Shown here piece by piece: positions 1 to 64,000 of a DNA stretch of 64,000 nt. The notes beneath the pieces were generated by a model. The model searched no databases, had not been told where the DNA came from, and was given only the letters and a program-made list of their open reading frames with translations. Origin of the DNA: Conexivisphaerales archaeon (GTDB lineage: Archaea; Thermoproteota; Nitrososphaeria; Conexivisphaerales; DTJL01). The stretch's first letter is position 1, and the number at the start of each line of letters is the position of its first letter. The translations under genes were made by a program, and so were the position numbers. Where the stretch lies: contig JAVYTR010000003.1 of the NCBI GenBank assembly GCA_038728585.1, forward strand, positions 124,001 through 188,000, given 5' to 3'.

Positions 1-1094
1 TTAGCGGTAATAGAAACTTTGACGGTAGGATTCATCCTCTTGCCAAGGGCTCGTTCCTCACTTCGCCAATGATGGTGGTTGCATACGCAATTGCGGGAAG
101 GATAGATTTTGACTTCGAAAGACAGCCTCTAGGCAAGACAAAGGACGGCAAGGAAGTCTATCTAAAGGACATCTGGCCAACTATGGAAGAGATTAGGGCA
201 ACAGTTACAAGGTCTCTGAACGCAGACCTTTACAGGAAGAGATATTCAAATGCTACCGAGGGGGACGAGAAGTGGAATTCCCTCCCTTCATCAACTGGCG
301 AGGTTTACAGCTGGCAGGAGAGTTCGACCTACATAAGGAGACCTCCATGGTTCGATATGAATGTTGAGACGATGAAGGATATACTGAATGCAAGAGTGCT
401 ATGTCTGCTCGAAGACAAGGTAACGACAGACCATATATCTCCTGCTGGGTCGATACCTTACGACAGCCCTGCAGGCAGGTACCTAAGGGAACATGGAATC
501 GATGTTACACAGTTCAGCACTTACGGCAGCAGAAGAGGAAACCATGAAGTCATGGTCAGAGGAGGATTCAGCAATATCAGGCTGAAGAACCTGCTTGCGC
601 AGGGAAAGGAAGGGGGATGGACCACTCACCTGCCCTCTGGGGAGCTGATGACGATATATGATGCATCAGTCAGGTACCAAAATGAGGGAGTGCCACTGAT
701 AGTTGTTGCAGGGAAGGAATACGGTGCAGGAAGTTCGAGAGACTGGGCTGCAAAGGCTCCATTGCTTCTCGGAGTCAGAGCTGTAATTGCTGAATCCTTC
801 GAAAGGATACATCGCAGCAACCTGATAGCAATGGGGATTCTGCCGCTCGAATTCACAGAAGGTCAGAGCTACAGGAGCTTGGGTCTGAATGGGAAAGAGG
901 TTTACAGTATAAGGGGACTGGCAAATATGACAAGGCCGAACGAAGTTCTAGAGGTTGAGGCAGACGACCAGAACGGAAAGAAGACAGAATTCAGGGTCAG
1001 AACTAGGATCGATAATCCTGCTGAACTGAAGTATTTCGCTGCAGGGGGAATACTTCCTTACGTAATGGCCCAGCTTATAGATGAGAAGTCTTGA
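1..1094 (+). CDS. acnA: Aconitate hydratase (AcnA/IRP type), C-terminal part, 5' end outside window
   Basis: TCA-cycle enzyme interconverting citrate and isocitrate with a [4Fe-4S] cluster. The frame is open from base 3 without a start, so only about the last 363 residues are present. It opens with SGNRNFDGRIHP, the block that follows the last cluster-binding Cys region in the AcnA/IRP family, and runs through the swivel domain with GAGSSRDWAAKAPLLLGV and the substrate-binding ERIHRSNLI segment. The order is that of the monomeric AcnA family, not AcnB. The cluster cysteines lie upstream of the window. The neighbour is a convergent ferredoxin gene 12 nt away. The identification is secure; the length of the missing N-terminus (roughly 500-540 residues in the family) is inferred. 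Confidence 0.96.
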   Translation, partial: SGNRNFDGRIHPLAKGSFLTSPMMVVAYAIAGRIDFDFERQPLGKTKDGKEVYLKDIWPTMEEIRATVTRSLNADLYRKRYSNATEGDEKWNSLPSSTGEVYSWQESSTYIRRPPWFDMNVETMKDILNARVLCLLEDKVTTDHISPAGSIPYDSPAGRYLREHGIDVTQFSTYGSRRGNHEVMVRGGFSNIRLKNLLAQGKEGGWTTHLPSGELMTIYDASVRYQNEGVPLIVVAGKEYGAGSSRDWAAKAPLLLGVRAVIAESFERIHRSNLIAMGILPLEFTEGQSYRSLGLNGKEVYSIRGLANMTRPNEVLEVEADDQNGKKTEFRVRTRIDNPAELKYFAAGGILPYVMAQLIDEKS

Positions 1095-1106
1095 TAGGCT
1101 GACTAT

Positions 1107-1535
1107 TTAAGGTGAAGTTATCTTTATGCATCCTGTTGGGCAGCTGGTCTCACAGGCCATGCAGAATATGCAGTCAGCCTCCCTGATAGGGTCTGACTTG
1201 TCGCACCTGTATTTGTTCCAATCTTCTGAGCCTGGCTCCACTACTTTGTCCTTTCCTGTACCTGCCTGACCAGGATTAAGGAACCATTCAAAAACATTAA
1301 CAGGGCAGACATCCATGCACACACCGTCTGCTACGCAGTTCTCCCAGTCCACAGCTACGCTAGTCCCATGTATACCGAGTGCAGTAGGGTAAGGCTTCCC
1401 CTCAGCATCAAGCCTGACCTTTCCTTCAGCCCTAACCTTATGACCCTGATGTTCACCAGTGACCGGATATTCGTCAGGTTTCTGGAGAAATTGAGGGTCT
1501 ATTGGATGAGTCTTATAACCAACATCTCGAACCAA
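1107..1535 (-). CDS. Zinc-containing-type dicluster ferredoxin (Zfx-like)
   Basis: Small soluble electron carrier of 142 aa, likely partner of 2-oxoacid:ferredoxin oxidoreductases. The N-terminal extension carries His29 and His32 (HQGH) and His56, candidate zinc ligands as in the Sulfolobus and Thermoplasma zinc ferredoxins. Cluster motifs are C67-x5-C73-x3-C77-P and C122-x2-C125-x2-C128-x3-C132-P, with extra Cys at 111 and 136. The first motif has the spacing in which the middle Cys position of a 4Fe cluster is shifted or lost, which often gives a 3Fe cluster. Start is TTG at 1535; a TATA-like TTTTTATACC lies at about 1572-1581 in this orientation. The zinc site is inferred by family comparison. 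Confidence 0.92.
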   Translation of the reverse strand: MVRDVGYKTHPIDPQFLQKPDEYPVTGEHQGHKVRAEGKVRLDAEGKPYPTALGIHGTSVAVDWENCVADGVCMDVCPVNVFEWFLNPGQAGTGKDKVVEPGSEDWNKYRCDKSDPIREADCIFCMACETSCPTGCIKITSP

Positions 1536-1677
1536 GATCTGCTTACCTAAGAAAGGGCGATTTGAATCGGTATAAAAATCTTATGTGAAGATGGTTGACT
1601 TTTTCTAATTCTCCTATTTTGAAACGTATGAGTGGGTTGATTGACAAGTTGCGCTCTGCTTAAAAAGGAGTTTATGA

Positions 1678-3768
1678 ATGAAGACAAGAAAACCCGTCAT
1701 GAATAGGCTATCTTCAGAAAAGAGTCCATATCTGCTAAAGCATGCTGACAATCCGGTAGACTGGTACCCGTGGTGCGAAGAAGCTTTTCAAAAAGCGAAG
1801 GAAGAAGATAAGCCGATCTTTCTCAGTATAGGGTATTCATCATGCCACTGGTGCAACGTAATGGAAGAAGAGTCTTTCAGAGACCCTGAAATTGCGAAAA
1901 TGCTGAACGAGACGTTTGTATGCATAAAGGTGGACAGAGAGGAGAGGCCTGACATAGATAATCTCTACATGACCTTCTGTCAGATGATGACTGGCTCCGG
2001 TGGCTGGCCGTTGACCATAGTGATGACCCCTGACAGGAAACCGTTCTTTGCAGCTACTTACATACCTAGAGATTCGAAATTTGGAATGACAGGTCTTACA
2101 GAACTTATCCCCAGGATAAGAGAACTCTGGCAGAGTAAGGACAGGAGGGGTGACCTGATTTCTCAAGGTGAAAAGCTAATACACAGCCTGAAGGTCTACA
2201 TGACACCGAAGCCAGAAGGTACTGTCCAGCCTGAAGATGCGGACGCTTGTTTTGAGCAGATGTTAGGAATGTTCGATGAAGAGCACGGAGGATTCGGCAC
2301 AGCCCCAAAATTCCCAGCTCCACACAGGCTACTCTTTCTGTTAAGATACTACAGGCTGAAAGGAGAAAAAGCTGCGCTGATAATGGTTGAAAAGACTTTG
2401 AACGCGATGAGGAAAGGAGGAATATATGACCAAATAGGCTATGGTATACACAGATATTCGACCGATGCCTATTGGCTTGTTCCTCATTTTGAAAAGATGC
2501 TTTACGACCAGGCATTATGCATGCTTGTTTATCTTGAAGCGTATGAAGCGACAAGAAAGGAAATTTATCTCAACACTGCTAGGGAGATAGCTGCGTATCT
2601 TGTCAAAGAAATGAAAAGTTCTGAAGGGGGGTTCTTCACCTCGGAGGATGCGGATAGCGAGGGAAAGGAGGGGAAGTACTATCTCTGGAGTGAGGAACAA
2701 CTGAAGGAGTTTCTGTCGAGCGATGAGTATGACCTCGTTGTTAGGGCCTACCTTGGCAAGATGAAGGCGGGTGTAGATGAAATAGGTTACGTGTTGCATG
2801 TAGCCCAAGATATCAGCAGCCTCGCCAGCTATTATAAGCTGGGAGAGAGAGAAATGGCAGAAAGATTAGAAGTTTTGAGGAAGAAGCTCCTTGAGATAAG
2901 AGAAAGAAGAGTTAGACCTGCGAAAGATGACAAGATACTGGCTGACTGGAACGGTCTTGCCATCGCTGCCTTTGCCAGAGCGTTTGCTATCACAGGAGAA
3001 ATAGGTTATTTACAGGCAGCAAGAGAAGCTGCAGACTTCATACTTGCCAAGATGAGAGACAAGAACGGAATGCTGATGCACAGATACAGGGATGGTGAAG
3101 CTGCAATACGTGGCTTTCTGGAAGATTACGCTTTCTTGTGCTGGGGGCTGGTCGAGCTCTACGAAGCATGCTTTGAAACCAGGTACCTTGAAGAAGCTAT
3201 CAATCTGAAGGAGCTTGCAATAAGGAACTTCTGGGACGAAAAGGAAGGAGGTTTTTACCAGTGCGACGTCGAGTCAGGTCTAGCCTACAGGATTAAGGAG
3301 GCTCAAGAAGGAGCTCTTCCGTCTGGGAATTCTGTCATGGCCTATGTGATGTATCTGCTCTCAAGGATCACTGGGAGGCTTGATGATATCAAATACATTG
3401 AAAGGATGAAAGAGTTGTTTGCATCTTCAGTAAAGAATTCACCAAGTATGTATCCCTTCTTCCTTATTGCAACTTGCCTTTTACCTGCGAACTTCAGAGA
3501 AGTGGTCATAGCATACAATCAGGAAACGGAAAAGGAAGCCTCGCTCTTGCTGCAGGCGGTTAGAAGGTATTACCTTCCAAACAAGGTCGTGATTCTGAGA
3601 AAAGTCGATCAGCAGCAGCAGGGGAAGGCGGATGTGGACAGGTTAGCCAGCTACGTTAGAAACTTCGGGATGAAGGATGAAAAAGCAACTGCCTATGTCT
3701 GCACCAACTTCTCGTGCCAGCTTCCAGTCAGTTCGGTGGAAGAACTTGAGAAAGCGATCACCCAGTGA
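1678..3768 (+). CDS. DUF255 / YyaL (SSP411-like) protein, thioredoxin-like domain plus six-hairpin domain
   Basis: Large soluble protein of 696 aa. Residues about 8-165 form the thioredoxin-like DUF255 domain, with the redox motif [14 protein letters not shown] (Cys56, Cys59) and a [16 protein letters not shown] block. The rest has the helical toroid composition of six-hairpin glycosidase-like domains. Length is typical for the family (about 670-700). Biochemical function is not established in prokaryotes; redox or N-acylglucosamine-epimerase-like activity has been suggested. The ATG at 1678 has GGAG at 1667-1670 (7-nt spacing); an internal ATG at 1699 is possible. It appears monocistronic. 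Confidence 0.9.
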
Positions 3769-3885
3769 TATATTACTGACATAGCTGTTCCTTCTTTTCA
3801 GTCAACTTATTCAAATCGGGTTGTGATGTGCATTTGACAGAGTTGCATTTAATCTGCAGAAGAACAAAAAACAGGAGAATGCGGA

Positions 3886-4275
3886 TTGCCATCCGCAGTA
3901 CTGGCCGCAATACTGATTGCAGGGTGTGTGACGGCCGCCCTAGTCGCTGCCATCACCTCGAGAAGAAGAGATAGCCTGGACGCAGAGACTCAACCTCATA
4001 CTGATAATACAATCGTTCAGGCGAAACCTGTATTACTCCCGGCACTATATACACCTACTACCTCTATCGAAGAGCCAAAGACAAGCATCAAAAGCCTAGA
4101 CCTAGAGGTCAATCAGGGAAAAGAGCCAGCAAGCGCTTCCCTGACTGAGGTTAAAGTTTCAGGTCAGCTGAAGATACCTGAGGAGCGAGCTGCTAAACCT
4201 TTAACAAAGAAGACAAGAAAAAGAGTGAAAAAGAAGAAAACAAGGAATAGAAATGAGGAGAAAGGCCAGACCTGA
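3886..4275 (+). CDS. Hypothetical membrane-anchored protein with Lys-rich tail
   Basis: 129 aa, no recognised family. One N-terminal hydrophobic segment (about residues 3-23, PSAVLAAILIAGCVTAALVA) is followed by RRR, which predicts a cytoplasmic remainder. The middle is low-complexity, polar and probably disordered. The last 25 residues are strongly basic (KKTRKRVKKKKTRNR) and could bind nucleic acid or anionic surfaces. Start is TTG at 3886 with AGGAG at 3873-3877; the ATG at 3879 is in a different frame that closes quickly. It sits alone between the DUF255 gene and a convergent gene set. Confidence 0.6.
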   Translation: MPSAVLAAILIAGCVTAALVAAITSRRRDSLDAETQPHTDNTIVQAKPVLLPALYTPTTSIEEPKTSIKSLDLEVNQGKEPASASLTEVKVSGQLKIPEERAAKPLTKKTRKRVKKKKTRNRNEEKGQT

Positions 4276-4279
4276 AATG

Positions 4280-4567
4280 TTATGAGAGGGGTTCTGTGAA
4301 GCTTGCTTTTTCACTGGTTGTAAAATTTCCCCTGACTATGTTCTCCTGTATATCCTGAATCAGAGATTGAACGTCAATTCCCCTCTCGTTAAGAGTCTTT
4401 ACCGAAGAAGGCAGGAAAGTGATCGAAACGTTATGTCCCCCGTACCTGCCGAAGGCTACACCCTTAAACCTTAGTTTCAGACCTTCATAAACCACGTACC
4501 CCTTTACAAATCCAGCAACAGAACCCATCTTTGCCTCTGTTATGTATATCTCCATATCTATCCCCAA
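4280..4567 (-). CDS. Hypothetical protein, 95 aa
   Basis: Small soluble protein that I do not recognise. The N-terminal half looks like beta-strands (MEIYITEAKMGSVAGFVKGY, then VVYEGLKLRFKGVAFGRYGG) and the C-terminal half is helical (VKTLNERGIDVQSLIQDIQENI). It lies last in a minus-strand run after the 118-aa membrane protein gene, with a 5-nt gap, so co-transcription is likely. Coding potential is supported by the unbroken frame and the tight spacing. Confidence 0.6.
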   Translation of the reverse strand: MGIDMEIYITEAKMGSVAGFVKGYVVYEGLKLRFKGVAFGRYGGHNVSITFLPSSVKTLNERGIDVQSLIQDIQENIVRGNFTTSEKASFTEPLS

Positions 4568-4572
4568 TCACT

Positions 4573-4929
4573 CTAGCCATATACTGGCATGTCAAGAGGA
4601 CTTGGTTGCTTGGTCTTTCCTATGCTTCTAAGAGATGTTATTGCCAAGAAGACTGCAAGAAGTTCAAGCAGAAGAGGAAGCGCAATTAACGGAGAACCCT
4701 TCACAAGAAGAGTTGAAGCTGAATATACTATGCCTACTGGCGTTCCAGCTATCGCTACGTAGTGAGCCTTTTTTGCATTGACCAGCAGAGCTGAACCCAT
4801 TACCAGTCTCACGATGAAAATTATGAGACTTTCAGCCGCAGCTGGATAGCCTATCCCGGCAACAAAGATAGCGATGTAGGATAGGGAAGTGATGAGCTGG
4901 GAGACAAAGGCGATGTTGTTTATCTTCAC
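4573..4929 (-). CDS. Small integral membrane protein, 118 aa, unknown function
   Basis: Three to four predicted transmembrane helices: about residues 6-27, 33-50, 56-75 and 80-100 (for example PLIALPLLLELLAVFLAITS). The C-terminus is short and polar. No family recognised. It sits 18 nt downstream of the Cys-rich 137-aa gene and 5 nt upstream of the 95-aa gene on the same strand, so the three probably form one transcription unit. Confidence 0.65.
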   Translation of the reverse strand: MKINNIAFVSQLITSLSYIAIFVAGIGYPAAAESLIIFIVRLVMGSALLVNAKKAHYVAIAGTPVGIVYSASTLLVKGSPLIALPLLLELLAVFLAITSLRSIGKTKQPSPLDMPVYG

Positions 4930-4947
4930 AGTTCTACCACCCCTAAC

Positions 4948-5361
4948 TCAGACATATATCGCCCTGTTCAGGTTCTGTCTTACAGGGAAAAACCTGTGCT
5001 TGGCTTGGTGACCAGCCTTACAGGTAGCACCGTAGTCCTTGTTCACCTGTATCTGGCATGATTCAAAGACTTTGCAACTGTGATTTATCTCTTCACCCTT
5101 CCTTGCCTGAACGAGATTCCAGTCCATCTTCGAACCATCTTCACAGAAGAGGATCAGCCATTCTGTCCCTGTTTTTCTTGGAGGAAGACCGACTTCGGGA
5201 GGTAATTCTTGGTGCTCTATCCTCTTTTCGTCACACCACAATTCAGAACATAGCGTGCAAGTCCATGCGTCAACAGCCCCAACGATACCAAAGCCTCTTA
5301 TCAGGTTGATTGCACCAGCATAGACCACGTTATGCTTGCATTCGGAGACCTGTGCTGACAT
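4948..5361 (-). CDS. Cys-rich hypothetical protein, possible zinc-binding
   Basis: 137 aa, no family recognised. It has nine cysteines and several histidines, including C8-x-H10, a WTCTLCSELWC cluster (Cys35, Cys38, Cys43) and a C-terminal CKVFESC...C pattern with HQAKH, which together suggest structural zinc. It has no membrane segment or signal peptide. It heads the minus-strand run 5361 to 4280. ATG start at 5361. Confidence 0.55.
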   Translation of the reverse strand: MSAQVSECKHNVVYAGAINLIRGFGIVGAVDAWTCTLCSELWCDEKRIEHQELPPEVGLPPRKTGTEWLILFCEDGSKMDWNLVQARKGEEINHSCKVFESCQIQVNKDYGATCKAGHQAKHRFFPVRQNLNRAIYV

Positions 5362-5426
5362 TCTTGAACGGGCACCCCGTAGAAGTTATTAATTCTTTTG
5401 TGTCTTCCAAGTCAGAAGTATGCTTG

Positions 5427-5801
5427 TTACCATCTTTGAACGCTCTCTCTCAGTTTCACGAGCATGGCTGTTATTGCGTCAACCCTGACTCTGTACTGTC
5501 TTGCCTTCTCATCCTTTGATACAGAAAGCCTGTAGAGATTGCTGATTGCGAGTCTTGGATGGAGAGGCAGGTAACCATCTTTCCCTTTGATCACCAAGCC
5601 ATCCTCGAGCATCTTCTTGAGTATGTTCGAAGCTGATGGTACACTGATGCCCATCTTTATTGCAAGCTTCTGCTCGTTCAGTTCATCTTCATTCTTCAGC
5701 ATAAGAATGAAACAGTTGAGAATGTCTTTATCATAGCCAAGTATGTTCGAGAGCTCTTGCACGAGTCTTTCAAGCTCTATGTCTGACTGGTCTGAGGACA
5801 C
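5427..5801 (-). CDS. Winged-helix transcriptional regulator (TrmB/MarR-like), single domain
   Basis: 124 aa. The core, about residues 20-80, is a winged helix: helix pair ILNCFILMLKNEDELNEQ, recognition helix KMGISVPSASNILKKMLEDG, then the wing LVIKGKDGYLPLHP. The C-terminal helix (about 85-122) probably dimerises. It lacks the effector-binding domain of the full-length TrmB neighbour immediately upstream (5981-6742, same strand). The targets are unknown. The 180-nt gap to the neighbour is AT-rich, so it may have its own promoter. Confidence 0.8.
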   Translation of the reverse strand: MSSDQSDIELERLVQELSNILGYDKDILNCFILMLKNEDELNEQKLAIKMGISVPSASNILKKMLEDGLVIKGKDGYLPLHPRLAISNLYRLSVSKDEKARQYRVRVDAITAMLVKLRESVQRW

Positions 5802-5980
5802 GAAACGATGAATCGAATAAGAGGTTATTATTTCTTATTATTATCATATTCCTGAATGCGTATCTTTCATTTCTGTAGCACAGGTTCAAAATAATGTTCT
5901 GGCTGATTTTCAGAAAATAGCGGTAAACCAGCAAATACTTTTTCTCTCCAGCTATCACTTTTTGTGTCCAGATGTTTTCA

Positions 5981-6742
5981 TTAATAAAGCGGTGTCGAGC
6001 TGACCCAAAGGGATTCAAAATAACTTTTTGCCAGGGTTGCAAGACCGGGATGGTCAGCCCAGATGGCCATGTGAGGGTTACCTTCTCCGCTCTTACCCAG
6101 AAGTAGCATTACCTGCTTTGCGTCGCAGACTATCCCTCCAGCAAACATGCCATCCCTCACCCTTACTTCAGCCCTCGGAATTATCTGTTTTACCCTCTTA
6201 GCGGTTTGAGAATTCGACATCAGTACGGATATTGCTATCTCCTTGCCGAAGATCTTCTGAAATATCTCCGTTGCACCTTTGGAGAAGGTTCCTAGGTCTT
6301 CCGGAAGAGCTATCATCAGCTCATTTCTGCAGTTTGACAGCATCTCATTTACCTTGCCTATTATGTTGAACTCCCCCTTCACTATCCATACTTCCGGCCT
6401 CTCCTTTATGCCTCTCTTCTCATAAATCGGCATAAGTTCAGCTGTTATGACTTCTTCGTGGTTCTTGAATTCGCTCTCCCTCTGCAGCCTGTAGGATTGA
6501 AGAGCTACATCGGGAGGCTTGGGGAAGTACCTGCTCGGCCTGCTGACGTCGCTTTCAACCCAACCCTTCGCTTCAAGCCTGCCAAGCACTTCATAGACCT
6601 TCGAATAAGGGACTGATGAGAACCTGCTGACCTCTGCAGCAGTCTGAGCGCCATTCTGGAGAAGTGATATGTAGGCCTTTATTTCATAGTCCGAAAGACC
6701 GAGCTTCTGAAGAGATTCGAAGGTCTTCTGACTGATTTCCAT
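5981..6742 (-). CDS. TrmB-family transcriptional regulator
   Basis: 253 aa. The N-terminal TrmB winged helix (about residues 8-85) has the family signature LGLSDYEIKAYISLLQNGAQ, followed by SRFSSVPYSKVYEVLGRLEA as the recognition region. A short coiled linker (about 88-115) leads to a PLD-like regulatory domain (about 118-250) with IALPEDLGTF and IVCDAKQVMLLLG, as in TrmBL proteins that sense sugars or other ligands. Length is usual for the TrmBL2/3 class. The ligand cannot be deduced from context; the neighbours are another winged-helix gene and the Tes operon. Confidence 0.9.
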   Translation of the reverse strand: MEISQKTFESLQKLGLSDYEIKAYISLLQNGAQTAAEVSRFSSVPYSKVYEVLGRLEAKGWVESDVSRPSRYFPKPPDVALQSYRLQRESEFKNHEEVITAELMPIYEKRGIKERPEVWIVKGEFNIIGKVNEMLSNCRNELMIALPEDLGTFSKGATEIFQKIFGKEIAISVLMSNSQTAKRVKQIIPRAEVRVRDGMFAGGIVCDAKQVMLLLGKSGEGNPHMAIWADHPGLATLAKSYFESLWVSSTPLY

Positions 6743-6790
6743 CGGTATGCAACCACCGACAGGGGTAATAATGTTACCCCTATATTCTTT

Positions 6791-6937
6791 TTACTCAGGA
6801 ATGCTTTCTGTTACTAGCTTACCATCGATCAGCCTTACGAAGAGGTAGCGGTTGTCCCTGAAGATCAGCACGACTTCGTTTTCTCTCTCTTCCACAGCAA
6901 GAAGCTCCTGATTGACGACACCATCAAATTTCGCCAA
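6791..6937 (-). CDS. Small conserved-looking protein, 48 aa, Tes-operon tail
   Basis: Short frame found by direct reading: TTG start at 6937, preceded at 6943-6948 (reverse strand) by GGTGAT, a good archaeal Shine-Dalgarno sequence, and ending in TAA at 6791. The product starts MAKFDGVVNQELLAVEERE and continues with an alternating beta pattern (VVLIFRDNRYLFVRLIDGK). It lies 76 nt downstream of the 195-aa gene on the same strand and may be the third gene of the Tes operon. No family recognised. Its size and strong ribosome-binding site favour a real gene. Confidence 0.6.
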   Translation of the reverse strand: MAKFDGVVNQELLAVEERENEVVLIFRDNRYLFVRLIDGKLVTESIPE

Positions 6938-7013
6938 TACACATCACCATCTGTCATCTATTTTAATGGTCAAGGCCGAGAAGAGCAGCAATTTAAGCGT
7001 TGATAACGATTGC

Positions 7014-7601
7014 TCATGCCTTTCCCATCTCGATTTCCACAGGAGGAGAGGTTGCTGAAACTCTTCCTTTCTCCACGAAGATGTGCCTGCCCCACCTGAC
7101 CTCTGCCTTTGCGAATATGGCCTTTCTTCCAGCCCTTTCTCCTGCAAGTTTCTCCTGCTGTATTGTAATCGCTTTTTCAAAGTCAAACAGTGCCTCCTTC
7201 ACCTTACTCTCTTCATCAAAGAACCTTGGGTTAGAATCTTCGTCTACAACAAAAGCCCATATCCTATTTGTTATATTGTCTGTCAGGTCAGGGTTCCTTG
7301 TCCAGTAGAGTTTACCCTTCTTTACAAACTTCAGCTTTCCAGTCAGGCTTGAACTTCGAAGCCCCTTCTTGAATATTTCAACGTTGATGATCAGCCTGAG
7401 CATTATGTCGTGCTTCTGCCATGCAATCTGCCAGGCTTCCCTGTTGAATGCGTCGTATATTCCTCCTCTGAGCCTGAACTTGACCCTAATTTCCAGGTTT
7501 TGCCCCCGCTGTATTGTCTTCTGTAATGGCTGGATTACCAGGTCTGTTAAGAAACTGTTCCTTGTTGCAGCCTTAGCCTCTTCGGTAGGTCTCGGCATCA
7601 A
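7014..7601 (-). CDS. Hypothetical protein co-oriented with tetraether lipid synthase
   Basis: 195 aa, soluble, no recognised domain. It is rich in charged and aromatic residues, with a beta-rich N-terminal half (NLEIRVKFRLRGGIYDAFN) and a helical segment (VKEALFDFEKAITIQQEKLA). Its start is 26 nt downstream of the stop of the radical SAM gene, so the two are very likely one transcript. A role linked to lipid synthesis is only a contextual guess. MM at the start allows ATG at 7601 or 7598. Confidence 0.7.
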   Translation of the reverse strand: MMPRPTEEAKAATRNSFLTDLVIQPLQKTIQRGQNLEIRVKFRLRGGIYDAFNREAWQIAWQKHDIMLRLIINVEIFKKGLRSSSLTGKLKFVKKGKLYWTRNPDLTDNITNRIWAFVVDEDSNPRFFDEESKVKEALFDFEKAITIQQEKLAGERAGRKAIFAKAEVRWGRHIFVEKGRVSATSPPVEIEMGKA

Positions 7602-7627
7602 TTCAGCAAAAAACTCCGCATGGTTGC

Positions 7628-9286
7628 TTATTGAACGTTGCTTACTTTTTGGAAGATTTCCTGAGTCGCGCAGCTCAGCTCCACTTTCTGTCCAGGCTTG
7701 AGCTTCCTGAGGTCTCCTCTGTAGAGCTTCGCCTCAAGCTTCTCTCCGGTCTTCTTCTCCCACTCTTCCACAGGCACACCATACTTCTTCTGTATCCTGT
7801 CCCTGTACCATTCTGGTATAACGTTGAAGCTGCAGAATGGGATAATCCTCAGGTCGGGAGTCAGGTAGTGTATGTCGCACCTCTGCAGTCTTTCTTCATC
7901 CTGGTTGTACTTGTCCTGGAAGTGCATCATACCGAGGAAGAGGCTCTTCATGTGGAACTGGCCTATTGCTGAGTAGTCATGCCTAACTAATGCATCGAAC
8001 AGCATCTTCCCCATGTTCAGGCCCTCTGGCTGTTTCTCCTTATCGATGAAGCTCATCAGCTTTGTTGCTGACGTTGCAAGAGTTATCCATCTATTCCTCC
8101 CAGAGTAGACCTCTTCTGCCTTTTCGTCGAGGAACTCTATCAGGCCTCTGATATCGACAAACTTGCTTATCGGAACGAGCTTCTTGTTGTTATCTATGTA
8201 GACGTATGTACCTGCACCGCATGCGAAGTGAATCGAAAGCTCATACTGAGGCCTGTTTGTTATAGCTTCTATGAAGTGTGTTATTGGCGCACAGCTTGGC
8301 ACCGGGAACCAGGAGTCTGTAGTCACTTCGCCGTTGGTCTGTTCCTCTATTCTGTGAATGCAGTCAGGGATTGTTATTCTGTATTTTTCTCTCTCCTTCT
8401 TGCTCATCCTGCCAGTAAGTGATACAGGCTGGAAGTTGACAGCCCTCACAGTGTCAACGTTAGCCTTTGCGAACTGTATTATTCCACCAAGCTCATGGTC
8501 GTTTATGGACTTGATCACTGTCGGTACCAGCACCACACCAAGATGAGCCTGTCTGCAGGCTTCGATCGCATGTGGAGCCTCCCAGTGGTTCTTTGGATTT
8601 GTCTTTGGTGTAACTCCGTCAAAGCTCATGTAAAGGTTACTGACTCCTGCCTCCTTGTAGATCCTAGCTAGCTCTGGGTGAAGCGCTATGTTTATCCCAT
8701 TAGTGTTGAGCTGGATATGGTCTACGCCTTCCTCCTTGATTATTCTTATGATCTCAGGAAGGTCTTCCCTGAGCGTTGGTTCCCCGCCAGTAATCTGGAC
8801 AGAGTTACCAGGCACAGGTCTCTCTGCCCTAAGGGCTCTAACCATCATTCTTATCTGATCGATTGTCGGCTCATACACATACGCCCCTTCAAGCCCCTTC
8901 TTGACGTAGAAGAAGCAGTACCAGCAGGTGAGGTCGCATCTGTTCGTGACTATGATGTTCGACAGACCCGTATGAGAAAGGTGGTTACTGCAGAGTCCGC
9001 AGTTAGCGGGACACTGGCAATTTTCGAGCTTGACGTTCGGAGCATGTGTACCCTTGCCATCAGTCCAGTAAGTGCTGAACTTCAGGTAAAGGTCATAGTC
9101 TCCGAAATAAAGCTCCTCAGTCTCACCGTGCTCAGGGCACGTCTTGGTCATGAAGACCTTATGGTCCCTTTCAAAGACAAACGCTGGCAGAATCCTGTTG
9201 CATTCAGGACAAATGCTCTGCGTCTTCCTTATCAGATTTATTCCCTTTGGTGCCTCTCTTTCGTCGAGTATCTGCGTTACTGCCAT
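7628..9286 (-). CDS. tes: Radical SAM protein, probable tetraether lipid synthase (Tes)
   Basis: 552 aa. Cysteine layout: Cys26/Cys29 with Cys50-x2-His53 (rubredoxin- or ribbon-like N-terminus), a C90-x-C92-x3-C96-x2-C99 cluster, then the radical SAM motif C117-x3-C121-x2-C124 (RCDLTCWYCFF) and the GGEPTLRED block. This architecture and length match the MJ0619/Tes family, whose members join two archaeal lipid tails between biphytanyl chains (C-C coupling to GDGT lipids) at the membrane; older annotations call them putative pterin methyltransferases. It is the first gene of an operon with a 195-aa and a 48-aa protein. A palindromic TATA box GGTATATATACC lies at 9315-9326. The Tes call rests on recognition of the family; a paralogous radical SAM role cannot be excluded. 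Confidence 0.85.
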   Translation of the reverse strand: MAVTQILDEREAPKGINLIRKTQSICPECNRILPAFVFERDHKVFMTKTCPEHGETEELYFGDYDLYLKFSTYWTDGKGTHAPNVKLENCQCPANCGLCSNHLSHTGLSNIIVTNRCDLTCWYCFFYVKKGLEGAYVYEPTIDQIRMMVRALRAERPVPGNSVQITGGEPTLREDLPEIIRIIKEEGVDHIQLNTNGINIALHPELARIYKEAGVSNLYMSFDGVTPKTNPKNHWEAPHAIEACRQAHLGVVLVPTVIKSINDHELGGIIQFAKANVDTVRAVNFQPVSLTGRMSKKEREKYRITIPDCIHRIEEQTNGEVTTDSWFPVPSCAPITHFIEAITNRPQYELSIHFACGAGTYVYIDNNKKLVPISKFVDIRGLIEFLDEKAEEVYSGRNRWITLATSATKLMSFIDKEKQPEGLNMGKMLFDALVRHDYSAIGQFHMKSLFLGMMHFQDKYNQDEERLQRCDIHYLTPDLRIIPFCSFNVIPEWYRDRIQKKYGVPVEEWEKKTGEKLEAKLYRGDLRKLKPGQKVELSCATQEIFQKVSNVQ

Positions 9287-9314
9287 ACCGGTTCTAGCAG
9301 ACCAATTTTACAGT

Positions 9315-9326
9315 GGTATATATACC
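9315..9326 (-). promoter_or_regulatory. TATA box of the tes operon
   Basis: GGTATATATACC is a perfect 12-bp palindrome centred about 34 nt upstream of the ATG at 9286, placing the transcription start a few nucleotides before the start codon. Confidence 0.6.
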
Positions 9327-9490
9327 TTTAAAATCTTTAATACGCTGAATCGGGTGATAAAAATCCTGCAATAATAGATAAATTGTTTCGTGATGATGAT
9401 AACACGGAAGTTTCCTCCACTCTTTTACTACCAATCAAGTTAGTATTTGTCGGAAATTGATGACAGCATGTGAATAGCTGCAAACATACG

Positions 9491-9498
9491 TTTAAATA
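9491..9498 (+). promoter_or_regulatory. TATA box of tatA
   Basis: TTTAAATA lies about 20 nt upstream of the TTG start codon at 9514, so the tatA message is predicted to be leaderless. Confidence 0.6.
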
Positions 9499-9513
9499 CG
9501 TCTCCAAGCTAAG

Positions 9514-9804
9514 TTGCAAAGACCTACGTTGTTCGAAAGCGTTTGGGACTGGATAATAGTTATCCTGGTAGCCCTGCTCCTATTTGGTGGCGCTTCGAAG
9601 GTTCCGCAGCTGGCAAGAGCTTTCGGAAGGGCTGTAGGTGAATTCAGGAAGGGACAGATGGAGGTAGAGAGGGAGCTGAGAAGCCTGCAGGAGGGAGGCG
9701 CAGGCACACAGCTACAGACAGAAGAAGAGAAAAAAAGAAGGATCGCTGAGCTGCAGAAGGAACTCGACCAACTGAGAGCTCAGGATTCACAGAACGGAAA
9801 GTGA
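9514..9804 (+). CDS. tatA: Sec-independent translocase protein TatA
   Basis: 96 aa, pore-forming subunit for export of folded proteins across the cytoplasmic membrane. Residues about 10-28 form the single transmembrane helix (WDWIIVILVALLLFGG), followed by the FG hinge (LFGGASKVPQLARAFG) and an amphipathic helix with GRAVGEFRKG. The charged C-terminal tail (about 50-96) is a predicted coiled coil. Start is TTG at 9514. tatC follows 56 nt later, giving a minimal two-gene Tat system; no separate tatB is seen, which is normal for archaea. Confidence 0.95.
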   Translation: MQRPTLFESVWDWIIVILVALLLFGGASKVPQLARAFGRAVGEFRKGQMEVERELRSLQEGGAGTQLQTEEEKKRRIAELQKELDQLRAQDSQNGK

Positions 9805-9860
9805 ATAGCTGCAAAAGGCTATATTCAGCAAGTGGCATCTGAAGTGGAACCTGATAGCGC

Positions 9861-10694
9861 ATGGTTAGTATGCAGGATATTGAAACAGGCCTTAAGGAGC
9901 TACCTTTCCTCAGTCATCTCTCTGAGCTGATAAAAAGATTAGTAAGGTCGCTAATAGTCTTCTTCGCCTTTTTCGCCTTCTTCTTCGTCTTCAAGCCCTC
10001 CTGGATAAACTACGCAGGCTTAGCAATACCGTATCCTGTGCCGAGCCTTTTCGAGAGCTTCAGTACAGAAACCTTCTTCGCGATGAAGAAGTACATTCTG
10101 CCACAGCAGATGCTTCTGATAAACGTCAACACATTCGACACTTTCCTTTCTGTTGCCTATATAGCGATGGCTCTGGCTGCAATATGCTCACTTCCATTCT
10201 GGATATACGAAGCAAGCGCCTTCCTGGGTCCAGCCCTTAAGCCGAACGAAAAGAGGGCAGTGAAGTTGGTTCTTGTGCCAGCCACTCTGCTCTTCGTGGC
10301 AGGAGCCTTCTTCTCTTACTCCGTTGTGCTTCCATTTCTCTTCAGGTTTCTTTACTACTTTTCTGTGAGTACAGGGGTTGAGCCTACGATAAGCGTCCTG
10401 ACGTTCGTGACTATAAGCATAGCATACACGATCGCGCTCGGTCTGGCTTTTGAAACGCCGGTCATAATGGTTGGTCTTACATATGCAGGAATAGTCTCTT
10501 ACTCAACCTGGCTCAGGTACTGGAGGTTTGCTGTGCTCGGAGCGTTCATAGTGGCTCTGATAATATCTCCCGGCACCACAGGTGGTATAATGGAGATAAC
10601 GATAGGTCTGATGCTGTCAGGCCTTTACTTCGCTGGAGCTATCATATCCAGAGCCGTCCAAAGAAAGAAGGTAAGATATGAAGACCTTGTATAG
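9861..10694 (+). CDS. tatC: Sec-independent translocase protein TatC
   Basis: 277 aa, receptor subunit of the Tat translocon. The family N-terminus FLSHLSELIKRLVRSLIVF is present (conserved SHL.EL with the following basic residue). Six transmembrane helices can be traced, at about 25-45, 95-120, 130-155, 175-195, 205-222 and 232-252. The conserved FE..P motif appears as AFETPVIMVG. Cytosolic Glu near residues 13-20 would read the twin-arginine signal. Start ATG at 9861 or 9870. It pairs with tatA upstream. Rieske or copper proteins of the respiratory chain are plausible clients, but this is inference. Confidence 0.96.
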   Translation: MVSMQDIETGLKELPFLSHLSELIKRLVRSLIVFFAFFAFFFVFKPSWINYAGLAIPYPVPSLFESFSTETFFAMKKYILPQQMLLINVNTFDTFLSVAYIAMALAAICSLPFWIYEASAFLGPALKPNEKRAVKLVLVPATLLFVAGAFFSYSVVLPFLFRFLYYFSVSTGVEPTISVLTFVTISIAYTIALGLAFETPVIMVGLTYAGIVSYSTWLRYWRFAVLGAFIVALIISPGTTGGIMEITIGLMLSGLYFAGAIISRAVQRKKVRYEDLV

Positions 10695-10733
10695 CATTCC
10701 ATCTCTTTTGATATCAAGCCTCTTGCATCAGAT

Positions 10734-11312
10734 TTAGGCGAAGGAAAGTACTGCATCCAGCTCGTTTATGGTCAACAAGTAAACTCCTGCCGCCTTCATC
10801 TTAGAAACGGCAGAATCAGAATCACTTTCGTTTATTCCCTTCACTGCATCGCCCAGCAAGAAGACCTTGAAGCCGTTCTTCAATCCATCCATAGCGGTTG
10901 AGAAGACGCAGTACTCTGTAGCAACCCCTGCTATGAAGATGTTTGTGACATTCTCCTTTCTCAGCTTCAGTGCAAGGTCAGTTCCCTGAAAACCAGAATA
11001 TGCTTCCTCATTAGGCTTCATAGCTTTTGATATAACTTCTGTCTCATCTGGGAACCTCAGCTTGTTGAAAAAAGCTGCCCCCTCGGTGAATCTGATGCAG
11101 TGGGGAGGCCATGGACCACCTCTTTCCCTGAACGATATATGGTCAGGAGGGTGCCAGTCTCTCGTCGCATAGATAGGGAGATGGTTGTTATGGAATATCT
11201 CCATGTACCTGTTTATGACAGGCACTATAGATGTTGAGCCGGGGACCGCTAAAACACCTCCATCCATGAAATCGTTCTGCATGTCTACGACTAAGAGAGC
11301 TGACCTAGCCAT
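10734..11312 (-). CDS. pncA: Nicotinamidase (isochorismatase fold)
   Basis: 192 aa from the ATG at 11312. The enzyme hydrolyses nicotinamide to nicotinate in NAD salvage. The catalytic triad is visible: Asp10 (LVVDMQNDF), Lys96 (ISKAMKPNEEAYSGF) and Cys135 (GVATEYCVFSTAMDG). Metal ligands Asp52, His54 and His58 (RDWHPPDHISF) identify nicotinamidase rather than other isochorismatase-fold hydrolases. An upstream in-frame ATG at 11384 would add a hydrophobic, basic 24-residue leader that is absent from the family, so the internal start is preferred; ATG at 11315 is equally possible. Confidence 0.9.
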   Translation of the reverse strand: MARSALLVVDMQNDFMDGGVLAVPGSTSIVPVINRYMEIFHNNHLPIYATRDWHPPDHISFRERGGPWPPHCIRFTEGAAFFNKLRFPDETEVISKAMKPNEEAYSGFQGTDLALKLRKENVTNIFIAGVATEYCVFSTAMDGLKNGFKVFLLGDAVKGINESDSDSAVSKMKAAGVYLLTINELDAVLSFA

Positions 11313-11448
11313 CATAACAAATAATAAGGCACAAATTGAAAAGCATTTCTTTAAAAAAGAGAAGAATCGATGAAGAAGATGCAATTATCTTTTGGGCAAA
11401 CCAATGCTAAAATCTTTAATAGTTTGTCAAACCGTAGCGGTGTGACGA

Positions 11449-12660
11449 TTGAACAAAGAAGACAGTCCGTTCAATACAAACATACTAGTGCTTGGCCTCT
11501 CTTCAATGGTTTCTACTTTCTGCCTGAGCCTCTGGCAGGGGTATCTGCCGATCTATTTTTCAGGGATGGGTTACCAGAAATGGGAGATAGGCATACTTTA
11601 CACCCTGGCTGCAGTTGCTGTAGTTGCAGCGTTTTTCGTCTCCGGCTGGTTGGGGGACAGATATGGGAGGAAGACAATGATAGTATGGAGCACAGTCGGC
11701 CTTGCCATAGCTTCATCTCTTCTTTCTTTCCCGCTGACGGCAGCTCTTGTGACAGGCTTTCTGCTTTACAACTGGTCAACGACTGCGCTCCAACCCAACT
11801 TCAGAGCGATGATAACAGATTCTGTGAGTAAGGGCTACCGTGGCAGAGCTCTTGGAATATTCAACTCCATGGCAGTCGCTCTTGCCTCTGTCGCTATACT
11901 TCTGTCGGGCCTTTACGTAAATTCAACCGACGCAAGACAATATGCGGAGAAGCTGCCTGTGCTCTTTACGCTCAGTGCAGTGGTCATAGCTATAGTAGCT
12001 GTAAGCAGGCAGGCAGGTCTGTTTGAAACATTCAGAGGAATGTCAAGGGGATTCAAAAGCATAGTTACGGACAACATAAGCCCGATAACCGTTGACAAGC
12101 TTAGACTTCTTACTATAGCGTATATGGTGCATGATGCTGGACTTAGTTTAGTTCTTTTCCTGATCCCCATATATGCGGTGGAATACCTAGGAATGCCTTC
12201 CTCCGTACTCGGTCTGATGCTTGCTTTAAATTACTTCATAACCCTACTTCTGCAGGCCCCATTCGGTAAGCTGGCTGATAGCTGGGGGAGGACCAAGGTA
12301 ATAACGCTGAGCTTTTTTATCGAAGCTGTTGCAATCGGTAGTCTCATACTTGTTCGAAATCCGCTTTACCTCTTGCTTGTGTATGGGATATGGGTTGCTG
12401 TAGGCCAGCTCGACGCACCAGCTGAAGGGGCACTTCTGGCTGACCTTTCCCCTCAGGACAGGAGAGGCGCTGTAATGGGAGGGTTCGGCGGAATAACAAC
12501 GCTTGCGGCGATACCTGCACCGACTCTTGGGGGAGGGCTTGTTACTGTCTTCCCGTCGCTCGTGGACGGCTATGGCCTGCCATTTTTGGTATCTTTTGTC
12601 GTTCTTCTCGCATCTGCAATAATGATCCTTTACTACAGAAACAAGGTCTATTCTGGATAA
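11449..12660 (+). CDS. MFS transporter
   Basis: 403 aa, twelve predicted transmembrane helices, plasma-membrane secondary transporter. The family loop 2-3 motif is clear as GWLGDRYGRKTMIVW (about residue 66-80), and its repeat in the second half is GKLADSWGRTKVI. Substrate cannot be assigned; the sequence belongs to the drug/sugar-phosphate-like MFS_1 group. Start is TTG at 11449 (GGTGTGA just upstream); a TATA-like ATCTTTAAT lies at about 11411-11419. It is divergent from pncA. Confidence 0.9.
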   Translation: MNKEDSPFNTNILVLGLSSMVSTFCLSLWQGYLPIYFSGMGYQKWEIGILYTLAAVAVVAAFFVSGWLGDRYGRKTMIVWSTVGLAIASSLLSFPLTAALVTGFLLYNWSTTALQPNFRAMITDSVSKGYRGRALGIFNSMAVALASVAILLSGLYVNSTDARQYAEKLPVLFTLSAVVIAIVAVSRQAGLFETFRGMSRGFKSIVTDNISPITVDKLRLLTIAYMVHDAGLSLVLFLIPIYAVEYLGMPSSVLGLMLALNYFITLLLQAPFGKLADSWGRTKVITLSFFIEAVAIGSLILVRNPLYLLLVYGIWVAVGQLDAPAEGALLADLSPQDRRGAVMGGFGGITTLAAIPAPTLGGGLVTVFPSLVDGYGLPFLVSFVVLLASAIMILYYRNKVYSG

Positions 12661-12835
12661 AAAAGCGTCCTCTGACATCATTTAAAGCGTAGCAGAAAGT
12701 TACAGTTTCTGTTCGACTGAAGAAATAAGAACAGGTTCATAAAGAAAATAGTTATGCTGGAACTCTACTGCATTGTTGTAATAACAAACCAAAATCTAAG
12801 CAGCCCCAATCTGCAACACCTTTCGCTGAACAAAC

Positions 12836-13006
12836 TCATATCAAGCCCGTTGATTTATCAAAGTAAAGCTCTGTATACCCGCAGGCTGAACAGATGTATG
12901 CTGTGAACAGATAGCCTTTGCCACCGTATCCGAATTTACCGTACATGGATAGCTTCTCTTCTTTGAATTTTGAGCTTCCACATTTGACACAGCTAGAAGG
13001 AGGCAT
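12836..13006 (-). CDS. Small zinc-ribbon protein, 56 aa
   Basis: Found by reading the bases between the MFS gene and the insertion element. ATG at 13006 to TGA at 12836; the product begins MPPSSCVKCGSSKFKEEKLS. Two CxxC knuckles (Cys6/Cys9 CVKC and Cys39/Cys42 CSAC) are about 30 residues apart, the layout of small nucleic-acid-binding zinc ribbons. TTTTATAAG at 13031-13039 (reverse strand) is centred 29 nt upstream of the ATG, so the mRNA should be leaderless. Exact role unknown. Confidence 0.8.
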   Translation of the reverse strand: MPPSSCVKCGSSKFKEEKLSMYGKFGYGGKGYLFTAYICSACGYTELYFDKSTGLI

Positions 13007-13055
13007 ATATGCAAAATTAAGGAAGCCGGCTTATAAAAGTAACCGTTTCTCTAAA

Positions 13056-13075
13056 CGTGTATTTTAGTGTACACG
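13056..13075 (-). repeat. Inverted repeat near the 3' end of the IS607-type element
   Basis: CGTGTA (13056-13061) and TACACG (13070-13075) form a perfect 6-bp stem with an 8-nt loop, 75-95 nt downstream of the tnpB stop. Further short stems lie between here and the stop (CCTGC at 13129-13133 with GCAGG at 13143-13147). The position fits the structured right end or guide-RNA scaffold of a TnpB element, but the element boundary is not proven. Confidence 0.35.
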
Positions 13076-13150
13076 CCCAGATTCGGCGCGCTGGCAGCAT
13101 CGGTCCAGCCTGCTCTCTCTGCATCAGGCCTGCTGGGAGTGTGCAGGTAT

Positions 13151-14341
13151 TCACTCCTCATCTGCTGCCAGGAGGCACACGCACTCACGGCAAACGGTTG
13201 GCCGCAAAGGCGCATACCACGACAGAGTATAGCCAACGAGGCCAGCCTGTCTCTCTCTGTCATAGTCCACGCCACATTTAGAGCACCTGCTCACCGCCCA
13301 CGCTGGGTGCTTCAGCCTTCCACCACCGCAGACGGGACACTTCGATGAGGTCCCACGTGGGCTCACGTAGATGGTGCGATTTCTAGATTTGTACTCCACC
13401 ATCGACTGGTAGAGCCGGTAAGGCCACCTGTTAAGATACGTCCTCAGCTTCCTGCTCTTCTTCGCTCCCCTGCTAGTCCTCCTTATCCCCTTCAGGTCCT
13501 CGAAGATGAAGGATGCGCCGGGGTTCTCCCTCACCATCTTCGTAGAGAGTTTGTGGAGTGCATCTCTGACCCTGTCCCTCTGCCTCCCTCTAGTCTCCTT
13601 CAGCTTCCTCATTCTCTTCTGAGGATTCTTCAAGTGGAGCTGTAACGCCCTCCTTCTCCTTGAGAAGTCATTCTGTATCCGGACGATATGACTGAGAGGC
13701 TCTGTCTTCACCGCTTCGAGGGCAGAAGGCCTCCCATCCCTGGGAGCAGACATGGTAGAATCAACGCTCTTGAAGTTCAGGTCCTGTGCCACGAATTTCT
13801 TCCCGAGAGGCTTGTTCTTCATTTCTTCCCCGACCACGAACGTCAGGCAGACCTTCCTGTCTGTGATGAGCAGCTCTGCTACTCTCCCCTTCGAGTACTC
13901 CCCATAATGCTTGTTGGTGGCGTTGACAGGGAGCCAGACATACCTGTTTGGCTGGAGTGTTATCCTGACCTGCCCGTCGATGATCCTGAACAGCTCTGAA
14001 TCTATCCTCATCGCCAGCTTCTTCACTTGGGGTATCCTCAACTCACCTTGGTTGTTCTTCCTGTAGGACCTCAGCATAGCTACTGCAGCCCTGCAGACAG
14101 GGTTGACGTGGTGTCTGGCGTATCCGTACCTGGAGTAGAACCAGTCACGAACCTCCCTCCTCAGCTGGATGGGAGACGGGATCCTGCGTTTCTCGTTTGC
14201 GATAGCATCTCTGTATGCCACCTGTAGAGCATACCTGACCGCTTCCTGCATGTCTGTGAGGTACCGTAGTATTTCGCATGGCTGCTCCTGTCGCCAGACG
14301 ATAGTCCTCTTATCTCCAGTAGACTTCCATGGGTGGCTCAC
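13151..14341 (-). CDS. tnpB: TnpB (OrfB) RNA-guided nuclease of an IS607-type element
   Basis: 396 aa, uninterrupted. RuvC-like catalytic residues are present: Asp187 (AQDLNFKSVD), Glu281 (FIFEDLKGIRR) and Asp361 (DYDRERQAG, aligning with the DRDxNAA block). The zinc finger has Cys335/Cys338 (CPVC) and Cys353/Cys356 (CSKC). The N-terminal half has the usual REC/wedge composition. TnpB proteins are RNA-guided DNA endonucleases whose guide RNA overlaps the 3' end of the gene. Start is GTG at 14341, overlapping the tnpA stop by 4 nt (GTGA). The upstream tnpA is broken, so this copy cannot move by itself. Confidence 0.92.
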   Translation of the reverse strand: MSHPWKSTGDKRTIVWRQEQPCEILRYLTDMQEAVRYALQVAYRDAIANEKRRIPSPIQLRREVRDWFYSRYGYARHHVNPVCRAAVAMLRSYRKNNQGELRIPQVKKLAMRIDSELFRIIDGQVRITLQPNRYVWLPVNATNKHYGEYSKGRVAELLITDRKVCLTFVVGEEMKNKPLGKKFVAQDLNFKSVDSTMSAPRDGRPSALEAVKTEPLSHIVRIQNDFSRRRRALQLHLKNPQKRMRKLKETRGRQRDRVRDALHKLSTKMVRENPGASFIFEDLKGIRRTSRGAKKSRKLRTYLNRWPYRLYQSMVEYKSRNRTIYVSPRGTSSKCPVCGGGRLKHPAWAVSRCSKCGVDYDRERQAGLVGYTLSWYAPLRPTVCRECVCLLAADEE

Positions 14342-14939
14342 GGAGATAGCATCAACTCCTTGATGCTCTGCAGTAGTCTCTTTATCTTGTGGCTCCTCAT
14401 CTCATAGAGCTTGGCAGAGAAGGACGTGATGATTGCGATCATATCACGCACCTGCTCCTCCTGTAGAGACATGACCTCTCTGCTATTAAAGACCACTATC
14501 TCTTTACCATACTTGGCTCACAACCATTACGGGAGGTCGAACCCGAACATAGCTAGCCTATCCTCATAGGTAACTTAAATCCTGGAGACCCTCCTGTCGA
14601 GCATGTCTTTGAGCAGCCTGAGCAAGCCTTTCCTCCTGAAGTTCAACCCAGACTTGACATTTGAGTAGACCTACTCTCCTGCAGTCTTGCTCTTCAACAC
14701 CTCGATCTGTTTATCCAAATCTGACTTCTGGTTATGCGAAGAAACTCTTGCATAGATGGTCTCCTTCCGTCTCTCTGCGATGTTCATGACACGCCTGATC
14801 TCCGATTCAGGCACCCTCCTCCTTCCAGTCGAAAGCCTGATGCATCTGGTCTTTCCTTCTCTCTGTCCCAGACCTGTATTGTAATAGTCGTCACTCCAAG
14901 TATCTTTCCTGCATTTCTTGGGCTGTAAACTGGTTCCAA
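14338..14939 (-). pseudogene. tnpA: Degraded IS607-type serine recombinase (TnpA)
   Basis: Reading the reverse strand from TTG 14939 gives EPVYSPRNAGKILGVTT, a MerR-like helix-turn-helix, then VWDRE. A frameshift follows, after which the frame continues with TRCIRLSTGRRRVPESEIRR and the resolvase block TIYARVSSHNQKSDLDKQ with its catalytic Ser. After that come in-frame stops (within E*VYSN, RI*VTYEDRLA and twice near GFDLP*WL*AKYG), then clear homology resumes (EIVVFNSREVMSLQEEQVRD) to the natural stop overlapping tnpB. One frameshift plus four stops make it non-functional. Total length, about 200 codons, is normal for the family. Confidence 0.88.
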
Positions 14940-15065
14940 TAGAACATTCTGTAAGGGATATACATGTTAATATACATCATTCAATAGCAGTCAGATGCCC
15001 CTCATACAGATTTCTCAGGAAGGAAGTGTTTCAGAACTTCTGTTGCTTTGATGTGCGTTTCTGTC

Positions 15066-15632
15066 CTACCTTTTACCCAATTGACCCCCTATGTAAGACC
15101 TGACAGTACTTATGGTGTTGAATAAAGACTCCTTCGCGATTTTGTTTCCTCTTAGCGCCGCAGCAGGGTGGTATGTTGGAAAGACCTTTACGCTGATATC
15201 TTCATATCTCCACTCGAAAGGCGTCAGCTTCAAAGACTTTGAATCCTCGAAGAATTGAAGCGCTGTGAGACCCAATGTGATTATTGCATTTGGCTTTACG
15301 ATTCTTATCTGTTCGAAGAGATAATCTCTGCAAGCTGAGACCTCACCTGACCTTGGCCTCCTGTTGTTTGGAGGTCTGCACTTGACTATGTTTGTTATGA
15401 AGACGTCATCCCTACTGAGCGATGCCTTTTGCAACGCTTGGTCGAGAAGTGACCCAGCCCTTCCCACGAAAGGCCTCCCCTTTTCGTCCTCGTTTCTGCC
15501 AGGCGCCTCACCTATCATCATTATCCTTGCGTCTGCAGGACCTTCCCCTGGCACTGCATTCTTCCTGGAATTGCAAAGAGCACATCTTCTGCAGACCTTT
15601 ATTTCCTCTGCCAGGTCATTTAAGCTCTTCAT
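15066..15632 (-). CDS. udg: Type-4 uracil-DNA glycosylase
   Basis: 188 aa, removes uracil from deaminated DNA, important at high temperature. [4Fe-4S] ligands are Cys14, Cys17 (VCRRC), Cys85 (VKCRPPNNRRP) and Cys101 (ACRDYL). The active-site block GEAPGRNEDEKGRPFVGRAG and the C-terminal YHPAAALRG motif are typical of family 4. Its 5' end overlaps the 3' end of the JAMM peptidase gene by 17 nt, implying translational coupling. Confidence 0.96.
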   Translation of the reverse strand: MKSLNDLAEEIKVCRRCALCNSRKNAVPGEGPADARIMMIGEAPGRNEDEKGRPFVGRAGSLLDQALQKASLSRDDVFITNIVKCRPPNNRRPRSGEVSACRDYLFEQIRIVKPNAIITLGLTALQFFEDSKSLKLTPFEWRYEDISVKVFPTYHPAAALRGNKIAKESLFNTISTVRSYIGGQLGKR

Positions 15633-16005
15633 CTGTTACACTCCAGTTCATACTGTTTCCTTTTGAATCGAATGCAGCTATGTCTTCAGGACCTTCGTAG
15701 GGAAAACCGGAAATCAGCATGTATCTTCCGTACGGATGAAGCAGATCTGCATGACTAGGTAATTTGACTCCGGATGGGTGTGAGTGGGCTGTAGCCATTA
15801 TTGTGAAATCTATCGGCAGATGAAGCGGATTGTACGTTGCTGAGTGCCAGTTCGAATATGTAAAAGGCGGGAAGACTGCCTGATAAAGTATGATATCCTT
15901 TCCTTTTTTCTTTCCTCTCAGGAGAAGAAGCATTTCATCGGGATGTTTCTCCTTGGAGTAGCTCAATATCGAGTCGACAAGCTGCCTGGTGAGAAAGAGT
16001 CCCAA
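15616..16005 (-). CDS. JAMM/MPN+ metalloprotease domain protein
   Basis: 129 aa, single JAB/MPN domain. The zinc motif is complete: Glu24 (HPDEMLLLL), His74-Ser-His76 (AHSHPSG), Ser84 and Asp87 (HxH-x10-D). Archaeal stand-alone JAMM proteins cleave isopeptide-type bonds of SAMP/ubiquitin-like modifiers or act on ThiS/MoaD-like sulfur carriers. Start is TTG at 16005 with GAGGT about 7 nt upstream. Overlap with udg suggests joint expression; whether the two act together is unknown. Confidence 0.9.
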   Translation of the reverse strand: MGLFLTRQLVDSILSYSKEKHPDEMLLLLRGKKKGKDIILYQAVFPPFTYSNWHSATYNPLHLPIDFTIMATAHSHPSGVKLPSHADLLHPYGRYMLISGFPYEGPEDIAAFDSKGNSMNWSVTDEELK

Positions 16006-16494
16006 ATTTAACTACCTCACATCTGTTGAGCAGTCAGCAAGAATCGTATTTTATTCTTATCTGTTTATACAACCTGCTAAGGCAGAAGAAGAAAAAGAAG
16101 ACGTCCTCTATGAAGTTGCGGTAGAACTCGAAGCCAAACATCTGCCTATGGAAGAGAGTTAACTTCTCTTCTTTGTTTGTTCAACACACATGATACCCAG
16201 TCACGCTATTCTCTGATGCATGGGCAGATAGCAGTATCAGCTCCATCGAACGAGATAAGCATTCTAGGGTCCGTAAGTTAACAGATAATGGACTGTTTGA
16301 AACATGCATCACCTAATTATCAACGTGATCTTGTTATCTGCCTTATCAGCACCTTAAGACCCAGACTCAATCTTGCGCTTATCTCCTTTCTCTAAGTCTG
16401 AAGTAACTTTCTCGTCTTTCTTGAAAAATTATTCGGAAAAGATTTATATTCTTTGAATATAGGGTTTTTGCGATTTAGGAGGAGTTGATACTAT
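16006..16494. other. Intergenic region upstream of the thermosome gene
   Basis: About 490 nt. The last 60 nt hold the thermosome promoter and ribosome-binding site. A coding-like stretch without ATG, GTG or upstream TTG start ends at 16162 (contains EEEKEDVLYEVAVELE) and may be a gene remnant. No RNA gene seen. Confidence 0.5.
16436..16484 (+). promoter_or_regulatory. Thermosome promoter and Shine-Dalgarno sequence
   Basis: CGGAAAAG (BRE-like purine run, 16435-16442) is followed by TTTATATT (16443-16450), giving a predicted start near 16470-16475. AGGAGGAG at 16477-16484 is an unusually strong ribosome-binding site 10 nt before the ATG, so this highly expressed gene has a leadered mRNA, unlike most genes here. 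Confidence 0.7.
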
Positions 16495-18141
16495 ATGTCT
16501 GTGTCACCATCACAACCAATACTTATACTGAAGGAAGGTTCCACTGAGACAAAGGGGCGTGAAGCCCTCCGGAACAACCTGGAAGCTGCGAGAGTCGTAG
16601 CAGAACTCGTAAAGACTTCGCTGGGACCCAGAGGAATGGACAAGATGCTTGTCGACAGCCTCGGTGATGTTACCATAACAAACGACGGAGCAACGATGCT
16701 GAAACAGCTCGATGTTCAACATCCAGCTGCAAAGATGATGGTAGAGATAAGCAAGGCAACAGACAGCGAAGTAGGGGATGGAACAACCAGCGCTGTGGTG
16801 CTGTCAGGTGCTCTGCTAGACAAGGCCGAAGAACTACTCGACAAGGACGTCCATCCAACCCTTATAGTTGATGGTTACCAGGCAGCAGCCGAAAAGGCTT
16901 TAACACTTCTTGACGAAATAGCTACAAAGGTAGACCCAACAGATAAGGTCTGGCTGAAGAAGATAGCTAAAACCAGCCTTGCCTCAAAGATAGTATCGCA
17001 GGACAGTGAGCAACTGAGCGAGTTAGTCGTCGATGCACTTACTCAGGTAGCAGAAAAGGTCGGCCAGAAGTACAAAGTAGACGTAGACAACGTTAAGGTA
17101 GAGAAGAAGCCAGGAAGGTCGCTCAGCGAAACGAGCCTTGTCAAGGGAATAGTTGTCGACAAGGAAGTTGTTCACGCCGCGATGCCGAAGAGGGTCGAAA
17201 AGGCCAAAATAGCTCTGATAAACGCTCCTTTGGAAATAGAGAAGACAGAGATAAGCGCCGAAATAAGGATAAACGACCCTGCTCAGATGAAGGCATTCCT
17301 GGATGAGGAATCAAGGATGCTGAAGAGCATGGTTGACAAGATCTCTGCTGCTGGAGCAAACGTTGTGTTCTGCCAGAAGGGGATAGATGACATAGCACAG
17401 CACTATCTTGCAAAGGCAGGAATCCTGGCTGTAAGAAGGGTAAAGGAGAGCGACATGGCGAGGCTTGCAAAGTCTACTGGAGGAAGAATCGTTACAAACC
17501 TTGATGACCTCACACCGAACGACCTCGGCCAGGCTGCGCTCGTCGAAGAGAGAAAGATTGAAGAAGACAAGTGGGTCTTTGTTGAAGGGGCAAAGAATCC
17601 AAAGGCAGTAACAATCCTGATCAGGGGCGGCTCGCAAAGGGTTGTTGACGAAGCCGAGAGGGCTGTTCACGACGCTGTAATGGTTGTAAAAGACGTGATG
17701 GAGAACCCGAAGGTTGTTGTAGGTGGAGGAGCCGTAGAGTCTGAGCTATCACACAGGATAAGAGAGTGGGCACACACCCTTTCAGGCAGGGAACAGCTTG
17801 CAGCGCTGGCCTTCGCAGATTCACTTGAAACAATACCGCTAACTCTAGCCGTGAATGCGGGTATGGACCCGATAGACACCCAAGTAGAGCTGAGGGCAGC
17901 GCACGGCAAAGGCTCAATAACCACAGGAGTAAACGTGCTAGCTGGCAAGGTTGGAGACCTAGCCAAGGAAGAGATCTACGAGCCTGCTGCGGTCAAGACG
18001 CAGATAATCAAGGCAGCGACCGAGGCTGCTGTGATGATTCTGAGAATAGATGATGTCATCGCAGCAAAGAGCACTTCTAAGGAGTCAGGGAAGGGCGGAA
18101 GGGAAGGAGAAGGCAGCCCCGGCGGAATGGAAGGTTACTGA
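16495..18141 (+). CDS. ths: Thermosome subunit (group II chaperonin)
   Basis: 548 aa, ATP-dependent cytosolic protein-folding ring subunit. N-terminal [20 protein letters not shown] and [20 protein letters not shown] are the TCP-1 signatures. The ATP-binding loop [13 protein letters not shown] and the catalytic [12 protein letters not shown] are present, as is the C-terminal equatorial [17 protein letters not shown]. The tail is Gly-rich (GSPGGMEGY), as in TACK and other archaeal subunits. Full length. One strong promoter. Convergent with the thioredoxin gene. Confidence 0.98.
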
Positions 18142-18186
18142 GCTCTGAGTGAGAGCGATAGTCCCGAATTCTTCAGATAATTTTGA

Positions 18187-18201
18187 CTTTAAAATTTTTT
18201 A
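18187..18201. terminator. T-rich termination region shared by ths and the thioredoxin gene
   Basis: TTTAAAATTTTTT lies between the two convergent genes, giving an oligo-T tract for the plus strand (six T at 18195-18200) and A-rich to T-rich content on the other strand. Archaeal terminators are T-tracts, so the assignment is plausible but not tested. Confidence 0.45.
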
Positions 18202-18603
18202 GTTAAGCAAAACGTTCTTTATTCTTGCACCAAGCTGTACTTCAGGCAGTAGACCGACAACTCTATCAACCATTGCTCCATTTCTGAAGAGAACCAGTGT
18301 AGGTATGGCCATCACTGAATATGACTGAGCAGTAATTGGGTTTTCATCCACATTCAGGTTTCCAAACCTCACCTGACCAGCAAGTCTTGACGCCAGCCTC
18401 TCAAGGATAGGGGCCATCATCCTGCAAGGTTGACACCATTCTGCCCAGAAATCAACCACCAGACGAGGATTCTTCTGAAGCTCAGTAGAAAAATTCTGGT
18501 CAGTCAGAATGAGCGGTGATATGTCAACTTTGCTCTCTTCGGATTTCGCTGACCTCATCATCTCCCTGAGCATCTTAAGCTTTATAGCTTCGAGCTCGTC
18601 CAA
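18199..18603 (-). CDS. trxA: Thioredoxin with N-terminal helical extension
   Basis: 134 aa, cytosolic disulfide reductase. The active site WAEWCQPCRMMAP has redox Cys57 and Cys60; the cis-proline is in AIPTLVLFRNG. Residues 1-28 (MDELEAIKLKMLREMM and following) form an extra charged helix seen in several archaeal thioredoxins, then a normal thioredoxin fold follows. Convergent with ths. Confidence 0.94.
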   Translation of the reverse strand: MDELEAIKLKMLREMMRSAKSEESKVDISPLILTDQNFSTELQKNPRLVVDFWAEWCQPCRMMAPILERLASRLAGQVRFGNLNVDENPITAQSYSVMAIPTLVLFRNGAMVDRVVGLLPEVQLGARIKNVLLN

Positions 18604-18682
18604 ATTCCACTCTCCACCAGTTGCATCTTTATCCGGATTAAAGTTTTCCCGATATTTCTTTCTTGACTCTATTCCAGAGGTT

Positions 18683-19561
18683 TCAGCTGAAGACTATTAG
18701 CGAAACACAGGGCGCATTTCCTACTATATCTTTTGTATCTGTGCCGAACAGGCCTGAGATCAGATTCCTTTTGTGTCCTGTGAGAATAAGTATGTCTATC
18801 TTCTCCTTAATTACAAAGTCTGCTATATCCTTTCCTAGCTGCCTTGAGGCCAGAACCCTTGGGGAAAACATTCTGCCCAGATTTTTGATCACTATGCTTA
18901 TAGTTTCTGCAAATCGTCTCTCCATCAGCTTTATTTCGTTGCTGTATTCAATTGCTTCGACAGGGACAGTCTGAGGTAACAGTATCGCTTGTGCGGCTAT
19001 GAGTTCAGCATCTGGTGTGGTAGCCAGGCTGGTTAACGCAGCAGCAAGGACGAATGCATCTTTCGGCTCCGTGCCAGGCTTGACGAGGACTGCTATCTTG
19101 CTGGGGCTTGACGTTATCTTTATGCTCGGGTCCGGAGTTTCTACAAGAACAGTCTTCAGAGGATTTCTCTGCGCCACCCTGTCTGAAACTCTCCCCACCA
19201 GCTCCCTGAAGAACCCCTCCTTATGGGCAGACATGATAATCGCCTGAGCGTTATGTTTCAAAGCTGCAGTGATTATCATCCTGCTTATACTGTCGAAGGA
19301 ATCATCTGTTGCATCTTCATCGACGAAACTGACTCTGATCCTCAGCTTATCCGCCAGAGACCTGACTTCCTGCCTGAAGGTTTCTGAGATACTTTCGTTC
19401 TTCAGCCTAGCGTGGTATATGAACAGGATAGCTCCGCAGTATTCTGCTATGTGCATCGCAACGAAAACCGCATTCCATTCCCTCGGTTGATATGCGAGCG
19501 GGAGAAGAATCGGGCTATCACTCCATCCCCATTCGAGGTCCCTGGTCTGCTGTTCTTGCAT
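18683..19561 (-). CDS. Tandem universal stress protein (UspA) domains
   Basis: 292 aa with two USP folds, about residues 15-140 and 150-292. The first ends with IIMSAHKEGFFRELVGRVSDRV...NPLKTVLV and the second with LILTGHKRNLISGLFGTDTKDIV, both versions of the USP nucleotide-loop pattern, here degenerate (no clean G-2x-G-9x-G-S/T). It lies 90 nt downstream of an APC permease on the same strand. In many archaea these two parts are fused, so it probably modulates that transporter. Confidence 0.85.
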   Translation of the reverse strand: MQEQQTRDLEWGWSDSPILLPLAYQPREWNAVFVAMHIAEYCGAILFIYHARLKNESISETFRQEVRSLADKLRIRVSFVDEDATDDSFDSISRMIITAALKHNAQAIIMSAHKEGFFRELVGRVSDRVAQRNPLKTVLVETPDPSIKITSSPSKIAVLVKPGTEPKDAFVLAAALTSLATTPDAELIAAQAILLPQTVPVEAIEYSNEIKLMERRFAETISIVIKNLGRMFSPRVLASRQLGKDIADFVIKEKIDILILTGHKRNLISGLFGTDTKDIVGNAPCVSLIVFS

Positions 19562-19651
19562 CTGTTCTTCTTTCCTGTACTAACTCTCAACTCAGCATTT
19601 ATAGATATTTTGGATTTCTATCTTTGCGAGCAACATAGCATATGATGAATT

Positions 19652-21130
19652 TCACACATTGCTCTGTCCGATTTTCTTTTTGGCAGCAAGCAGAGTAGAG
19701 CCTCTCTTCCTGCGGTATAGCAGAAATATCAGCAGTCCCACCATGAACCAAATCACTCCCAGCTCTCTGCCAAGAGGGTGAAGAAGTATCAAAATCAGCC
19801 AGATGGCGCTACAGGAAACGAAGCCTATTATAGGTATGAGTGATATCTTCACCTTTCTCCCCCTGTAGAGTATAGAGATGTTCAAGGGTGACCTGTAGTA
19901 GCCGTTTGATTGCTCTTCAAGCCTTAGCTTAATAGCTGAGAGGTTGACATACATGTAAGCAACAAGAGCGCCGAAATTATAGATGGAGGCTACAAGGTTC
20001 AGAAGTTCAGCAGACGGGAGAAAGATGTTGACCAGTATCAGCAGGATGGCTATGAGTGAAAAGGTGATGATTGTTACATAGGGTGTTCTGAACCGCCTGC
20101 TTATCCTGGCCATTTCTTTAGGTAGGAGTCCTAGCCTTCCCATCGAAAAAGTAACCCTGGAGACACCCACAACCCCTGTGTTTGTTGATACAGTGCATAT
20201 CCAGATCCCCATAAACGCCACCCATATGCTGAGAATGCCCCCTATTACAGGATAGGCTGAAGAGAGTACGTAAAGAGGGTTTTCGGGTGAAGATGCAGCA
20301 ACCTGCCAAGGGATCAGAGAGACGGTCAGGAAAGAAAGGGATAGAGCTATGACAAGGACAGATACAATTGATAGCTTGGTGGCCTTTGGGATCACCTTTG
20401 AAGGCTTCTTCGTCTCTTCGGCTGCCTGTGATATCGATTCTATTCCTATGTACGAAGCCATAGCTAGAGTTATTCCATAAGCAAAGTTCTGAGATGTAAG
20501 CAGGCTTGGGGTTATCTGACTTGTCCAATTCATAAAAGAATCTGACATGAAAGCTGAGTAAAGACCGATTATTATCAGGATTGATATTGTAGCAAGGCTT
20601 ACCGCGGTTACAGCTTCGTTCAACTTGGAGGAGTAGCTTATCCCGAATATGTTGAGAACCATCAGCACCACAATCACGGACGCGCCTATCAATCCGTAGT
20701 AGGGCTGCTGAAGGGGTACAGATGTACCGAAGAATGTCTTTACTATCGCTCCGACGTAGCCTGATGTTGCGAGCCCAAATAGAGCTATATCGATCGTGTA
20801 ATCAAGCATAAGCCCCCATCCAGCCATGAACCCATGAATCGGACCGAAGGCCTTTGTAGCATAGTAGTTGCCCCCTCCCGCAACTGGGTATCTTGAGGCC
20901 AGCTCTGCATAGGTGAGGCCCGTCGTAACATATGTCACTGCAGCAATCAAAAGTGCTATGGGAGCTGCTGCCTGTGCGTAAAGAGCAAGGATTCCGAGAG
21001 CGACGTAGATGTCAGCACCTACGTCGGAATAACCCATGCTGAAGGAACCATAAACACCTATCTCTCTCTTCAGGCCATATGCTTCTTCCCCGAGACCCAT
21101 CTCTGAGTCTGATGTATCCGGCTTGGGCAA
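19652..21130 (-). CDS. APC-superfamily amino acid permease
   Basis: 492 aa, twelve predicted transmembrane helices. The TM1 motif GYSDVGADIYVALGILAL and the TM2-3 stretch YAELASRYPVAGGGNYYATK are characteristic of APC amino acid transporters. Expected substrate is a neutral or cationic amino acid; not assignable further. Start is TTG at 21130. The downstream gene codes for a double USP protein, a common archaeal pairing. Confidence 0.93.
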   Translation of the reverse strand: MPKPDTSDSEMGLGEEAYGLKREIGVYGSFSMGYSDVGADIYVALGILALYAQAAAPIALLIAAVTYVTTGLTYAELASRYPVAGGGNYYATKAFGPIHGFMAGWGLMLDYTIDIALFGLATSGYVGAIVKTFFGTSVPLQQPYYGLIGASVIVVLMVLNIFGISYSSKLNEAVTAVSLATISILIIIGLYSAFMSDSFMNWTSQITPSLLTSQNFAYGITLAMASYIGIESISQAAEETKKPSKVIPKATKLSIVSVLVIALSLSFLTVSLIPWQVAASSPENPLYVLSSAYPVIGGILSIWVAFMGIWICTVSTNTGVVGVSRVTFSMGRLGLLPKEMARISRRFRTPYVTIITFSLIAILLILVNIFLPSAELLNLVASIYNFGALVAYMYVNLSAIKLRLEEQSNGYYRSPLNISILYRGRKVKISLIPIIGFVSCSAIWLILILLHPLGRELGVIWFMVGLLIFLLYRRKRGSTLLAAKKKIGQSNV

Positions 21131-21249
21131 AGTAGGTCATGTTTCCGTTTAGCTAACCCCCGAGAAGATATGGTATTTAAGAATCCCGAATTTATCATCT
21201 GACCTAGCAATCGGATAAATTCTGAAAAGAAAAGAAAGAACAGAAATTG

Positions 21250-22209
21250 CTAGCTCTGCTCAAGCGACTTGAGGATTCTTATCCTCTTTACAGTGTTTGG
21301 ATGAGTTGAGAAGAGTTCCATGAATCTTTCGCCTGATGTCAGTCTTCTGCTTGCAACATAGTTGACCAGCTCTTCGTCGCTCATGTTTGCCAGGTTGATG
21401 CCAGCTGTATTGTCTGGGTCGATTATCATCAAACTCTTGAAGCCTGAAAGCTGAATTGAAGATGAGCCTGTCCTTTTCAAACCGTGTGAATACGCATCCA
21501 GCTTTGCCAGAGCAACTGCCAGTTTTTCAGCGCCTCCCTGTACGACTTCGGCTCCATGCCTGTCTGCGTATAGCTCCCTTTGCCTGCCGAGGCCTAGTAT
21601 CAGAAGGTTCAGTATGAAATAGACGATAAGAGCGAGGAAGCCTATTGCAGCACCATTCCCGCCATTTCTCTGGTTTGACCCGTAGTATCCGCCGGACCAT
21701 ATCAGCGATATGCCTATCCAGTAGAAGATGGTCGGAAGAACGGAGACGAACATCATAATCTGAACGTCCCTGTGCTTCAGATGTCCTAACTCATGACCTA
21801 GGACTGCTTCTATCTCGTCGTCCTTCAAATTGTCGAGCAAACCCTGGGTTATGCAGACTCTGCTACCTCCCAGAGGAGAGCCGTAGGCAAAAGCGTTGGG
21901 TGCCTTCATCGGAGAATACATTATCTTGGGCTTTTGTATGTGGGCTGAAGCGGCGACCCTTTCCACCATTTCATGCAACTTCGGCGACTGGTTGTAAGGC
22001 ACTTCCTTGCACCTGTACATAGCCTCAATCATGTACGGAGAGACCAGCCATTGCACGAAGTTGAAGAGGACTACAAAGACAAGGACAGAGAATATGCTCA
22101 GAGCTCCAAGCAGGTAAAGGAGAAGTGATATGAAGAGCGTCGAAGCACCTATGACGAGTGCCAGCGTTCCAAACATGGTCAGCCTTAGCTTCAATAAACT
22201 GTAGGCCAT
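21250..22209 (-). CDS. htpX: HtpX-like membrane zinc metalloprotease (M48)
   Basis: 319 aa from the ATG at 22209 (an upstream GTG at 22242 would add 11 residues). Quality-control protease of the membrane. The catalytic HEXXH is in EAVLGHELGHLKHRD, and the third ligand Glu is expected in RQRELYADRHGAEVV. Two N-terminal helices (about 10-45) and one or two central helices give the usual topology. MAPNAFAYGSPLGGSRVCITQGLL-type sequence before the motif is family-typical. The internal start places the first helix close to the N-terminus, as in homologues. Confidence 0.94.
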   Translation of the reverse strand: MAYSLLKLRLTMFGTLALVIGASTLFISLLLYLLGALSIFSVLVFVVLFNFVQWLVSPYMIEAMYRCKEVPYNQSPKLHEMVERVAASAHIQKPKIMYSPMKAPNAFAYGSPLGGSRVCITQGLLDNLKDDEIEAVLGHELGHLKHRDVQIMMFVSVLPTIFYWIGISLIWSGGYYGSNQRNGGNGAAIGFLALIVYFILNLLILGLGRQRELYADRHGAEVVQGGAEKLAVALAKLDAYSHGLKRTGSSSIQLSGFKSLMIIDPDNTAGINLANMSDEELVNYVASRRLTSGERFMELFSTHPNTVKRIRILKSLEQS

Positions 22210-22646
22210 AGACGGTACACCAATTTCAAAGTCTGTTACCACCTTTTTAACTGTTGCTGATGGTTCATCCTGAGAGATTATGGATTATAGCCACAGTCTG
22301 ACATGGCCTGGCTCTCTATACTGACTGAATCCAGGTTATGTTTAATTCCATATCATACTTTTTTCGTGTTAAGAAGTAGATATCTGCTGTTCTTTCTGTT
22401 GATTCAGGTCGGTTGAAATCTGTAAATTGTTGGTGAATGGTGCTGTGAAAGCTTGAGCGTTTTGAAAGACTGCATTCTGTTTCTTCAAACGTCTGAATTT
22501 CTTTTAACGAAGGACTGATTTATTTATTCAAATGTGTGTAACAGAGTTGGCGCCTAACAGATTGTTTGTAATGAACAAACCGAAATCAGTTCTTAGGCAG
22601 TCTTAAACAGGCTGATGTGCTAACCACTCTTACATCTGTACCGCAA
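22210..22646. other. Intergenic region between htpX and the glycosyltransferase gene
   Basis: About 440 nt, AT-rich, with no open frame of convincing length. A stretch near 22560-22630 superficially resembles tRNA arms but no cloverleaf or TTC-loop sequence can be drawn. I see nothing further in it. Confidence 0.4.
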
Positions 22647-23801
22647 TCAAACTTTCCAGTCAATGTCTACTTCTTCTTTGATAGCTACCCTGACGATTCC
22701 CCAGACCATAGCAGCAAGCCATAAGGGAGAATAAACCAGATAGTACAGCACAAACAAGATAGGCGAGAACTTCAGTTTCATCCGCCTAGCAAAGTAGAAG
22801 TACAATGATGAATACGCTGCGAGACCGAACAGGGTAGCAGTTGCGAACGAGAAGATTCCGTTGATTTCCTGAGGGGTGACGAAGGGTATGAGAAGCAGGG
22901 GAAAGCTCCTTGCAGGGAAAGATATGAATAACAGAGCTATGGTATCCCATATCGCAAGGTCCCTGAAGGCAAAACTTGCAAACAATGCAAGCAGAGAAGG
23001 AAAGATCATGAGAAGAGACAGAAGAGCGATCTGAGGTTTTGACCTTACCATGACAAATATCTCCTTCCAGTTATCCCTCAACCATTTAGCTGTACCATAA
23101 GCCCATCTTTTTCTCTGTTTGACCCAAGCCGAAAACGTGGGCGGAGCAAATGTATACACTGGTAAGTCATCGATGAACTTGAACTTCAGACCCCTTTCGA
23201 AACATCTTAGCCCAAAATCCAAGTCTTCCGATATGACATCCCTGAAACCGCCCACTTTTTCAAATGCCTCTTTTGTTATCGCGAATGCTGCGCCGTTCAT
23301 ACCGAAGGTCCGTCTGGTGCTTACCGATATTAGCCAGTCTGCTGCGCTGATGCCCAGGTACTCATAGTAGACCATCTTGGATAGCAGGCTGTTCCCCTTC
23401 ACAACCTTCTTGAACTCAACAACATCATAACTCTGAAGCTCTTCGTTAATCCTTTTCAACAGGTCTTCCCCAACAAGAGATGTATCAGCGTCGAGGAAGA
23501 AGAAAGCATCGCCTTTAGAAAGACTGCAGCCCCTTCTTAAGCACGAAACCTTACCTCTCCTTTCATGGCTTACATCGAAGACCACCTCTTTACCGTATCG
23601 CTCCACAATATCCTGAATGTTCTGGTCTGGGCAGTCCACCACAACAATTATCTCCTTGCTGGGGTGCTTGGATGAAATGAGTTTGAGGATGGTATCTTCA
23701 AGAGTAGGGGAGGTCCGGTAAACGGGTATTATTACTGAAAGGCTGTAATCCTTCTTCAGCGACAACCAATACACACCGGTTTGAAGGTCGCCGTAATACA
23801 T
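22647..23801 (-). CDS. Family 2 processive-type membrane glycosyltransferase
   Basis: 384 aa. GT-A domain about residues 18-250 with YSLSVIIPVYRTSPT, the DxD-like FFFLDADTSLVG, the acid GGFRDVISEDLDFGLR and the QRKRW motif of processive GT2 enzymes. Three to four C-terminal transmembrane helices (about 255-375) form the membrane channel region. It would transfer sugars from nucleotide donors to a lipid or polymer acceptor. A TATA-like TTTTAAGTA at about 23805-23813 is very close to the ATG at 23801, so an internal GTG at 23774 is a credible alternative start. Confidence 0.92.
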   Translation of the reverse strand: MYYGDLQTGVYWLSLKKDYSLSVIIPVYRTSPTLEDTILKLISSKHPSKEIIVVVDCPDQNIQDIVERYGKEVVFDVSHERRGKVSCLRRGCSLSKGDAFFFLDADTSLVGEDLLKRINEELQSYDVVEFKKVVKGNSLLSKMVYYEYLGISAADWLISVSTRRTFGMNGAAFAITKEAFEKVGGFRDVISEDLDFGLRCFERGLKFKFIDDLPVYTFAPPTFSAWVKQRKRWAYGTAKWLRDNWKEIFVMVRSKPQIALLSLLMIFPSLLALFASFAFRDLAIWDTIALLFISFPARSFPLLLIPFVTPQEINGIFSFATATLFGLAAYSSLYFYFARRMKLKFSPILFVLYYLVYSPLWLAAMVWGIVRVAIKEEVDIDWKV

Positions 23802-23964
23802 ATCTACTTAAAACTTTCTGTTTCAAGTATAAGAGCCATCCTTTCCACTGGAAAATGCAAAATGTTTCATGCAGAGAATTAACGTCTCTGAAACACGCAC
23901 TTGCTGAAAGGTCTGAAGCATATGACGAAAAGGTGATTAATGTATCAATAAGCTGGTTGGAAGG

Positions 23965-24984
23965 ATGACAGAGGAGGCCAAGAAGCCCAAGGCAGTGGTA
24001 ATGCTCTCAGGAGGACTTGACAGCACTCTAGCCCTTGCTATAACTAAGGAGCTGGGCGTTGAGCCAATAGCTCTGAGCCTGAAGACGCCTTTCTGCAATT
24101 TTGACTGTGGTGCAGGAGCCTGCGCCGGAGATGTAGCCGATGTTGCAAGAAGGTTCAACGTCCAGTGGGTTGCCAGAGAACTTGGAGACGAGTACATCGA
24201 CATGGTGAGGAATCCCAGGTATGGCAGAGGTTCGGGAATGAACCCATGCATAGACTGCAGAATAATGATGTTCAAAGAAGGGAAGAAGTTGATGGAAGAG
24301 GTCGGGGCTGATTTTCTTGTAACAGGGGAGGTGCTCGGACAGAGGCCCATGTCACAAAACGCTAAAGCGATCAAGATAATAGAGGAAGAATCAGGCCTCG
24401 CAGGTAAGATTCTCAGGCCTCTATCTGCCAAGCTTCTGAAGCCTACTGAGGCTGAGATTTCGGGGCTCGTCGACAGAAGCAGGCTTCTCGATGTTAGTGG
24501 CAGGTCAAGAAGAAGACAGATAGAACTTGCTAGGATGCTTGGGCTAAAGAGGTATCCCAATCCCGCCGGGGGGTGCATACTTACCGAAAAGGCGTATTCA
24601 AGAAGGCTCAAGGACCTGTTCGAACACCAAAGTCAGATTAGCAAAAGAGACGTCCAGCTTCTGAAGCTAGGAAGACATTTCAGGCTATCGCAGGAATGCA
24701 AACTGATCGTGGGAAGAAACATGGTGGAGAATAACGAAATAATTTTGCTTGCATCAGAAAATGAGATGCTGCTGATGGTCAAAGATTTCGTTGGACCAAC
24801 CTGCTTGTTGCAAGGAGGGTCTGAAGGGTTGGAGGAGCTTGCGGCTTCAATCTGTGTCAGGTACAGCGATGCTCCAAAGGACAGGCAGGTAACAGTAAGG
24901 TTCTTTGATGTTAACGACGTCACACACAAAGAGATATCAGTAAAGGCAGCAAACCCCTCTGAAACTGCTGGTTACATGATCTGA
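23965..24984 (+). CDS. PP-loop ATPase, predicted tRNA thiolation enzyme (ThiI/MnmA-like)
   Basis: 339 aa. The PP-loop VVMLSGGLDSTLALA at residues about 11-25 binds ATP to adenylate a tRNA base. Cysteines in CNFDCGAGAC and PCIDCRIMMF could hold a sulfur-transfer or Fe-S site. A conserved PNPAGGCILTE segment follows. The C-terminal part (about 205-339) has a beta-rich domain of unknown assignment. This architecture corresponds to archaeal proteins annotated as tRNA 4-thiouridine or 2-thiouridine synthase relatives; which nucleoside is modified is unclear. The leaderless ATG at 23965 has ATTAATG about 27 nt upstream. Confidence 0.82.
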   Translation: MTEEAKKPKAVVMLSGGLDSTLALAITKELGVEPIALSLKTPFCNFDCGAGACAGDVADVARRFNVQWVARELGDEYIDMVRNPRYGRGSGMNPCIDCRIMMFKEGKKLMEEVGADFLVTGEVLGQRPMSQNAKAIKIIEEESGLAGKILRPLSAKLLKPTEAEISGLVDRSRLLDVSGRSRRRQIELARMLGLKRYPNPAGGCILTEKAYSRRLKDLFEHQSQISKRDVQLLKLGRHFRLSQECKLIVGRNMVENNEIILLASENEMLLMVKDFVGPTCLLQGGSEGLEELAASICVRYSDAPKDRQVTVRFFDVNDVTHKEISVKAANPSETAGYMI

Positions 24985-25069
24985 TTCTGGTGTGCTGCAG
25001 AAGGATTCTTGGCAATACCGCCCTTTTTACGAAAAAGAGTTATAAATCACTTCTGAGGCCGTATAATGC

Positions 25070-25300
25070 ATGCCAACAGCATTCGTACTTCTGAACGTTG
25101 AACCGGGTGGAGAAGAGGAGGTACTTCAATCGCTCAAAAGTATCCCTGAGATAAAGGAAGCTTACAGGGTTTATGGTGTGTATGACACGATTGTGAAGCT
25201 AGAAGCGGAATCAGCGGAGAAGCTGAAGGAACTGATAACCTGGAAGATCAGAAGACTTAGCAAGGTAAGGTCAACACTTACAATGCTGGCTGTACAGTAG
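25070..25300 (+). CDS. Stand-alone Lrp/AsnC ligand-binding (RAM) domain protein
   Basis: 76 aa, the whole protein being the alpha-beta RAM/SMART domain: FVLLNVEPGGEEEVLQSLKS, EAYRVYGVYDTIVKLEAES, RRLSKVRSTLTMLAV. It has no DNA-binding domain. Such proteins oligomerise, bind amino acids and may pair with full-length Lrp regulators. TTATAAATC at 25040-25048 is centred about 27 nt before the ATG, so it is leaderless and has its own promoter. Confidence 0.92.
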   Translation: MPTAFVLLNVEPGGEEEVLQSLKSIPEIKEAYRVYGVYDTIVKLEAESAEKLKELITWKIRRLSKVRSTLTMLAVQ

Positions 25301-25676
25301 TAAATCGATTTCTTGGTCAACACCTTACTGCATAGCCTCTGCTGGGATTTTATGCTCTGTATGGTTGAGATAACCTAATTCATATTTACTATTTCAATAA
25401 ACAAACAGCTTAAATTAAAGAGCTGGGAACTCGTTCTGCGGTTATTGCGTTTATCATACATCCTCAACGATGGTTTGGTGTTTGGTCTTTGAGCGCTGAA
25501 AAATTGGCTACTAGGAAAGGCTGGAAGCCGAAATTGCGGGTTTCAATTCAAAGTAGATACGCTGTATCTCTTGTTTGAATCGAACAGAGTCTCCGGAAAA
25601 GTAGATTTGTCAACTGGGCATAGCAGTGTAGTACACAAGTCAACGTTATAAGGTATTGACACGATACTTATGACCG
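25301..25676. other. Intergenic region with the ppdK promoter
   Basis: 376 nt with no convincing frame. It contains a small palindrome GATACGCTGTATC (about 25555-25567). TTATAAG at 25646-25652 is the predicted TATA box for ppdK. Confidence 0.5.
25646..25652 (+). promoter_or_regulatory. TATA box of ppdK
   Basis: TTATAAG is centred about 28 nt upstream of the ATG at 25677, predicting a leaderless transcript. Confidence 0.55.
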
Positions 25677-28358
25677 ATGGCCCAGAAGAATTTGGAAATC
25701 TATACTTTTGAAGAAGCATCAAGACTCGGCCTGGGGAAGTTTGAGTTAGGGGGAAAGGGCTACGGATTAGTTGAAATGGTAAAACTGGGATTGCCTGTAC
25801 CAGCTGGCGCTGTCATTACAACACGCATGTGCAGGGAATATTTTGCAGCTAATCGTTCATTTCCAGAAGGATTTGAAGAAGCAGTCAGGTCGAAGATGGG
25901 CGAGATAGAGAAAAAATCCGGGAAGAAATTTGGTGATCCAAAGAACCCCCTGCTTGTTTCTGTCAGGTCAGGGGCTCCTTTTTCGATGCCCGGTATGATG
26001 GATACTGTGCTGAATCTTGGTGTAAACGATGAAGTCGCAGAAGGGCTTGCAACGATAAGCAGAGACAGACGTTTCGCTTTTGATACGTACAGGAGGTTCA
26101 TACAGCTGTTTGGGAAGATAGTGCTCAAGGTTCCAGGTGAAGAATTTGAAACAATACTTTCCTCAGTCAAGAAGGAGAAGGGAGTAAAGAACGACATAGA
26201 GCTCGACGCTACTGACTGGGCTAGGGTTGTTGAAGAATTCAAAAAGAAGGTGAAAGAAGCTACCGGGCAGGAGATACCACAGGATCCATACAAGCAGCTT
26301 TTCATGGCAATAGCAGCTGTGTTTGACTCGTGGTACAACCCTAGAGCCCAGGAGTACAGGAAGATCTACAGGATTTCTGAAGAGCTGGGAACAGCTGTTA
26401 ACATAGTAGAAATGGTTTATGGCAATTACGATGATAACTCTGCTACTGGTGTTGCGTTTACTAGGAATCCTAGCACAGGAGAGAAGAAGCTGTATGGCGA
26501 ATACCTGACTAGGGCACAGGGAGAAGATGTGGTTGCGGGGATTAGGACCCCGATGCCGATAGAGTCTATGCAGCAGCATCTTCCTGAAGCATATTCGCAG
26601 CTACTCGAAACTGCAAGGAAGCTCGAAGAGTACTTCAAGGATATGCAGGACATTGAGTTTACAGTCGAAAGAGGTAGACTGTACATGCTACAGACCAGAA
26701 CTGGAAAGAGGACTGCTCAGGCTGCCGTAAAGATAGCTGTAGATATGGTATCTGAAGGACTCATAACCAGCAGGGAGGCTGTCAGCAGGGTCGAGCCTGA
26801 CCAGATAGACCAGCTGCTTCACCGCCAGGTGAACCCTTCGGTAAAGGAGAAGCCTATAGCTGTGGGGATAGCAGCATCACCAGGAGCAGCAGCTGGCAAA
26901 GTTGTATTTACGGATGAAGACTCGGTAATGGCTAGGGAAAGGGGAGAAGCAGCAATACTCGTTAGACCCGAGACTGCACCAGAAGATATAGCAGGGATAG
27001 CAGCATCCGAAGGTGTACTCACGAGCAGGGGTGGAAAGACAAGCCATGCAGCAGTGGTCACAAGGGGTATGGGAAAGCCCTGTATTGTTGGAGCCGAAGA
27101 GATAAAGATCGACCTGAACAGACAGGTGTTTGAAGTAAACGGAATAATGGTCAAGAAGGGAGACATCATAACGATCGATGGTAGTTCAGGCAGAGTTTAC
27201 CTAGGGCAAGTTGAGATGATAGAGCCAGAGCTGACGAAGGATGTCAGCATACTCCTTGGCTGGGCTGATTCCATACGACGGCTGAAGATCAGGGCAAATG
27301 CTGATACGCCGTCTGCAGCCTCAAGGGCAAGGTCCTTCGGCGCTGAGGGGATCGGCCTGACCAGGACAGAGAGGATGTTCGGGTCAGAGGAGAGGCTTGC
27401 AATCGTTCAGTCGATGATTCTGGCTGGAAGCAGGGAGGAGAGGATAAAGTATCTGGCTGAACTGAGGGAGATGCAGAAGAACGATTTCAAGGAGATACTC
27501 AGAGTGATGCACGGGCTTCCAGTGACTGTAAGACTGCTTGATGCTCCTCTGCACGAATTTCTCCCCAAGCCGGAGCAACTTATAGCTGAGGTTGCGAAGC
27601 TTGAAGTTCTGAAGCCAGATTCTGACGAATACAGGAAGAAGAGCTCGCTGCTGAAGAGAGTTCTCGAACTTTCAGAGCATAACCCGATGATGGGGCACAG
27701 GGGTGTCAGAGTTGCGATGAGCTATCCTGAAATATACGAAGCGCAAAGCACGGCCCTATTTGAGGCAGCTGCTGAACTCGTCAAGGAAGGAGTAGAAGTT
27801 GATCTTGAGGTTATGGTCCCGCAGGTGGCAGAAGCCGAAGAACTGAGAAGAGCCAAAGAGATAATCGATAGAGTGGCTGACCAAGTTATGGAAAAGTTGA
27901 AGGTGAAGGTCAACTACAAAGTTGGGACTATGATAGAGACTCCCAGGGCTGCTCTCACAGCTGATGAGGTTGCAAAGCATGCTGATTTCTTTTCGTTTGG
28001 AACCAACGACCTGACTCAGGCAACTTTTGCATTCAGCAGGGATGATGCTGAGGGGAAGTTCATGCCGCTCTACCTCAGTGCGAAGATTCTCTCAGAAAAT
28101 CCTTTCGAGAAACTGGACCCGAAGGGAGTGGCGAGGCTGATGAAGATAGCTGTGCAGGATGGCAGGCAAAGTAATCCCTCGCTTAAGGTTGGAATCTGTG
28201 GTGAACATGGAGGTGAACCAAGCTCGATTGAAATATGCGACAGAATCGGCCTGGATTACGTCAGTTGCTCAGCCTTCAGAGTGCCTGTTGCCAGACTGGC
28301 TGCTGCTCAGTCGGTATTAAAGGCAGAAATGAGAGAGAAAGTATCAAGTTCAGTGTAG
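25677..28358 (+). CDS. ppdK: Pyruvate, phosphate dikinase
   Basis: 893 aa, interconverts pyruvate + ATP + Pi and PEP + AMP + PPi; links pyruvate to gluconeogenesis. Domain order is standard: N-terminal nucleotide-binding domain (about 1-340, with KFELGGKGYGLVEM and SVRSGAPFSMPGMMDTVLN), swivelling phosphohistidine domain with His457 (GGKTSHAAVVTRG), and C-terminal PEP/pyruvate barrel with Cys841 (GICGEHGGEPSS). FGTNDLTQATF confirms PPDK rather than PEP synthase. Full length. Single gene. Confidence 0.98.
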   Translation: MAQKNLEIYTFEEASRLGLGKFELGGKGYGLVEMVKLGLPVPAGAVITTRMCREYFAANRSFPEGFEEAVRSKMGEIEKKSGKKFGDPKNPLLVSVRSGAPFSMPGMMDTVLNLGVNDEVAEGLATISRDRRFAFDTYRRFIQLFGKIVLKVPGEEFETILSSVKKEKGVKNDIELDATDWARVVEEFKKKVKEATGQEIPQDPYKQLFMAIAAVFDSWYNPRAQEYRKIYRISEELGTAVNIVEMVYGNYDDNSATGVAFTRNPSTGEKKLYGEYLTRAQGEDVVAGIRTPMPIESMQQHLPEAYSQLLETARKLEEYFKDMQDIEFTVERGRLYMLQTRTGKRTAQAAVKIAVDMVSEGLITSREAVSRVEPDQIDQLLHRQVNPSVKEKPIAVGIAASPGAAAGKVVFTDEDSVMARERGEAAILVRPETAPEDIAGIAASEGVLTSRGGKTSHAAVVTRGMGKPCIVGAEEIKIDLNRQVFEVNGIMVKKGDIITIDGSSGRVYLGQVEMIEPELTKDVSILLGWADSIRRLKIRANADTPSAASRARSFGAEGIGLTRTERMFGSEERLAIVQSMILAGSREERIKYLAELREMQKNDFKEILRVMHGLPVTVRLLDAPLHEFLPKPEQLIAEVAKLEVLKPDSDEYRKKSSLLKRVLELSEHNPMMGHRGVRVAMSYPEIYEAQSTALFEAAAELVKEGVEVDLEVMVPQVAEAEELRRAKEIIDRVADQVMEKLKVKVNYKVGTMIETPRAALTADEVAKHADFFSFGTNDLTQATFAFSRDDAEGKFMPLYLSAKILSENPFEKLDPKGVARLMKIAVQDGRQSNPSLKVGICGEHGGEPSSIEICDRIGLDYVSCSAFRVPVARLAAAQSVLKAEMREKVSSSV

Positions 28359-28401
28359 AACTAGATTTTCTTCAGCATGATGATTTTCTGTTCTGAATCT
28401 G

Positions 28402-28465
28402 TTGCCATGCCTGGCAATGGAGAAGTATTGCGTGTCTTTTCTTCTGCCACAGGCAGTAGAAGACA
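28402..28465 (+). other. Two adjacent stem-loops downstream of ppdK
   Basis: TTGCCA-TGCC-TGGCAA (28402-28417) is a perfect 6-bp hairpin. About 15 nt later TGTCTTTTCTTCTGCC pairs imperfectly with GGCAGTAGAAGACA (ending 28465). They could be mRNA 3'-end structures; there is no strong T-tract. Confidence 0.35.
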
Positions 28466-28535
28466 GGCAATTCTAATATACCTGTACATTTCTCCGAGCA
28501 AGGAAGCCGATTGGCTAGGACAGCTGGTATGATGT

Positions 28536-29399
28536 TTGAGTCTGACTGACTATATCCACCTGATAAAACCCAGGATAATCCCTCTGCTACTTCTCGTAGC
28601 ACTAGCCTCTGCTTTCATAGCAGAGAGGGGAATGCCTCCCTACATCAGGCTGGTTGGTCTTCTCGTTTCAGGTACACTTGCGTCTGGTGGAGCGCTCGGG
28701 CTGAACAGCTATCTCGAAATGGATATAGATGCCAGAATGAGAAGAACAAGGAAGAGGCCCTTACCCTCAGGCAGGATTGTCCCGCCTAGGAAGGCCCTTA
28801 CCTTCTCTCTTACTCTTCTGGTAACTGGAATCGCCGTAGCGTATTTCACTCTTCCTTACATCTCTGCTTTCTTTGTGGCACTCGGTGCTTTCATCTATGT
28901 TCCCATATACACCATATGGCTCAAGCCCAGGACCATCTGGAATATAGTTCTGGGCGGCTTTGCTGGAAGCTGCGCCGCTCTAGCCGGTTGGTACGCTGTA
29001 ACAACAAGCTACTGGGAAGTGGCTGCACTTCTTGCAGCTCTTGTGTTCGTATGGACACCGAGTCATTTCTGGAGCCTAGCAGTGATAACCGAAGAAGATT
29101 ACTCTGCAGTAGGCATGCCGATGCTTCCATCGGTTGTAGGCGTTGCCAAAGCATCAAAAGCAATAGTGTTCAACACCCTGCTCCTGATACCTGTCAGTCT
29201 GCTGCTCTATCCCTACTTCAGAGGAGCCGGTTCCCTCATATACATATTATCAGCCATGCTCTTCGGAGCCTTCCTGCTTTATACTAACGTCAAACTTTAC
29301 AGGGAGCCTACCAAGTCAAATGCATGGCTGGCGTTCAAATTCTCAAGTCCTTATCTGGCAGTGATATTCATAATAGCAGTGATAGCAGCTCTCGTATAA
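28536..29399 (+). CDS. ctaB: Protoheme IX farnesyltransferase (heme O synthase)
   Basis: 287 aa, UbiA-family membrane prenyltransferase that makes heme O for the terminal oxidase. The prenyl-diphosphate-binding motif is NSYLEMDIDARMRRTRKRPL at about residues 62-81, with the second Asp-rich region around EEDYSAVGMPMLP. Nine transmembrane helices fit the sequence. Start is TTG at 28536. It converges with the cupredoxin gene and belongs functionally with the oxidase at 53 kb. Confidence 0.95.
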   Translation: MSLTDYIHLIKPRIIPLLLLVALASAFIAERGMPPYIRLVGLLVSGTLASGGALGLNSYLEMDIDARMRRTRKRPLPSGRIVPPRKALTFSLTLLVTGIAVAYFTLPYISAFFVALGAFIYVPIYTIWLKPRTIWNIVLGGFAGSCAALAGWYAVTTSYWEVAALLAALVFVWTPSHFWSLAVITEEDYSAVGMPMLPSVVGVAKASKAIVFNTLLLIPVSLLLYPYFRGAGSLIYILSAMLFGAFLLYTNVKLYREPTKSNAWLAFKFSSPYLAVIFIIAVIAALV

Positions 29400-29433
29400 G
29401 AAAGCATTTCAGCAGTGCTCCTGCACAGGCAGG

Positions 29434-30603
29434 CTAGGGCTCTACCACCAGCTCCGCTATCATGTAGACGTGGATAGAGCAGGGTATGTTACAGTATATT
29501 ATGAATCTACCCGTCTGGTCAGCGACGAAGTGCAACCTGTAGCTCTGTCCTGGCTCTATCGCAACTCCTCTATCAAAGTAATGATTGATTGCGAACCCAT
29601 GGGGCTCTATTGAATCGTTGTTAATTACAGTTATTGTAACAGTAGTCCCCTGAACAACCGTTATGACGGGCCATGGGTTCTGAGGAGCACCGTGCAGAAT
29701 GCTGTCGTTGTAGCCTTGCTGGCTTGCTATTATTGTGAAATTTGCTGATGAAGACGTATTGACAGAAACAAGGTATTGAGGAGTTAATGATTGTGTATAG
29801 TTGTACAAACTCCCATCTGCGAAGTGGAACACCAGAGTGACATAATAGGTTGAGTTCCGAATGAGTGATGCAGGTATTGGGATGACAGAAGAGAACGTGT
29901 AGAGTAAAGGAGACGGCCTAAGAGGTAGACTGTACCTCTGGCCTGCTGCAGTAACCTCGGAACCGAAATAGACTCCGGTAGAATTCTGCAGTATGCTCTC
30001 GTTCATGGAGCTCTGTATGCTTATTTTTCCCGGCGACAGGTATGCTGAAATTGCGTTGATCTCTGAATCGTAATTTACGAGAAAGTTCGAGGAGAACCGA
30101 AAGCCAGTAGAATTGCCTGCGAGCACTGATCCCTGAGGTACTACAAGCTCCGAGTAGGGGACAACTATTATGTATACTGTGACAGGCTGGGAAGTAGCAT
30201 TACTGGAGATCTGAAACGACGATACTGTCTGAAGAGGAGAGTTTATGGATGTTGTCAGACTTATGTCCACTTTGCTGTAATTAAAGACGACGGATGGTTT
30301 CATCATCACCTGCAGCCAGGGTGGAGAGGCTACCTGAAGTGTGAACGATGCGATGTTAACTTTATTCAGCGTTGATCTCAAAACTACCCAAGCTGAAATG
30401 GTTACTGTTTCTCCAGGGTGAAGCAACAGATATCCCGAATTAGAAACGTTCATGAGGGAGGATTCTGCATATGCTAGAGGATAGCCTGAAAGATAGAGGT
30501 ATGTTCGGCTGTTCAAGCCATATGGATGGTAGATGTAGATAGAAGCGATAGCTAAAGATAAAGCTATCACAACTGCTGTATAAATTGCGTGTGACCTTCT
30601 CAT
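29434..30603 (-). CDS. Membrane-anchored cupredoxin with CuA-like site
   Basis: 389 aa. An N-terminal helix (about 7-26) anchors a large external region rich in Asn-x-Ser/Thr sequons. Residues about 100-300 are beta-rich with no recognised family. The C-terminal cupredoxin domain (about 305-389) carries His335 (EPHGFAINHY), Cys371, Cys375, His378 and Met381 (YCNIPCSIHVYM), close to the binuclear CuA site of oxidase subunit II and N2O reductase but with only two residues between the second Cys and His (canonical is three). It probably transfers electrons or copper to the oxidase. Convergent with ctaB. Confidence 0.82.
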   Translation of the reverse strand: MRRSHAIYTAVVIALSLAIASIYIYHPYGLNSRTYLYLSGYPLAYAESSLMNVSNSGYLLLHPGETVTISAWVVLRSTLNKVNIASFTLQVASPPWLQVMMKPSVVFNYSKVDISLTTSINSPLQTVSSFQISSNATSQPVTVYIIVVPYSELVVPQGSVLAGNSTGFRFSSNFLVNYDSEINAISAYLSPGKISIQSSMNESILQNSTGVYFGSEVTAAGQRYSLPLRPSPLLYTFSSVIPIPASLIRNSTYYVTLVFHFADGSLYNYTQSLTPQYLVSVNTSSSANFTIIASQQGYNDSILHGAPQNPWPVITVVQGTTVTITVINNDSIEPHGFAINHYFDRGVAIEPGQSYRLHFVADQTGRFIIYCNIPCSIHVYMIAELVVEP

Positions 30604-30661
30604 CTGCTAAAAACAGCTGCATTTCCATATTTAAGCATGGACTAACTTATCAAGAAGTTCA

Positions 30662-31390
30662 TCATGCAATCGAGTGGAGGTAACCCAAGAAGTATATTAG
30701 GGTGAACCCTGCCAGCATAAGTAGGTACAACCAGAAGCTCTGCAAGTCCGGAATGTTTCTTCCCTTTTCGAAGATATACGCTAGGATGAACAGGTCACCT
30801 GCTGCTCCTGCAGCGAAGAAGTAGACTGAGGAAAAGAGAGTTAGAAGTGCGACAATGGCTCCTGTTGCAGATGTCGCCACTATTATGAAAAGGGGAATCA
30901 GCAGCTTATCCCTCGTAGAAGTTTTTAGACCTGCTAAGAGGAACGCAGCTACAAATCCTTCTATCACCTTATGGCCTGCAAATCCAACGAAGCCTGGGAT
31001 ATAGTTCGAGAAGAGCTGAGATGTAGTTGCAGTTTGCAGTAACACAACTATCTCGGCGGATTCGCCTGCTGTGTGAAGAGATAAAGCGAACAGAAGAATT
31101 GAAGCCAATCCTGCTGCACTCTTCGAAATCTCCTTCCACGCAGGCATAGCCAGCATGAGAATAACGAAGGGAATGAATATAATTATTCCTTCAGAGACCC
31201 TGGAGTCTCCGCCCAGACTCGCCGAATCCTTGAAGCTGTCGATGAACAGGAAAAGGATGACCCCAGCCACAAAAGGATATAGCCATCTGCTTTTGGCTTG
31301 CAAGAAATCTTGCTTGAGAAGGAAAAGAAGCCCTATGACGAAAGGGATCAAAGTTAGAAGAACAGCATCGAATACTAATGTTGCATTCAA
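30662..31390 (-). CDS. ZIP-like integral membrane protein, putative metal transporter
   Basis: 242 aa, about eight predicted helices. Helix 4 has SLHTAGESAEI and helix 5 GHKVIEGFVAAFL, recalling the HNxxEG and HxxxEG metal-binding motifs of ZIP transporters; length also fits. Start is TTG at 31390; AATAAATAC about 30 nt upstream predicts a leaderless mRNA. It is divergent from a DtxR-family regulator and a NicO-like permease, which strengthens a role in divalent metal transport. Divergence from canonical ZIP motifs leaves the substrate open. Confidence 0.68.
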   Translation of the reverse strand: MNATLVFDAVLLTLIPFVIGLLFLLKQDFLQAKSRWLYPFVAGVILFLFIDSFKDSASLGGDSRVSEGIIIFIPFVILMLAMPAWKEISKSAAGLASILLFALSLHTAGESAEIVVLLQTATTSQLFSNYIPGFVGFAGHKVIEGFVAAFLLAGLKTSTRDKLLIPLFIIVATSATGAIVALLTLFSSVYFFAAGAAGDLFILAYIFEKGRNIPDLQSFWLYLLMLAGFTLIYFLGYLHSIA

Positions 31391-31548
31391 TCCTAGCTGG
31401 TTCGCGCTTCATTAAGTATTTATTCATTTGGATTTTGGATTGTCAGCTGCACACTTCCAAAGAGTGTCGAGCTACCTGTTGATTTTTTCTGAATATAGAA
31501 AGATGTAGCCAAGAAGTATTCATGTTGCTTCTTAATACCAGCCTAAAA

Positions 31549-31556
31549 TATAAATA
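31549..31556 (+). promoter_or_regulatory. TATA box of the DtxR-family regulator operon
   Basis: TATAAATA is centred 27 nt upstream of the GTG start at 31579; the transcript should be leaderless. Confidence 0.65.
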
Positions 31557-31560
31557 ATAA

Positions 31561-31575
31561 TTAGGTTAGGCCTAA
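31561..31575. promoter_or_regulatory. DtxR/IdeR-type operator overlapping the promoter
   Basis: TTAGGTTAGGCCTAA lies between the TATA box and the start codon. Its first nine bases equal the left part of the DtxR/IdeR consensus (TTAGGTTAG), and it contains the perfect palindrome TTAGGCCTAA (31566-31575) and the wider inverted pair AATTAGG/CCTAATT (31559-31565, 31571-31577). Another CCTAA is at 31542-31546. The placement would block transcription, consistent with autorepression by the encoded regulator. Confidence 0.7.
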
Positions 31576-31578
31576 TTT

Positions 31579-32007
31579 GTGGAGTTACTACAGAAACTTA
31601 CAAGGAGGCAGGTGGAAGTGCTGCTCACCATTAAGGGTCTCCCGTTAAAGAAGAAAGGTGTGCAGCTGGAGGATATAGCTAGTGCACTAGGCGTCAGCCC
31701 ACCGACAGCGCTTGAGCATGTAAAGGCTCTGCAGTATCTTGGTTTGGTCAGAAGGGTTGCCGGGAAGACCAGAGTCACCTCAAGGGGAGAAGCCTGCATA
31801 AACGAGTACTGGAGGCACCACAGAGTAGCTGAGAGTCTCTTTTTTACACTTCACTTTCCAGCTGACAGGGCTTGCGAAGCCGCCAAAATGGTGGACCTAG
31901 CTTTGAGTCACGAGATAATAGACAGACTTTGCTCAGTGCAGGGACATCCAAGGGCATGCCCTCATGGCCTGCCTATTCCTCCTTGCTCAGAAGAGATGAA
32001 CAGGTGA
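31579..32007 (+). CDS. DtxR/MntR-family metal-dependent repressor
   Basis: 142 aa. Winged helix about 5-70 (ILTIKGLPLKKKGVQLEDIA, SALGVSPPTALEHVKALQYLGLV). Metal-binding and dimer domain about 72-130 with WRHHRVAESLFF, SHEIIDRLC and the family C-terminal HPRACPHGLPIP. It lacks the SH3-like third domain, as in MntR-type proteins. GTG start at 31579. Its stop overlaps the GTG of the NicO-like permease by 4 nt, so regulator and transporter are translated together. A matching operator sits in its own promoter. Confidence 0.92.
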   Translation: MELLQKLTRRQVEVLLTIKGLPLKKKGVQLEDIASALGVSPPTALEHVKALQYLGLVRRVAGKTRVTSRGEACINEYWRHHRVAESLFFTLHFPADRACEAAKMVDLALSHEIIDRLCSVQGHPRACPHGLPIPPCSEEMNR

Positions 32008-32876
32008 CCTCTTTGTCAGCAACAGCCGGCTACATGCTGTATCTTCTTGCAGGATGCTTTGCACTCGGAATGCTTCACGGTGTCATACCTGATGAACATA
32101 CTTGGCCCATAACCTTCGCATATTCGATAGGGTCAGCAACTGGTAAGGGAGGGATGAAGGCAGGGGGTTTCTTCTCTCTCGCATTCACAGTTCAGAGAGC
32201 GATAATGAGCCAGCTGGTCTATTTTGCTGTCGCAGCCTATTTGGTGACGAGAGAATGGCTGAACGGACCGATTTACGCTGTTGTTGGTGCTGCGATGGCC
32301 ATAGCAGGATATCTGATACTCAAAGATAAGGTTCCTCACCTTCACCCGATGATGAGTGTATCCAAGAACGACTTGATGAAACATACTGGCAGGTCTGAAG
32401 AGCCGACTGTGCCTGTCCACTGGACGATAATACATGGATTCATATCTGGGTTTGGTGTAGATACGGGCGTCTTTACAACATTTGTTTACTTGGCAGCTCT
32501 GCCTGCCCTGGCAGATAAAGGACTCTGGATGCTTGGATGGTTGCCCGGGGCTCTGTTTGGCATGGGAACTTTCGTGGTGCTAATGGTGATTGGTTTCTTC
32601 TTCGGTCAGAGCCTGCAGGTAGCAAGGAAGTTTGGGTCTCTCAGGGTTGCTGCGTTTGGAAGGCTTGTGGGTGCCAGAGTGCTGCTGTTCGGGGGAGTTG
32701 CCTTTGTCATCTTCGCTCCGCTTTACTCTTATGGCGTATTCGGTCTCTTACCTTTAGATGCTGGGACGCTGATGGTACTGCTTGTTATGGTGGTCATAGC
32801 TGCACCAGTCATGGTGTATACTTGGAGGGAGGTTAGCAGAATTGCAGTGCGGGGAGCTCTCGTTGAATCTGGCTGA
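32004..32876 (+). CDS. NicO/NiCoT-like membrane metal permease
   Basis: 290 aa from the GTG at 32004, which overlaps the regulator stop (GTGA). Seven to eight predicted helices. TM1 carries LGMLHGVIPDEHTWPITFAY, resembling the His/Asp metal-selectivity motif of nickel/cobalt transporters (HX4DH-like: H-x4-DEH). A second motif, HGFISGFGVDTGVFTTF, follows the loop with HLHP. Direction (uptake or efflux) and metal (Ni, Co, Fe, Mn) are not decidable from sequence. Being coupled to a DtxR-type repressor it is likely metal-repressed. Confidence 0.75.
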   Translation: MTSLSATAGYMLYLLAGCFALGMLHGVIPDEHTWPITFAYSIGSATGKGGMKAGGFFSLAFTVQRAIMSQLVYFAVAAYLVTREWLNGPIYAVVGAAMAIAGYLILKDKVPHLHPMMSVSKNDLMKHTGRSEEPTVPVHWTIIHGFISGFGVDTGVFTTFVYLAALPALADKGLWMLGWLPGALFGMGTFVVLMVIGFFFGQSLQVARKFGSLRVAAFGRLVGARVLLFGGVAFVIFAPLYSYGVFGLLPLDAGTLMVLLVMVVIAAPVMVYTWREVSRIAVRGALVESG

Positions 32877-32965
32877 ATATTCCTTTGGACGAGTTCTAGA
32901 ATTGTAGAATCAACGATGAAAGAAGGCAGATACAAAAACGGTGCTACAGGGTTCTAATACCAAAC

Positions 32966-33313
32966 ATGTTATATTACTCTGGGTATACCATGTGGTATGA
33001 AGAGAACGGGTATGGAGGAGGAAAAGGCTTGAATCCCTTGCCAAATTCAGGCGAAAAGAGGTCAGCATATTCCTACCAGCTGGATGAATTTGAGAGAACC
33101 CTCAGCTCCATATCGGAGATGGTGAAGCAACAGGAAAGGTTTGTCAGCGATGACTATAGGGACATATTTTTAAATCTACTTCAACTCATAAGGATAGCTG
33201 CAACCTACGACGTCAGGTTGGCTAGAGCAATACTCAAGCATCTCATCGAGGCGAGCATCGTCCTTTTGACAGAAAGAGATGAAGAAGTGGATATAAAGAT
33301 CATTGAAGAGTGA
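32966..33313 (+). CDS. Hypothetical helical protein, 115 aa
   Basis: No recognised family. N-terminus is Gly/Tyr-rich (YYSGYTMWYEENGYGGG) and probably unstructured; residues about 40-105 form two or three amphipathic helices (LDEFERTLSSISEMVKQQER, DIFLNLLQLIRIAATYDVRL). Start ATG at 32966 or 32990. It is 89 nt after the metal permease on the same strand; a shared transcript is possible. Confidence 0.6.
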   Translation: MLYYSGYTMWYEENGYGGGKGLNPLPNSGEKRSAYSYQLDEFERTLSSISEMVKQQERFVSDDYRDIFLNLLQLIRIAATYDVRLARAILKHLIEASIVLLTERDEEVDIKIIEE

Positions 33314-33541
33314 ATCAACGACAGGAATGAGTGGCCAGAATCTAGCCCTTTTTACGACCAGACATTTCTACCTGCTTTTAGTTTCCACACTGTATTGTTG
33401 AAGGAATGGAGATTGAGCAGCAGCATCGCTGTGATTTGGTTCTACTTGGAAGAAAGACCGTATCTAATCTTCAAAGATGATGATACTGTCGAAAAGATGT
33501 TACATATCTATTGCAGAATTGCCATCTAAAACTTTAAAAAA

Positions 33542-33550
33542 TTTATAAAA
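33542..33550 (+). promoter_or_regulatory. TATA box of the V4R gene
   Basis: TTTATAAAA is centred about 27 nt before the TTG at 33573; leaderless start predicted. Confidence 0.6.
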
Positions 33551-33572
33551 TTATCCCGCTCTGTGGGCAGTC

Positions 33573-34094
33573 TTGGACAATAGCGCTGGACACGATAAAG
33601 TCCAGAAGACAGGAAGAAACGAGGGGGTCCTGCTAGATTCAACAAACGGAAGAAGGATAATAATGGTTGATGCGGAATCTTTCAGGTCAGCCGATAAGGA
33701 GCTCGAAGGGGCTCTCGGATTTGGCTCAAAGATAGTTATGTTCAGAAGGGGTATAGGCTACGGAAAGAGTTTGGCTAACGACATGAAAAAGAGAATGAGT
33801 ATAACAGAGATGCTCGATTCGCTGGCGAAGACTGTTTCGGCCTGGGGACTTGGCAAGATGACTGTAATTCCTCATTCCAGAAATACCTTCCCCCTCAAGC
33901 TTATACTGGCCAATTGCCCCTTCTGCAGCTCTGAAGAAAGGAGTAACGAGCCAGTCTGTCATTTCTTAGCTGGGTGCATAGCTGGGTTCTTCATGACTTG
34001 GAGTGAGTCTGAAGTAAAGGTAAAAGAGGTAGCATGCAGAGCTACCGGCTCTGAAACCTGCGACTTTGTAGTTGAGTCATCGATTCTTCTCTGA
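33573..34094 (+). CDS. V4R-domain protein (small-molecule sensor)
   Basis: 173 aa, essentially one V4R (4-vinyl reductase-like) domain. Residues 60-100 show GIGYGKSLANDMKKRM and TVSAWGLGKMTV; the C-terminal half has the Cys pattern NCPFC, PVCHFLAGCIAGFF and ACRATGSETCDFVV typical of this domain, which binds hydrocarbons, tetrapyrroles or metal. In archaea V4R often accompanies transcriptional output domains; here it is alone. Start is TTG at 33573. Confidence 0.85.
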   Translation: MDNSAGHDKVQKTGRNEGVLLDSTNGRRIIMVDAESFRSADKELEGALGFGSKIVMFRRGIGYGKSLANDMKKRMSITEMLDSLAKTVSAWGLGKMTVIPHSRNTFPLKLILANCPFCSSEERSNEPVCHFLAGCIAGFFMTWSESEVKVKEVACRATGSETCDFVVESSILL

Positions 34095-34099
34095 GCATT

Positions 34100-36124
34100 C
34101 TATTCGAAGACTGACAGAAGTATATCCCTGCTGACAGGGGTCCTGTCAACCTTTTTTCCTGTCATTCTTTCTATTGCTCTTGCCAGGGCAGGGGGTACAC
34201 CTATCGTGGGGCTCTCCCCAACACCTTTCGCGCCATGTTCCAGGGATGAAGGGTGTGTTGCCAGATGCACCTGGATTTCTGGTATCTCTACAGAGGCAGG
34301 GAAGCCAGCGTCCGAGATACTTGCAACCAGGGGCTGGCCGTTCTCATCCAGAACCGAAGCCTCGTAAAGAACCTGCCCTATCGCCTGAGCCGAACCTCCT
34401 ATCACCTGACTTACCACCATGTCGGGGTTTAGTGGTACACCAACATCGTAGTAGGCTGAACATTCGACTATCTTGAAGCCTCTTCTGTTCTCCTCATCTT
34501 TCTTTACTTCCACCAGATTCACTCCGAGGGAAGTGAGTGGACTGCTTGGCTGGAAGAAGACCTTGGCATCGTATTCTCCTCTGAGAAGTGCTTCAGGTGA
34601 GTAGTTTCCCTCCTTGTTCTTCACCTGTTCTCTGAGCTCCTTTGCTGCCTGTACGACCGCCATCCCAGCCAGAAGTGCTGACCTGCTACCCCAGCTGCCA
34701 ACCCCTCTGTCCAGCTCATCTGTATCGCTCCTGTTGTATCTTACTACGGATTCAGGAACGCCAAGCTCCTTGCTCACAAGCTTCGCAACGAACACGTCAT
34801 GACCCTGACCATTAGCGCTACCTCCAAGCCATGCATCTATGACCCCTCTTGAAACCCTCAGCCTGGCGGATTCTCCGGGCTGTGCAGCCGGAATAAGTAC
34901 GAAGCAGGATAGCCCCACATATCTATTCTTCTTCTTCTCATAACTAAGTGTCTTCAGCGCGTCCTGCAGAAATGGCTTCAGCGGGTCGACGCTAAGGCCT
35001 AAAGGTGAAGTGAACCTTTCATCGCTCGCGTTTGCAAGCCTTACCTCTGCAGGGTCCATCTTCAATTCATCCGCAAGCATATCGATTGTCCTTTCTATGA
35101 AGAAGGCAGCCTCAGGCCTCCCTGCACCTCTGTACGGGCCTAGAGGCACCTTGTTCGTGAATACACTTCTTGCCTTTACTTGAACCTTACCTATCGCATA
35201 GGGGCCGGTTATCTGGTAGCCAATCCAGTTCGGTGAGAATTCAGCGTTGCCTACAGGATATGCCCCTCCGTCTATGAGTATGTCAGCCTTTAGTCCTATG
35301 ATTTTGCCCCTTTTGTCAGAGTAAATTCTGACCTTTCCTCTTGCACCTCTCCCCTGGTTTGTGGCGACCAGATGTTCGGACCTGGTTTCAGTCCACTTTA
35401 TTGGCCTTCTGTATTTCATCGACGCATAAGCTGCTATAACGTACTCAGGGTATAGAGCTCCCTTTGTTCCGAAAGCCCCTCCTGTGTCGGTCTGAACCAC
35501 ATGTATTGACTCCTTCGGAATGCCTAGGGCAGCAGAAAGCCCCCTCTGGATCGAGTAGACAGACTGGGTTGGCATCATTATGTTTAGCCTGCCTCCGTCG
35601 AAGTTGGCAAGGATACCCCTCGTCTCCATCGGATTAGGTATTATCCTCTCGTTGACAAGGGTCCTTTCAACTTCAACATGCTCTTCTGCTACACTGAAAT
35701 CGGAGCCCAGTTCCACAGCCCCGAATACATTGCTACTCGTGCCGGGATGTATCGGCTCAGCTGTTAGAGCCTGTTCAGGGTCAACAATCGGCTTTAGAGG
35801 TTCGTATTCGACCTCAACGCTATCAGCTAGGTCTTCAGCCTTTTCTCTACTTTCAGCCAACACTGCGGCGACAGGTTGCCCGACAAAGTTGACGTAGTCT
35901 GTTGAGAGGACGTAGAAGGGAACATTAGCTCTTCCTCCTGCTCCTTCGCCTACAGAGACTAAATTGGCTTTCAGCTCATGGCCGTTTATTCCACCTTTGA
36001 CCTTTGTTATTCTTGCCCTTGCGTAAGGGCTTCTGACAATCTTCAGGTGCATCATGCCCGGAAGCTTGATGTCATCGACAAACCTGCCCCTTCCTTCTAT
36101 CAGTAATCTCTCAGTAAGCGACAT
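34100..36124 (-). CDS. Xanthine dehydrogenase/aldehyde oxidase-family molybdopterin large subunit
   Basis: 674 aa, catalytic subunit of a molybdo-hydroxylase. Motifs in order: GRGRFVDDIKLPGMMHLKIV, QTDTGGAFGTKGALYPEYV, PYRGAGRPEAAFFIERTIDM, LGGSANGQGHDVFVAKL, and GAKGVGESPTIGVPPALARA with the active-site Glu. Family members are often 740-790 aa; this one is shorter mainly around residues 375-415. No FAD or [2Fe-2S] subunit gene is adjacent, so its partners are elsewhere or absent. Aldehydes or glyceraldehyde (non-phosphorylating sugar pathway) are likely substrates. Confidence 0.9.
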   Translation of the reverse strand: MSLTERLLIEGRGRFVDDIKLPGMMHLKIVRSPYARARITKVKGGINGHELKANLVSVGEGAGGRANVPFYVLSTDYVNFVGQPVAAVLAESREKAEDLADSVEVEYEPLKPIVDPEQALTAEPIHPGTSSNVFGAVELGSDFSVAEEHVEVERTLVNERIIPNPMETRGILANFDGGRLNIMMPTQSVYSIQRGLSAALGIPKESIHVVQTDTGGAFGTKGALYPEYVIAAYASMKYRRPIKWTETRSEHLVATNQGRGARGKVRIYSDKRGKIIGLKADILIDGGAYPVGNAEFSPNWIGYQITGPYAIGKVQVKARSVFTNKVPLGPYRGAGRPEAAFFIERTIDMLADELKMDPAEVRLANASDERFTSPLGLSVDPLKPFLQDALKTLSYEKKKNRYVGLSCFVLIPAAQPGESARLRVSRGVIDAWLGGSANGQGHDVFVAKLVSKELGVPESVVRYNRSDTDELDRGVGSWGSRSALLAGMAVVQAAKELREQVKNKEGNYSPEALLRGEYDAKVFFQPSSPLTSLGVNLVEVKKDEENRRGFKIVECSAYYDVGVPLNPDMVVSQVIGGSAQAIGQVLYEASVLDENGQPLVASISDAGFPASVEIPEIQVHLATHPSSLEHGAKGVGESPTIGVPPALARAIERMTGKKVDRTPVSRDILLSVFE

Positions 36125-36204
36125 CCCAGCAAGCTTGAGTCTAATGGTTCAAAAGAATTTTCCTAATATTGCTTTCGACTTTTGACGAATGATGCATCGA
36201 TTAT

Positions 36205-36402
36205 TTGTCAAGTATAAATACCCCAGCTGAGCTGCTGGCTAATGGAGGCGGTAGTAGCCTGACTCAGGCCGTGTGGGAAGTCTATTGCGTTTCCTGCAGA
36301 GCACGGGCTGTACTTGATGATTCGGGTGAGTATTACCGATGTGTCTCATGCGGCAGGATAATGCTTCCAGGAGAGGAGAACCTACCTCCCTACTCTGATT
36401 GA
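36205..36402 (+). CDS. Small zinc-ribbon protein
   Basis: Up to 65 aa. Two CxxC pairs (YCVSC and RCVSC) about 15 residues apart form a compact zinc ribbon. The TTG at 36205 lies upstream of a TATA-like TATAAATA (36213-36220), so the real start may be the GTG at 36271, giving 43 aa that begins directly before the ribbon. It ends one base before the stop of the convergent coiled-coil protein gene. Confidence 0.62.
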   Translation: MSSINTPAELLANGGGSSLTQAVWEVYCVSCRARAVLDDSGEYYRCVSCGRIMLPGEENLPPYSD

Positions 36403-37173
36403 TCATCTTGGAGTGGGAATGAGCGATATCCCTGACCCTGAACTCTCAGAACCCTCCTTGAACACATCTAAAAGGGATAGAGATTCCTTTGTAGAAGAAC
36501 AGTATGGACAGCAAATTGGCTCCGCATCTGCAGAGTGAAAGGCTTTCTTGCAGCTGTTGCATCTGTAAAACCTGTACGCCTTTCCCAGCAGAGCCTCGTA
36601 GAGGGACCTCTTGTAGAAATCGTTGAAAGAAGACGAACCTGTACTTCGCACATATTCGAGCAGTAGCTGGCTATCCTTTGTGAGCCAATCTTCTATTCCC
36701 TTCGCATCTGCAGCAAGAAAGAGGTTAACCATCAGGCTGGCCATTTTAAGGTTGACTATCTCTGATTTTACCATCGCCAACTTCCCTTCTTCATAGTCGA
36801 TTTTGTTCTGCAGTTCCGCTGAAAATGACTGTCTTTCTTTTACCTTATCTTCTAGTGCATTCAGCTGTTTAAGCAGAGCTTGCTTCTGGCTGGCAAGGTT
36901 GAACATTTCAGCCTGCATCCTATCCCTCTTCTTGATCAGTTCAAGGAGGTTCTTTTTGCTTGCACTTATTCTGCTTTTGTACTCAGAGTCTTCCTTTCTA
37001 AGTTTCCTTTCTATACCTGAAATCAAGGCCATGTCATGTCTTTTCCTAAGGCTGGCCTCTTTCAGATACCTCTTGACCTGTTTTAACCTCCGTTCATAAG
37101 AGAGCAGAATCGCCTTTTGCCTGCTTGTGGGCGCTGATTTTGCTCCCTTTTTCTTTGTCAGATTCTTTTTCAA
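36403..37173 (-). CDS. Coiled-coil protein with C-terminal zinc ribbon
   Basis: 256 aa. Basic N-terminus (KKNLTKKKGAKSAPTSRQK), long coiled coil at about residues 20-150 (for example KQALLKQLNALEDKVKERQS), a helical segment, then a CxxC...CPYC zinc ribbon at about 205-228 (YRCNSCKKAF, ICCPYCSS). No exact family recognised; the layout resembles archaeal zinc-ribbon/coiled-coil proteins of unknown function that may bind nucleic acids. Tail-to-tail with the small zinc-ribbon gene with no intergenic bases. Confidence 0.75.
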   Translation of the reverse strand: MKKNLTKKKGAKSAPTSRQKAILLSYERRLKQVKRYLKEASLRKRHDMALISGIERKLRKEDSEYKSRISASKKNLLELIKKRDRMQAEMFNLASQKQALLKQLNALEDKVKERQSFSAELQNKIDYEEGKLAMVKSEIVNLKMASLMVNLFLAADAKGIEDWLTKDSQLLLEYVRSTGSSSFNDFYKRSLYEALLGKAYRFYRCNSCKKAFHSADAEPICCPYCSSTKESLSLLDVFKEGSESSGSGISLIPTPR

Positions 37174-37492
37174 TTATCCTACCTCAGGAAGGGCTGATTA
37201 ATCAGAATTGCGGTAGGGTTTACCTGCTGGGTTGCTAAATCGAAAGGATGTAGCAGATTGTGACAGCTGCTGTGGCTGAATTTCTGACGAGTAACAAAGA
37301 AAAAGTTGACTTCGCAGCATTCTCAGTGCTGGTTCTGACATAGGATGTGGGGATGGTCTTTTTAAAGAAGATAGGGTTTAGAGTTTGGAGTTAAGACTCT
37401 TAAAAATTGGGTAGGTTTAGCTCATTCCAAAACTGCCTTGTCATGTCATATGTATAAAATGTATTAAATATCGGAAGAATGGGGCCCCTTAC
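37174..37492. other. Intergenic region with the ABC-2 exporter promoter
   Basis: 319 nt, AT-rich, with no small frame of note. GTATTAAATA at 37461-37470 is centred 27 nt before the ATG at 37493 and is the likely TATA box. A near-palindrome TCTTTTTAAAGAAGA is at about 37358-37372. Confidence 0.5.
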
Positions 37493-38407
37493 ATGCTGCA
37501 GGTGGAAGGCCTGACAAAAGTGTATTCAGCTAGGTCAGGACCTGCTATACAGGATGTCACTTTTGATGTCAAAGACGGTGAAGTGGTAGGTTTTGTCGGG
37601 TTGAACGGAGCCGGGAAGAGCACAACGATAAGGATAGCTGCTGGAATAATTCTTCCAACCAGAGGAACCGTTTCTGTTGATGGTCATGATATACTAAGGG
37701 ACAAAGTCGAAGCCTCCAAAAGACTCGGCTGGGTTCCTGAATTACCAAATTTCGAACTGAATGCAAAGGCGCTTGATCTCATGAAGTATTACGCAGGATA
37801 CTATGGTATAGAAACTGCAAAAGCCGAGAAGCTCTCGCTTGAGCTTCTGAAGGAGACAGGACTAGGAGGTTACGAAAGGAAGAAGTTGTCAAGCTATTCT
37901 CAGGGCATGAAGAAGAGATTCGCATTGGCTGCTTCTCTTCTTTCAGACCCACAGAACTTCTTGTTTGACGAAATACTGAACGGATTGGACCCTGAGGGAA
38001 TCCTCTTTTTCAGGAACCTGATAGTTGAGATGAGGAAAAAAGGTAAGGCTATTCTTCTTTCTTCTCATATCCTGTCCGAAGTCCAAGAGCTTTCAGACAG
38101 AGTTGTCTTCATCCACAAGGGAAAGGTGGTCAGGGTTGCTACAAGGGAAGAGCTTGCTTCTGTTGAAGGTGGATTCCTGCTTCTTAAGATCGACGCTCTC
38201 GATGAGAAGGCCGTTAGATACTTAAATAATTATGGCAAGGTTGAAGTGGAGAATGATAAAGTAACGGTTAGCGAGTTCAAAGGCGACCCCTCTCTTATAA
38301 ACGCAGAACTTATCAGGATGGGTTACTCTGTAAAGGAGATATCATACAGAACCCCAAGCCTTGAAGACTATTTCTTCAAGCTTATACAGGAGGTTGACAA
38401 AGAATAG
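37493..38407 (+). CDS. ABC-2-type exporter ATPase
   Basis: 304 aa. Walker A GLNGAGKSTT (about residue 37-46), Q-loop region WVPELPNFELN, signature SYSQGMKKR, Walker B NFLFDEILNGLDP with catalytic Glu, and switch His in LLSSHILSEVQ. The extra C-terminal 80 residues are typical of CcmA/DrrA-type exporters. The permease gene begins at the base after its stop codon. Substrate unknown. Confidence 0.95.
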   Translation: MLQVEGLTKVYSARSGPAIQDVTFDVKDGEVVGFVGLNGAGKSTTIRIAAGIILPTRGTVSVDGHDILRDKVEASKRLGWVPELPNFELNAKALDLMKYYAGYYGIETAKAEKLSLELLKETGLGGYERKKLSSYSQGMKKRFALAASLLSDPQNFLFDEILNGLDPEGILFFRNLIVEMRKKGKAILLSSHILSEVQELSDRVVFIHKGKVVRVATREELASVEGGFLLLKIDALDEKAVRYLNNYGKVEVENDKVTVSEFKGDPSLINAELIRMGYSVKEISYRTPSLEDYFFKLIQEVDKE

Positions 38408-39826
38408 ATGCACCCTCTCCTTTACGATTTCAAGAAGGCAATCAGAAGCAGAGGAATGCTTGCTGTTGTGGCCTTTATGGTCCTTTTTAGCCTAGCTATA
38501 ATACCCCTCATCTTCTCGTCACAGGTCTCTTCATCCGCAGCGATATCATACAGCTACACTGAATATTCAGCCACGGATGGATACCATGTTTTGTTATATG
38601 TTTACAACGCCTTTGGACAGCCTTTAGCCGGTGCTCAAGTGAACGTCAGTTTGCAATCTGGCAGTTTCAGCCATATCTTCACAAGCAACAGCAGTGGTTT
38701 TGTTCAATTCGTAGTTCCTGTCAATTCCTCAATTCCTAGTCAGCTCATCACTATGCCTGTAGGGTCTAACCTGCTCTCTGCATTTCCATTAATACTCAAT
38801 CCAACAAAGAACGGTCATACCCAGCCTCCAGCAGAAATTGGATATGTGACAGACCAGACCAACTCATCCAAGATGGACATCTTGGTCTTCGCTTCTGGCC
38901 CCTACTTTGAAGACCCGAATTACCAGTTGTACTATAATTTTTCAAGCTCTCCAGCGGTCAACCAGCTGAATTCCAGCCAGATGCGATTTCTAGCAGATAT
39001 AAATTCAAAGGTAACTATCCTGAGATTCGATGTTCCGAGCAACGAGACAAACAGCCTTGTCATTTTTTCTGTATTCGATAAGAATGGAACATCTCTCGTC
39101 ACAGCCGGCGTATCAGCAAACTTTCTTGCTGAAAAGAGTTTCCAGGCTTCGCCCAAGCAGGTGGCCGCTTCTTTTGTCTCAGGCGTTCTTGCGCTTTTCG
39201 TCCCCCTTATGGCGATTTTAGGAAGCTATTCCGTGTATGGAAGAGAGAGAGTTACTGGAGTCCTTGAGTCTGTTCTGGCAAGGCCGGTAACTAGAAAGAA
39301 CCTTCTCACCTCAAGATTCATCGCAGGGTTGCTGGCTTCTGCCACAGCAATAATACTAACAGTACTGATAGCTGACGGAATAATCTATTACAAGCTAGGA
39401 CAGTCGCTAGATGCTTCTTTCATATTTACTTCTTGGGCTTCGCTCGTTGTTGAAGTAGCTGCCTTCATGGGCTTCATCTTCCTTCTATCACAGCTTACAA
39501 AATCGACAGGTGCCCTAATTGGTGCAGGGATAGGACTCTTCTTGGTGCTCGATTTTCTCTGGAACCTTATCCTGTTCTTTGCTGTTTCTTTGACGGGTGC
39601 AACCCTCGGTTCAGCAGTCTCATACAGGATCGAGATGCTTCTGGACTTTTTGAATCCGGCCCAGTATCTCAATCTTGTTCAGGTTTACCAGACTCGTTCA
39701 ATCTTAGGTATACCGATAAATCCCTCCGATTATGGAATCACACCTTTGACTCTGATATCTGATGGTATTATCTGGTTGGTGCTTCCTGCCCTTGTTTCCA
39801 TATGGCTTGTCAGTAGAAGAGACTAA
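38408..39826 (+). CDS. ABC-2 permease with large extracytoplasmic beta domain
   Basis: 472 aa. One N-terminal helix (about 15-35), then about 230 external residues with Asn-x-Ser/Thr sequons and an Ig-like strand pattern resembling carboxypeptidase-regulatory domains (YVYNAFGQPLAGAQVNVSLQ), then five to six C-terminal helices. YGRERVTGVLESVLARPVTR after TM2 is the conserved ABC-2 coupling region. Partner of the adjacent ATPase; no spacer between the two genes. The external domain may bind cargo or surface polymer. Confidence 0.88.
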   Translation: MHPLLYDFKKAIRSRGMLAVVAFMVLFSLAIIPLIFSSQVSSSAAISYSYTEYSATDGYHVLLYVYNAFGQPLAGAQVNVSLQSGSFSHIFTSNSSGFVQFVVPVNSSIPSQLITMPVGSNLLSAFPLILNPTKNGHTQPPAEIGYVTDQTNSSKMDILVFASGPYFEDPNYQLYYNFSSSPAVNQLNSSQMRFLADINSKVTILRFDVPSNETNSLVIFSVFDKNGTSLVTAGVSANFLAEKSFQASPKQVAASFVSGVLALFVPLMAILGSYSVYGRERVTGVLESVLARPVTRKNLLTSRFIAGLLASATAIILTVLIADGIIYYKLGQSLDASFIFTSWASLVVEVAAFMGFIFLLSQLTKSTGALIGAGIGLFLVLDFLWNLILFFAVSLTGATLGSAVSYRIEMLLDFLNPAQYLNLVQVYQTRSILGIPINPSDYGITPLTLISDGIIWLVLPALVSIWLVSRRD

Positions 39827-39940
39827 CTGGAAAAATATTTACAGAGTATTTGAGAATGAAAGGTATTTGGTGTCAATATTGATTTATGTCTCAGATATCT
39901 TCAGAAAATCTTAAGTCATCTGCTACCTTATACAGAAAGC

Positions 39941-40171
39941 ATGATGATACAACCAGAAATAAAGTATCTTATCGAAGATTATGTAGAAGCCGCTGCTCGT
40001 TTTCAGGATATTTTGGCTTTTTATGAGAATAGCAACGTCGAAACCAAGAAGTACTTTGGCGAAAGGTTTGAGAATCTGACCGGGAGGAAGTTCGAAGAAG
40101 TTTTCGGACCGCTTTTGAAGAGAAGCGCTGCAAAGAAGACAGAAAAGAAGAAGAAATCAAAGCAAAAGTAA
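39941..40171 (+). CDS. Hypothetical small protein with basic tail
   Basis: 76 aa, no family recognised. Helical N-terminal part (IKYLIEDYVEAAARFQDILA, ENLTGRKFEEVFGPLLKR) and a Lys-rich C-terminus (AAKKTEKKKKSKQK). Start ATG at 39941 or 39944. It follows the exporter permease by 114 nt. Confidence 0.6.
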   Translation: MMIQPEIKYLIEDYVEAAARFQDILAFYENSNVETKKYFGERFENLTGRKFEEVFGPLLKRSAAKKTEKKKKSKQK

Positions 40172-40271
40172 TTTTACTGACTTAATGTCTTTGATTTTTT
40201 ATGGTATTGTTACTGTGGTTCTCATATCGAAGTTTGGATCAGGTGAAGCATTAAGCCTGGACACCATAGCG

Positions 40272-40952
40272 TTATTTAGGACTGCCCGACAATTCAGTTT
40301 TTGAATATGCTGGCCCTTTACTAACCCTGCTTACCAGTCGGAGGAAGAAGAAGAAATACACTATGGAAGGTATCCATAGATATAGTGCGACAGACGGATA
40401 CAGGAGCTCGGCAGACTCAACTGTGGCAGCAACAAAAAGCTGGACAGCTATCAGAATTGCAACAGAGACAGCTCTGTGGTATTCTGAACTGAGCTTCCTG
40501 CTAAACAGAGCTCTTATGAGATAGAAGCTTTCTGTCACAGCCAGGGCGTAGGCAGGAAGCTCTAGCCATGAATGTGGGTAAAATAGCAGGGCTGTGACTA
40601 CAAGCTGAGGAGAGAGATTGCTGACTACAGCAGGCTGCGTGACAGCTATCGCTTCAAGAGTCCTGGATGTTACATATGTTGAGTATCCGAAGAATGCAAC
40701 ACCAAGAAAAGGTATTATTTCTATAAGTGCGACAAATAGGTTGTGCGTATAGATGTACATCGCCTTAGAAAATAGCGATGCCTGAGTCTGGATTGTTTCG
40801 TTTAAAGAGGAGTAAGCATTGGAGAGACTGGTTGCTTCTGAATTGGATATAGGCAAAGAGACTATCACGTAGAAGAGGGCCAACTGTATGATGAAGACTA
40901 GCAGAAATATTCTCAACCACTGCGAATCTGAGTTGCTATGAGGAGCCGTCAA
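40272..40952 (-). CDS. SpoIIM/DUF95-like integral membrane protein
   Basis: 226 aa from the TTG at 40952; TTTAAACG at 40981-40988 is the likely TATA box, and the longer frame up to 41126 has no family support. Five or six helices; the pair LFVALIEIIPFLGVAFFGYS and LLFYPHSWLELPAYALAVTE matches the SpoIIM (stage II sporulation M) core, where a PHG/PHS-x-x-E-L motif is conserved. In archaea the family is widespread and of unknown function, sometimes linked to membrane transport. Confidence 0.78.
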   Translation of the reverse strand: MTAPHSNSDSQWLRIFLLVFIIQLALFYVIVSLPISNSEATSLSNAYSSLNETIQTQASLFSKAMYIYTHNLFVALIEIIPFLGVAFFGYSTYVTSRTLEAIAVTQPAVVSNLSPQLVVTALLFYPHSWLELPAYALAVTESFYLIRALFSRKLSSEYHRAVSVAILIAVQLFVAATVESAELLYPSVALYLWIPSIVYFFFFLRLVSRVSKGPAYSKTELSGSPK

Positions 40953-41296
40953 ATCTATTTTTTGTGCCTCGGTCCAGAGGTTTAAACGTCTTTCGAAATG
41001 AACTGCTTTCAGTTGCCAAGTTGTCTTGCAACTATGACGGACAGTGCAATTTTTTACACTCTCCTTTCCATGCGTTTTGATATATCTGACATATGGGGCT
41101 ATGGTATAGGGTTGAGTTTGCATCATCTGTTAAGTAAACATGCCTGGCTTCTTCATAACTACTCAAAGCATTTCCAATGTTAGATACCTTTTCGATAAGA
41201 AGCATCACTGAAAGAACGTAATAATTCGGTATCTGTACCTTATCTTTGAGCTACAATCTCCATATACCGTTATAAGCCGCTTCAAGTCAGTGCGAG
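40953..41296. other. Divergent intergenic region
   Basis: 344 nt between the SpoIIM-like gene and the first TackOD1-like gene. Contains TTTAAACG (40981-40988, minus strand promoter) and TTATAAG (41270-41276, plus strand promoter). No RNA gene or convincing small frame. Confidence 0.5.
41270..41276 (+). promoter_or_regulatory. TATA box of the first TackOD1-like gene
   Basis: TTATAAG is centred about 25-27 nt before the TTG/ATG start pair at 41297/41300; leaderless. Confidence 0.55.
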
Positions 41297-42280
41297 TTGA
41301 TGTTTACGATCGCTCGCGGTGCCGAATCAGAATATGCCATGCATCATATCCTGACTGCCCTTGCAGTGGGAAAGGCACAGAAAGTGTTGTTGACCAGGGA
41401 AAAGTTCTCCGGCCATATATTTGTAGAGCCCAGATTCCAGCTTGATGAAAATGTGATGCTGGAGGATGTGGTCAACGTGCTTCAAGACCTTTCACTCTCT
41501 GGATATCTTTCTAAGAGCGAATCTGTTTCGACCTATTGCGTGAAGTGCTTTACCCAGAATCTGCTACTCGTGGGAAGATGCCCTAGCTGTGGTTCGACAC
41601 AGATCAGAAGGGGTAGCGAACTCGAGCATACGTGTGGCTACAGCGGGTTTGAGACTATGTTCGTTTCGAAAAGAGGTATGGTATGCCCAGCTTGTGGAGG
41701 GAGTCTTGGAAAGGAAGGAACAGACTACAGGTCCAAGGGCAAAGTCTACAGGTGCATATCATGCTCCAAGCTCTTTCCAAATTACAAGGCAAGCTACGAA
41801 TGCAGCAACTGTGGAGCCAGTTACGAAAAGGGAAATGAACCATCACTCGAAGTGACAAGCTACGAGGTTACGGAGAAGTTCTGGGCAGGGTCGCTGGGTC
41901 TTCTTGCAGCATACAGGCTTAAAGACACGATAATGATGAAGCTGCAGCAAACAGGGTACAAGGTCACAGCACCCTTTTATCATCAGACTAGGTCGGGCAA
42001 TATCTTTCTTGACGTCCTTGCCGAAAACAAGTCTGACAGGATAGGAGTGAAGATATATCCACTATCACTGCCTGAAGAATCTGTGCTTCTTGACGACCTT
42101 CTTTCTTACAAGAGCCTGGCAAAACTTAAGAAAGGAATAGTCATACTGCAGTCTAACCTGTCATCAGCGGCAACAGCGAGACTGGCAAAGTCAGGCATAA
42201 CGCTGATAAAGCCCGACTTGAGAAGCGCACAAGTATTAGAGGAATTGATAGCTGTAAATAGAAACGAATATTCAAGATAA
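41297..42280 (+). CDS. Multi-zinc-ribbon protein, TackOD1-like (paralogue 1)
   Basis: 327 aa. Residues 1-75 look like a winged-helix or helical input domain. The centre has eleven Cys in a repeated ribbon pattern: 81/84, 95/98, 113, 130/133, 153/156, 169/172. The C-terminal part (about 190-320) is an alpha/beta domain (RIGVKIYPLSLPEESVLLDD, KGIVILQSNLSSAATARLAK). The Cys layout strongly recalls the thaumarchaeal output domain TackOD1 found on signal-transduction proteins. A second copy at 51594-52574 has an identical Cys spacing. Start TTG 41297 or ATG 41300. Function is unknown; a regulatory role is inferred. Confidence 0.72.
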   Translation: MMFTIARGAESEYAMHHILTALAVGKAQKVLLTREKFSGHIFVEPRFQLDENVMLEDVVNVLQDLSLSGYLSKSESVSTYCVKCFTQNLLLVGRCPSCGSTQIRRGSELEHTCGYSGFETMFVSKRGMVCPACGGSLGKEGTDYRSKGKVYRCISCSKLFPNYKASYECSNCGASYEKGNEPSLEVTSYEVTEKFWAGSLGLLAAYRLKDTIMMKLQQTGYKVTAPFYHQTRSGNIFLDVLAENKSDRIGVKIYPLSLPEESVLLDDLLSYKSLAKLKKGIVILQSNLSSAATARLAKSGITLIKPDLRSAQVLEELIAVNRNEYSR

Positions 42281-42419
42281 GAGTTTCTGACAGCTGGTCA
42301 CGGTATGTTCATCTGAGAAGACGCTGGATATTGTACTACCTAACATCTATCTACATACCGAAGGTTTGGTTTTGACACGGTGCCGATCCATATCTAGTCA
42401 GAGAGGTCTCCCAGCCAGG

Positions 42420-42941
42420 TTACTGTTGTAGTGGCAAAGGACCGAAATACGGGGTGTTACCAACGTTAATGAATACACTGTAGCAGGTCGAAGGAAGTCC
42501 CACAAGGTAAGGTTCCTCATACTTGCCCGCGTATACAGTATAGCTCACGGTTACTGTGTGCGTACCATTGCCTTCCATAGAGTCAGCTGACATACTCATG
42601 CCTGATGGTAGTTGGAACGAAACGCTACCTGTAGTGTTATCGATCGGCCAGACAGGAACGGAACCGTCCAGCATTGCATACGTGAGAATACTCATGTTTG
42701 AAGAGTAAAGCACAGTTACATGACCCGATGAATTTGAGGACAACACAAATTCTGTCGTACCAGCTCTAGGGTGAACCGTTGTTGAAAATCCCGAAGAATT
42801 GAGAAACGTGACAGTTGCAAATAGGTTGGTACAAGTGTGCCCTTTGTTCTCGTCGATATAAGTTCTGTAAACGTAGTTCCCTGCAAAACCGCTCGCTACT
42901 ATGACTATGGCTAAAATTCCTATAGTAATCTGCTTGCGCAT
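42420..42941 (-). CDS. Exported or membrane-anchored hypothetical protein
   Basis: 173 aa. N-terminal helix about 5-25 (ITIGILAIVIVASGFAGNYV) preceded by RK, then an external beta-rich region with several Asn-x-Ser/Thr sequons and two Cys (37 and about 158) that could form a disulfide. No family recognised. A bidirectional AT element around 42978-42990 could drive both this gene and the divergent winged-helix gene. Confidence 0.6.
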   Translation of the reverse strand: MRKQITIGILAIVIVASGFAGNYVYRTYIDENKGHTCTNLFATVTFLNSSGFSTTVHPRAGTTEFVLSSNSSGHVTVLYSSNMSILTYAMLDGSVPVWPIDNTTGSVSFQLPSGMSMSADSMEGNGTHTVTVSYTVYAGKYEEPYLVGLPSTCYSVFINVGNTPYFGPLPLQQ

Positions 42942-43029
42942 ACACCAGACATTGGTCTGTTTGGAGATAATCCTTTCCCATATTTATCTGGGAAATGTTG
43001 ATATAACTCGGAATGCATTTAGTCCTCGA

Positions 43030-43542
43030 TTGAGAAGTCTAGAAGCAATTCAGGTACTCCTCTTTTCATTCGCAGTGGTTGAGACCTGGCTCTCCGTACT
43101 TTCACTCACAGCGGGCTCTGCCTTGGGACCTAACAATTATAGACTACCAGCTGTTCTCTCCTTTTTCTGGCGTTTTGCACCTCATCTGTCTATATCAACA
43201 TGGGCCGCTTTCGGACTAACGGTATGGCTAGGCAGGTCTGCCAGGAATTCTTTCGTCAGGTCCGGTTTTGATGATGACATATACGAGCTGATGGTGAAGA
43301 TGAAAGGAAGTGGTTCAAGGGTTCTGTTATTAAGGAATCTTGAGGAGCCGAAACACAGATTCGACCTGGCCAACTCTCTGGGGTTAGACTGGAAAGAGGT
43401 AGACAGACAGTTAAATATTCTGCAGAAATATGGTCTAGTAAGCGTCGCTGCAACTTCTGGCAGTGTTAGGATGTACAAGATAACGGAACAAGGTAGGGCA
43501 CTGATAAAGCTGATCGACGCAGTAGCGGGAAAAAGGACTTAG
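43030..43542 (+). CDS. Membrane-tethered winged-helix protein
   Basis: 170 aa from the TTG at 43030 (a longer frame from 42901 would overlap the divergent gene and lies over the promoter). Two N-terminal helices (about 8-30 IQVLLFSFAVVETWLSVLSL and 48-70) are followed by a winged helix at about 85-165: RFDLANSLGLDWKEVDRQLN, ILQKYGLVSVAATSGSVRMY, KITEQGRALIKLID. Predicted one-component regulator anchored in the membrane. The ligand is unknown; its nearest neighbours are an exported protein and the SRPBCC/ABC cassette. Confidence 0.7.
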   Translation: MRSLEAIQVLLFSFAVVETWLSVLSLTAGSALGPNNYRLPAVLSFFWRFAPHLSISTWAAFGLTVWLGRSARNSFVRSGFDDDIYELMVKMKGSGSRVLLLRNLEEPKHRFDLANSLGLDWKEVDRQLNILQKYGLVSVAATSGSVRMYKITEQGRALIKLIDAVAGKRT

Positions 43543-43730
43543 GTCCATATGAGTACTTGTTGCGTCTGTCGGCTTTGTGTTAAGCGTATTGGAATCGACC
43601 AACACTTGAAAGATAAACAAGATTGTAACTGTCGATTTCTTTTGATATAGTATACATTATCACTTCGTGCATTAATCGTAAAATTGAAAAACGTCTTCTC
43701 CAATCATAAAACAAATGGTGCCGGATTTCA

Positions 43731-44174
43731 ATGAATGTTGAGGAGAGCATCGAAATAGAGGCTGACAGAGATACGGTATGGAAAGCAATATCAGACTTCT
43801 CAAGGGAGAAGGAATTCTGGCATAGCATTAGGGATGTGAACGTGTTCTCCCGGAGCGACAACCTCATTGTAAGAGAGGTCTTTCAGAATTTCAGAAACGG
43901 CAGAGTTGTGCAGAAGGTAATCCTGCATCCCAAGAATTCTATCGAATACATTCATCTGAGGGGCTCGATGAAAGGGAAGAAAGTGCTCTTCATAGAACCT
44001 GTAAAAGAAGGTATTACGAGGCTGACTGCTGCTTGGCATATAAGACTAGGCTGGTCGTTGCTTCTACTGAGCCCCATAGTCAAGAAGCACATAAGGGAAG
44101 GAACTAGGAACGCTCTGAAGAGAATAAAGGCGGTTTGTGAAGGTAAAGAAGAGGAGCTCTCGGAAGCAGAGTAG
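43731..44174 (+). CDS. SRPBCC (START/CoxG-like) ligand-binding protein
   Basis: 147 aa. SRPBCC fold: MNVEESIEIEADRDTVWKAI, then strands with VFSRSDNLIVREVFQNF and a long C-terminal helix (PIVKKHIREGTRNALKRIKA). It binds hydrophobic ligands; specific ligand unknown. Followed within 90 nt by a MacB/LolD-type ABC system on the same strand, which suggests lipid handling, though this is inference. Confidence 0.8.
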   Translation: MNVEESIEIEADRDTVWKAISDFSREKEFWHSIRDVNVFSRSDNLIVREVFQNFRNGRVVQKVILHPKNSIEYIHLRGSMKGKKVLFIEPVKEGITRLTAAWHIRLGWSLLLLSPIVKKHIREGTRNALKRIKAVCEGKEEELSEAE

Positions 44175-44260
44175 AGACTGCGCATGCATCAATGAAGACA
44201 TATTAATACCAAGAAGCCCTGCCATATATATCGTTGCAAGCAGCAAGCACAATACCGTTG

Positions 44261-44914
44261 ATGGAATTAAATTCGATAGTGAAGATAAGGAACGGCATGA
44301 AGCTGCTTGACGGAGTGACACTCGAGCTGAAAGAAAGAGAGGTAGCCATGGTTGTGGGAAAATCGGGCTCCGGTAAGACAACACTTCTGAGGATCTGCGC
44401 GCTTGTGGATAAAGAATTCACGGGCAGGATGAGGGTAATGGGCAGTGATCCCTTCCACGATAAGAAAGATTCGTACCTCAGGCTTGTGAAGATAGGCTAC
44501 ATACCACAGTTCCACGACCTCCTTGAGCAGCTAACTGTGATAGAGAACGTAGAGCTTCCTCTGCTTCTGCAGGGTATAAGGAAAGATGAATGCAGAAGGA
44601 GAGCCACAGAGGTTATAGAAAGGCTTGGTATTCAGTCTGTTTCGAACAAGTTTCCAGCAGAGATATCAGGCGGGGAGGCTCAGAGGGTAGCAATAGCAAG
44701 GGCCCTAGTTAAAATGCCTAGCATTATAATTGCAGATGAACCTACTTCCAGCATAGACCCCGAAGTTGAAGATAGTGTATTCAGAGAATTCAGAAGGTTG
44801 GCAGACCTTGGAAGCTGCGTGCTTGTCTCCTCAACTCAGAAGGACCCAAGTTATAGTCAGTACTTCGACTCGGTGTATTTTATGAATTCAGGGCATCTTC
44901 ACAAGGAAGGATAA
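44261..44914 (+). CDS. MacB/LolD-type ABC transporter ATPase
   Basis: 217 aa from the ATG at 44261. A TATA-like CATATATAT (44223-44231) sits just upstream of the alternative TTG at 44234, which argues for the ATG. Walker A VVGKSGSGKTTLL, Q-loop YIPQFHDLLEQL, signature ISGGEAQRVAIARAL, Walker B IIIADEPTSSIDPE. The switch His position reads VLVSSTQKDP, so the usual His is replaced by Gln. It pairs with the FtsX-like permease that begins 21 nt later. Confidence 0.92.
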   Translation: MELNSIVKIRNGMKLLDGVTLELKEREVAMVVGKSGSGKTTLLRICALVDKEFTGRMRVMGSDPFHDKKDSYLRLVKIGYIPQFHDLLEQLTVIENVELPLLLQGIRKDECRRRATEVIERLGIQSVSNKFPAEISGGEAQRVAIARALVKMPSIIIADEPTSSIDPEVEDSVFREFRRLADLGSCVLVSSTQKDPSYSQYFDSVYFMNSGHLHKEG

Positions 44915-44935
44915 TGGTTCTAGGGAGCGCTCACC

Positions 44936-46891
44936 TTGGCTAGCTTGAAAATACCTACCATCAAGAGAATTTTGCTCTTCGTTAAGCTGTTTCTCAGGTC
45001 AAAACGTTTCACTTCTGCACTTGTGGCGATCTCACTGCTCTCAAGCATATTTGTCACTACAACTGCGGTTGGAGGTCAAATCTACCTGAGACTGGGCGAG
45101 GACCTTCCAGTCCTGCTGGGTACTAATTCGCATTTTGAAGTTGTGGATTATTCGCTTTACGTCACTAATTCTGGAAATCAGTGTCTTGCAATAGTAAATT
45201 CCTCTTCCTTTGCAAGATTGGCAGGTTCTCAACGGGGAGCTGTTGCAGGGGCACAGAGCGGAGTAAGCAACACAACTCTGGTCGCATTACCCTCGATGCT
45301 CAACTACTGCATGCTTGCTTCGGCAGATAATATAAGCACAAACGGTCTGAGCTATCTGGGGAGATCAGAGGCTGTTCTTGGCTCTGGAGCCTCCTTACTC
45401 TTTGTCAGAAGCGCCACCTCTTCTTTTCTTGATATGCTGCAGCTATTCTCTCTGTTCGGAATCTTGGCTTCAGCTGCTATTTCCGCAGCAGCCTGGTCCT
45501 TTGTCCTGAGCAGGAGTAAGGATCAACTGAAGAAGATCAGGGAGCAAGTTCTAGCAACCGAATACATGAGATTACCACTTTGTGTCTTGGCAGCGATAGT
45601 CTTCTCTCTGGTCTTTCTTCTTTCACTTATGTTTTCTGTCTTCATCCAGAATGTTTCCATTGGCGTGATCAATTTTCTTCTCGGTTCAACGCTTCTCTAT
45701 TCTGGTCTGCAGACAGCATCGATCGTTCAGTCAGCGATAATGGCTTTTATGTCGTCTGTTATGTTTATCATCTTCTCCTTCATTCATACCAGAAGTAAGG
45801 ATGAATATGAAAAGCTTGGTACAAATCCAGGCAGGAGGTATGTGACCCACCTGTCCTATCTTACCATTCTGGTATTTTTTATCGGTCTTGCTTCATCCCT
45901 ACCTTTTCTGGCGACCGTAGCTTCGACCTCTAGCCTGGACTATGTGTCGTCTGGTGGAGGGAATGTGCTGATTCCCAGCAGCACGCCTTTTCCTCTTACC
46001 TCATCAATGCAGATACCTGAACGGATAAATTGCAGCAGTTACAGCGCTGAAGTTGCCTATCCAGCTACAATAGATGGTTACAGGACTGTGGTGAGGGGTG
46101 TTGACGAAATCAATTCTAGTCAGTTCTATGGCTGGATGCTTATAGCCGGCAGATGGCCAGCTGCTCCCTTTCAGATCGGTCTTGGCTCTCAAATTGCAAG
46201 CAGATTGAGGGTGACTGTAGGCGATGTAGTTGAAGTACAGGATGAACTGACAGGTAATTCTGTAAGCTTCGAAGTGACAGGGATATTTCAGGCTGCTGGT
46301 ATGATTGAGCAGGAAGGAGTGACAGGCATAGCATCTGCTCAAGCGATGGCTGGAATGGCTTCAGGGACTTATTCATACCTCAGAATTCCTTACAGCTGCG
46401 CAAAGAGCTATGCAGCAGAATCGCACTCTGTGGGGATAAGCCAGCTTCTTTCAAGAATCTTCTTTCTCCAGCCTGCCAAGCTGCAGGGAAATCTGCTTTC
46501 CGTGTTTTCAGGTCTGCAACCTCTGGTCAACTCGATGGCTGCGCTTGCTGTTACAATAGTTACAAGTTCTTCTGTCAGCATCTGGTACGCTTCGGAAGTC
46601 TTTGTATCAGCTTCGGGGATCAGAAAAAGGGCCAGGATAAGATGGGAGCAGGGTGATAGAAGGTCTAGACTTTTATTTGAATATGCAGCCTTTCCAGCTT
46701 TTCTGGGCCTCGTTGCGGTGCTGGTCAGCGAATTACTCTCCGCAGGTTTGGTTGTGTACGGTCCATTCCCTTCGGTATTTTACCAGATGCTGCCACCTCC
46801 AGCTCCTCCGTACTTTACCGTTTTGCTGGCTGTACTGGCTGTTTCCTTAGCACTGGCTCTCTACAATTCAAACAGAAGGTTTGAGGAATGA
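44936..46891 (+). CDS. FtsX/MacB-like ABC permease
   Basis: 651 aa, TTG start with GGGAG upstream. An N-terminal helix, an external segment, three helices near 160-300, then a second helix and external MacB-like periplasmic core domain (about 330-520; RGVDEINSSQFYGWMLIAGR recalls MacB_PCD, VTGIFQAAG) and three C-terminal helices. This duplicated layout matches the eight-to-ten-helix FtsX permeases. It overlaps the next gene by 4 nt (ATGA). Likely extracts or exports a lipid or lipoprotein-like substrate. Confidence 0.85.
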   Translation: MASLKIPTIKRILLFVKLFLRSKRFTSALVAISLLSSIFVTTTAVGGQIYLRLGEDLPVLLGTNSHFEVVDYSLYVTNSGNQCLAIVNSSSFARLAGSQRGAVAGAQSGVSNTTLVALPSMLNYCMLASADNISTNGLSYLGRSEAVLGSGASLLFVRSATSSFLDMLQLFSLFGILASAAISAAAWSFVLSRSKDQLKKIREQVLATEYMRLPLCVLAAIVFSLVFLLSLMFSVFIQNVSIGVINFLLGSTLLYSGLQTASIVQSAIMAFMSSVMFIIFSFIHTRSKDEYEKLGTNPGRRYVTHLSYLTILVFFIGLASSLPFLATVASTSSLDYVSSGGGNVLIPSSTPFPLTSSMQIPERINCSSYSAEVAYPATIDGYRTVVRGVDEINSSQFYGWMLIAGRWPAAPFQIGLGSQIASRLRVTVGDVVEVQDELTGNSVSFEVTGIFQAAGMIEQEGVTGIASAQAMAGMASGTYSYLRIPYSCAKSYAAESHSVGISQLLSRIFFLQPAKLQGNLLSVFSGLQPLVNSMAALAVTIVTSSSVSIWYASEVFVSASGIRKRARIRWEQGDRRSRLLFEYAAFPAFLGLVAVLVSELLSAGLVVYGPFPSVFYQMLPPPAPPYFTVLLAVLAVSLALALYNSNRRFEE

Positions 46892-48453
46892 GAACCAAGC
46901 TCTGGATGCTGGCAGCGGCTGGACTGCTCATTGCGTTGAGGCTGATCCCAGTGTTTCAGGGCGGACCTGTGTTCAGCATAGATGCCTGGCCTTTGCTGGC
47001 AAATTCAAACCTCTTGCTGCATGCAGGCCATGCTGAATTCTTCCCCTGCCAGCAACAACCCAGCTGCTACCTTGCCTCGTGGCCTTCACTCGAAGCTCTT
47101 TCGGTTCAGCTCAGCTCAGTAACTGGCATACCTCTTCTGTACGTGCCCTTGGTCGTAGTTTCTGCCTCTACAGCCTTGCAGCTCTTTGCTGTTCTTCTGC
47201 TCTGCAAACTTTTCGTTGGCAAGTACTGGCCCGGTGCGCTATTTCTTCTTGCAGATGCCCCTGCAAACCTGTTCTACTCCGGGTTCAAGCAAGAGATGTA
47301 TGCTATGTCAATCGCTGTGCTAGCTATATTCATAGTTGCAAAGAAAATGCAGAATTTGAGTGGTAAAGACCTTGTAGCTTTTTCCATAGCAGGCCTTGGC
47401 GTTGTATTCGGGCACCACTACTCCACATATATCCTTGCTGCTGCTGTTACCGGGCCCATTGTCTACTCTCTCCTGAGAGTTGAAACTAATGGAAAAAGTA
47501 GCTACAGGCTTGCAGGTGCGATACTGCTTACTTTGGTGGCTGCATACTATGTCACTCAGTTCAGCTACATATCAGCAGTGAGCGGTTATAATCTGAGCTT
47601 CATCATCACACTTCTTTCGTATGACACTGTGCTCGGCATGTTAGCCTTTCGCCTTCTTGATAGCAATCGCCAGGTAGGATTTCCCAGGTTCTTCGCAGCG
47701 TTTGCTCTAGCAGGAATAGTGTTTACACCTTTTCTCGGTAAATTTCTATATGTTCCTCTTGACTCAGCCTCGATAATTTCTCAGATAGTATTTCTACTGC
47801 CTCTCTTGCCTGTTGCTTCTCTCGGGCTGGCATCAATTATTTCTGCAGACAGAGAAAGAGGCTCCATCATTCTCTTCTGGTTCGTTGCTCCCCTAGCGGT
47901 TTCCATCTTCGCCATATTCGACGGGAATGCAGTGTTGGCCTATAGAGGCTACGTCGCGGCCACCATACCTTTAGCCGTTGCCTTCTCTGCAGCACTTTCA
48001 TGGATGGCAAGTTCCAGGGCAAAACCAACCTCTATCAAGGCCTATACGCTTATCTTTCTGTTTGCAGTATCTGTAACGGCTGGAGTCTACTCAGAAGTAT
48101 TGCCTGTATACTCTGCAAGAGACATATTCGATGGGTCAACCTGGTTCTACCCAACCTCTCAACTGACAGCTGTATCTGATGCGTCTAGACTAGTACAGCA
48201 GAATACTACGATATTTACCGACCTCCCCACGCTTTCATATTTCTTCATGCTGCAGAACAGGTCAGTGACTGCAGCCTTACCTCAATCTTTTGCAGGAGAG
48301 GAGAAGTCAGGTGTTCTCCTTCTTCAGCAATCTGATGACAACGAATTTTATTTCACAGGGAACTATGCTTCCTTAACTGTTAATCTGAGTTCACTGGCCA
48401 GGAGCAACATACTCTTCAGGGGTGCAGGGTATTCAATCTACGCATCAGGATGA
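46888..48453 (+). CDS. Polytopic membrane protein, possible GT-C glycosyltransferase
   Basis: 521 aa, about 12 helices followed by an external C-terminal domain (about 400-521). The first external loop has an Asp in VFSIDAWPLLANSNLL, and a later loop has FGHHYSTYI; both are of the kind seen in GT-C enzymes that use lipid-linked sugars, but no diagnostic motif is complete. Start overlaps the permease stop (ATGA), so it is translated with the ABC system. Function is a suggestion only. Confidence 0.6.
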   Translation: MRTKLWMLAAAGLLIALRLIPVFQGGPVFSIDAWPLLANSNLLLHAGHAEFFPCQQQPSCYLASWPSLEALSVQLSSVTGIPLLYVPLVVVSASTALQLFAVLLLCKLFVGKYWPGALFLLADAPANLFYSGFKQEMYAMSIAVLAIFIVAKKMQNLSGKDLVAFSIAGLGVVFGHHYSTYILAAAVTGPIVYSLLRVETNGKSSYRLAGAILLTLVAAYYVTQFSYISAVSGYNLSFIITLLSYDTVLGMLAFRLLDSNRQVGFPRFFAAFALAGIVFTPFLGKFLYVPLDSASIISQIVFLLPLLPVASLGLASIISADRERGSIILFWFVAPLAVSIFAIFDGNAVLAYRGYVAATIPLAVAFSAALSWMASSRAKPTSIKAYTLIFLFAVSVTAGVYSEVLPVYSARDIFDGSTWFYPTSQLTAVSDASRLVQQNTTIFTDLPTLSYFFMLQNRSVTAALPQSFAGEEKSGVLLLQQSDDNEFYFTGNYASLTVNLSSLARSNILFRGAGYSIYASG

Positions 48454-48546
48454 AAAATGATGCTGAAAATCTTTCATAAAAAGTTGCTTCAGTTGTATGT
48501 AAAAATATGAAAAATGTGGTCATAAATGCAATACTAGGAAGGAAGG

Positions 48547-48553
48547 CTTATAC
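48547..48553 (+). promoter_or_regulatory. TATA box of the acyl-CoA ligase gene
   Basis: CTTATAC is centred 27 nt before ATG 48577, indicating a leaderless start there rather than at TTG 48556, which would overlap the promoter. Confidence 0.55.
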
Positions 48554-48576
48554 ATTTGCATTTTCATAAGCATGTC

Positions 48577-50226
48577 ATGGATAGTTATCGTTATCAACTC
48601 AACATAAACAGCCTGCTTGCGAGGACGGTCTACAGAAAGCCTAGGACAGAGATAGTCTACGGGGATAAGAGATACAGCTGGTTACAATTCTATGAGCGTG
48701 TCAGGAAGCTCGCTTCCTCCTTGGAATCTCTGGGGGTGAAGAAGGGGACAAGGGTAGGGGTGCTCGACTTCGACACGCACAGATATCTCGAGCTTTACTA
48801 CGCAGTTCCGATGATGGGAGCAGTTCTGCATACAGTCAACATCAGACTCGCACCTGAGCATATAGCCTATACAATAAATGAAGCCGAGGACGAAGTATTG
48901 ATGGTCAGAGATGACTTTCTGCCGTTGGTATCAAAGCTGGCCTCCAGTCTGAAGAGGGTAAGGACTCTTGTCACGATGAGCGATACTGGTGTTGCCCCAT
49001 CTTTTACAGGAAGTAATGCAAAGTTCTACGATGACCTGCTGGAGTCTGGAGATGCAGGCTACACCTTCAGAGAACCGGATGAAAACGACATAGCCACAAT
49101 CTTCTACACATCAGGCACTACTGGTATGCCCAAAGGTGTCTGGTTCACGCACAGACAGATAGTGCTTCATTCACTCGGCTCATTAGTGGGATTCAGCATG
49201 GGTCCAAAGCAGTATTCTCTTGAGGCTGGGGACGTTATGATGCCTGTAGTTCCATTCTTTCATGTTCACTGCTGGGGGATGCCATACAACGCTGGATTGC
49301 TTGGTTCGAAATTTGTTCTTGTTGGTAAGTACGAACCTCTGAAGATACTAGAACTTGTAAGGAGAGAAGGAGTAACCTTCTCAGCCATGGTACCAAGCAT
49401 ACTCAACATGGTTCTGAACCATCCTAGTGTTGCAGAGTACAAAGAGGCTCTGTCAAGATGGAAGGTGGTGATTGGAGGAGCTGCCCTGCCCAGAGGACTG
49501 GCTGTCAAGGCAAAGATGCTGGGGATCAGGGTGATGTCAGGCTACGGCCTCAGCGAAACTGCACCTGTACTCACTCTTGCAACCCCGTCAGAACAGCATC
49601 AAAATATGAGTGAAGACGAACTGCTTGACAGAGTTCTCCTCAAAACTGGGCTGCCAATTCCCCTGGTACAGCTAAGAGTTGTGGACGAGGCGATGAATGA
49701 TGTGCCAAGAGATTCCAAGACCCCTGGAGAGATTGTGGTAAGGACACCCTGGCTCACGCCTGGCTACTACAAGGACGAAAAGAAGAGCGAAGAATTGTGG
49801 AGGGGAGGCTGGCTGCATACAGGTGATATGGCTGTCGTAGATGAAGATGGCTACATAACCATAGTGGACAGGCTGAGGGATGCGATAAGAAGCGGCTCAG
49901 AATGGATATCGAGCGTTCTCCTTGAAGACTACATAAGCAGACACCCTGCAGTTGTTGAATCAGCTGTCATAGGGGTTAAAGACGAGAAGTGGGGGGAGAG
50001 ACCATTAGCTGTAATTTATGCAAAGGAAAGAGTTACGGAGCAGCAGCTTGCTGAACATCTTGCGAAATTCGTGGAGGAGGGAAAGCTGGCGAAGTTCTGG
50101 ATTCCTGACAAGTTCGTCGTAATCAATGAGCCGCTGCCCAAGACAAGCACCGGAAAGATAGACAAGAAGCCTCTTAGAGAGAAATTCAAGAGCCTTGATA
50201 CTATAACATCAGAAAGTATGGCATAA
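48577..50226 (+). CDS. AMP-forming acyl-CoA synthetase
   Basis: 549 aa from ATG 48577. Adenylates a carboxylic acid and transfers it to CoA. AMP-binding motif TIFYTSGTTGMPKGVWFTH, the A5 motif MSGYGLSETAPVL, hinge region LHTGDMAVVDEDGYITIVDR and catalytic Lys in PLPKTSTGKIDKKPLREKF are all present. It resembles the fatty-acyl/medium-chain ligases abundant in aerobic archaea. No beta-oxidation genes are adjacent. Confidence 0.95.
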   Translation: MDSYRYQLNINSLLARTVYRKPRTEIVYGDKRYSWLQFYERVRKLASSLESLGVKKGTRVGVLDFDTHRYLELYYAVPMMGAVLHTVNIRLAPEHIAYTINEAEDEVLMVRDDFLPLVSKLASSLKRVRTLVTMSDTGVAPSFTGSNAKFYDDLLESGDAGYTFREPDENDIATIFYTSGTTGMPKGVWFTHRQIVLHSLGSLVGFSMGPKQYSLEAGDVMMPVVPFFHVHCWGMPYNAGLLGSKFVLVGKYEPLKILELVRREGVTFSAMVPSILNMVLNHPSVAEYKEALSRWKVVIGGAALPRGLAVKAKMLGIRVMSGYGLSETAPVLTLATPSEQHQNMSEDELLDRVLLKTGLPIPLVQLRVVDEAMNDVPRDSKTPGEIVVRTPWLTPGYYKDEKKSEELWRGGWLHTGDMAVVDEDGYITIVDRLRDAIRSGSEWISSVLLEDYISRHPAVVESAVIGVKDEKWGERPLAVIYAKERVTEQQLAEHLAKFVEEGKLAKFWIPDKFVVINEPLPKTSTGKIDKKPLREKFKSLDTITSESMA

Positions 50227-50230
50227 AGTT

Positions 50231-51466
50231 TCAGGATGGAGGCGGACGTGTGCCTAGCACAACGTCTATTACAAGTGTCTGGTTTCCTCTTACTATGGTT
50301 AACGCTACGGTCTGACCAGGCAGAGTATTTTCTTCCAGATATGAACTGAGTGCGTCACCGTTCACTATCCTCGTTCCGTTTATTGCAATTATCAAGTCTC
50401 CACCCACTGTTATCTGACCCTCTACAGTCTGTATCTGCTTGCTGCCTCCCCTTATCCCAGCGTTCGCAGCAGGTCCTCCAGCAACAACCGATTCAACAAG
50501 CCAGCCGTAAGTGATGTTTACACCTGCAGCAGAAGCTATGTAGGGTGTCATGTCTGTTCCCTGTATCCCTAGGTATGGATGAGAATTGTAGCTACCCGTT
50601 GCAACAAGGCTCGGCAGCTCTCTCAGAATCGTGTCTGAAGGAATCGCAAACCCGAGCCCCTGAGAGTTGCTGACTGTAGCTGTTGTTATTCCTATGACAT
50701 CTCCGTTAGTATCAAGTAGAGGCCCGCCTGAATTTCCAGGGTTGATCGGAGCGCTGAACTGCAGCACGTCAGCGATTGCATAATTTCCAGCAGTGGATTC
50801 TGTTATTGTTCTGCCGACCTGGCTTATGATCCCGAAGGTCATAGACCCAGCAAGCCCGAACGGGCTGCCGACTGCAACTACAGGCTGTCCAACCTGCACA
50901 TACCTTGAAGGCACAACGTTGAGAGGAGCTATGCTGCTTGGCACCTTGACTGATAGCACTGCAAGGTCGCTGTATGGGTCTGTGCCCACTACTCTAGCAA
51001 ACCCTGAGGAGCCATCGTAAAAGATCACAGTTATGTTGCTTGCTCCATCTACAACGTGGTTGTTGGTAATTATGTAGTCGCTTCCGTTGTAGGAGTAGAC
51101 GAAACCAGAACCCTGGACCAGCTCGTACTGTGTTGTTGGACCGAAGAATGTCAGGACAGACTGTGAGATTATCCCCTCGATGACGACGACAGAGCTCTTC
51201 ACCCTGTTGTAGATTGTAGTGAGGTTGCTCGGAACTGTGTATGATGCTGCTCCTGTCTGGTTCAGGGAGCTGAGCTGAGCCTTCAGCAGGTTCACTTCGC
51301 CCTGCAGCGCAAGAAGCTGCTGCTGAATGGAAGAAGGCTGCTTCGTATAAGTGTTAGAAGCAAGCGCAAACCCAAGGGCAGTACCAGCGGCAGCACCAGC
51401 TACAATCCCAATTATCACCAGAGCTGCGATAAAGATTCTTCTATTCTGAGGAACCTGATTGGCCAA
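50231..51466 (-). CDS. HtrA/DegP-like serine protease with PDZ domain
   Basis: 411 aa. N-terminal anchor helix about 11-36 (IFIAALVIIGIVAGAAAG), coiled segment 45-70, trypsin-like domain about 80-285 with catalytic His137 (TNNHVV), Asp167 (YSDLAV) and Ser246 (GNSGGPL), and PDZ domain about 293-405. External quality-control protease. Start is TTG at 51466 with a GAGGAGG ribosome-binding site about 10 nt upstream. Convergent with the acyl-CoA ligase, 4 nt apart. Confidence 0.95.
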   Translation of the reverse strand: MANQVPQNRRIFIAALVIIGIVAGAAAGTALGFALASNTYTKQPSSIQQQLLALQGEVNLLKAQLSSLNQTGAASYTVPSNLTTIYNRVKSSVVVIEGIISQSVLTFFGPTTQYELVQGSGFVYSYNGSDYIITNNHVVDGASNITVIFYDGSSGFARVVGTDPYSDLAVLSVKVPSSIAPLNVVPSRYVQVGQPVVAVGSPFGLAGSMTFGIISQVGRTITESTAGNYAIADVLQFSAPINPGNSGGPLLDTNGDVIGITTATVSNSQGLGFAIPSDTILRELPSLVATGSYNSHPYLGIQGTDMTPYIASAAGVNITYGWLVESVVAGGPAANAGIRGGSKQIQTVEGQITVGGDLIIAINGTRIVNGDALSSYLEENTLPGQTVALTIVRGNQTLVIDVVLGTRPPPS

Positions 51467-51593
51467 ACCTTTACTTCCTCCTCGGAATTTTTCTTCCCCC
51501 TATGCTTGTTAAAAATACTTTTCCGAAAAAAGTTGCCTTGCAGTCCAGATATGAGCAAACGATTTATTACCTGATATCCTAAGCAAGTGGTGC

Positions 51594-52574
51594 ATGAGCT
51601 ATCTTGGTCCGGGGGCTGAACTGGTTTTAAACAGGCTACTGAGAGCCCTTGCAGAGGAGAGGGTCTCGGATATAGTATCTTCGTACGAAAAGTATACCAA
51701 TCATTATTTCTTCCAGCCTTCTATACAGCACGAGGTCCCCGTGACGGAGCCGGACATAATATCTGCGCTCGAGCATCTGCAGGATACTGGAATACTTTCT
51801 GGTGAAGAGTCGCAGTCAAGGTACTGCGTTGAGTGTTTTGGTATCGATGTGGAGTTAGCTGCCAAGTGCCCCAGTTGTAACTCGACTAAGGTCTCTTTCG
51901 GAAAGGTGATGACTCACAGGTGTGGTTTCAAAGACTTGGAGGAAGCCTACGGCACAGTAGGGGAATGGGTGTGCCCCCAGTGCAAAGCGGGTATATATTC
52001 TCCGTATGAGGAATGCAAAGTTGAGGGGCCACTCTACAAGTGCAAGTCTTGCAATACTTTCTTTGAAACACCCAGAAGCTGCTACGTATGCAAGGACTGT
52101 GGCCAGCAGTACGAGATGGGCGATGAGCCCTACGTGAGGATAAGGAAGTACAGGCCTACGCCTATAATGAAAGCTCTGAAAGATGACATACTTGCATCCT
52201 ACAAGCTGTTCGACGCACTCTGCGACCAGTTCTCGAAGGGAAGATACGAATTGAAGAGGTCTGTCCTAGCGGATGAGGATGAAACTACTGTCTACTGGGA
52301 TGCGGTAGCTAAAAAGGGCAGAAATAAGTTCGGTCTTCTTGTCTTATCACCGTCAGAGAGACTTGATATAGTGACAGCTGAAAGGATTATAGCAAAGAAG
52401 AGGACTTCTGCGCTTGGTGCTGCAGCTGTAATAACAGCTCAGAACGCTTCAGCAACTGTGCACGGAAAGCTGAGGAGGGAGAAGATAGCTCTGCTCAATC
52501 CGACTAAATCTCTGTTATCAAGTGAATCTGAGATCAGGAAGGTTGCTGCAGAGATAGCGCCAGAACTGTCCTGA
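51594..52574 (+). CDS. Multi-zinc-ribbon protein, TackOD1-like (paralogue 2)
   Basis: 326 aa. Same organisation as the protein at 41297-42280: N-terminal helical domain (about 1-72, GAELVLNRLLRALAEERVSD), central Cys at 78/81, 92/95, 110, 127/130, 150/153, 166/169 with additional Cys 141 and 163, and a C-terminal alpha/beta domain (RNKFGLLVLSPSERLDIVTA). Every shared Cys is offset by exactly three residues from paralogue 1. Resembles the TackOD1 output domain. It is divergent from the HtrA gene. Confidence 0.72.
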   Translation: MSYLGPGAELVLNRLLRALAEERVSDIVSSYEKYTNHYFFQPSIQHEVPVTEPDIISALEHLQDTGILSGEESQSRYCVECFGIDVELAAKCPSCNSTKVSFGKVMTHRCGFKDLEEAYGTVGEWVCPQCKAGIYSPYEECKVEGPLYKCKSCNTFFETPRSCYVCKDCGQQYEMGDEPYVRIRKYRPTPIMKALKDDILASYKLFDALCDQFSKGRYELKRSVLADEDETTVYWDAVAKKGRNKFGLLVLSPSERLDIVTAERIIAKKRTSALGAAAVITAQNASATVHGKLRREKIALLNPTKSLLSSESEIRKVAAEIAPELS

Positions 52575-52626
52575 CATGGTCAAAGAGTTCAAATAGATAC
52601 AGCATGCAGCTAGAGAGTCGGTACAT

Positions 52627-52908
52627 TTGAGGATAAAGACATCATCTGCCCTTCGGGACCTGGATGCTTGGAGGGAAAAGTTCGTCAGAAGGCACGAGAG
52701 GCTGCAGCATGTTCTGATACTTCTTATGGCCATGCTGGGGGGTTCAAGAAAAGGTATGCTTCTCTTCGCTTTTATCGCCCCTCTACCGGTTCTTTACAGC
52801 GGACCAGGTGTTCTGCTCTGCCTCATAGTGTTGGGCCTGATGAAGTGCAGGCTGGGTTCCTACAAGTTTGCCAATCTTTTCCTATCTTTCTTCTCGAGAC
52901 TGTTTTGA
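52627..52908 (+). CDS. Small membrane protein, 93 aa
   Basis: TTG start. A basic N-terminal helix (ALRDLDAWREKFVRRHERLQ) precedes two hydrophobic helices (about 27-55 and 58-72, GPGVLLCLIVLGLMK). No family recognised. It lies 52 nt after the TackOD1-like gene on the same strand and tail-to-tail with the YHS gene. Confidence 0.5.
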   Translation: MRIKTSSALRDLDAWREKFVRRHERLQHVLILLMAMLGGSRKGMLLFAFIAPLPVLYSGPGVLLCLIVLGLMKCRLGSYKFANLFLSFFSRLF

Positions 52909-52914
52909 TATCTT

Positions 52915-53058
52915 TCACTTGACGTATCTTGAGGGTTCCCTTTCGAACTGCTTCTTGCAGCTTTCGGAACAGAAGTAGTACATTTTTCCTGCATATTCCG
53001 CCTTCAGTTTAGTCTTCGCAGGGTCTACTTTCATTTTACATACTGGGTCCGTTTCCAT
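52915..53058 (-). CDS. YHS-domain protein, 47 aa (metal-binding)
   Basis: Found by direct reading. ATG 53058 to TGA 52915; sequence begins METDPVCKMKVDPAK and continues with MYYFCSESCKKQFERE. The YHS signature is complete: DPVC with Cys7, the YYFCS block with Cys30 and the following Cys34. YHS/TRASH-like domains bind copper or other soft metals. It is divergent from the heme-copper oxidase gene with 71 nt between them, and may act in copper delivery. Confidence 0.85.
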   Translation of the reverse strand: METDPVCKMKVDPAKTKLKAEYAGKMYYFCSESCKKQFEREPSRYVK

Positions 53059-53129
53059 TCAATATCACAGTAAGCTAAGATGGTCGGAGTTTTAATAACT
53101 TTGCTGGTCAACTGACTTCGTGCAATTTT

Positions 53130-55781
53130 ATGCAGCTGTACACAAAGACCTATAAGCTAAAACAAGAAGTTGATGTTAGCATGTTCAGCTTTGCAAGGGA
53201 CCTAGTCAGAACAGTCTTCCAGACGGACAAGGACTGGGAGAGCAGGATTCTGGCTTTCACTCTGGCATGGGGTGTTGCTTGGGCTGTCGTCGGAGGTGGT
53301 GATGCCATGCTCGTCAGGCTGCAGGAGTCCGCCTATTCGCTAACCAGTAACCTCATCGCAACACCATGGGTTTATTATGCAGCACTTACGCTGCATGCTT
53401 CAAGACTCCTGTTCGGTTTCGCACAGCAGATCGAAATGGGCATATTTGTCTACCTTGCAATCAAGCTGACTGGTAAGGAGCCGTTTTCCAGATGGATGGT
53501 CTGGCTTTCTCTAGTTCTCATCAACGCGTCGATCTTTCTGCTTGAAGGGCCGATAGCTCCGAATGCTAACTTCCTCGACAGCTATTTCAGCGCAGTCGGG
53601 TGGGATTCGCTCGCTCCTCTAGGCGTCCCAGGATACAGCCAGTATGTTGTATCACCTCTTTGGTGGTTAGGCTGGCTACTGCTGGAGGTTTCGACCTTTC
53701 TCTGGGGGGTATGGGTCCTGCTGGCATTCCTAAGAAAGAGAACAGGCAAGCTAGATTACATCTCCTTCTTCATAGTTCTTACAACACTTCTCTTTGTATT
53801 GGGCTACATAGCACCCTTCGTATCGACTAACTGGGAGCTTGCTTCTGCATTCTTCGGACTGCCGCTTGACACTTTGGTGAATCAGACCATATTCTGGTTC
53901 TACGGCCATGCCGTGGTATACATGCTCTTCCTGCCTGCTGTCGTAGTTCTTTACTTCGCAATACCCCTTCTTGTAGGTAGAAAGATATACAGCGAGAGAC
54001 TGGCAATGATAGCTGCCATCCTTTACTTCGCCTTTTCTGGTATAGTGCCCATACACCACCTTTACCTGACAGTCTTTCCATACTGGATAACTATCGCACA
54101 GGAAGTTATGACTTATGGTGTCGTGGTACCTTCGATTATGACCTTCTTCAACCTTTGGGCGACTGCCAAGGGGGTGAAGAATATCAGCTGGAATGTCCCT
54201 GCTGCTTTTGCTGTAGTCTCTTTCGGAGGAGCCATAGCAGCTGGAGTTACAGGTGTTGCAAACGCCACTGTCAGCTTTGACGCAGTCATACACAACACGA
54301 TGTGGGTCGTTGGACATTTCCATGCAATGATAGACCTGATGATAGTTCCTGCTGCATTTGCTCTTGTCTACCTGCTTCAGCCTGTAATAATGAAAAGAGG
54401 ATGGTACTCCAAAAGGTTCGCATGGCTGCACTTCTGGTTAACTCTGGTTGGAGGGGCTGGCATCTCCATCTTCATGGATGCTCTGGGGCTGGAGGGTGTG
54501 CTGCGAAGAAGCATGACCTTTCCGCTTGTCGGCTCTGTCCCTCTAGACGAGGTTGCCCTTACTGTATCAGCTCTTCTCTTCGGACTTGGGCAGGTGTTCT
54601 TTGTGCTGAACGTCATTGGTAGCATGTACAGGGGTAGACCTCTTGATTTTTCCGGGCTGTCGTTTGGTCAGAGTCTGCTCCTTGGTGCAGCTGACCTAGC
54701 TTACGGCGCAGCTGCAAATGCAAGCACAATTGCAGAGGCATCAAGTGCTGATGAAGCGAGAAAGGAAAGGCTGCACAAAGCTAAAACCAAGGCAGAGGTT
54801 ATATGGACACTCATGGCTGTTTCCTTACTAGCTCTGACTGCTCTTCTGACCGCACCTTACGCGATGCATGAAGGAGGAGCGTTATCTAACGTTCCTGCAG
54901 AATATCTAGACCCGGGCAACGTTGTCAACATCAGAGCGGTTGCATACCAATACTACTGGGTCTTCGAACAGCAGAACGTCAGTTCTCTGAACTATTTCGT
55001 GGTGTATCCATCGGCAAAGGTTCTGATAAACGGCACAGCTTCATCTGGAAACGCTCTTGCAAACCTCTACATGCCTATATTCAGCGATAGGGTTGTGGAT
55101 AACCAGCTTTACCAGGGATACAATTCATATATCTGGTTTGATGCTCCGTCGATACCAGGAATATATGGGTTCATGAACGGTGAATACAACGGCCCGTTTT
55201 ACACATACATGGGAGGAGAGATGCTGGTCATGCCTCCTCAGGGACTGCTGACACAGGAAGAATTGCAGCAGTACCTAGCTTCAGTCAGCCAAGACCCATA
55301 CACACCTCCCATCAATATGTATAAGGGAGAGGCGCAGCTTGTGATGAGCAGGTTCGGAATGTGGAACGATACAGACCCTGCACCCACTATAGTTGTGAAG
55401 AACTCCTCAGCTGTCACTTTGAAGTTCTATGTACCAGTTGAAGCCGTAACAAGCGTCAGCAATTACATGCTGAACATAACTTCATCTAACTTTGAAACCG
55501 AAACCCTGAATTACCTGACTATGCACAACAATACTCTTCCGTACGTGATACAGCTGATCCATATTTTGCCTAATGGCCAAGCTCAAGTCATAGGTTCTGC
55601 TGGTATGAAAGTTGGTACACCTATACAGCTCAGCTTCACGGCTCAGCCCGGCGCCTATGTCTATGGAGTGATAAATCCCATAAGCTACAGGCTTGACCCT
55701 AACGGACTTTCAAGCATGCTGATGGGGGAAAGCCAAGGACAGATAAGCTCACTCTGGGGGATGGTGCTGGTGACACAATGA
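53130..55781 (+). CDS. Heme-copper oxidase, subunit I fused to a CuA-less subunit II-like domain
   Basis: 883 aa, terminal oxidase reducing O2 at the membrane. Subunit I part (about 18-560): heme ligands His89 and His398, high-spin heme His396 (VVGHFHAMI), CuB ligands His260 with cross-link Tyr264 (FYGHAVVYM), His309 and His310 (IVPIHHLYL). The HAVVY motif lacks the HPEVY Glu of A-type oxidases and is B-type-like. From about residue 590 a further helix and an external domain with NIRAVAYQYYWVF look like subunit II, but no Cys occurs there, so it cannot hold CuA. Quinol or cupredoxin oxidation is likely. Start ATG 53130; ATG 53181 lies 27 nt after a TATA-like TATAAGC and is an alternative. Confidence 0.9.
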   Translation: MQLYTKTYKLKQEVDVSMFSFARDLVRTVFQTDKDWESRILAFTLAWGVAWAVVGGGDAMLVRLQESAYSLTSNLIATPWVYYAALTLHASRLLFGFAQQIEMGIFVYLAIKLTGKEPFSRWMVWLSLVLINASIFLLEGPIAPNANFLDSYFSAVGWDSLAPLGVPGYSQYVVSPLWWLGWLLLEVSTFLWGVWVLLAFLRKRTGKLDYISFFIVLTTLLFVLGYIAPFVSTNWELASAFFGLPLDTLVNQTIFWFYGHAVVYMLFLPAVVVLYFAIPLLVGRKIYSERLAMIAAILYFAFSGIVPIHHLYLTVFPYWITIAQEVMTYGVVVPSIMTFFNLWATAKGVKNISWNVPAAFAVVSFGGAIAAGVTGVANATVSFDAVIHNTMWVVGHFHAMIDLMIVPAAFALVYLLQPVIMKRGWYSKRFAWLHFWLTLVGGAGISIFMDALGLEGVLRRSMTFPLVGSVPLDEVALTVSALLFGLGQVFFVLNVIGSMYRGRPLDFSGLSFGQSLLLGAADLAYGAAANASTIAEASSADEARKERLHKAKTKAEVIWTLMAVSLLALTALLTAPYAMHEGGALSNVPAEYLDPGNVVNIRAVAYQYYWVFEQQNVSSLNYFVVYPSAKVLINGTASSGNALANLYMPIFSDRVVDNQLYQGYNSYIWFDAPSIPGIYGFMNGEYNGPFYTYMGGEMLVMPPQGLLTQEELQQYLASVSQDPYTPPINMYKGEAQLVMSRFGMWNDTDPAPTIVVKNSSAVTLKFYVPVEAVTSVSNYMLNITSSNFETETLNYLTMHNNTLPYVIQLIHILPNGQAQVIGSAGMKVGTPIQLSFTAQPGAYVYGVINPISYRLDPNGLSSMLMGESQGQISSLWGMVLVTQ

Positions 55782-55972
55782 AGTTAACAATCTTCTCAGC
55801 AATGGGATTGGGTGTGCTGTTTGCAGCCTTGCTTTTAATATGGGAGGAGGTCTCGATAACAACGAGAGGTATCTCATCAGAGGCGAGCACGTTCTGGTTC
55901 ACAGCCTTCAGTCTACTTGCCATAGCCATTTATTCGGTTGCTGTATTGGCTGCTCCAGATAACGCAGACTAG
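55778..55972 (+). CDS. Small two-helix membrane protein, probable oxidase subunit
   Basis: 64 aa; ATG overlaps the oxidase stop (ATGA), so it is translationally coupled to it. Two hydrophobic helices (about 3-22 and 40-59). Size and position fit the small accessory subunits of archaeal quinol oxidases, but no family match can be asserted. Confidence 0.68.
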   Translation: MKLTIFSAMGLGVLFAALLLIWEEVSITTRGISSEASTFWFTAFSLLAIAIYSVAVLAAPDNAD

Positions 55973-56196
55973 TTAACTGTCTTGGCAGACTCTGTAACTC
56001 TCTTGGATTCCGTCACAAGAAGGGCTGCACCGCAAATAAGAAGAAAAGTTCCGAAATCGAAGAGGTTGTATGAGAAGTCGACGAAGAGGTATATGTAAAG
56101 CGCCAGAAACACCAGAAGTGCGCCTATTACCATCACGATTACCGAGAGGATGACGTGCTGGGAACCTGACAGTTGCACAGTACCAGTATTGAGCAC
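55969..56196 (-). CDS. Small two-helix membrane protein, 75 aa
   Basis: Two predicted helices (about 14-37, LSVIVMVIGALLVFLALYIY, and 44-62) and a charged C-terminus (ESKRVTESAKTVN). No family recognised. Overlaps the end of the small oxidase subunit gene by 4 nt on the opposite strand. Confidence 0.58.
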   Translation of the reverse strand: MLNTGTVQLSGSQHVILSVIVMVIGALLVFLALYIYLFVDFSYNLFDFGTFLLICGAALLVTESKRVTESAKTVN

Positions 56197-56249
56197 CGAG
56201 TTTTAAACTTTTAAGTTAAGTTCCCAAAGAAGAAGGAAAGAAATCGTCA

Positions 56250-56412
56250 TCACTCATCAGAGAGATACTCATAAAGGCAATACTTGATGCTTTTGTTGCT
56301 GGGTACAGAAAACGAGTCTGATAAGGCAAAAAACATTGACCACAGCCCTGATGATGAGCGCCTTTAGCAGAGTTTTCATTCTTATCCTGATATCCAAGTC
56401 TTTGTAATTCAT
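56250..56412 (-). pseudogene. Frameshifted DUF2061-like small membrane protein
   Basis: From ATG 56412 the frame reads MNYKDLDIRIRMKTLLKALI and IRAVVNVF, the start of the DUF2061 pattern (KTLLKA...R), then shifts at a run of six T (about 56321-56326). In the neighbouring frame it resumes with SNKSIKYCLYEYLSDE and stops at 56250, as expected for the end of that family. Its ATG overlaps the stop of the preceding gene (ATGA). One indel in the T-run would restore the frame, so this may be decay, sequencing error or slippage. Confidence 0.55.
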
Positions 56413-56740
56413 CTAGTAACAATTACTCCGAATATAGCCTGCGCAGACACAAGCAAAAATACCGTTATCATACTTGATTTCCCTGCAATAAGCACAAATG
56501 CCTCAAGAGCGGAAATAACCAGAGTAGCTGGCCATAATAGGCTAAGTTCCGTTGATTAACTGACGGAGTAAGCTCTTTTGCTATACCCATTTCGCCTAGT
56601 ACCTTGCCTCTTTGCAAATGGGTATATCCAGAGAAATGACTCGTTATAATTACGCCAAAAATGAACCAGTCTAGCAGAAAGCCAAAACTCACCGCAGCTT
56701 GAATAAAAAGGCCTGCAGCTATGACAAGGGAAAGGTGCAT
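56409..56740 (-). pseudogene. Frameshifted small membrane protein upstream of the DUF2061-like gene
   Basis: ATG 56740 gives MHLSLVIAAGLFIQAAVSFG and a second hydrophobic stretch, then a polar loop to about VNQRN. A shifted frame continues with hydrophobic helices (ATLVISALEAFVLIAG, TVFLLVSAQAIFGVIVTR) and ends at TGA 56409, which overlaps the next ATG. The overlap indicates that the shifted frame is the true C-terminus. Family unknown. Confidence 0.5.
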
Positions 56741-57170
56741 AGCAACTACATTGGCCTTTTCCCCGGTTCGTCGTGTGATTTCAATCTATATCATCGTTAT
56801 GCAGATGTACCATAAAAGCCTCTCACCCAAGTTACAAAAGAGGTATTTAATGAAGAAACAAGGCCGAAACTGCTTCCCGATTAATTCTTTCATTCTTCTT
56901 CTCAATGTGAAGATTCGGGTGCACCTTAGTCAGCCCAAGTATCTAAATTTTGAAATTATGTTGTAGCTGTATAGTTCTATTACCTATCTTTCATTATGAT
57001 TGGATCAGCTCTGGGTATCTGCAAAACAAAAGGTACAAACGTAGACGTAATAGAAGTATCGAAGTAATCGCACATGGCCGAGTCATGCCAGGAGGTAGAT
57101 TCGTGCAACTTAATACTGACCAGTTATAGTAAAGCAACACTTATAATTGTTCGGCATCGATTAAGCAGTC
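56741..57170. other. Intergenic region upstream of the CtaG/DUF1404-like gene
   Basis: 430 nt, AT-rich, no convincing frame. TTATAATT at 57141-57148 is the probable TATA box of the downstream gene. Confidence 0.5.
57141..57148 (+). promoter_or_regulatory. TATA box of the CtaG/DUF1404-like gene
   Basis: TTATAATT is centred about 26 nt before ATG 57171; leaderless start predicted. Confidence 0.55.
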
Positions 57171-58943
57171 ATGCCCCTCTCCCTCCCGGAGCTGGCTCTG
57201 CTCTGGGCAACAGCTGTTGCAACTGCTGTGATAACCGCATACTTGGCAAAGAGGACGGCTGAGGGAGAAGGTATTATGGGCTATGGATACAACTTCTTTC
57301 TTCTGACTGTACTTGTTGGTATGCCTGCAGCAGCACTTGGCTACCTCTACCAGCCAGGCTACATAGGAGCCTTCTGGGCCGTGTGGATCAACATGGCCTT
57401 CATGACTGTTGGTTTGATACCACTAATGTACGGATTCATGATTGGCCTGACAGATTACAGCGGCAAGTCCAAGTATGCTGCAACGAAACTTGGCAGGAAA
57501 GCAGCATACAGATGGAGCGCAGTAGCACTGATACTTTCGAACGAATTCATGATGGGCTGGGTCTTCCTGCTTTTGAGTGGTAAGAGCATACCTCTTTATT
57601 CCGTATCGCTATTTGAGCTTGCAGAGGAATTCGCTGGCATTATCAGCTCTTCGTGGTTCGTCTTCACGATGGCTATAGAGATGGTCGTTGCCATCTATCT
57701 TTTCAGGAAGAGGTTTCAATTGTTTCCGCTAGTACTTCTCTTACTGCAGAGCCTCATTATGGCCCTGACACCTACAGCGCTGCAATCACAGGCATGGTAT
57801 CACTGGAGCGTCATATTTGGCAACCTTACTATGACCCTGCTGTTCATTATTGCTTTTTATCATATGCACAGTGGCCATCTGATCGACCCCTCTCTGAAGA
57901 AGTATCTCTCTATTCTCTTTCTCATATATTCGGTTATGATGTTGGGACTGTACATATGGGCTATTGAAGGAGATACAATAATTGTCTCAGTAGCTATTAT
58001 TGCAGAAATGAGCCTGTATTTTGGTGTGATAATCAGGGAAGAGAATTTCTCGAATGAGGTAGCGAAGGAACCGTTCAGTGTGAGCACTTCTGTGATTCTG
58101 ACTGGGTCGATTCTGCTAAGTCAGCTGTTCATGGGAGGAGTTATAGTAATCGAAGAACTGGGAATAAACCCTTCTGCACAGGGAGTAGAGCTGCTGATGA
58201 ACAGCAGACTTTTCGATGCGTTCTTCGGCCTTCTTGCAGTTTCCTTCTCGCTTTTTGCACTTGCATACAATCTGAAACAGCTTTCGTCAAGAGGTTTCGA
58301 TTCGACTCTGAGCAGTAGGGCTTCACCATTCCTGATGTCTGGACTTCTGCTCTTTCCGTTTGCAGTGCTTGTACTTGACGAGCTGGCTGATTCAAACCCA
58401 TCGTTCCATATGCTTCAGCATTTGCTGATAGGTGTAGGAGGTTTTCTCTCAGGTATCTCTGCAGATTTTATGTTGAATACAGACAGAGCAAATCGGACTG
58501 TGGCGCCTCTGGTGAGGTTGAGGGATTTCATCCACAGACATGCTTTTGCCACCCTTCTTTTCGCCATATTCATCTTTGCGGTATGGCTTGAGCCGAGATT
58601 GTTCATCTTTGCGTATCAGGATGAGACTGTTCACGGACTCGAGCACTTTACCATACTAGCTGCAGGCCTGCTGTCAGGTGCAGTTTACTACCATCTGAAG
58701 CCAGATATGAGGTTCCTTCTTCTTAACGTGTTTCTTTGGATGGGGCCGATGATGCTTCCCTTTTCGTTGCTTCTTGGTCCTTACAGCTTTGAGCCTGTCT
58801 ACTTCACGTACGTAATGAGCGAAATGATGGGGATATGGGTGACAAGCATGCTCTTTATTATTGCAATGAAACATCTTTCTGGAAGAGAGATTGAGAAGAA
58901 GGCAAGAGTTACAGGATTGACCAAGTCAACTACCCAAGGCTAA
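57171..58943 (+). CDS. Polytopic membrane protein with C-terminal CtaG/DUF1404-like region
   Basis: 590 aa, about 14 predicted helices. The N-terminal two thirds are not recognised; the C-terminal third carries paired His motifs FHMLQHLLIGVGG and HGLEHFTILAAG plus an SGAVYYHL segment, reminiscent of DUF1404 and the caa3-oxidase assembly protein CtaG, which handles copper. Position next to the oxidase cluster fits an assembly role. Internal repeats with FNLTMTL- and HMHSGHL-type His loops could be further metal or heme sites. Confidence 0.62.
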   Translation: MPLSLPELALLWATAVATAVITAYLAKRTAEGEGIMGYGYNFFLLTVLVGMPAAALGYLYQPGYIGAFWAVWINMAFMTVGLIPLMYGFMIGLTDYSGKSKYAATKLGRKAAYRWSAVALILSNEFMMGWVFLLLSGKSIPLYSVSLFELAEEFAGIISSSWFVFTMAIEMVVAIYLFRKRFQLFPLVLLLLQSLIMALTPTALQSQAWYHWSVIFGNLTMTLLFIIAFYHMHSGHLIDPSLKKYLSILFLIYSVMMLGLYIWAIEGDTIIVSVAIIAEMSLYFGVIIREENFSNEVAKEPFSVSTSVILTGSILLSQLFMGGVIVIEELGINPSAQGVELLMNSRLFDAFFGLLAVSFSLFALAYNLKQLSSRGFDSTLSSRASPFLMSGLLLFPFAVLVLDELADSNPSFHMLQHLLIGVGGFLSGISADFMLNTDRANRTVAPLVRLRDFIHRHAFATLLFAIFIFAVWLEPRLFIFAYQDETVHGLEHFTILAAGLLSGAVYYHLKPDMRFLLLNVFLWMGPMMLPFSLLLGPYSFEPVYFTYVMSEMMGIWVTSMLFIIAMKHLSGREIEKKARVTGLTKSTTQG

Positions 58944-59050
58944 GGCTCTTTGTTTTGTGCGGCTGGTCCTGATTTTGATTCTGGGTCATAAGCTCTGGCC
59001 AGGTGGTATCGACCAAGATTATTAACCGTTATTTTGAGGCTGCATGCAGT

Positions 59051-60274
59051 ATGCCTGAGCGCAACTGGCTGACGAGAGATTCATTGTTGCTTTGTCTTTC
59101 TGCTTTCTTCGCAGATATGGGCTATCAAGCGGTGAGTGCTATATTTCCAGTGTTCTTGGTCCTAGAGCTTAAACAACCAGCCTACATCTATGGCTTATTA
59201 TTGGCTGTAAGCTATGGCCTAGGCTCTTTCTGGTCATTCGTTGGAGGGAAGCTTGGCGACAGGTACAGCAAGAAAGTGTTGTCGATAACAGGGAACCTGC
59301 TTATACCCTTGATGTCTTTTAGCGTGCTCTTTGGTAATGTAGCAGCAATATCATCCTTCTTTATCTTTGGCTGGTGGGGCAGGTACTTTAGGACCCCTAC
59401 CAGAAGGGCCTGGCTTGTTGAAGTTACTGACCCAGACTTCCGAGCAAAGGTCTTCGGATTCTTGCACGCTTTGGATATTGGAGGGGGAATCATAGCCGTA
59501 GCTTACTCGATTCTGCTCCTCCTTCTTAATTACCCGATAAAGGCGATTATGCTTATTACTTCGTTGCCTCTCTTTGTCTCCACATTTCTTCTGATTCCAG
59601 CGGGCGTGACAAAACACCCAAACTACGAAAAGGTGCAGAACACAGAGCTTAAGGGCTATGATGAGGAGAATGAGAAGAGCAATTCCAGACTCTTCAGGCT
59701 CATACTTATCTCAGCAACTCTCTTCGGGTTCAGTTACTATTCGTTCGGTTTTCCGATCATTACTGTGGCTGAGTCCAGGGCAGGAGAATTGCTGGCAATT
59801 CTTTCTTTCGGCCTGTACCTTTCAGTCTCGGCCGTTTCAGGCTACGTACTAGGTTCAGCTAGGAGACTGAATCCTCTCTCAGCGCTCTGGGGACTCGGTT
59901 ACGCCATAGCAGCCGTATCTTCAGCAGTGCTTGGGATATCGTATCTGCTCCGTTATTCATCTCCATTCTACATGCTTGGAGCAGCAGGGTTGGGGTTCGC
60001 CACCGGTGCGATAGAAACTTTTGAACCAGTCCTCGTATCTCTGCTTGGTAGGTCAAGGTCTCTATCTGGCAGAATGGGCTGGCTCAGCAGCAGCAGGGCG
60101 ATAGGATTGTTTGTATCGAATAGTATGATGGGCCTGCTTTTCCAGTTGAGCCAGTTCGATTCATATATGTATGCAGCAATTACTTCGTTGGTGGCTGCTC
60201 TCATTCTTATATATGGAAGCCTTACAGCATCTGTGAAGGCTGAGAGGGAATTTGAAGGAAGTAAAGACCAGTAG
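59051..60274 (+). CDS. MFS transporter
   Basis: 407 aa from ATG 59051, which is about 30 nt after ATTATTAACC; a GTG at 59003 would add 16 residues across the promoter. Twelve helices, with the MFS loop motif GGKLGDRYSKKVLSI and TPTRRAWLVEVTDPDFRAKV in the TM4-5 region. A highly charged cytoplasmic loop lies between the two halves (YDEENEKSNSR). Substrate unknown. Confidence 0.9.
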   Translation: MPERNWLTRDSLLLCLSAFFADMGYQAVSAIFPVFLVLELKQPAYIYGLLLAVSYGLGSFWSFVGGKLGDRYSKKVLSITGNLLIPLMSFSVLFGNVAAISSFFIFGWWGRYFRTPTRRAWLVEVTDPDFRAKVFGFLHALDIGGGIIAVAYSILLLLLNYPIKAIMLITSLPLFVSTFLLIPAGVTKHPNYEKVQNTELKGYDEENEKSNSRLFRLILISATLFGFSYYSFGFPIITVAESRAGELLAILSFGLYLSVSAVSGYVLGSARRLNPLSALWGLGYAIAAVSSAVLGISYLLRYSSPFYMLGAAGLGFATGAIETFEPVLVSLLGRSRSLSGRMGWLSSSRAIGLFVSNSMMGLLFQLSQFDSYMYAAITSLVAALILIYGSLTASVKAEREFEGSKDQ

Positions 60275-60309
60275 CAGAATCCTGTGGAATTATCATTAGG
60301 GGGATTGAT

Positions 60310-61143
60310 ATGATAGACTTTCATGTTCACCCTTGGACTAAGGGTTTCATGCTGAAAAACCGCCCGATAATGAAGGCTGTTGATTTCTTTCATGTTGACA
60401 GGCTGCCCGAAAGCATTGACGATTTGATTGCAGAAATGGATTCTGCAGGCGTTGAAATATCAGTCATACTGGGCCAGGACACATCACATACAGCTTCTCC
60501 TGCCTTCTCCAACTATACAATCAGCAACGAATTTCTCAGGCAGCTGGTCGACCAGCATCCAGGCAGGCTGGTTGCATTTGCAGGCATCGACCCAAACGAA
60601 GGAGCAGAAGCACTCAGAAAGCTCAGAATAGCTGTCGAAGAGATGGGTTTTCGTGGGTTGAAGGTTCACGGCAGCGTGAATTCCATATACATTAACGATG
60701 AGAGAATATACCTGCTCTGCGAATACTGCCAAGAAAGGGGTCTTCCCGTTCTTTTCCACACAGGCACAACCGCGCTCGGTGACTGCCAGGTCAAGTACTG
60801 CAAGCCAGAATACATAGATGAAATAGCTGAGCAATTTCCAGACCTGAAGATAGTAATGGCTCACTTCGGATGGCCATGGCATGAAGTTGCTATTGCAGTA
60901 GCATTGAGACACAAGAATGTCTACATGGACATTTCCGGCTGGAAGCCAAAATACATACCGGAGATAGTTGTCAGATACATGAACGGGCCTCTGGCTGACA
61001 GATTCCTTTTTGGAACCGACTATCCCATGATCAGACAGACTGAATGGGTGGAGGAATTCAAAAGGTATCTGAGACCAAAGCTCAAAGAAGAGGTTTCAAA
61101 GAAACTAGTTGAAAGTAATGCGAGGAATATACTTGGGCTCTAA
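60310..61143 (+). CDS. Amidohydrolase family 2 (ACMSD-like) metal-dependent hydrolase
   Basis: 277 aa TIM-barrel enzyme. Metal and catalytic residues: His5 and His7 (DFHVHPW), LFHTGTTA, the MAHFGWPWHE motif and the C-terminal Asp in FLFGTDYPM. Members hydrolyse or decarboxylate small carboxylates and aromatic compounds; the substrate is not predictable. A ribosome-binding GGGGGATTGAT lies just before ATG 60310. Its stop overlaps the convergent hutG stop (CTAA). Confidence 0.9.
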   Translation: MIDFHVHPWTKGFMLKNRPIMKAVDFFHVDRLPESIDDLIAEMDSAGVEISVILGQDTSHTASPAFSNYTISNEFLRQLVDQHPGRLVAFAGIDPNEGAEALRKLRIAVEEMGFRGLKVHGSVNSIYINDERIYLLCEYCQERGLPVLFHTGTTALGDCQVKYCKPEYIDEIAEQFPDLKIVMAHFGWPWHEVAIAVALRHKNVYMDISGWKPKYIPEIVVRYMNGPLADRFLFGTDYPMIRQTEWVEEFKRYLRPKLKEEVSKKLVESNARNILGL

Positions 61144-62117
61144 CCTCTTAACTTTCTTAAAGGCAACTTCATCAGCTTCCTCAGCTCGAAGCCTGCAGCC
61201 AGATAACAGAGGGTTGTTGCCGCAACTATCTGACTCCTACCAGTCTGGTCTAGGGAAGGAGAAGTTTCAACCACATCTACCACTTTAACTTTCTCTCTTG
61301 ATGCCAGATAGGTGCAGATGCTGAACAACTGCGCCGAGCTAAGTCCTGAGGGGCTGGGTGCGCTTACTCCTGAGACTTCTGCCAGACCAACACAGTCGAT
61401 ATCTACACTCAGATAAACACAGTCAGCCCCCTCAGATGCGATCGAGTAAGCAGACCTGGCAATAGCTAGTGCCCCTTCTTTCAGCACGTCGCTAGCTGTA
61501 AAGACTTTCACCCCTAGCTTTTCTGCTCTGTTAGCGTAGAAGAGAGAATTCAGAAAGCCGTGCTGACCTATGTAGGCTACCCTTCCTTTCAATCTTTCAC
61601 CATGCCTCTTTAAAGCAAGGTAGTAGGAGGAGCCGCTTGTTGGCTTGCCAGCTATCTCTCCTCTCATGTCGTAATGTGAGTCGACAACTATGAGTCCAAG
61701 GTTCCCGCACTTCGAAAGAGCAGTTATCGCAGGAAGAGATATGCTGTTGTCTCCCCCTATCAATATAAGCAATGAGCTGGGTCTTATGCATCTTCTTACC
61801 TCTTTCCCGATGGCTCTGTGCACATCCTTTACATCTTGCTCATTCAACACCAAATCCCCAAGGTCGTAAATTCTGGCTCTTGCCAGGCTGATCCCAATCT
61901 CCGGATTGAAGTTTGAATTGAACCTCAGTGCTTCTCTGATAGCCCTAGGTGCCTCTGATGAGCCCTTTCTTCCCAGCGTTGCTCCGTCGAAAGGAATGCC
62001 GAGTATGTTGACAGATTCGTTCATCGGTGCGTTTGATCTCCTTATTATCGAAACCATTCTTCTGTCATGCCTGTCCTTGTAGGTTGGGGTCGGGTAAGCT
62101 GCTGCCTCTTTCCTCAT
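61140..62117 (-). CDS. hutG: Ureohydrolase-family protein, probable formimidoylglutamase
   Basis: 325 aa, arginase/agmatinase fold, expected to hydrolyse N-formimidoyl-glutamate in histidine degradation, given its place next to hutH and hutI. Manganese motifs: GGDNS at 121-125 (Asn124 where arginases have His), Asp146-x-His148-x-Asp150 (VDSHYDMRG) and Asp239-x-Asp241 (SVDIDCVG). The first ligand His is replaced and the usual DPxxAP sequence after the third motif is altered, so the metal site is atypical. ATG 62117 is leaderless from the bidirectional promoter. Confidence 0.82.
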   Translation of the reverse strand: MRKEAAAYPTPTYKDRHDRRMVSIIRRSNAPMNESVNILGIPFDGATLGRKGSSEAPRAIREALRFNSNFNPEIGISLARARIYDLGDLVLNEQDVKDVHRAIGKEVRRCIRPSSLLILIGGDNSISLPAITALSKCGNLGLIVVDSHYDMRGEIAGKPTSGSSYYLALKRHGERLKGRVAYIGQHGFLNSLFYANRAEKLGVKVFTASDVLKEGALAIARSAYSIASEGADCVYLSVDIDCVGLAEVSGVSAPSPSGLSSAQLFSICTYLASREKVKVVDVVETSPSLDQTGRSQIVAATTLCYLAAGFELRKLMKLPLRKLRG

Positions 62118-62140
62118 GCTGGGAACAGTTGACAGATATC

Positions 62141-62150
62141 AAAATAAAGT
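62141..62150. promoter_or_regulatory. Bidirectional promoter element between hutG and hutH
   Basis: AAAATAAAGT lies 24-28 nt from each start (ATG 62117 on the minus strand, GTG 62171 on the plus strand). In the minus orientation it reads ACTTTATTTT. Both genes would then be leaderless and co-controlled from a 53-nt spacer. Confidence 0.6.
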
Positions 62151-62170
62151 TTGGGTGAAGGTATTAACAG

Positions 62171-63724
62171 GTGCTGCTGATGAGGGATGGATGCGAACCT
62201 CTTATTAAAGGGCTGATTCCGTGCAGAGAGACAGAATTGCATCTCGATGGCAAATCTCTTAACCTGGAAAACATTTCTCTTTACCTTTTGTCCGATGAAG
62301 AGGTGCTACTCTCTTCAGATTCACTTGAAAGAGTTAGAAGTTTCAGGAAAAGGCTGGAGGAGAGACTGAGCAGAGGGGAGCAAGTATACGGCTCGACGAC
62401 CGGGTTCGGGGTGCTCTCCAGGAAGAAAATTGAAGACCTCGAAATGGTTGAGCTGCAGAAGAACCTGGTAAGAAGTCATGCGGTAGGAGCGGGAATACCT
62501 ATGCCTGACGATGTTGTTAGAGTAGCTATGCTCGTGAAGCTAAATTCCCTTCTGAGAGGAAACAGCTGCGTGAGGCCGGAGGTTGTGGAAATCATGGCTC
62601 AAATGATGAATAAGCATATCATTCCTGTGATACCCAGCTACGGGTCGCTCGGGGCAAGCGGAGACTTGGCTCCCTCAGCATACCTAGCAATGGCGATGAT
62701 CGGAGAAGGGGAGGCAAAGTATGGTGGCAGAATTCTGCCATCAGGAAGAGCGCTCGAAGAAGCGGGTTTAAAGCCATTGGTTCTTCAGCCTAAAGAAGGA
62801 TTATCTCTCCTCAACGGTACATGCTTTACAACTGCATTTGCAGTTATCGCATCGATAGAATTGAAGCATATCCTCAGCTGGGCGAATTGCTGCACGGCTC
62901 TGGCTTCAGAGGTTATGCATGCTTGCAAACAATCGTTCGATGCCAGGTTGATGGACATGAGAGGTTTAGCAGGGCAGAAAGAAGTGGCAGCATCTCTCAT
63001 GAAGCTACTTGAAGGAACCAAAAGACTCAGGGACGACCCTATACCGCAGGACCCTTACTCAATAAGATGCGTACCCCAGGTGCATGGGGCAGTAGTTGAG
63101 TCTTTACGTTTTGCAGCGGGAATCGTTGAATCTGAGCTGAATTCTGTGACAGATAACCCTGTAATGAGCGAAGACGGGGCTATTCTGCACGGAGGCAATT
63201 TTCATGCACAGCCTGTGGCGATGGTGCTGGATGTGCTTTCAATCTCATCAACGTATATTTCACAGCTGTCACTTGCCAGAATTCACAAACTGATGGAAAA
63301 GAGCATAGCTGAAAAGAGGGACTTTTTAGCTAAAAGGCCAGGCCTCGAATCCGGTCTCATGCTGACAGAGTACCTTGCAGTGGCTCTCAACAACGCAAAC
63401 TCTGTGCTGCTGCACCCAGCCTCATCATATCCAGCAGACGTATCTGCTGGGGTAGAAGACCATGCCAGCCATGGAGTCAACGCAGGATTGAAGGCTCTTG
63501 AGATACTCAGCAACGTCTCGAGAGTTCTGGCGGTAGAGTTGATTTCGCTCTCCAATTTCTTGGATGGAGATGAGGAAGGCCTTGCAGATAATTCTAAACT
63601 AGTTTTGAGGTTTGTAAGGAATTTGAGCCCGCCGTTGAAAGGGGATAGAAGCCTGGGAAGCGAAATAGAGGGACTCGCTTTAGCAATTAGGAAGAAAATG
63701 CCTCCAGCTAGGGGTATATTCTGA
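62171..63724 (+). CDS. hutH: Histidine ammonia-lyase
   Basis: 517 aa, deaminates histidine to urocanate. The MIO cofactor triad is Ala162-Ser163-Gly164 in GSLGASGDLAPSAYLAMA. Other signatures: YGSTTGFGVL near the N-terminus with the catalytic Tyr, QDPYSIRCVPQVHGAV and TDNPVMSEDG. Full-length. GTG start at 62171 (ATG at 62180 possible). The gene is divergent from hutG and overlaps hutI by 17 nt at its 3' end. Confidence 0.97.
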   Translation: MLLMRDGCEPLIKGLIPCRETELHLDGKSLNLENISLYLLSDEEVLLSSDSLERVRSFRKRLEERLSRGEQVYGSTTGFGVLSRKKIEDLEMVELQKNLVRSHAVGAGIPMPDDVVRVAMLVKLNSLLRGNSCVRPEVVEIMAQMMNKHIIPVIPSYGSLGASGDLAPSAYLAMAMIGEGEAKYGGRILPSGRALEEAGLKPLVLQPKEGLSLLNGTCFTTAFAVIASIELKHILSWANCCTALASEVMHACKQSFDARLMDMRGLAGQKEVAASLMKLLEGTKRLRDDPIPQDPYSIRCVPQVHGAVVESLRFAAGIVESELNSVTDNPVMSEDGAILHGGNFHAQPVAMVLDVLSISSTYISQLSLARIHKLMEKSIAEKRDFLAKRPGLESGLMLTEYLAVALNNANSVLLHPASSYPADVSAGVEDHASHGVNAGLKALEILSNVSRVLAVELISLSNFLDGDEEGLADNSKLVLRFVRNLSPPLKGDRSLGSEIEGLALAIRKKMPPARGIF

Positions 63725-64000
63725 TTCCTCTTTTGTAGACAGAGCGCACATAGCTTCCCCCTATCCTGTACGGAAGGAACCTGTAACTGGGCATCTCGTA
63801 CATTGCAAAATCTGCCAGGTTGCCCTCCTTTATGGCTCCCCTGTCGTTCAGCGAAAGAGCCCTTGCTGCTCCAGTTGTGAAACCAGCGAGAGCCTCAGCC
63901 GGGGTCATGCCCAGCTCGACGCAGGCAAAGGCCATCACCAGCTGGGGAGATTCTACCCAAGAATTGGGACAGAGGTCAGTACCCAAGGCAAATGTGCAAC
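63708..64000 (-). CDS. hutI: Imidazolonepropionase, C-terminal part, 5' end outside window
   Basis: Third step of histidine degradation. Only about the last 97 residues are present, in a frame that is still open at the window edge. FALGTDLCPNSWVESPQLVM carries the conserved GTD, whose Asp is the final metal ligand and catalytic base; VELGMTPAEALAGFTTGAA and GAIKEGNLADFAMYE are family-typical C-terminal blocks. Tail-to-tail 17-nt overlap with hutH. Confidence 0.92.
   Translation of the reverse strand, partial: CTFALGTDLCPNSWVESPQLVMAFACVELGMTPAEALAGFTTGAARALSLNDRGAIKEGNLADFAMYEMPSYRFLPYRIGGSYVRSVYKRGIRIYP

Follow-up and report, generated by a model that had tools for sequence, protein, structure and literature searches.

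Selection on tnpB beside a dead tnpA in a decaying IS607-family element of a Conexivisphaerales archaeon

Introduction

Can a tnpB gene be kept by selection once the recombinase gene that it overlaps has died? This question is raised by an IS607-family element in the genome of a Conexivisphaerales archaeon (GCA_038728585.1; 1.93 Mb in 27 contigs), which we analyzed within a window of 64,000 nucleotides (contig JAVYTR010000003.1, positions 124,001 to 188,000); all positions given below are those of the window. An earlier note had described an intact tnpB next to a ruined tnpA, and had suggested that tnpB may be under selection or was moved in trans, raising the possibility that it was domesticated as a nuclease serving defence or regulation. 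It should be noted that a dead tnpA is in itself not unusual, since in one published set of IS607 loci 80% carry both genes and 30% of the TnpAs there are pseudogenes (Cell Research 2024, PMC11061315). A search of titles and abstract openings, with subscription papers thinly covered, found no account of selection acting on tnpB after the loss of tnpA.

Results

The element, its ends and its copies

The features of the element are collected in Table 1. It is flanked by a gene of the UDG superfamily (15066-15632) and a small Zn-ribbon gene (12836-13012), the protein of which matched only in its own genome among 21 genomes searched (0 of 20 relatives). The sequence ACTTTTATAAG, which we take to be a TATA-like motif, lies within 13020-13042, just past the right end and upstream of the Zn-ribbon gene, and given this motif the element may sit in the promoter of that gene. 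A single pattern search recovered the right end AAACGG at eight of ten oriented loci; it is also present in copy L049, with a variant in L051. GAGGG, which together with AGGAG is a reported TAM of IS607 TnpBs (PMC11061315), stands at five of the six left ends that were read, and AAGGG at the remaining one.

Table 1. Features of the IS607-family element and location of its sister copies.
Feature	Position	Strand	Remarks
IS607-family element of ~1.96 kb with a GG core at both ends	13043..14999	minus	homology to C5 sister starts and stops here; flanks differ
GAGGGG, predicted TAM overlapping the GG core, left end	14998..15003	minus	GAGGG at 5/6 left ends read
tnpA pseudogene, MerR-type HTH and serine resolvase	14338..14939	minus	+2 frameshift near 14864, four stops
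TAG stop in tnpA (codon 89)	14671..14673	minus	common to C5a sister; sense codon in G003
TAA stop in tnpA (codon 121)	14575..14577	minus	common to C5a sister; sense codon in G003
TAA stop in tnpA (codon 137)	14527..14529	minus	in frame against G003 TnpA
TGA stop in tnpA (codon 140)	14518..14520	minus	in frame against G003 TnpA
tnpB, open over 396 codons, with a frameshift at RuvC-III	13151..14341	minus	aligned with sister copies
GAGA 4-nt insertion	13255..13258	minus	shifts tnpB frame; exact placement in GA run ambiguous
Glu363 codon, position of RuvC-III catalytic Asp in relatives	13253..13255	minus	homologous to ISDra2 D361
Family-frame C-terminal tnpB tail and stop, now out of frame	13051..13254	minus	separate ORF 13051-13275
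Predicted omegaRNA (reRNA) scaffold, almost wholly inside family tnpB frame	13043..13242	minus	covariation, lowered tail dS; ends approximate
Predicted 16-nt guide, host DNA past right end	13027..13042	minus	right-end position
Copy C5a	contig C5:38681-40631		94% identical to window over nearly whole element
Copy C5b (L013)	contig C5:1-900		91% identical to window; cut by contig edge

Besides the window copy the genome carries two further copies, C5a and C5b, and related elements were identified in genomes of the same family (G003) and the same class (G145) and in several named archaeal MAGs, with TnpB relatives at E <= 1e-5 in 41 of the 150 genomes searched. The nine other copies analyzed represent eight independent insertions, L050 being by its flank the same insertion as G145. 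Six copies have a readable left end and a whole tnpB (window, C5a, G003, G145, L046 and L049); tnpA is intact in one of these, dead in two and not detected in three, while tnpB is open in four and frameshifted in two (window and L049). The other four oriented loci (C5b, L048, L050 and L051) are without the 5' part.

Some further relatives were observed. L049 (VGLU01000004.1) is a related element with no detectable tnpA, the tnpB of which is frameshifted near residue 175. The genome of the window also contains three distant relatives of TnpB, L006 (G000:C6:43976-44887), L007 (C21) and L010 (C15), of which one has an open 438-aa frame and two have stops. In C5b a block of about 75 bp just after RuvC-I is strongly unlike the window and C5a copies, amid a near-identical tnpB, and its sequence suggests recombination with another subfamily.

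Death of tnpA and later movement

Comparison with the intact 196-aa TnpA of G003 confirmed that tnpA of the window copy has one frameshift and four in-frame stops, to which an in-frame +9 can be added. The remnant retains 65-70% amino acid identity to the G003 protein and reaches 153.5 bits against the transpos_IS607 model NF033518 (cut-off 110); G003 TnpA itself scores 200 bits and has Resolvase and MerR domains, i.e., the serine recombinase with N-terminal MerR-HTH that is typical of IS607. In the tnpA of C5a the stops at codons 89 and 121 recur, the AG run that holds the window frameshift carries +4, and a further stop, at codon 138, is peculiar to this copy. With tnpA dead in both, neither copy is mobile through a TnpA of its own, and the window/C5a element is a non-autonomous descendant of the IS607 family.

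The two copies, which have these two stops in common, lie in unrelated flanks, and they are therefore separate insertions from an ancestor already without a working tnpA. Published IS607 insertion occurs at GG without target duplication (PMC6188088), and this mode is seen at the C5a site, where a 357-aa frame of an AAA_14/DUF4143 ATPase (L012 851-1513 plus 3581-3871) reappears once the two flanks are fused at a single GG. The C5a copy is thus a real transposition product; for the window copy its own empty site was not found. The suggestion that the tnpB-bearing element moved without its own tnpA is in this way borne out: the element moved after tnpA had died, with the recombinase presumably supplied in trans from elsewhere.

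The earlier note had regarded an intact, near-identical tnpA elsewhere in the genome as a finding that would count against its suggestion. Such a gene was sought in the assembly and not found: the six family matches have stops or are split fragments, the longer matches at the protein level are interrupted by stops or divided over frames, and the rest are short pieces. The intact trans-acting tnpA may have been lost, or it may lie in an assembly gap (contig C5 begins inside a copy).

A frameshift through the third catalytic residue of TnpB

The unbroken 396-codon frame of tnpB, its 4-nt overlap with the tnpA stop and both zinc-finger CxxC pairs (first cysteines C335 and C353) all hold as first described, yet tnpB is not intact, as four extra bases shift the frame through the third catalytic residue. 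Of the three RuvC acids that had been claimed, the RuvC-I Asp187 and the RuvC-II Glu281 are present; the RuvC-III Asp is gone and Glu363 stands instead. In an alignment with ISDra2 TnpB, D361 falls on the second Asp of a D-R-D motif of the family. The inserted GAGA is missing from all nine other copies, both in those that were aligned (C5a, C5b, G003 and G145) and in those that were read (L046, L048, L049, L050 and L051), and all three catalytic acids are retained in the alignment of the C5a, G003, G145 and L046 proteins; the window copy has only two of the three D-E-D residues of an RNA-guided TnpB. After the shift 33 out-of-frame residues replace the last 65 of C5a and the frame ends at 13151, not 13051, whereas the sister TnpBs continue to 420-425 aa; the ORF left behind at 13051-13275 is a 93% match to sister residues 358-425.

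Profile scores bear on the same region. The window tnpB passes the cut-offs of TIGR01766 and PF07282, the latter (34.3 bits, cut-off 26.3) marking the TNB zinc finger. Against the guided_TnpB profile it scores 77.4 bits and C5a 86.7, both under the cut-off of 100, and this drop agrees in direction with the C-terminal loss. Structure models from six-row alignments gave a mean pLDDT of 42.0 for the window TnpB and 41.2 for the unshifted relative L045, values too low for the models to be informative. The catalytic centre of ISDra2 TnpB is formed by D191, E278 and D361, with RuvC comprising residues 185-326 and 360-375 (Nature 2023, PMC10097598). The ISDra2 protein without residues 376-408 still cleaves efficiently (PMC10097598), and in a deep mutational scan stops were depleted before residue 376 and truncations tolerated only after it (PMC11844463). 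The break in the window copy precedes this limit and loss of nuclease activity is therefore predicted; on its primary sequence the window TnpB is predicted to be a dead nuclease.

A frame broken in one copy only could also be a sequencing or assembly error, the window then encoding a full-length, working TnpB that serves element retention. The 4-bp insertion is known from one assembly, it is a single change in the length of a GA repeat within a multi-copy sequence, and the 1.1 kb of tnpB upstream of it is constrained on the window branch (see below), all of which would fit an error. The GA run is however short, and the tnpA frameshift in both the window and C5a is also a length change of an AG run, so that slippage is natural in this sequence. 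We consider an error improbable.

A guide-RNA scaffold within the coding tail of tnpB

The stem-rich 3' region had been proposed as the guide-RNA scaffold, and this is borne out by covariation across nine copies. In the family, tnpB ends just 8 nt short of the right end (stop at 13051-13053, end at 13043), which places the scaffold within the coding tail. The region folds with z = -2.12 (8 of 200 shuffles fold as well). A common structure of the nine copies has 93.6% of its cells paired, with every slid control lower, and two-sided changes occur at 14 of its pairs, where shuffles gave 6.2 on average and none of 500 reached 14, although these counts are favoured by the derivation of the structure from the same nine sequences. 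Synonymous divergence is lower in the tail than in the body of tnpB in six of six pairs compared (e.g., 0.245 versus 0.663), which is what one would expect of DNA under the constraint of an RNA structure. Covariation and tail dS together point to a structured omegaRNA that overlaps tnpB at the right end, as in TnpB systems; Rfam at gathering thresholds gave no match over the window. The window scaffold differs from that of C5a at 7 of 187 sites and, judged by this comparison, is largely preserved. A stretch on another contig (L014, G000:C14:4776-4887) is 79% identical to the scaffold over 116 nt with no adjoining tnpB; we considered it as a free-standing guide RNA and judged it more probably an old right-end remnant.

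The predicted guide has two matches in its own genome at up to two mismatches. The only one without mismatch is the guide itself, and no target beside GAGGG was found apart from it; a site on contig C1 with two mismatches was rejected, as its preceding bases are not G-rich. The window copy could also be a guide-only element, its own TnpB being dead while the C5 sister supplies an intact TnpB that takes up the preserved omegaRNA of the window copy and protects the window insertion in trans. We hold this to be unlikely.

Selection on tnpB and on tnpA

Since the window and C5a copies descend from an ancestor with tnpA already dead, the two genes can be compared over the same interval. In tnpA 41 of 587 sites differ, spread evenly over the codon positions (11/13/17, p = 0.30), whereas in tnpB 50 of 1260 differ and fall mostly in third positions (8/12/30, p = 9e-5), the two genes also differing in overall rate (p = 0.008). 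Third positions of tnpB (30/420) changed at the same rate as tnpA (Fisher p = 1.0), and positions 1 and 2 of tnpB at a lower one (p = 0.0016). The dN/dS of tnpB for this pair is 0.187 (NG86), and neutrality of tnpB is rejected overall (p = 8e-7). With changes polarized by outgroup, and the neutral spectrum for the branch probabilities drawn from tnpA, there were 15 synonymous and 10 nonsynonymous changes on the window branch (p = 5e-4) and 14 and 11 on the C5a branch (p = 2e-3); two changes in tnpB could be placed on neither branch.

These rate estimates are based mainly on a single pair, and gene conversion between copies is possible (compare the divergent block in C5b). Comparisons involving C5b gave higher tnpB ratios, 0.29 and 0.38, and as read from the alignment they arise largely from this block, which weakens the picture of selection somewhat. 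In a second pair, G145 and L046 from other archaea, no tnpA was detectable and the dN/dS of tnpB is 0.231; a tnpB-only ancestry of this pair rests on the leader that the two have in common at the left end, which matches at 86 of 127 aligned positions and consists in part of flank.

If tnpB were preserved merely by the recency of the copy, both genes would have been neutral since the death of tnpA, a reading that can draw on the few changes between the copies and on the window tnpB being now broken. It is hardly credible, as over one and the same interval the tnpA changes are even across codon positions and 60% of those in tnpB fall in the third, and as neutrality is rejected on both branches. 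The codon-position data show instead a tnpB under purifying selection in this lineage while tnpA drifted neutrally, and the rate comparison that had been proposed for the two genes came out in favour of selection.

Discussion

The window most probably holds a decaying IS607 copy in which tnpA was dead before the element spread, tnpB and its omegaRNA were under selection, and TnpB was then broken by slippage. The stops common to copies at different sites show that the recombinase gene was lost before these copies dispersed, so that a recombinase acting in trans presumably moved the element, and rates and covariation show that selection continued on tnpB and the omegaRNA in its 3' end while tnpA decayed. 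The most likely reason, by analogy with published work on TnpB, is that TnpB guided by the flank cuts sites free of the element, whereupon repair restores the element. In the window copy a slippage of 4 bp then cost TnpB its third RuvC acid together with the last part of the RuvC fold, probably abolishing activity while the scaffold remained.

Such an element resembles IS607 elements with RNA-guided TnpB (e.g., ISFba1; PMC11061315), which have the same order of a MerR/serine-recombinase tnpA followed by tnpB, the GG junction, a GAGGG-type left motif, an RNA scaffold at the right end and frequent pseudo-tnpA. It differs from them in being archaeal, in having a TnpB that scores far below the cut-off of the curated model for IS607 TnpB (27 bits for C5a, cut-off 350) and no Rfam match, and in its frameshifted nuclease. 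With ISDra2 TnpB of the IS200/IS605 group (PDB 8bf8, 8h1j) the sequence similarity of the family TnpB is weak (E about 2e-4), but the RuvC D-E-D layout is common to it and the unshifted sister, as is the zinc finger, and ISDra2 likewise has an omegaRNA overlapping the 3' end of tnpB and a disordered tail (PMC10097598). ISDra2 in contrast uses an HUH (Y1) TnpA and TTGAT (PMC11844463).

The domestication that had been proposed finds no support in the genome, which offers no further GAGGG-flanked target of the guide and in which the sisters are ordinary dispersed insertions. TldRs are nuclease-dead relatives of TnpB that act as RNA-guided transcription factors (PMC13418256), and the window copy is like them in having lost a RuvC residue while retaining the guide-RNA scaffold. 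A host that keeps tnpB for a nuclease role in defence, or as a TldR-like guided repressor for which the loss of the RuvC-III Asp is adaptive, would account for this combination and for purifying selection on tnpB. The loss is however due to a frameshift, with which the last RuvC helix goes as well, and of the copies read only the window copy shows it, unlike an active-site loss conserved across orthologues, and there is no sign of a regulated target: in its own genome, at up to two mismatches, the guide matches itself and a site without GAGGG, and no host target beside a TAM. Domestication is very improbable, and selection for retention of the element explains the constraint.

The element is thus an ordinary one, and it is the contrast in selection that makes it useful. 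A tnpB frame of normal length can conceal a frameshift at the last catalytic residue, a warning for the reading of other open frames. Should the window copy be a guide-only element, the family would survive through a shared TnpB that holds a network of dead-tnpA copies in place. Two copies with the same dead tnpA constitute a natural experiment, in which one gene serves as a neutral clock and the other does not, and they provide a direct measure of selection on TnpB without a transposase of its own, which matches what the element-retention model predicts.

Follow-up and report, generated by a model that had tools for sequence, protein, structure and literature searches.

Introduction

Two genes in one stretch of archaeal DNA encode proteins with the same spacing of cysteines, which raises the question of what family they belong to and what they do for the cell. 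The stretch, referred to here as the window, is 64,000 nucleotides from a Conexivisphaerales archaeon (GCA_038728585.1 JAVYTR010000003.1:124001-188000). An earlier note on this DNA compared the pair to TackOD1 and proposed that they might be stand-alone, one-component versions of it. TackOD1 was defined in Galperin 2018 (PMC5847659), the main text of which described its 11 Cys, listed stand-alone proteins and drew attention to arCOG06883 and to the link with pili. The main text of Makarova 2016 (PMC4858521) places double-zinc-ribbon proteins of arCOG06883 in type IV pilus loci of thaumarchaea. At its core, our finding is thus already known, because these texts cover the family, the stand-alone form and the pilus link. 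The window proteins are ordinary members of a known family, and what is new is a set of useful clues to its role.

The explanation we favor, and regard as probable, is that both are stand-alone TackOD1 proteins with an alpha/beta N-terminal region, a three-zinc multi-ribbon core and a dead Mrr-like C-terminal domain, that they arose as duplicates from a pilus locus, and that they serve as cytoplasmic regulators or adaptors of a surface machine.

Two TackOD1 proteins with a shared predicted zinc core

Protein 1 (41297..42280, + strand; 327 aa) has a TTG start with ATG (41300) as the next codon, and protein 2 (51594..52574, + strand; 326 aa) starts with ATG. Each has an open reading frame, a match to the TackOD1 profile PF18551 and an AlphaFold2 (AF2) model. 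The profile scores are 81 bits for protein 1 and 62.4 bits for protein 2, with a curated cut-off of 32, and the TackOD1 assignment of the earlier note is borne out. Judged from their sequences, both genes are real and encode genuine TackOD1 (PF18551, arCOG06883) proteins. PF18551 is matched by 51/51 sampled relatives.

The two proteins align in BLASTP with zero gaps over 299 residues (residues 8-306 of protein 1 and 5-303 of protein 2; 156 bits, 27% identity), a likeness that at E 9e-50 is far beyond chance. The N- and C-terminal flanks, first described as different, are in fact homologous domains, and the difference in length is limited to the last ~20 residues.

The zinc part takes in residues 81-188 of protein 1 (41537..41860, + strand) and residues 78-185 of protein 2 (51825..52148, + strand). 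Protein 1 has Cys at 81, 84, 95, 98, 113, 130, 133, 153, 156, 169 and 172, and all eleven recur in protein 2 at -3. The constant offset of three noted earlier is therefore exact, and a twelfth conserved ligand can be added to it, His111 in protein 1 and His108 in protein 2. The 12 ligands form five CXXC and one HXC and would be sufficient for three Zn, and on this basis zinc binding is predicted for both proteins. Protein 2 has the extra Cys141 and Cys163. Each ligand position is conserved in 71-98 of 99 homologues. Both window copies thus carry the 11 Cys in five CXXC and a H-C pair that mark TackOD1, although their His pair is HXC where many relatives have HXXC, and they differ further from the described family in sitting outside pilus loci. 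A sequence search of the PDB with the N-terminal and zinc parts found scattered zinc ribbons and nothing more. The double zinc ribbon (DZR, PF12773) and the PriA insert have similar CXXC pairs, but the window proteins have three predicted zinc sites instead of two, and no helicase.

The N-terminal alpha/beta region (residues 1-80 of protein 1, 41297..41536, + strand) has the AF2 elements H9-23, E29-35, E41-44, H55-67 and E71-79. PF18551 spans this region in protein 2 and in relatives, with profile positions 11-187 matching protein 2 residues 13-187. The separate helical N-domain that had been proposed therefore falls inside the TackOD1 profile, while the companion claim, that the domain is not attached to a kinase or receiver, stands. 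A profile search gave no receiver (REC) match in the window copies; REC fusions occur in 9/51 relatives. Nor is the architecture a special version, since the stand-alone form is listed in the main text of PMC5847659, a length of ~330 aa is usual across the phylum, and the C-terminal domain is present in 80/99 aligned members.

A C-terminal domain resembling a dead nuclease

For the alpha/beta C-terminal domain reported in the earlier note, the prediction is a degenerate Mrr-like PD-(D/E)XK fold, that is, restriction-endonuclease-like (REase-like). The domain occupies 41861..42280 (+ strand) in protein 1 and 52149..52574 (+ strand) in protein 2. The AF2 models were built with only five sequences and are usable, with mean pLDDT 82.4 and pTM 0.67 for protein 1, and 75.1 and 0.68 for protein 2, in which the zinc part is of low confidence. 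Structure prediction had been suggested as a check, and each of the two models independently gave REase-fold matches for the C-terminal domain. In Foldseek, the model of protein 1 matched 1Y88 (AF1548) at E 4e-5 as well as Can2, EndoMS, Bax1 and EcoT38I, the model of protein 2 matched Can2 at E 9.7e-5 and 1Y88 at E 1.5e-4, and the Cdn1 nuclease was another REase-fold match. No viral relatives were found by sequence, and the viral Foldseek matches reflect the REase fold only.

Profile comparisons point to the same fold. The C-terminal domains of two relatives score 25.1 and 23.8 with Mrr_cat (PF04471), above its cut-off of 21, whereas the window copies are below it. When a profile of the C-terminal domain was compared with the PDB, 1Y88 was the best biologically plausible match (E 0.026); the two that scored better are designed proteins. 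The predicted fold and strand order agree with those of PF04471 and 1Y88, and the region of the relatives that holds the family motif G-x-S-G-x-x-H-x-x-D can be aligned with them, but the window proteins lack the catalytic E/QxK and no nuclease activity is expected. Protein 1 also has a weak match to NA-iREase1 (PF22722; E 0.009), the inactive REase domain of NACHT proteins. Both would be inactive REase-like domains, but the match is below the cut-off (16.4 bits, cut-off 27) and the window protein has no NACHT domain or conflict-system context.

A REase fold with Can2, EndoMS and Bax1 as structural neighbors, in a family linked to pili that could take up DNA, might suggest that TackOD1 is an active nuclease for defence or DNA uptake and not a regulator. 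We consider this very improbable. The strand 3 E/QxK is absent from all 80 C-terminal domains, and this absence is why we predict a dead nuclease. The motif II Asp is kept in 46/80, both window copies included, but lost in 34/80, and the REC-TackOD1 relatives do without the C-terminal domain. A regular expression for the catalytic motif (D...[EQ]xK) matched 8/80 domains; these candidates were rejected, as all lie in loops rather than in strand 3.

Duplication and relocation of a pilus-linked gene

TackOD1 occurs three times in the genome (1.93 Mb, 27 contigs, 99.6% complete), twice in the window and once on another contig. The count of further paralogues that the earlier note had proposed thus comes to a single third copy (L033:9611-10729), which lies inside the only recognized type IV pilus (T2SSF) locus of the genome. 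With one such locus, the three TackOD1 proteins face one recognized pilus system. The domain occurs in 39/61 relatives and in 246/398 genomes of the phylum, mostly in frames of ~300-400 aa. Among named genomes, the nearest is that of Thaumarchaeota archaeon Centralia_MAG_53 (G001), which belongs to the same family and a different genus.

In a maximum-likelihood tree of 99 sequences, with bootstrap not fully settled, the window copies, the third copy and three copies from the sister genus form a single clade (100/100), and next to this clade lie pilus-linked proteins from a different family (98/92). The sister-genus protein L037 is an orthologue of protein 2 (100/100); no orthologue was found for protein 1. 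Divergence is high, with 27-33% identity. The 100/100 clade establishes the duplication, and on this tree the window copies go back to lineage-specific duplication of a pilus-linked TackOD1 gene, have diverged and now lie outside any pilus locus.

Protein 1 is divergent from the gene of a SpoIIM-family membrane protein (40272..41126, - strand; PF01944 42.4 bits, cut-off 26.9), and protein 2 from that of an HtrA/DegP-like trypsin-PDZ protease (50231..51466, - strand; PF13365 108.7 bits, PDZ_2 37.5 bits). We treat both as context only. No T2SSE or T2SSF gene was found near either window copy. A family 2 glycosyltransferase (GT2) gene of the window is at 22647-23801, 17-28 kb from the window copies; the neighbor count of our script labels them "GT2" solely owing to the long window, and both are orphans.

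Alternatively, the window copies may have taken on a role that has nothing to do with the pilus, for example in envelope stress together with the HtrA protease or the SpoIIM-family protein. Each is divergent from an envelope gene, their sequence divergence is high, and the zinc ligands and the open frame are kept, which indicates that the copies are functional. However, the neighbors of proteins 1 and 2 are not retained around L037 in the sister genus, so the neighborhood of the window copies carries little information, and we think a drifted role rather unlikely.

Linkage to a pilus motor or a GT2 synthase

The third copy and a TadC (T2SSF) gene, which comes with a pilin operon, are divergently oriented; the copy also has a T2SSE ATPase gene close by and overlaps a gene for a 97-aa coiled-coil protein by 4 bp. 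The earlier note did not pick up this copy, or the setting among type IV pilus and GT2 genes.

Across the family, T2SSE/T2SSF genes are found within about 10 kb of 26/60 TackOD1 copies in relatives and of 27/41 in the wider phylum, a total of 53/101, where we estimate a chance expectation of ~2% from T2SSF density. The wider set consists of 40 further regions, 39 of them usable, with loci picked by profile score, so that one clade of 19 rows is over-represented. The 53 pilus-linked copies are convergent in 27 cases, divergent in 19 and on the same strand in 7. In the phylum set, GT2 is nearby in 10 of the 14 copies without pilus genes vs 0 of the 27 with them (p about 9e-7). In total, nine copies immediately precede GT2 in a tandem arrangement, and the Pfam matches of the GT2 neighbors include Glyco_tranf_2_3 and Chitin_synth_2. 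TackOD1 is thus linked to the pilus motor or, largely as an alternative, to a membrane polysaccharide synthase of the GT2 type. There are also genomes with pilus genes but no TackOD1, and others in which TackOD1 lacks both partners. The main-text passages on the family in PMC5847659 and PMC4858521 describe neither the GT2 association nor the REase-like C-terminal domain.

In one family (f7), probably Nitrosopumilaceae, the long form of TackOD1 is in the pilus locus in 14/14 loci and is followed by a pilin-like gene, usually with a 4-bp overlap. In this family, REC-TackOD1 proteins are encoded either beside genes for GT2 and polysaccharide deacetylase or beside REC/HPt/HK genes and the gene for a PIN-T2SSE-KH ATPase. 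One KaiC-TackOD1 fusion lies beside GT2. From the REC fusions, the KaiC fusion beside GT2 and the REC-TackOD1 genes beside GT2 and polysaccharide deacetylase, we infer a regulatory role.

Regulation through DNA or through protein

There are two ways in which such a regulator might act. First, TackOD1 may be a DNA-binding transcription regulator, in which a winged-helix N-terminal region, zinc ribbons and dead REase domain grip DNA and control the adjacent surface operon. The main text of Galperin 2018 (PMC5847659) lists a REC-wHTH-TackOD1 architecture, one REC-type relative has weak MarR/FeoC/HTH_69 matches overlapping the start of TackOD1, and nucleic acid is often bound by zinc ribbons and REase folds. 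The 19 divergent pilus loci would suit a promoter-bound regulator, and the divergent pilus promoter of f7 contains a palindrome, TTGTTC-N8-GAACAA, with 7/9 core sites upstream of TackOD1 and 11/18 genomic sites in 20 genomes falling in that pilus locus.

The palindrome was rejected as a TackOD1 operator, because a neighboring TrmB regulator explains it better. The same f7 pilus loci encode a genuine TrmB (50 bits) next to T2SSF, and the only f7 locus without TrmB (L078) lacks the palindrome yet keeps TackOD1; we therefore assign the palindrome to TrmB. It is also absent from the genomes G000 and G001. A broader search for palindromic sequences upstream of TackOD1 gave 23/98, vs 13.6 in shuffles (maximum 24), which is not significant, and the three TackOD1 promoters of the window's own genome share just a 9-mer, on opposite strands. 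Other features argue against DNA binding as well. A profile search gave no HTH match in the window copies, and the 25 Pfam families matched most often across 51 members include no HTH family. The proteins lack a general positive charge (family pI about 6), and tail-to-tail placement of the genes is the commonest. A DNA-binding regulator is, in our judgment, doubtful.

Second, TackOD1 may be a protein-level adaptor whose direct target is the motor ATPase/TadC or the GT2 synthase. In bacteria, pilus motors and GT2 synthases are both targets of PilZ proteins, and the analogy is one of role only. An adaptor would fit the linkage to two different membrane machines, both under post-translational control in bacteria, as well as the tight tandem coupling to GT2, the retention of linkage regardless of gene orientation, the acidic to neutral proteins and the coiled-coil partner gene that overlaps the pilus copy. 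Against this, a PilZ-like fold or ligand site was not found in TackOD1. We lean toward the adaptor, which is plausible if short of probable, over the DNA-binding regulator.

As an adaptor or regulator of a surface machine, be it the pilus motor or the GT2 synthase, TackOD1 would be cytoplasmic and stabilized by zinc, and its zinc core and dead-nuclease domain would provide the surfaces for binding. For the window copies this would mean action in trans, probably on the same pilus system, and they probably help control the cell surface. Their own function is argued from kinship (~30% identity), because neither adjoins pilus or GT2 genes. It is tempting to speculate more broadly that TackOD1 is a general archaeal control module for type IV pilus motors and GT2 exopolysaccharide synthases, taking the place of PilZ-type regulators and using a dead REase fold as its binding surface. 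We offer this extension tentatively.

The fold of the C-terminal domain and the alternation between pilus and GT2 give testable predictions, namely the partner of each copy and the control of attachment or biofilm. With one pilus-resident and two dispersed copies, the window genome offers a natural example of duplication, possibly followed by specialization.

The motor ATPase (T2SSE) of the only recognised type IV pilus locus in the window's own genome, which lies in the region with the third TackOD1 copy (L033:12644-16027, minus strand), contains an intein with a LAGLIDADG endonuclease. Its match to the Pfam profile Intein_splicing scored 44.6 bits in a profile search, and the same enlarged ATPase size is seen in two relatives (L035:5414-8782 and L049:10830-14213).

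The pilus promoters of genome G058 and of other type IV pilus loci in family f7, probably Nitrosopumilaceae, carry a locus-specific palindrome, TTGTTC-N8-GAACAA (for example at L055:9503 and L057:9519). This palindrome is likely the operator of the adjoining TrmB-family regulator (L057:4867-5715).

One protein fuses TackOD1 to a KaiC ATPase (L076:57-1655), with a GT2 glycosyltransferase gene directly downstream. The TackOD1 homologues of about 265 aa in the order-level relatives of family f4 (L073, L074 and L075) have a partly reduced zinc core and retain the C-domain.

In the window itself, an ABC-2 ATPase/permease pair of 304 and 472 aa (37493-39826) keeps its order in the sister genus (L034:1-2098). 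By eye, a 396-aa frame at 13151-14341 (minus strand) resembles IS200/IS605 TnpB-type proteins, with a zinc ribbon at its C-terminus.
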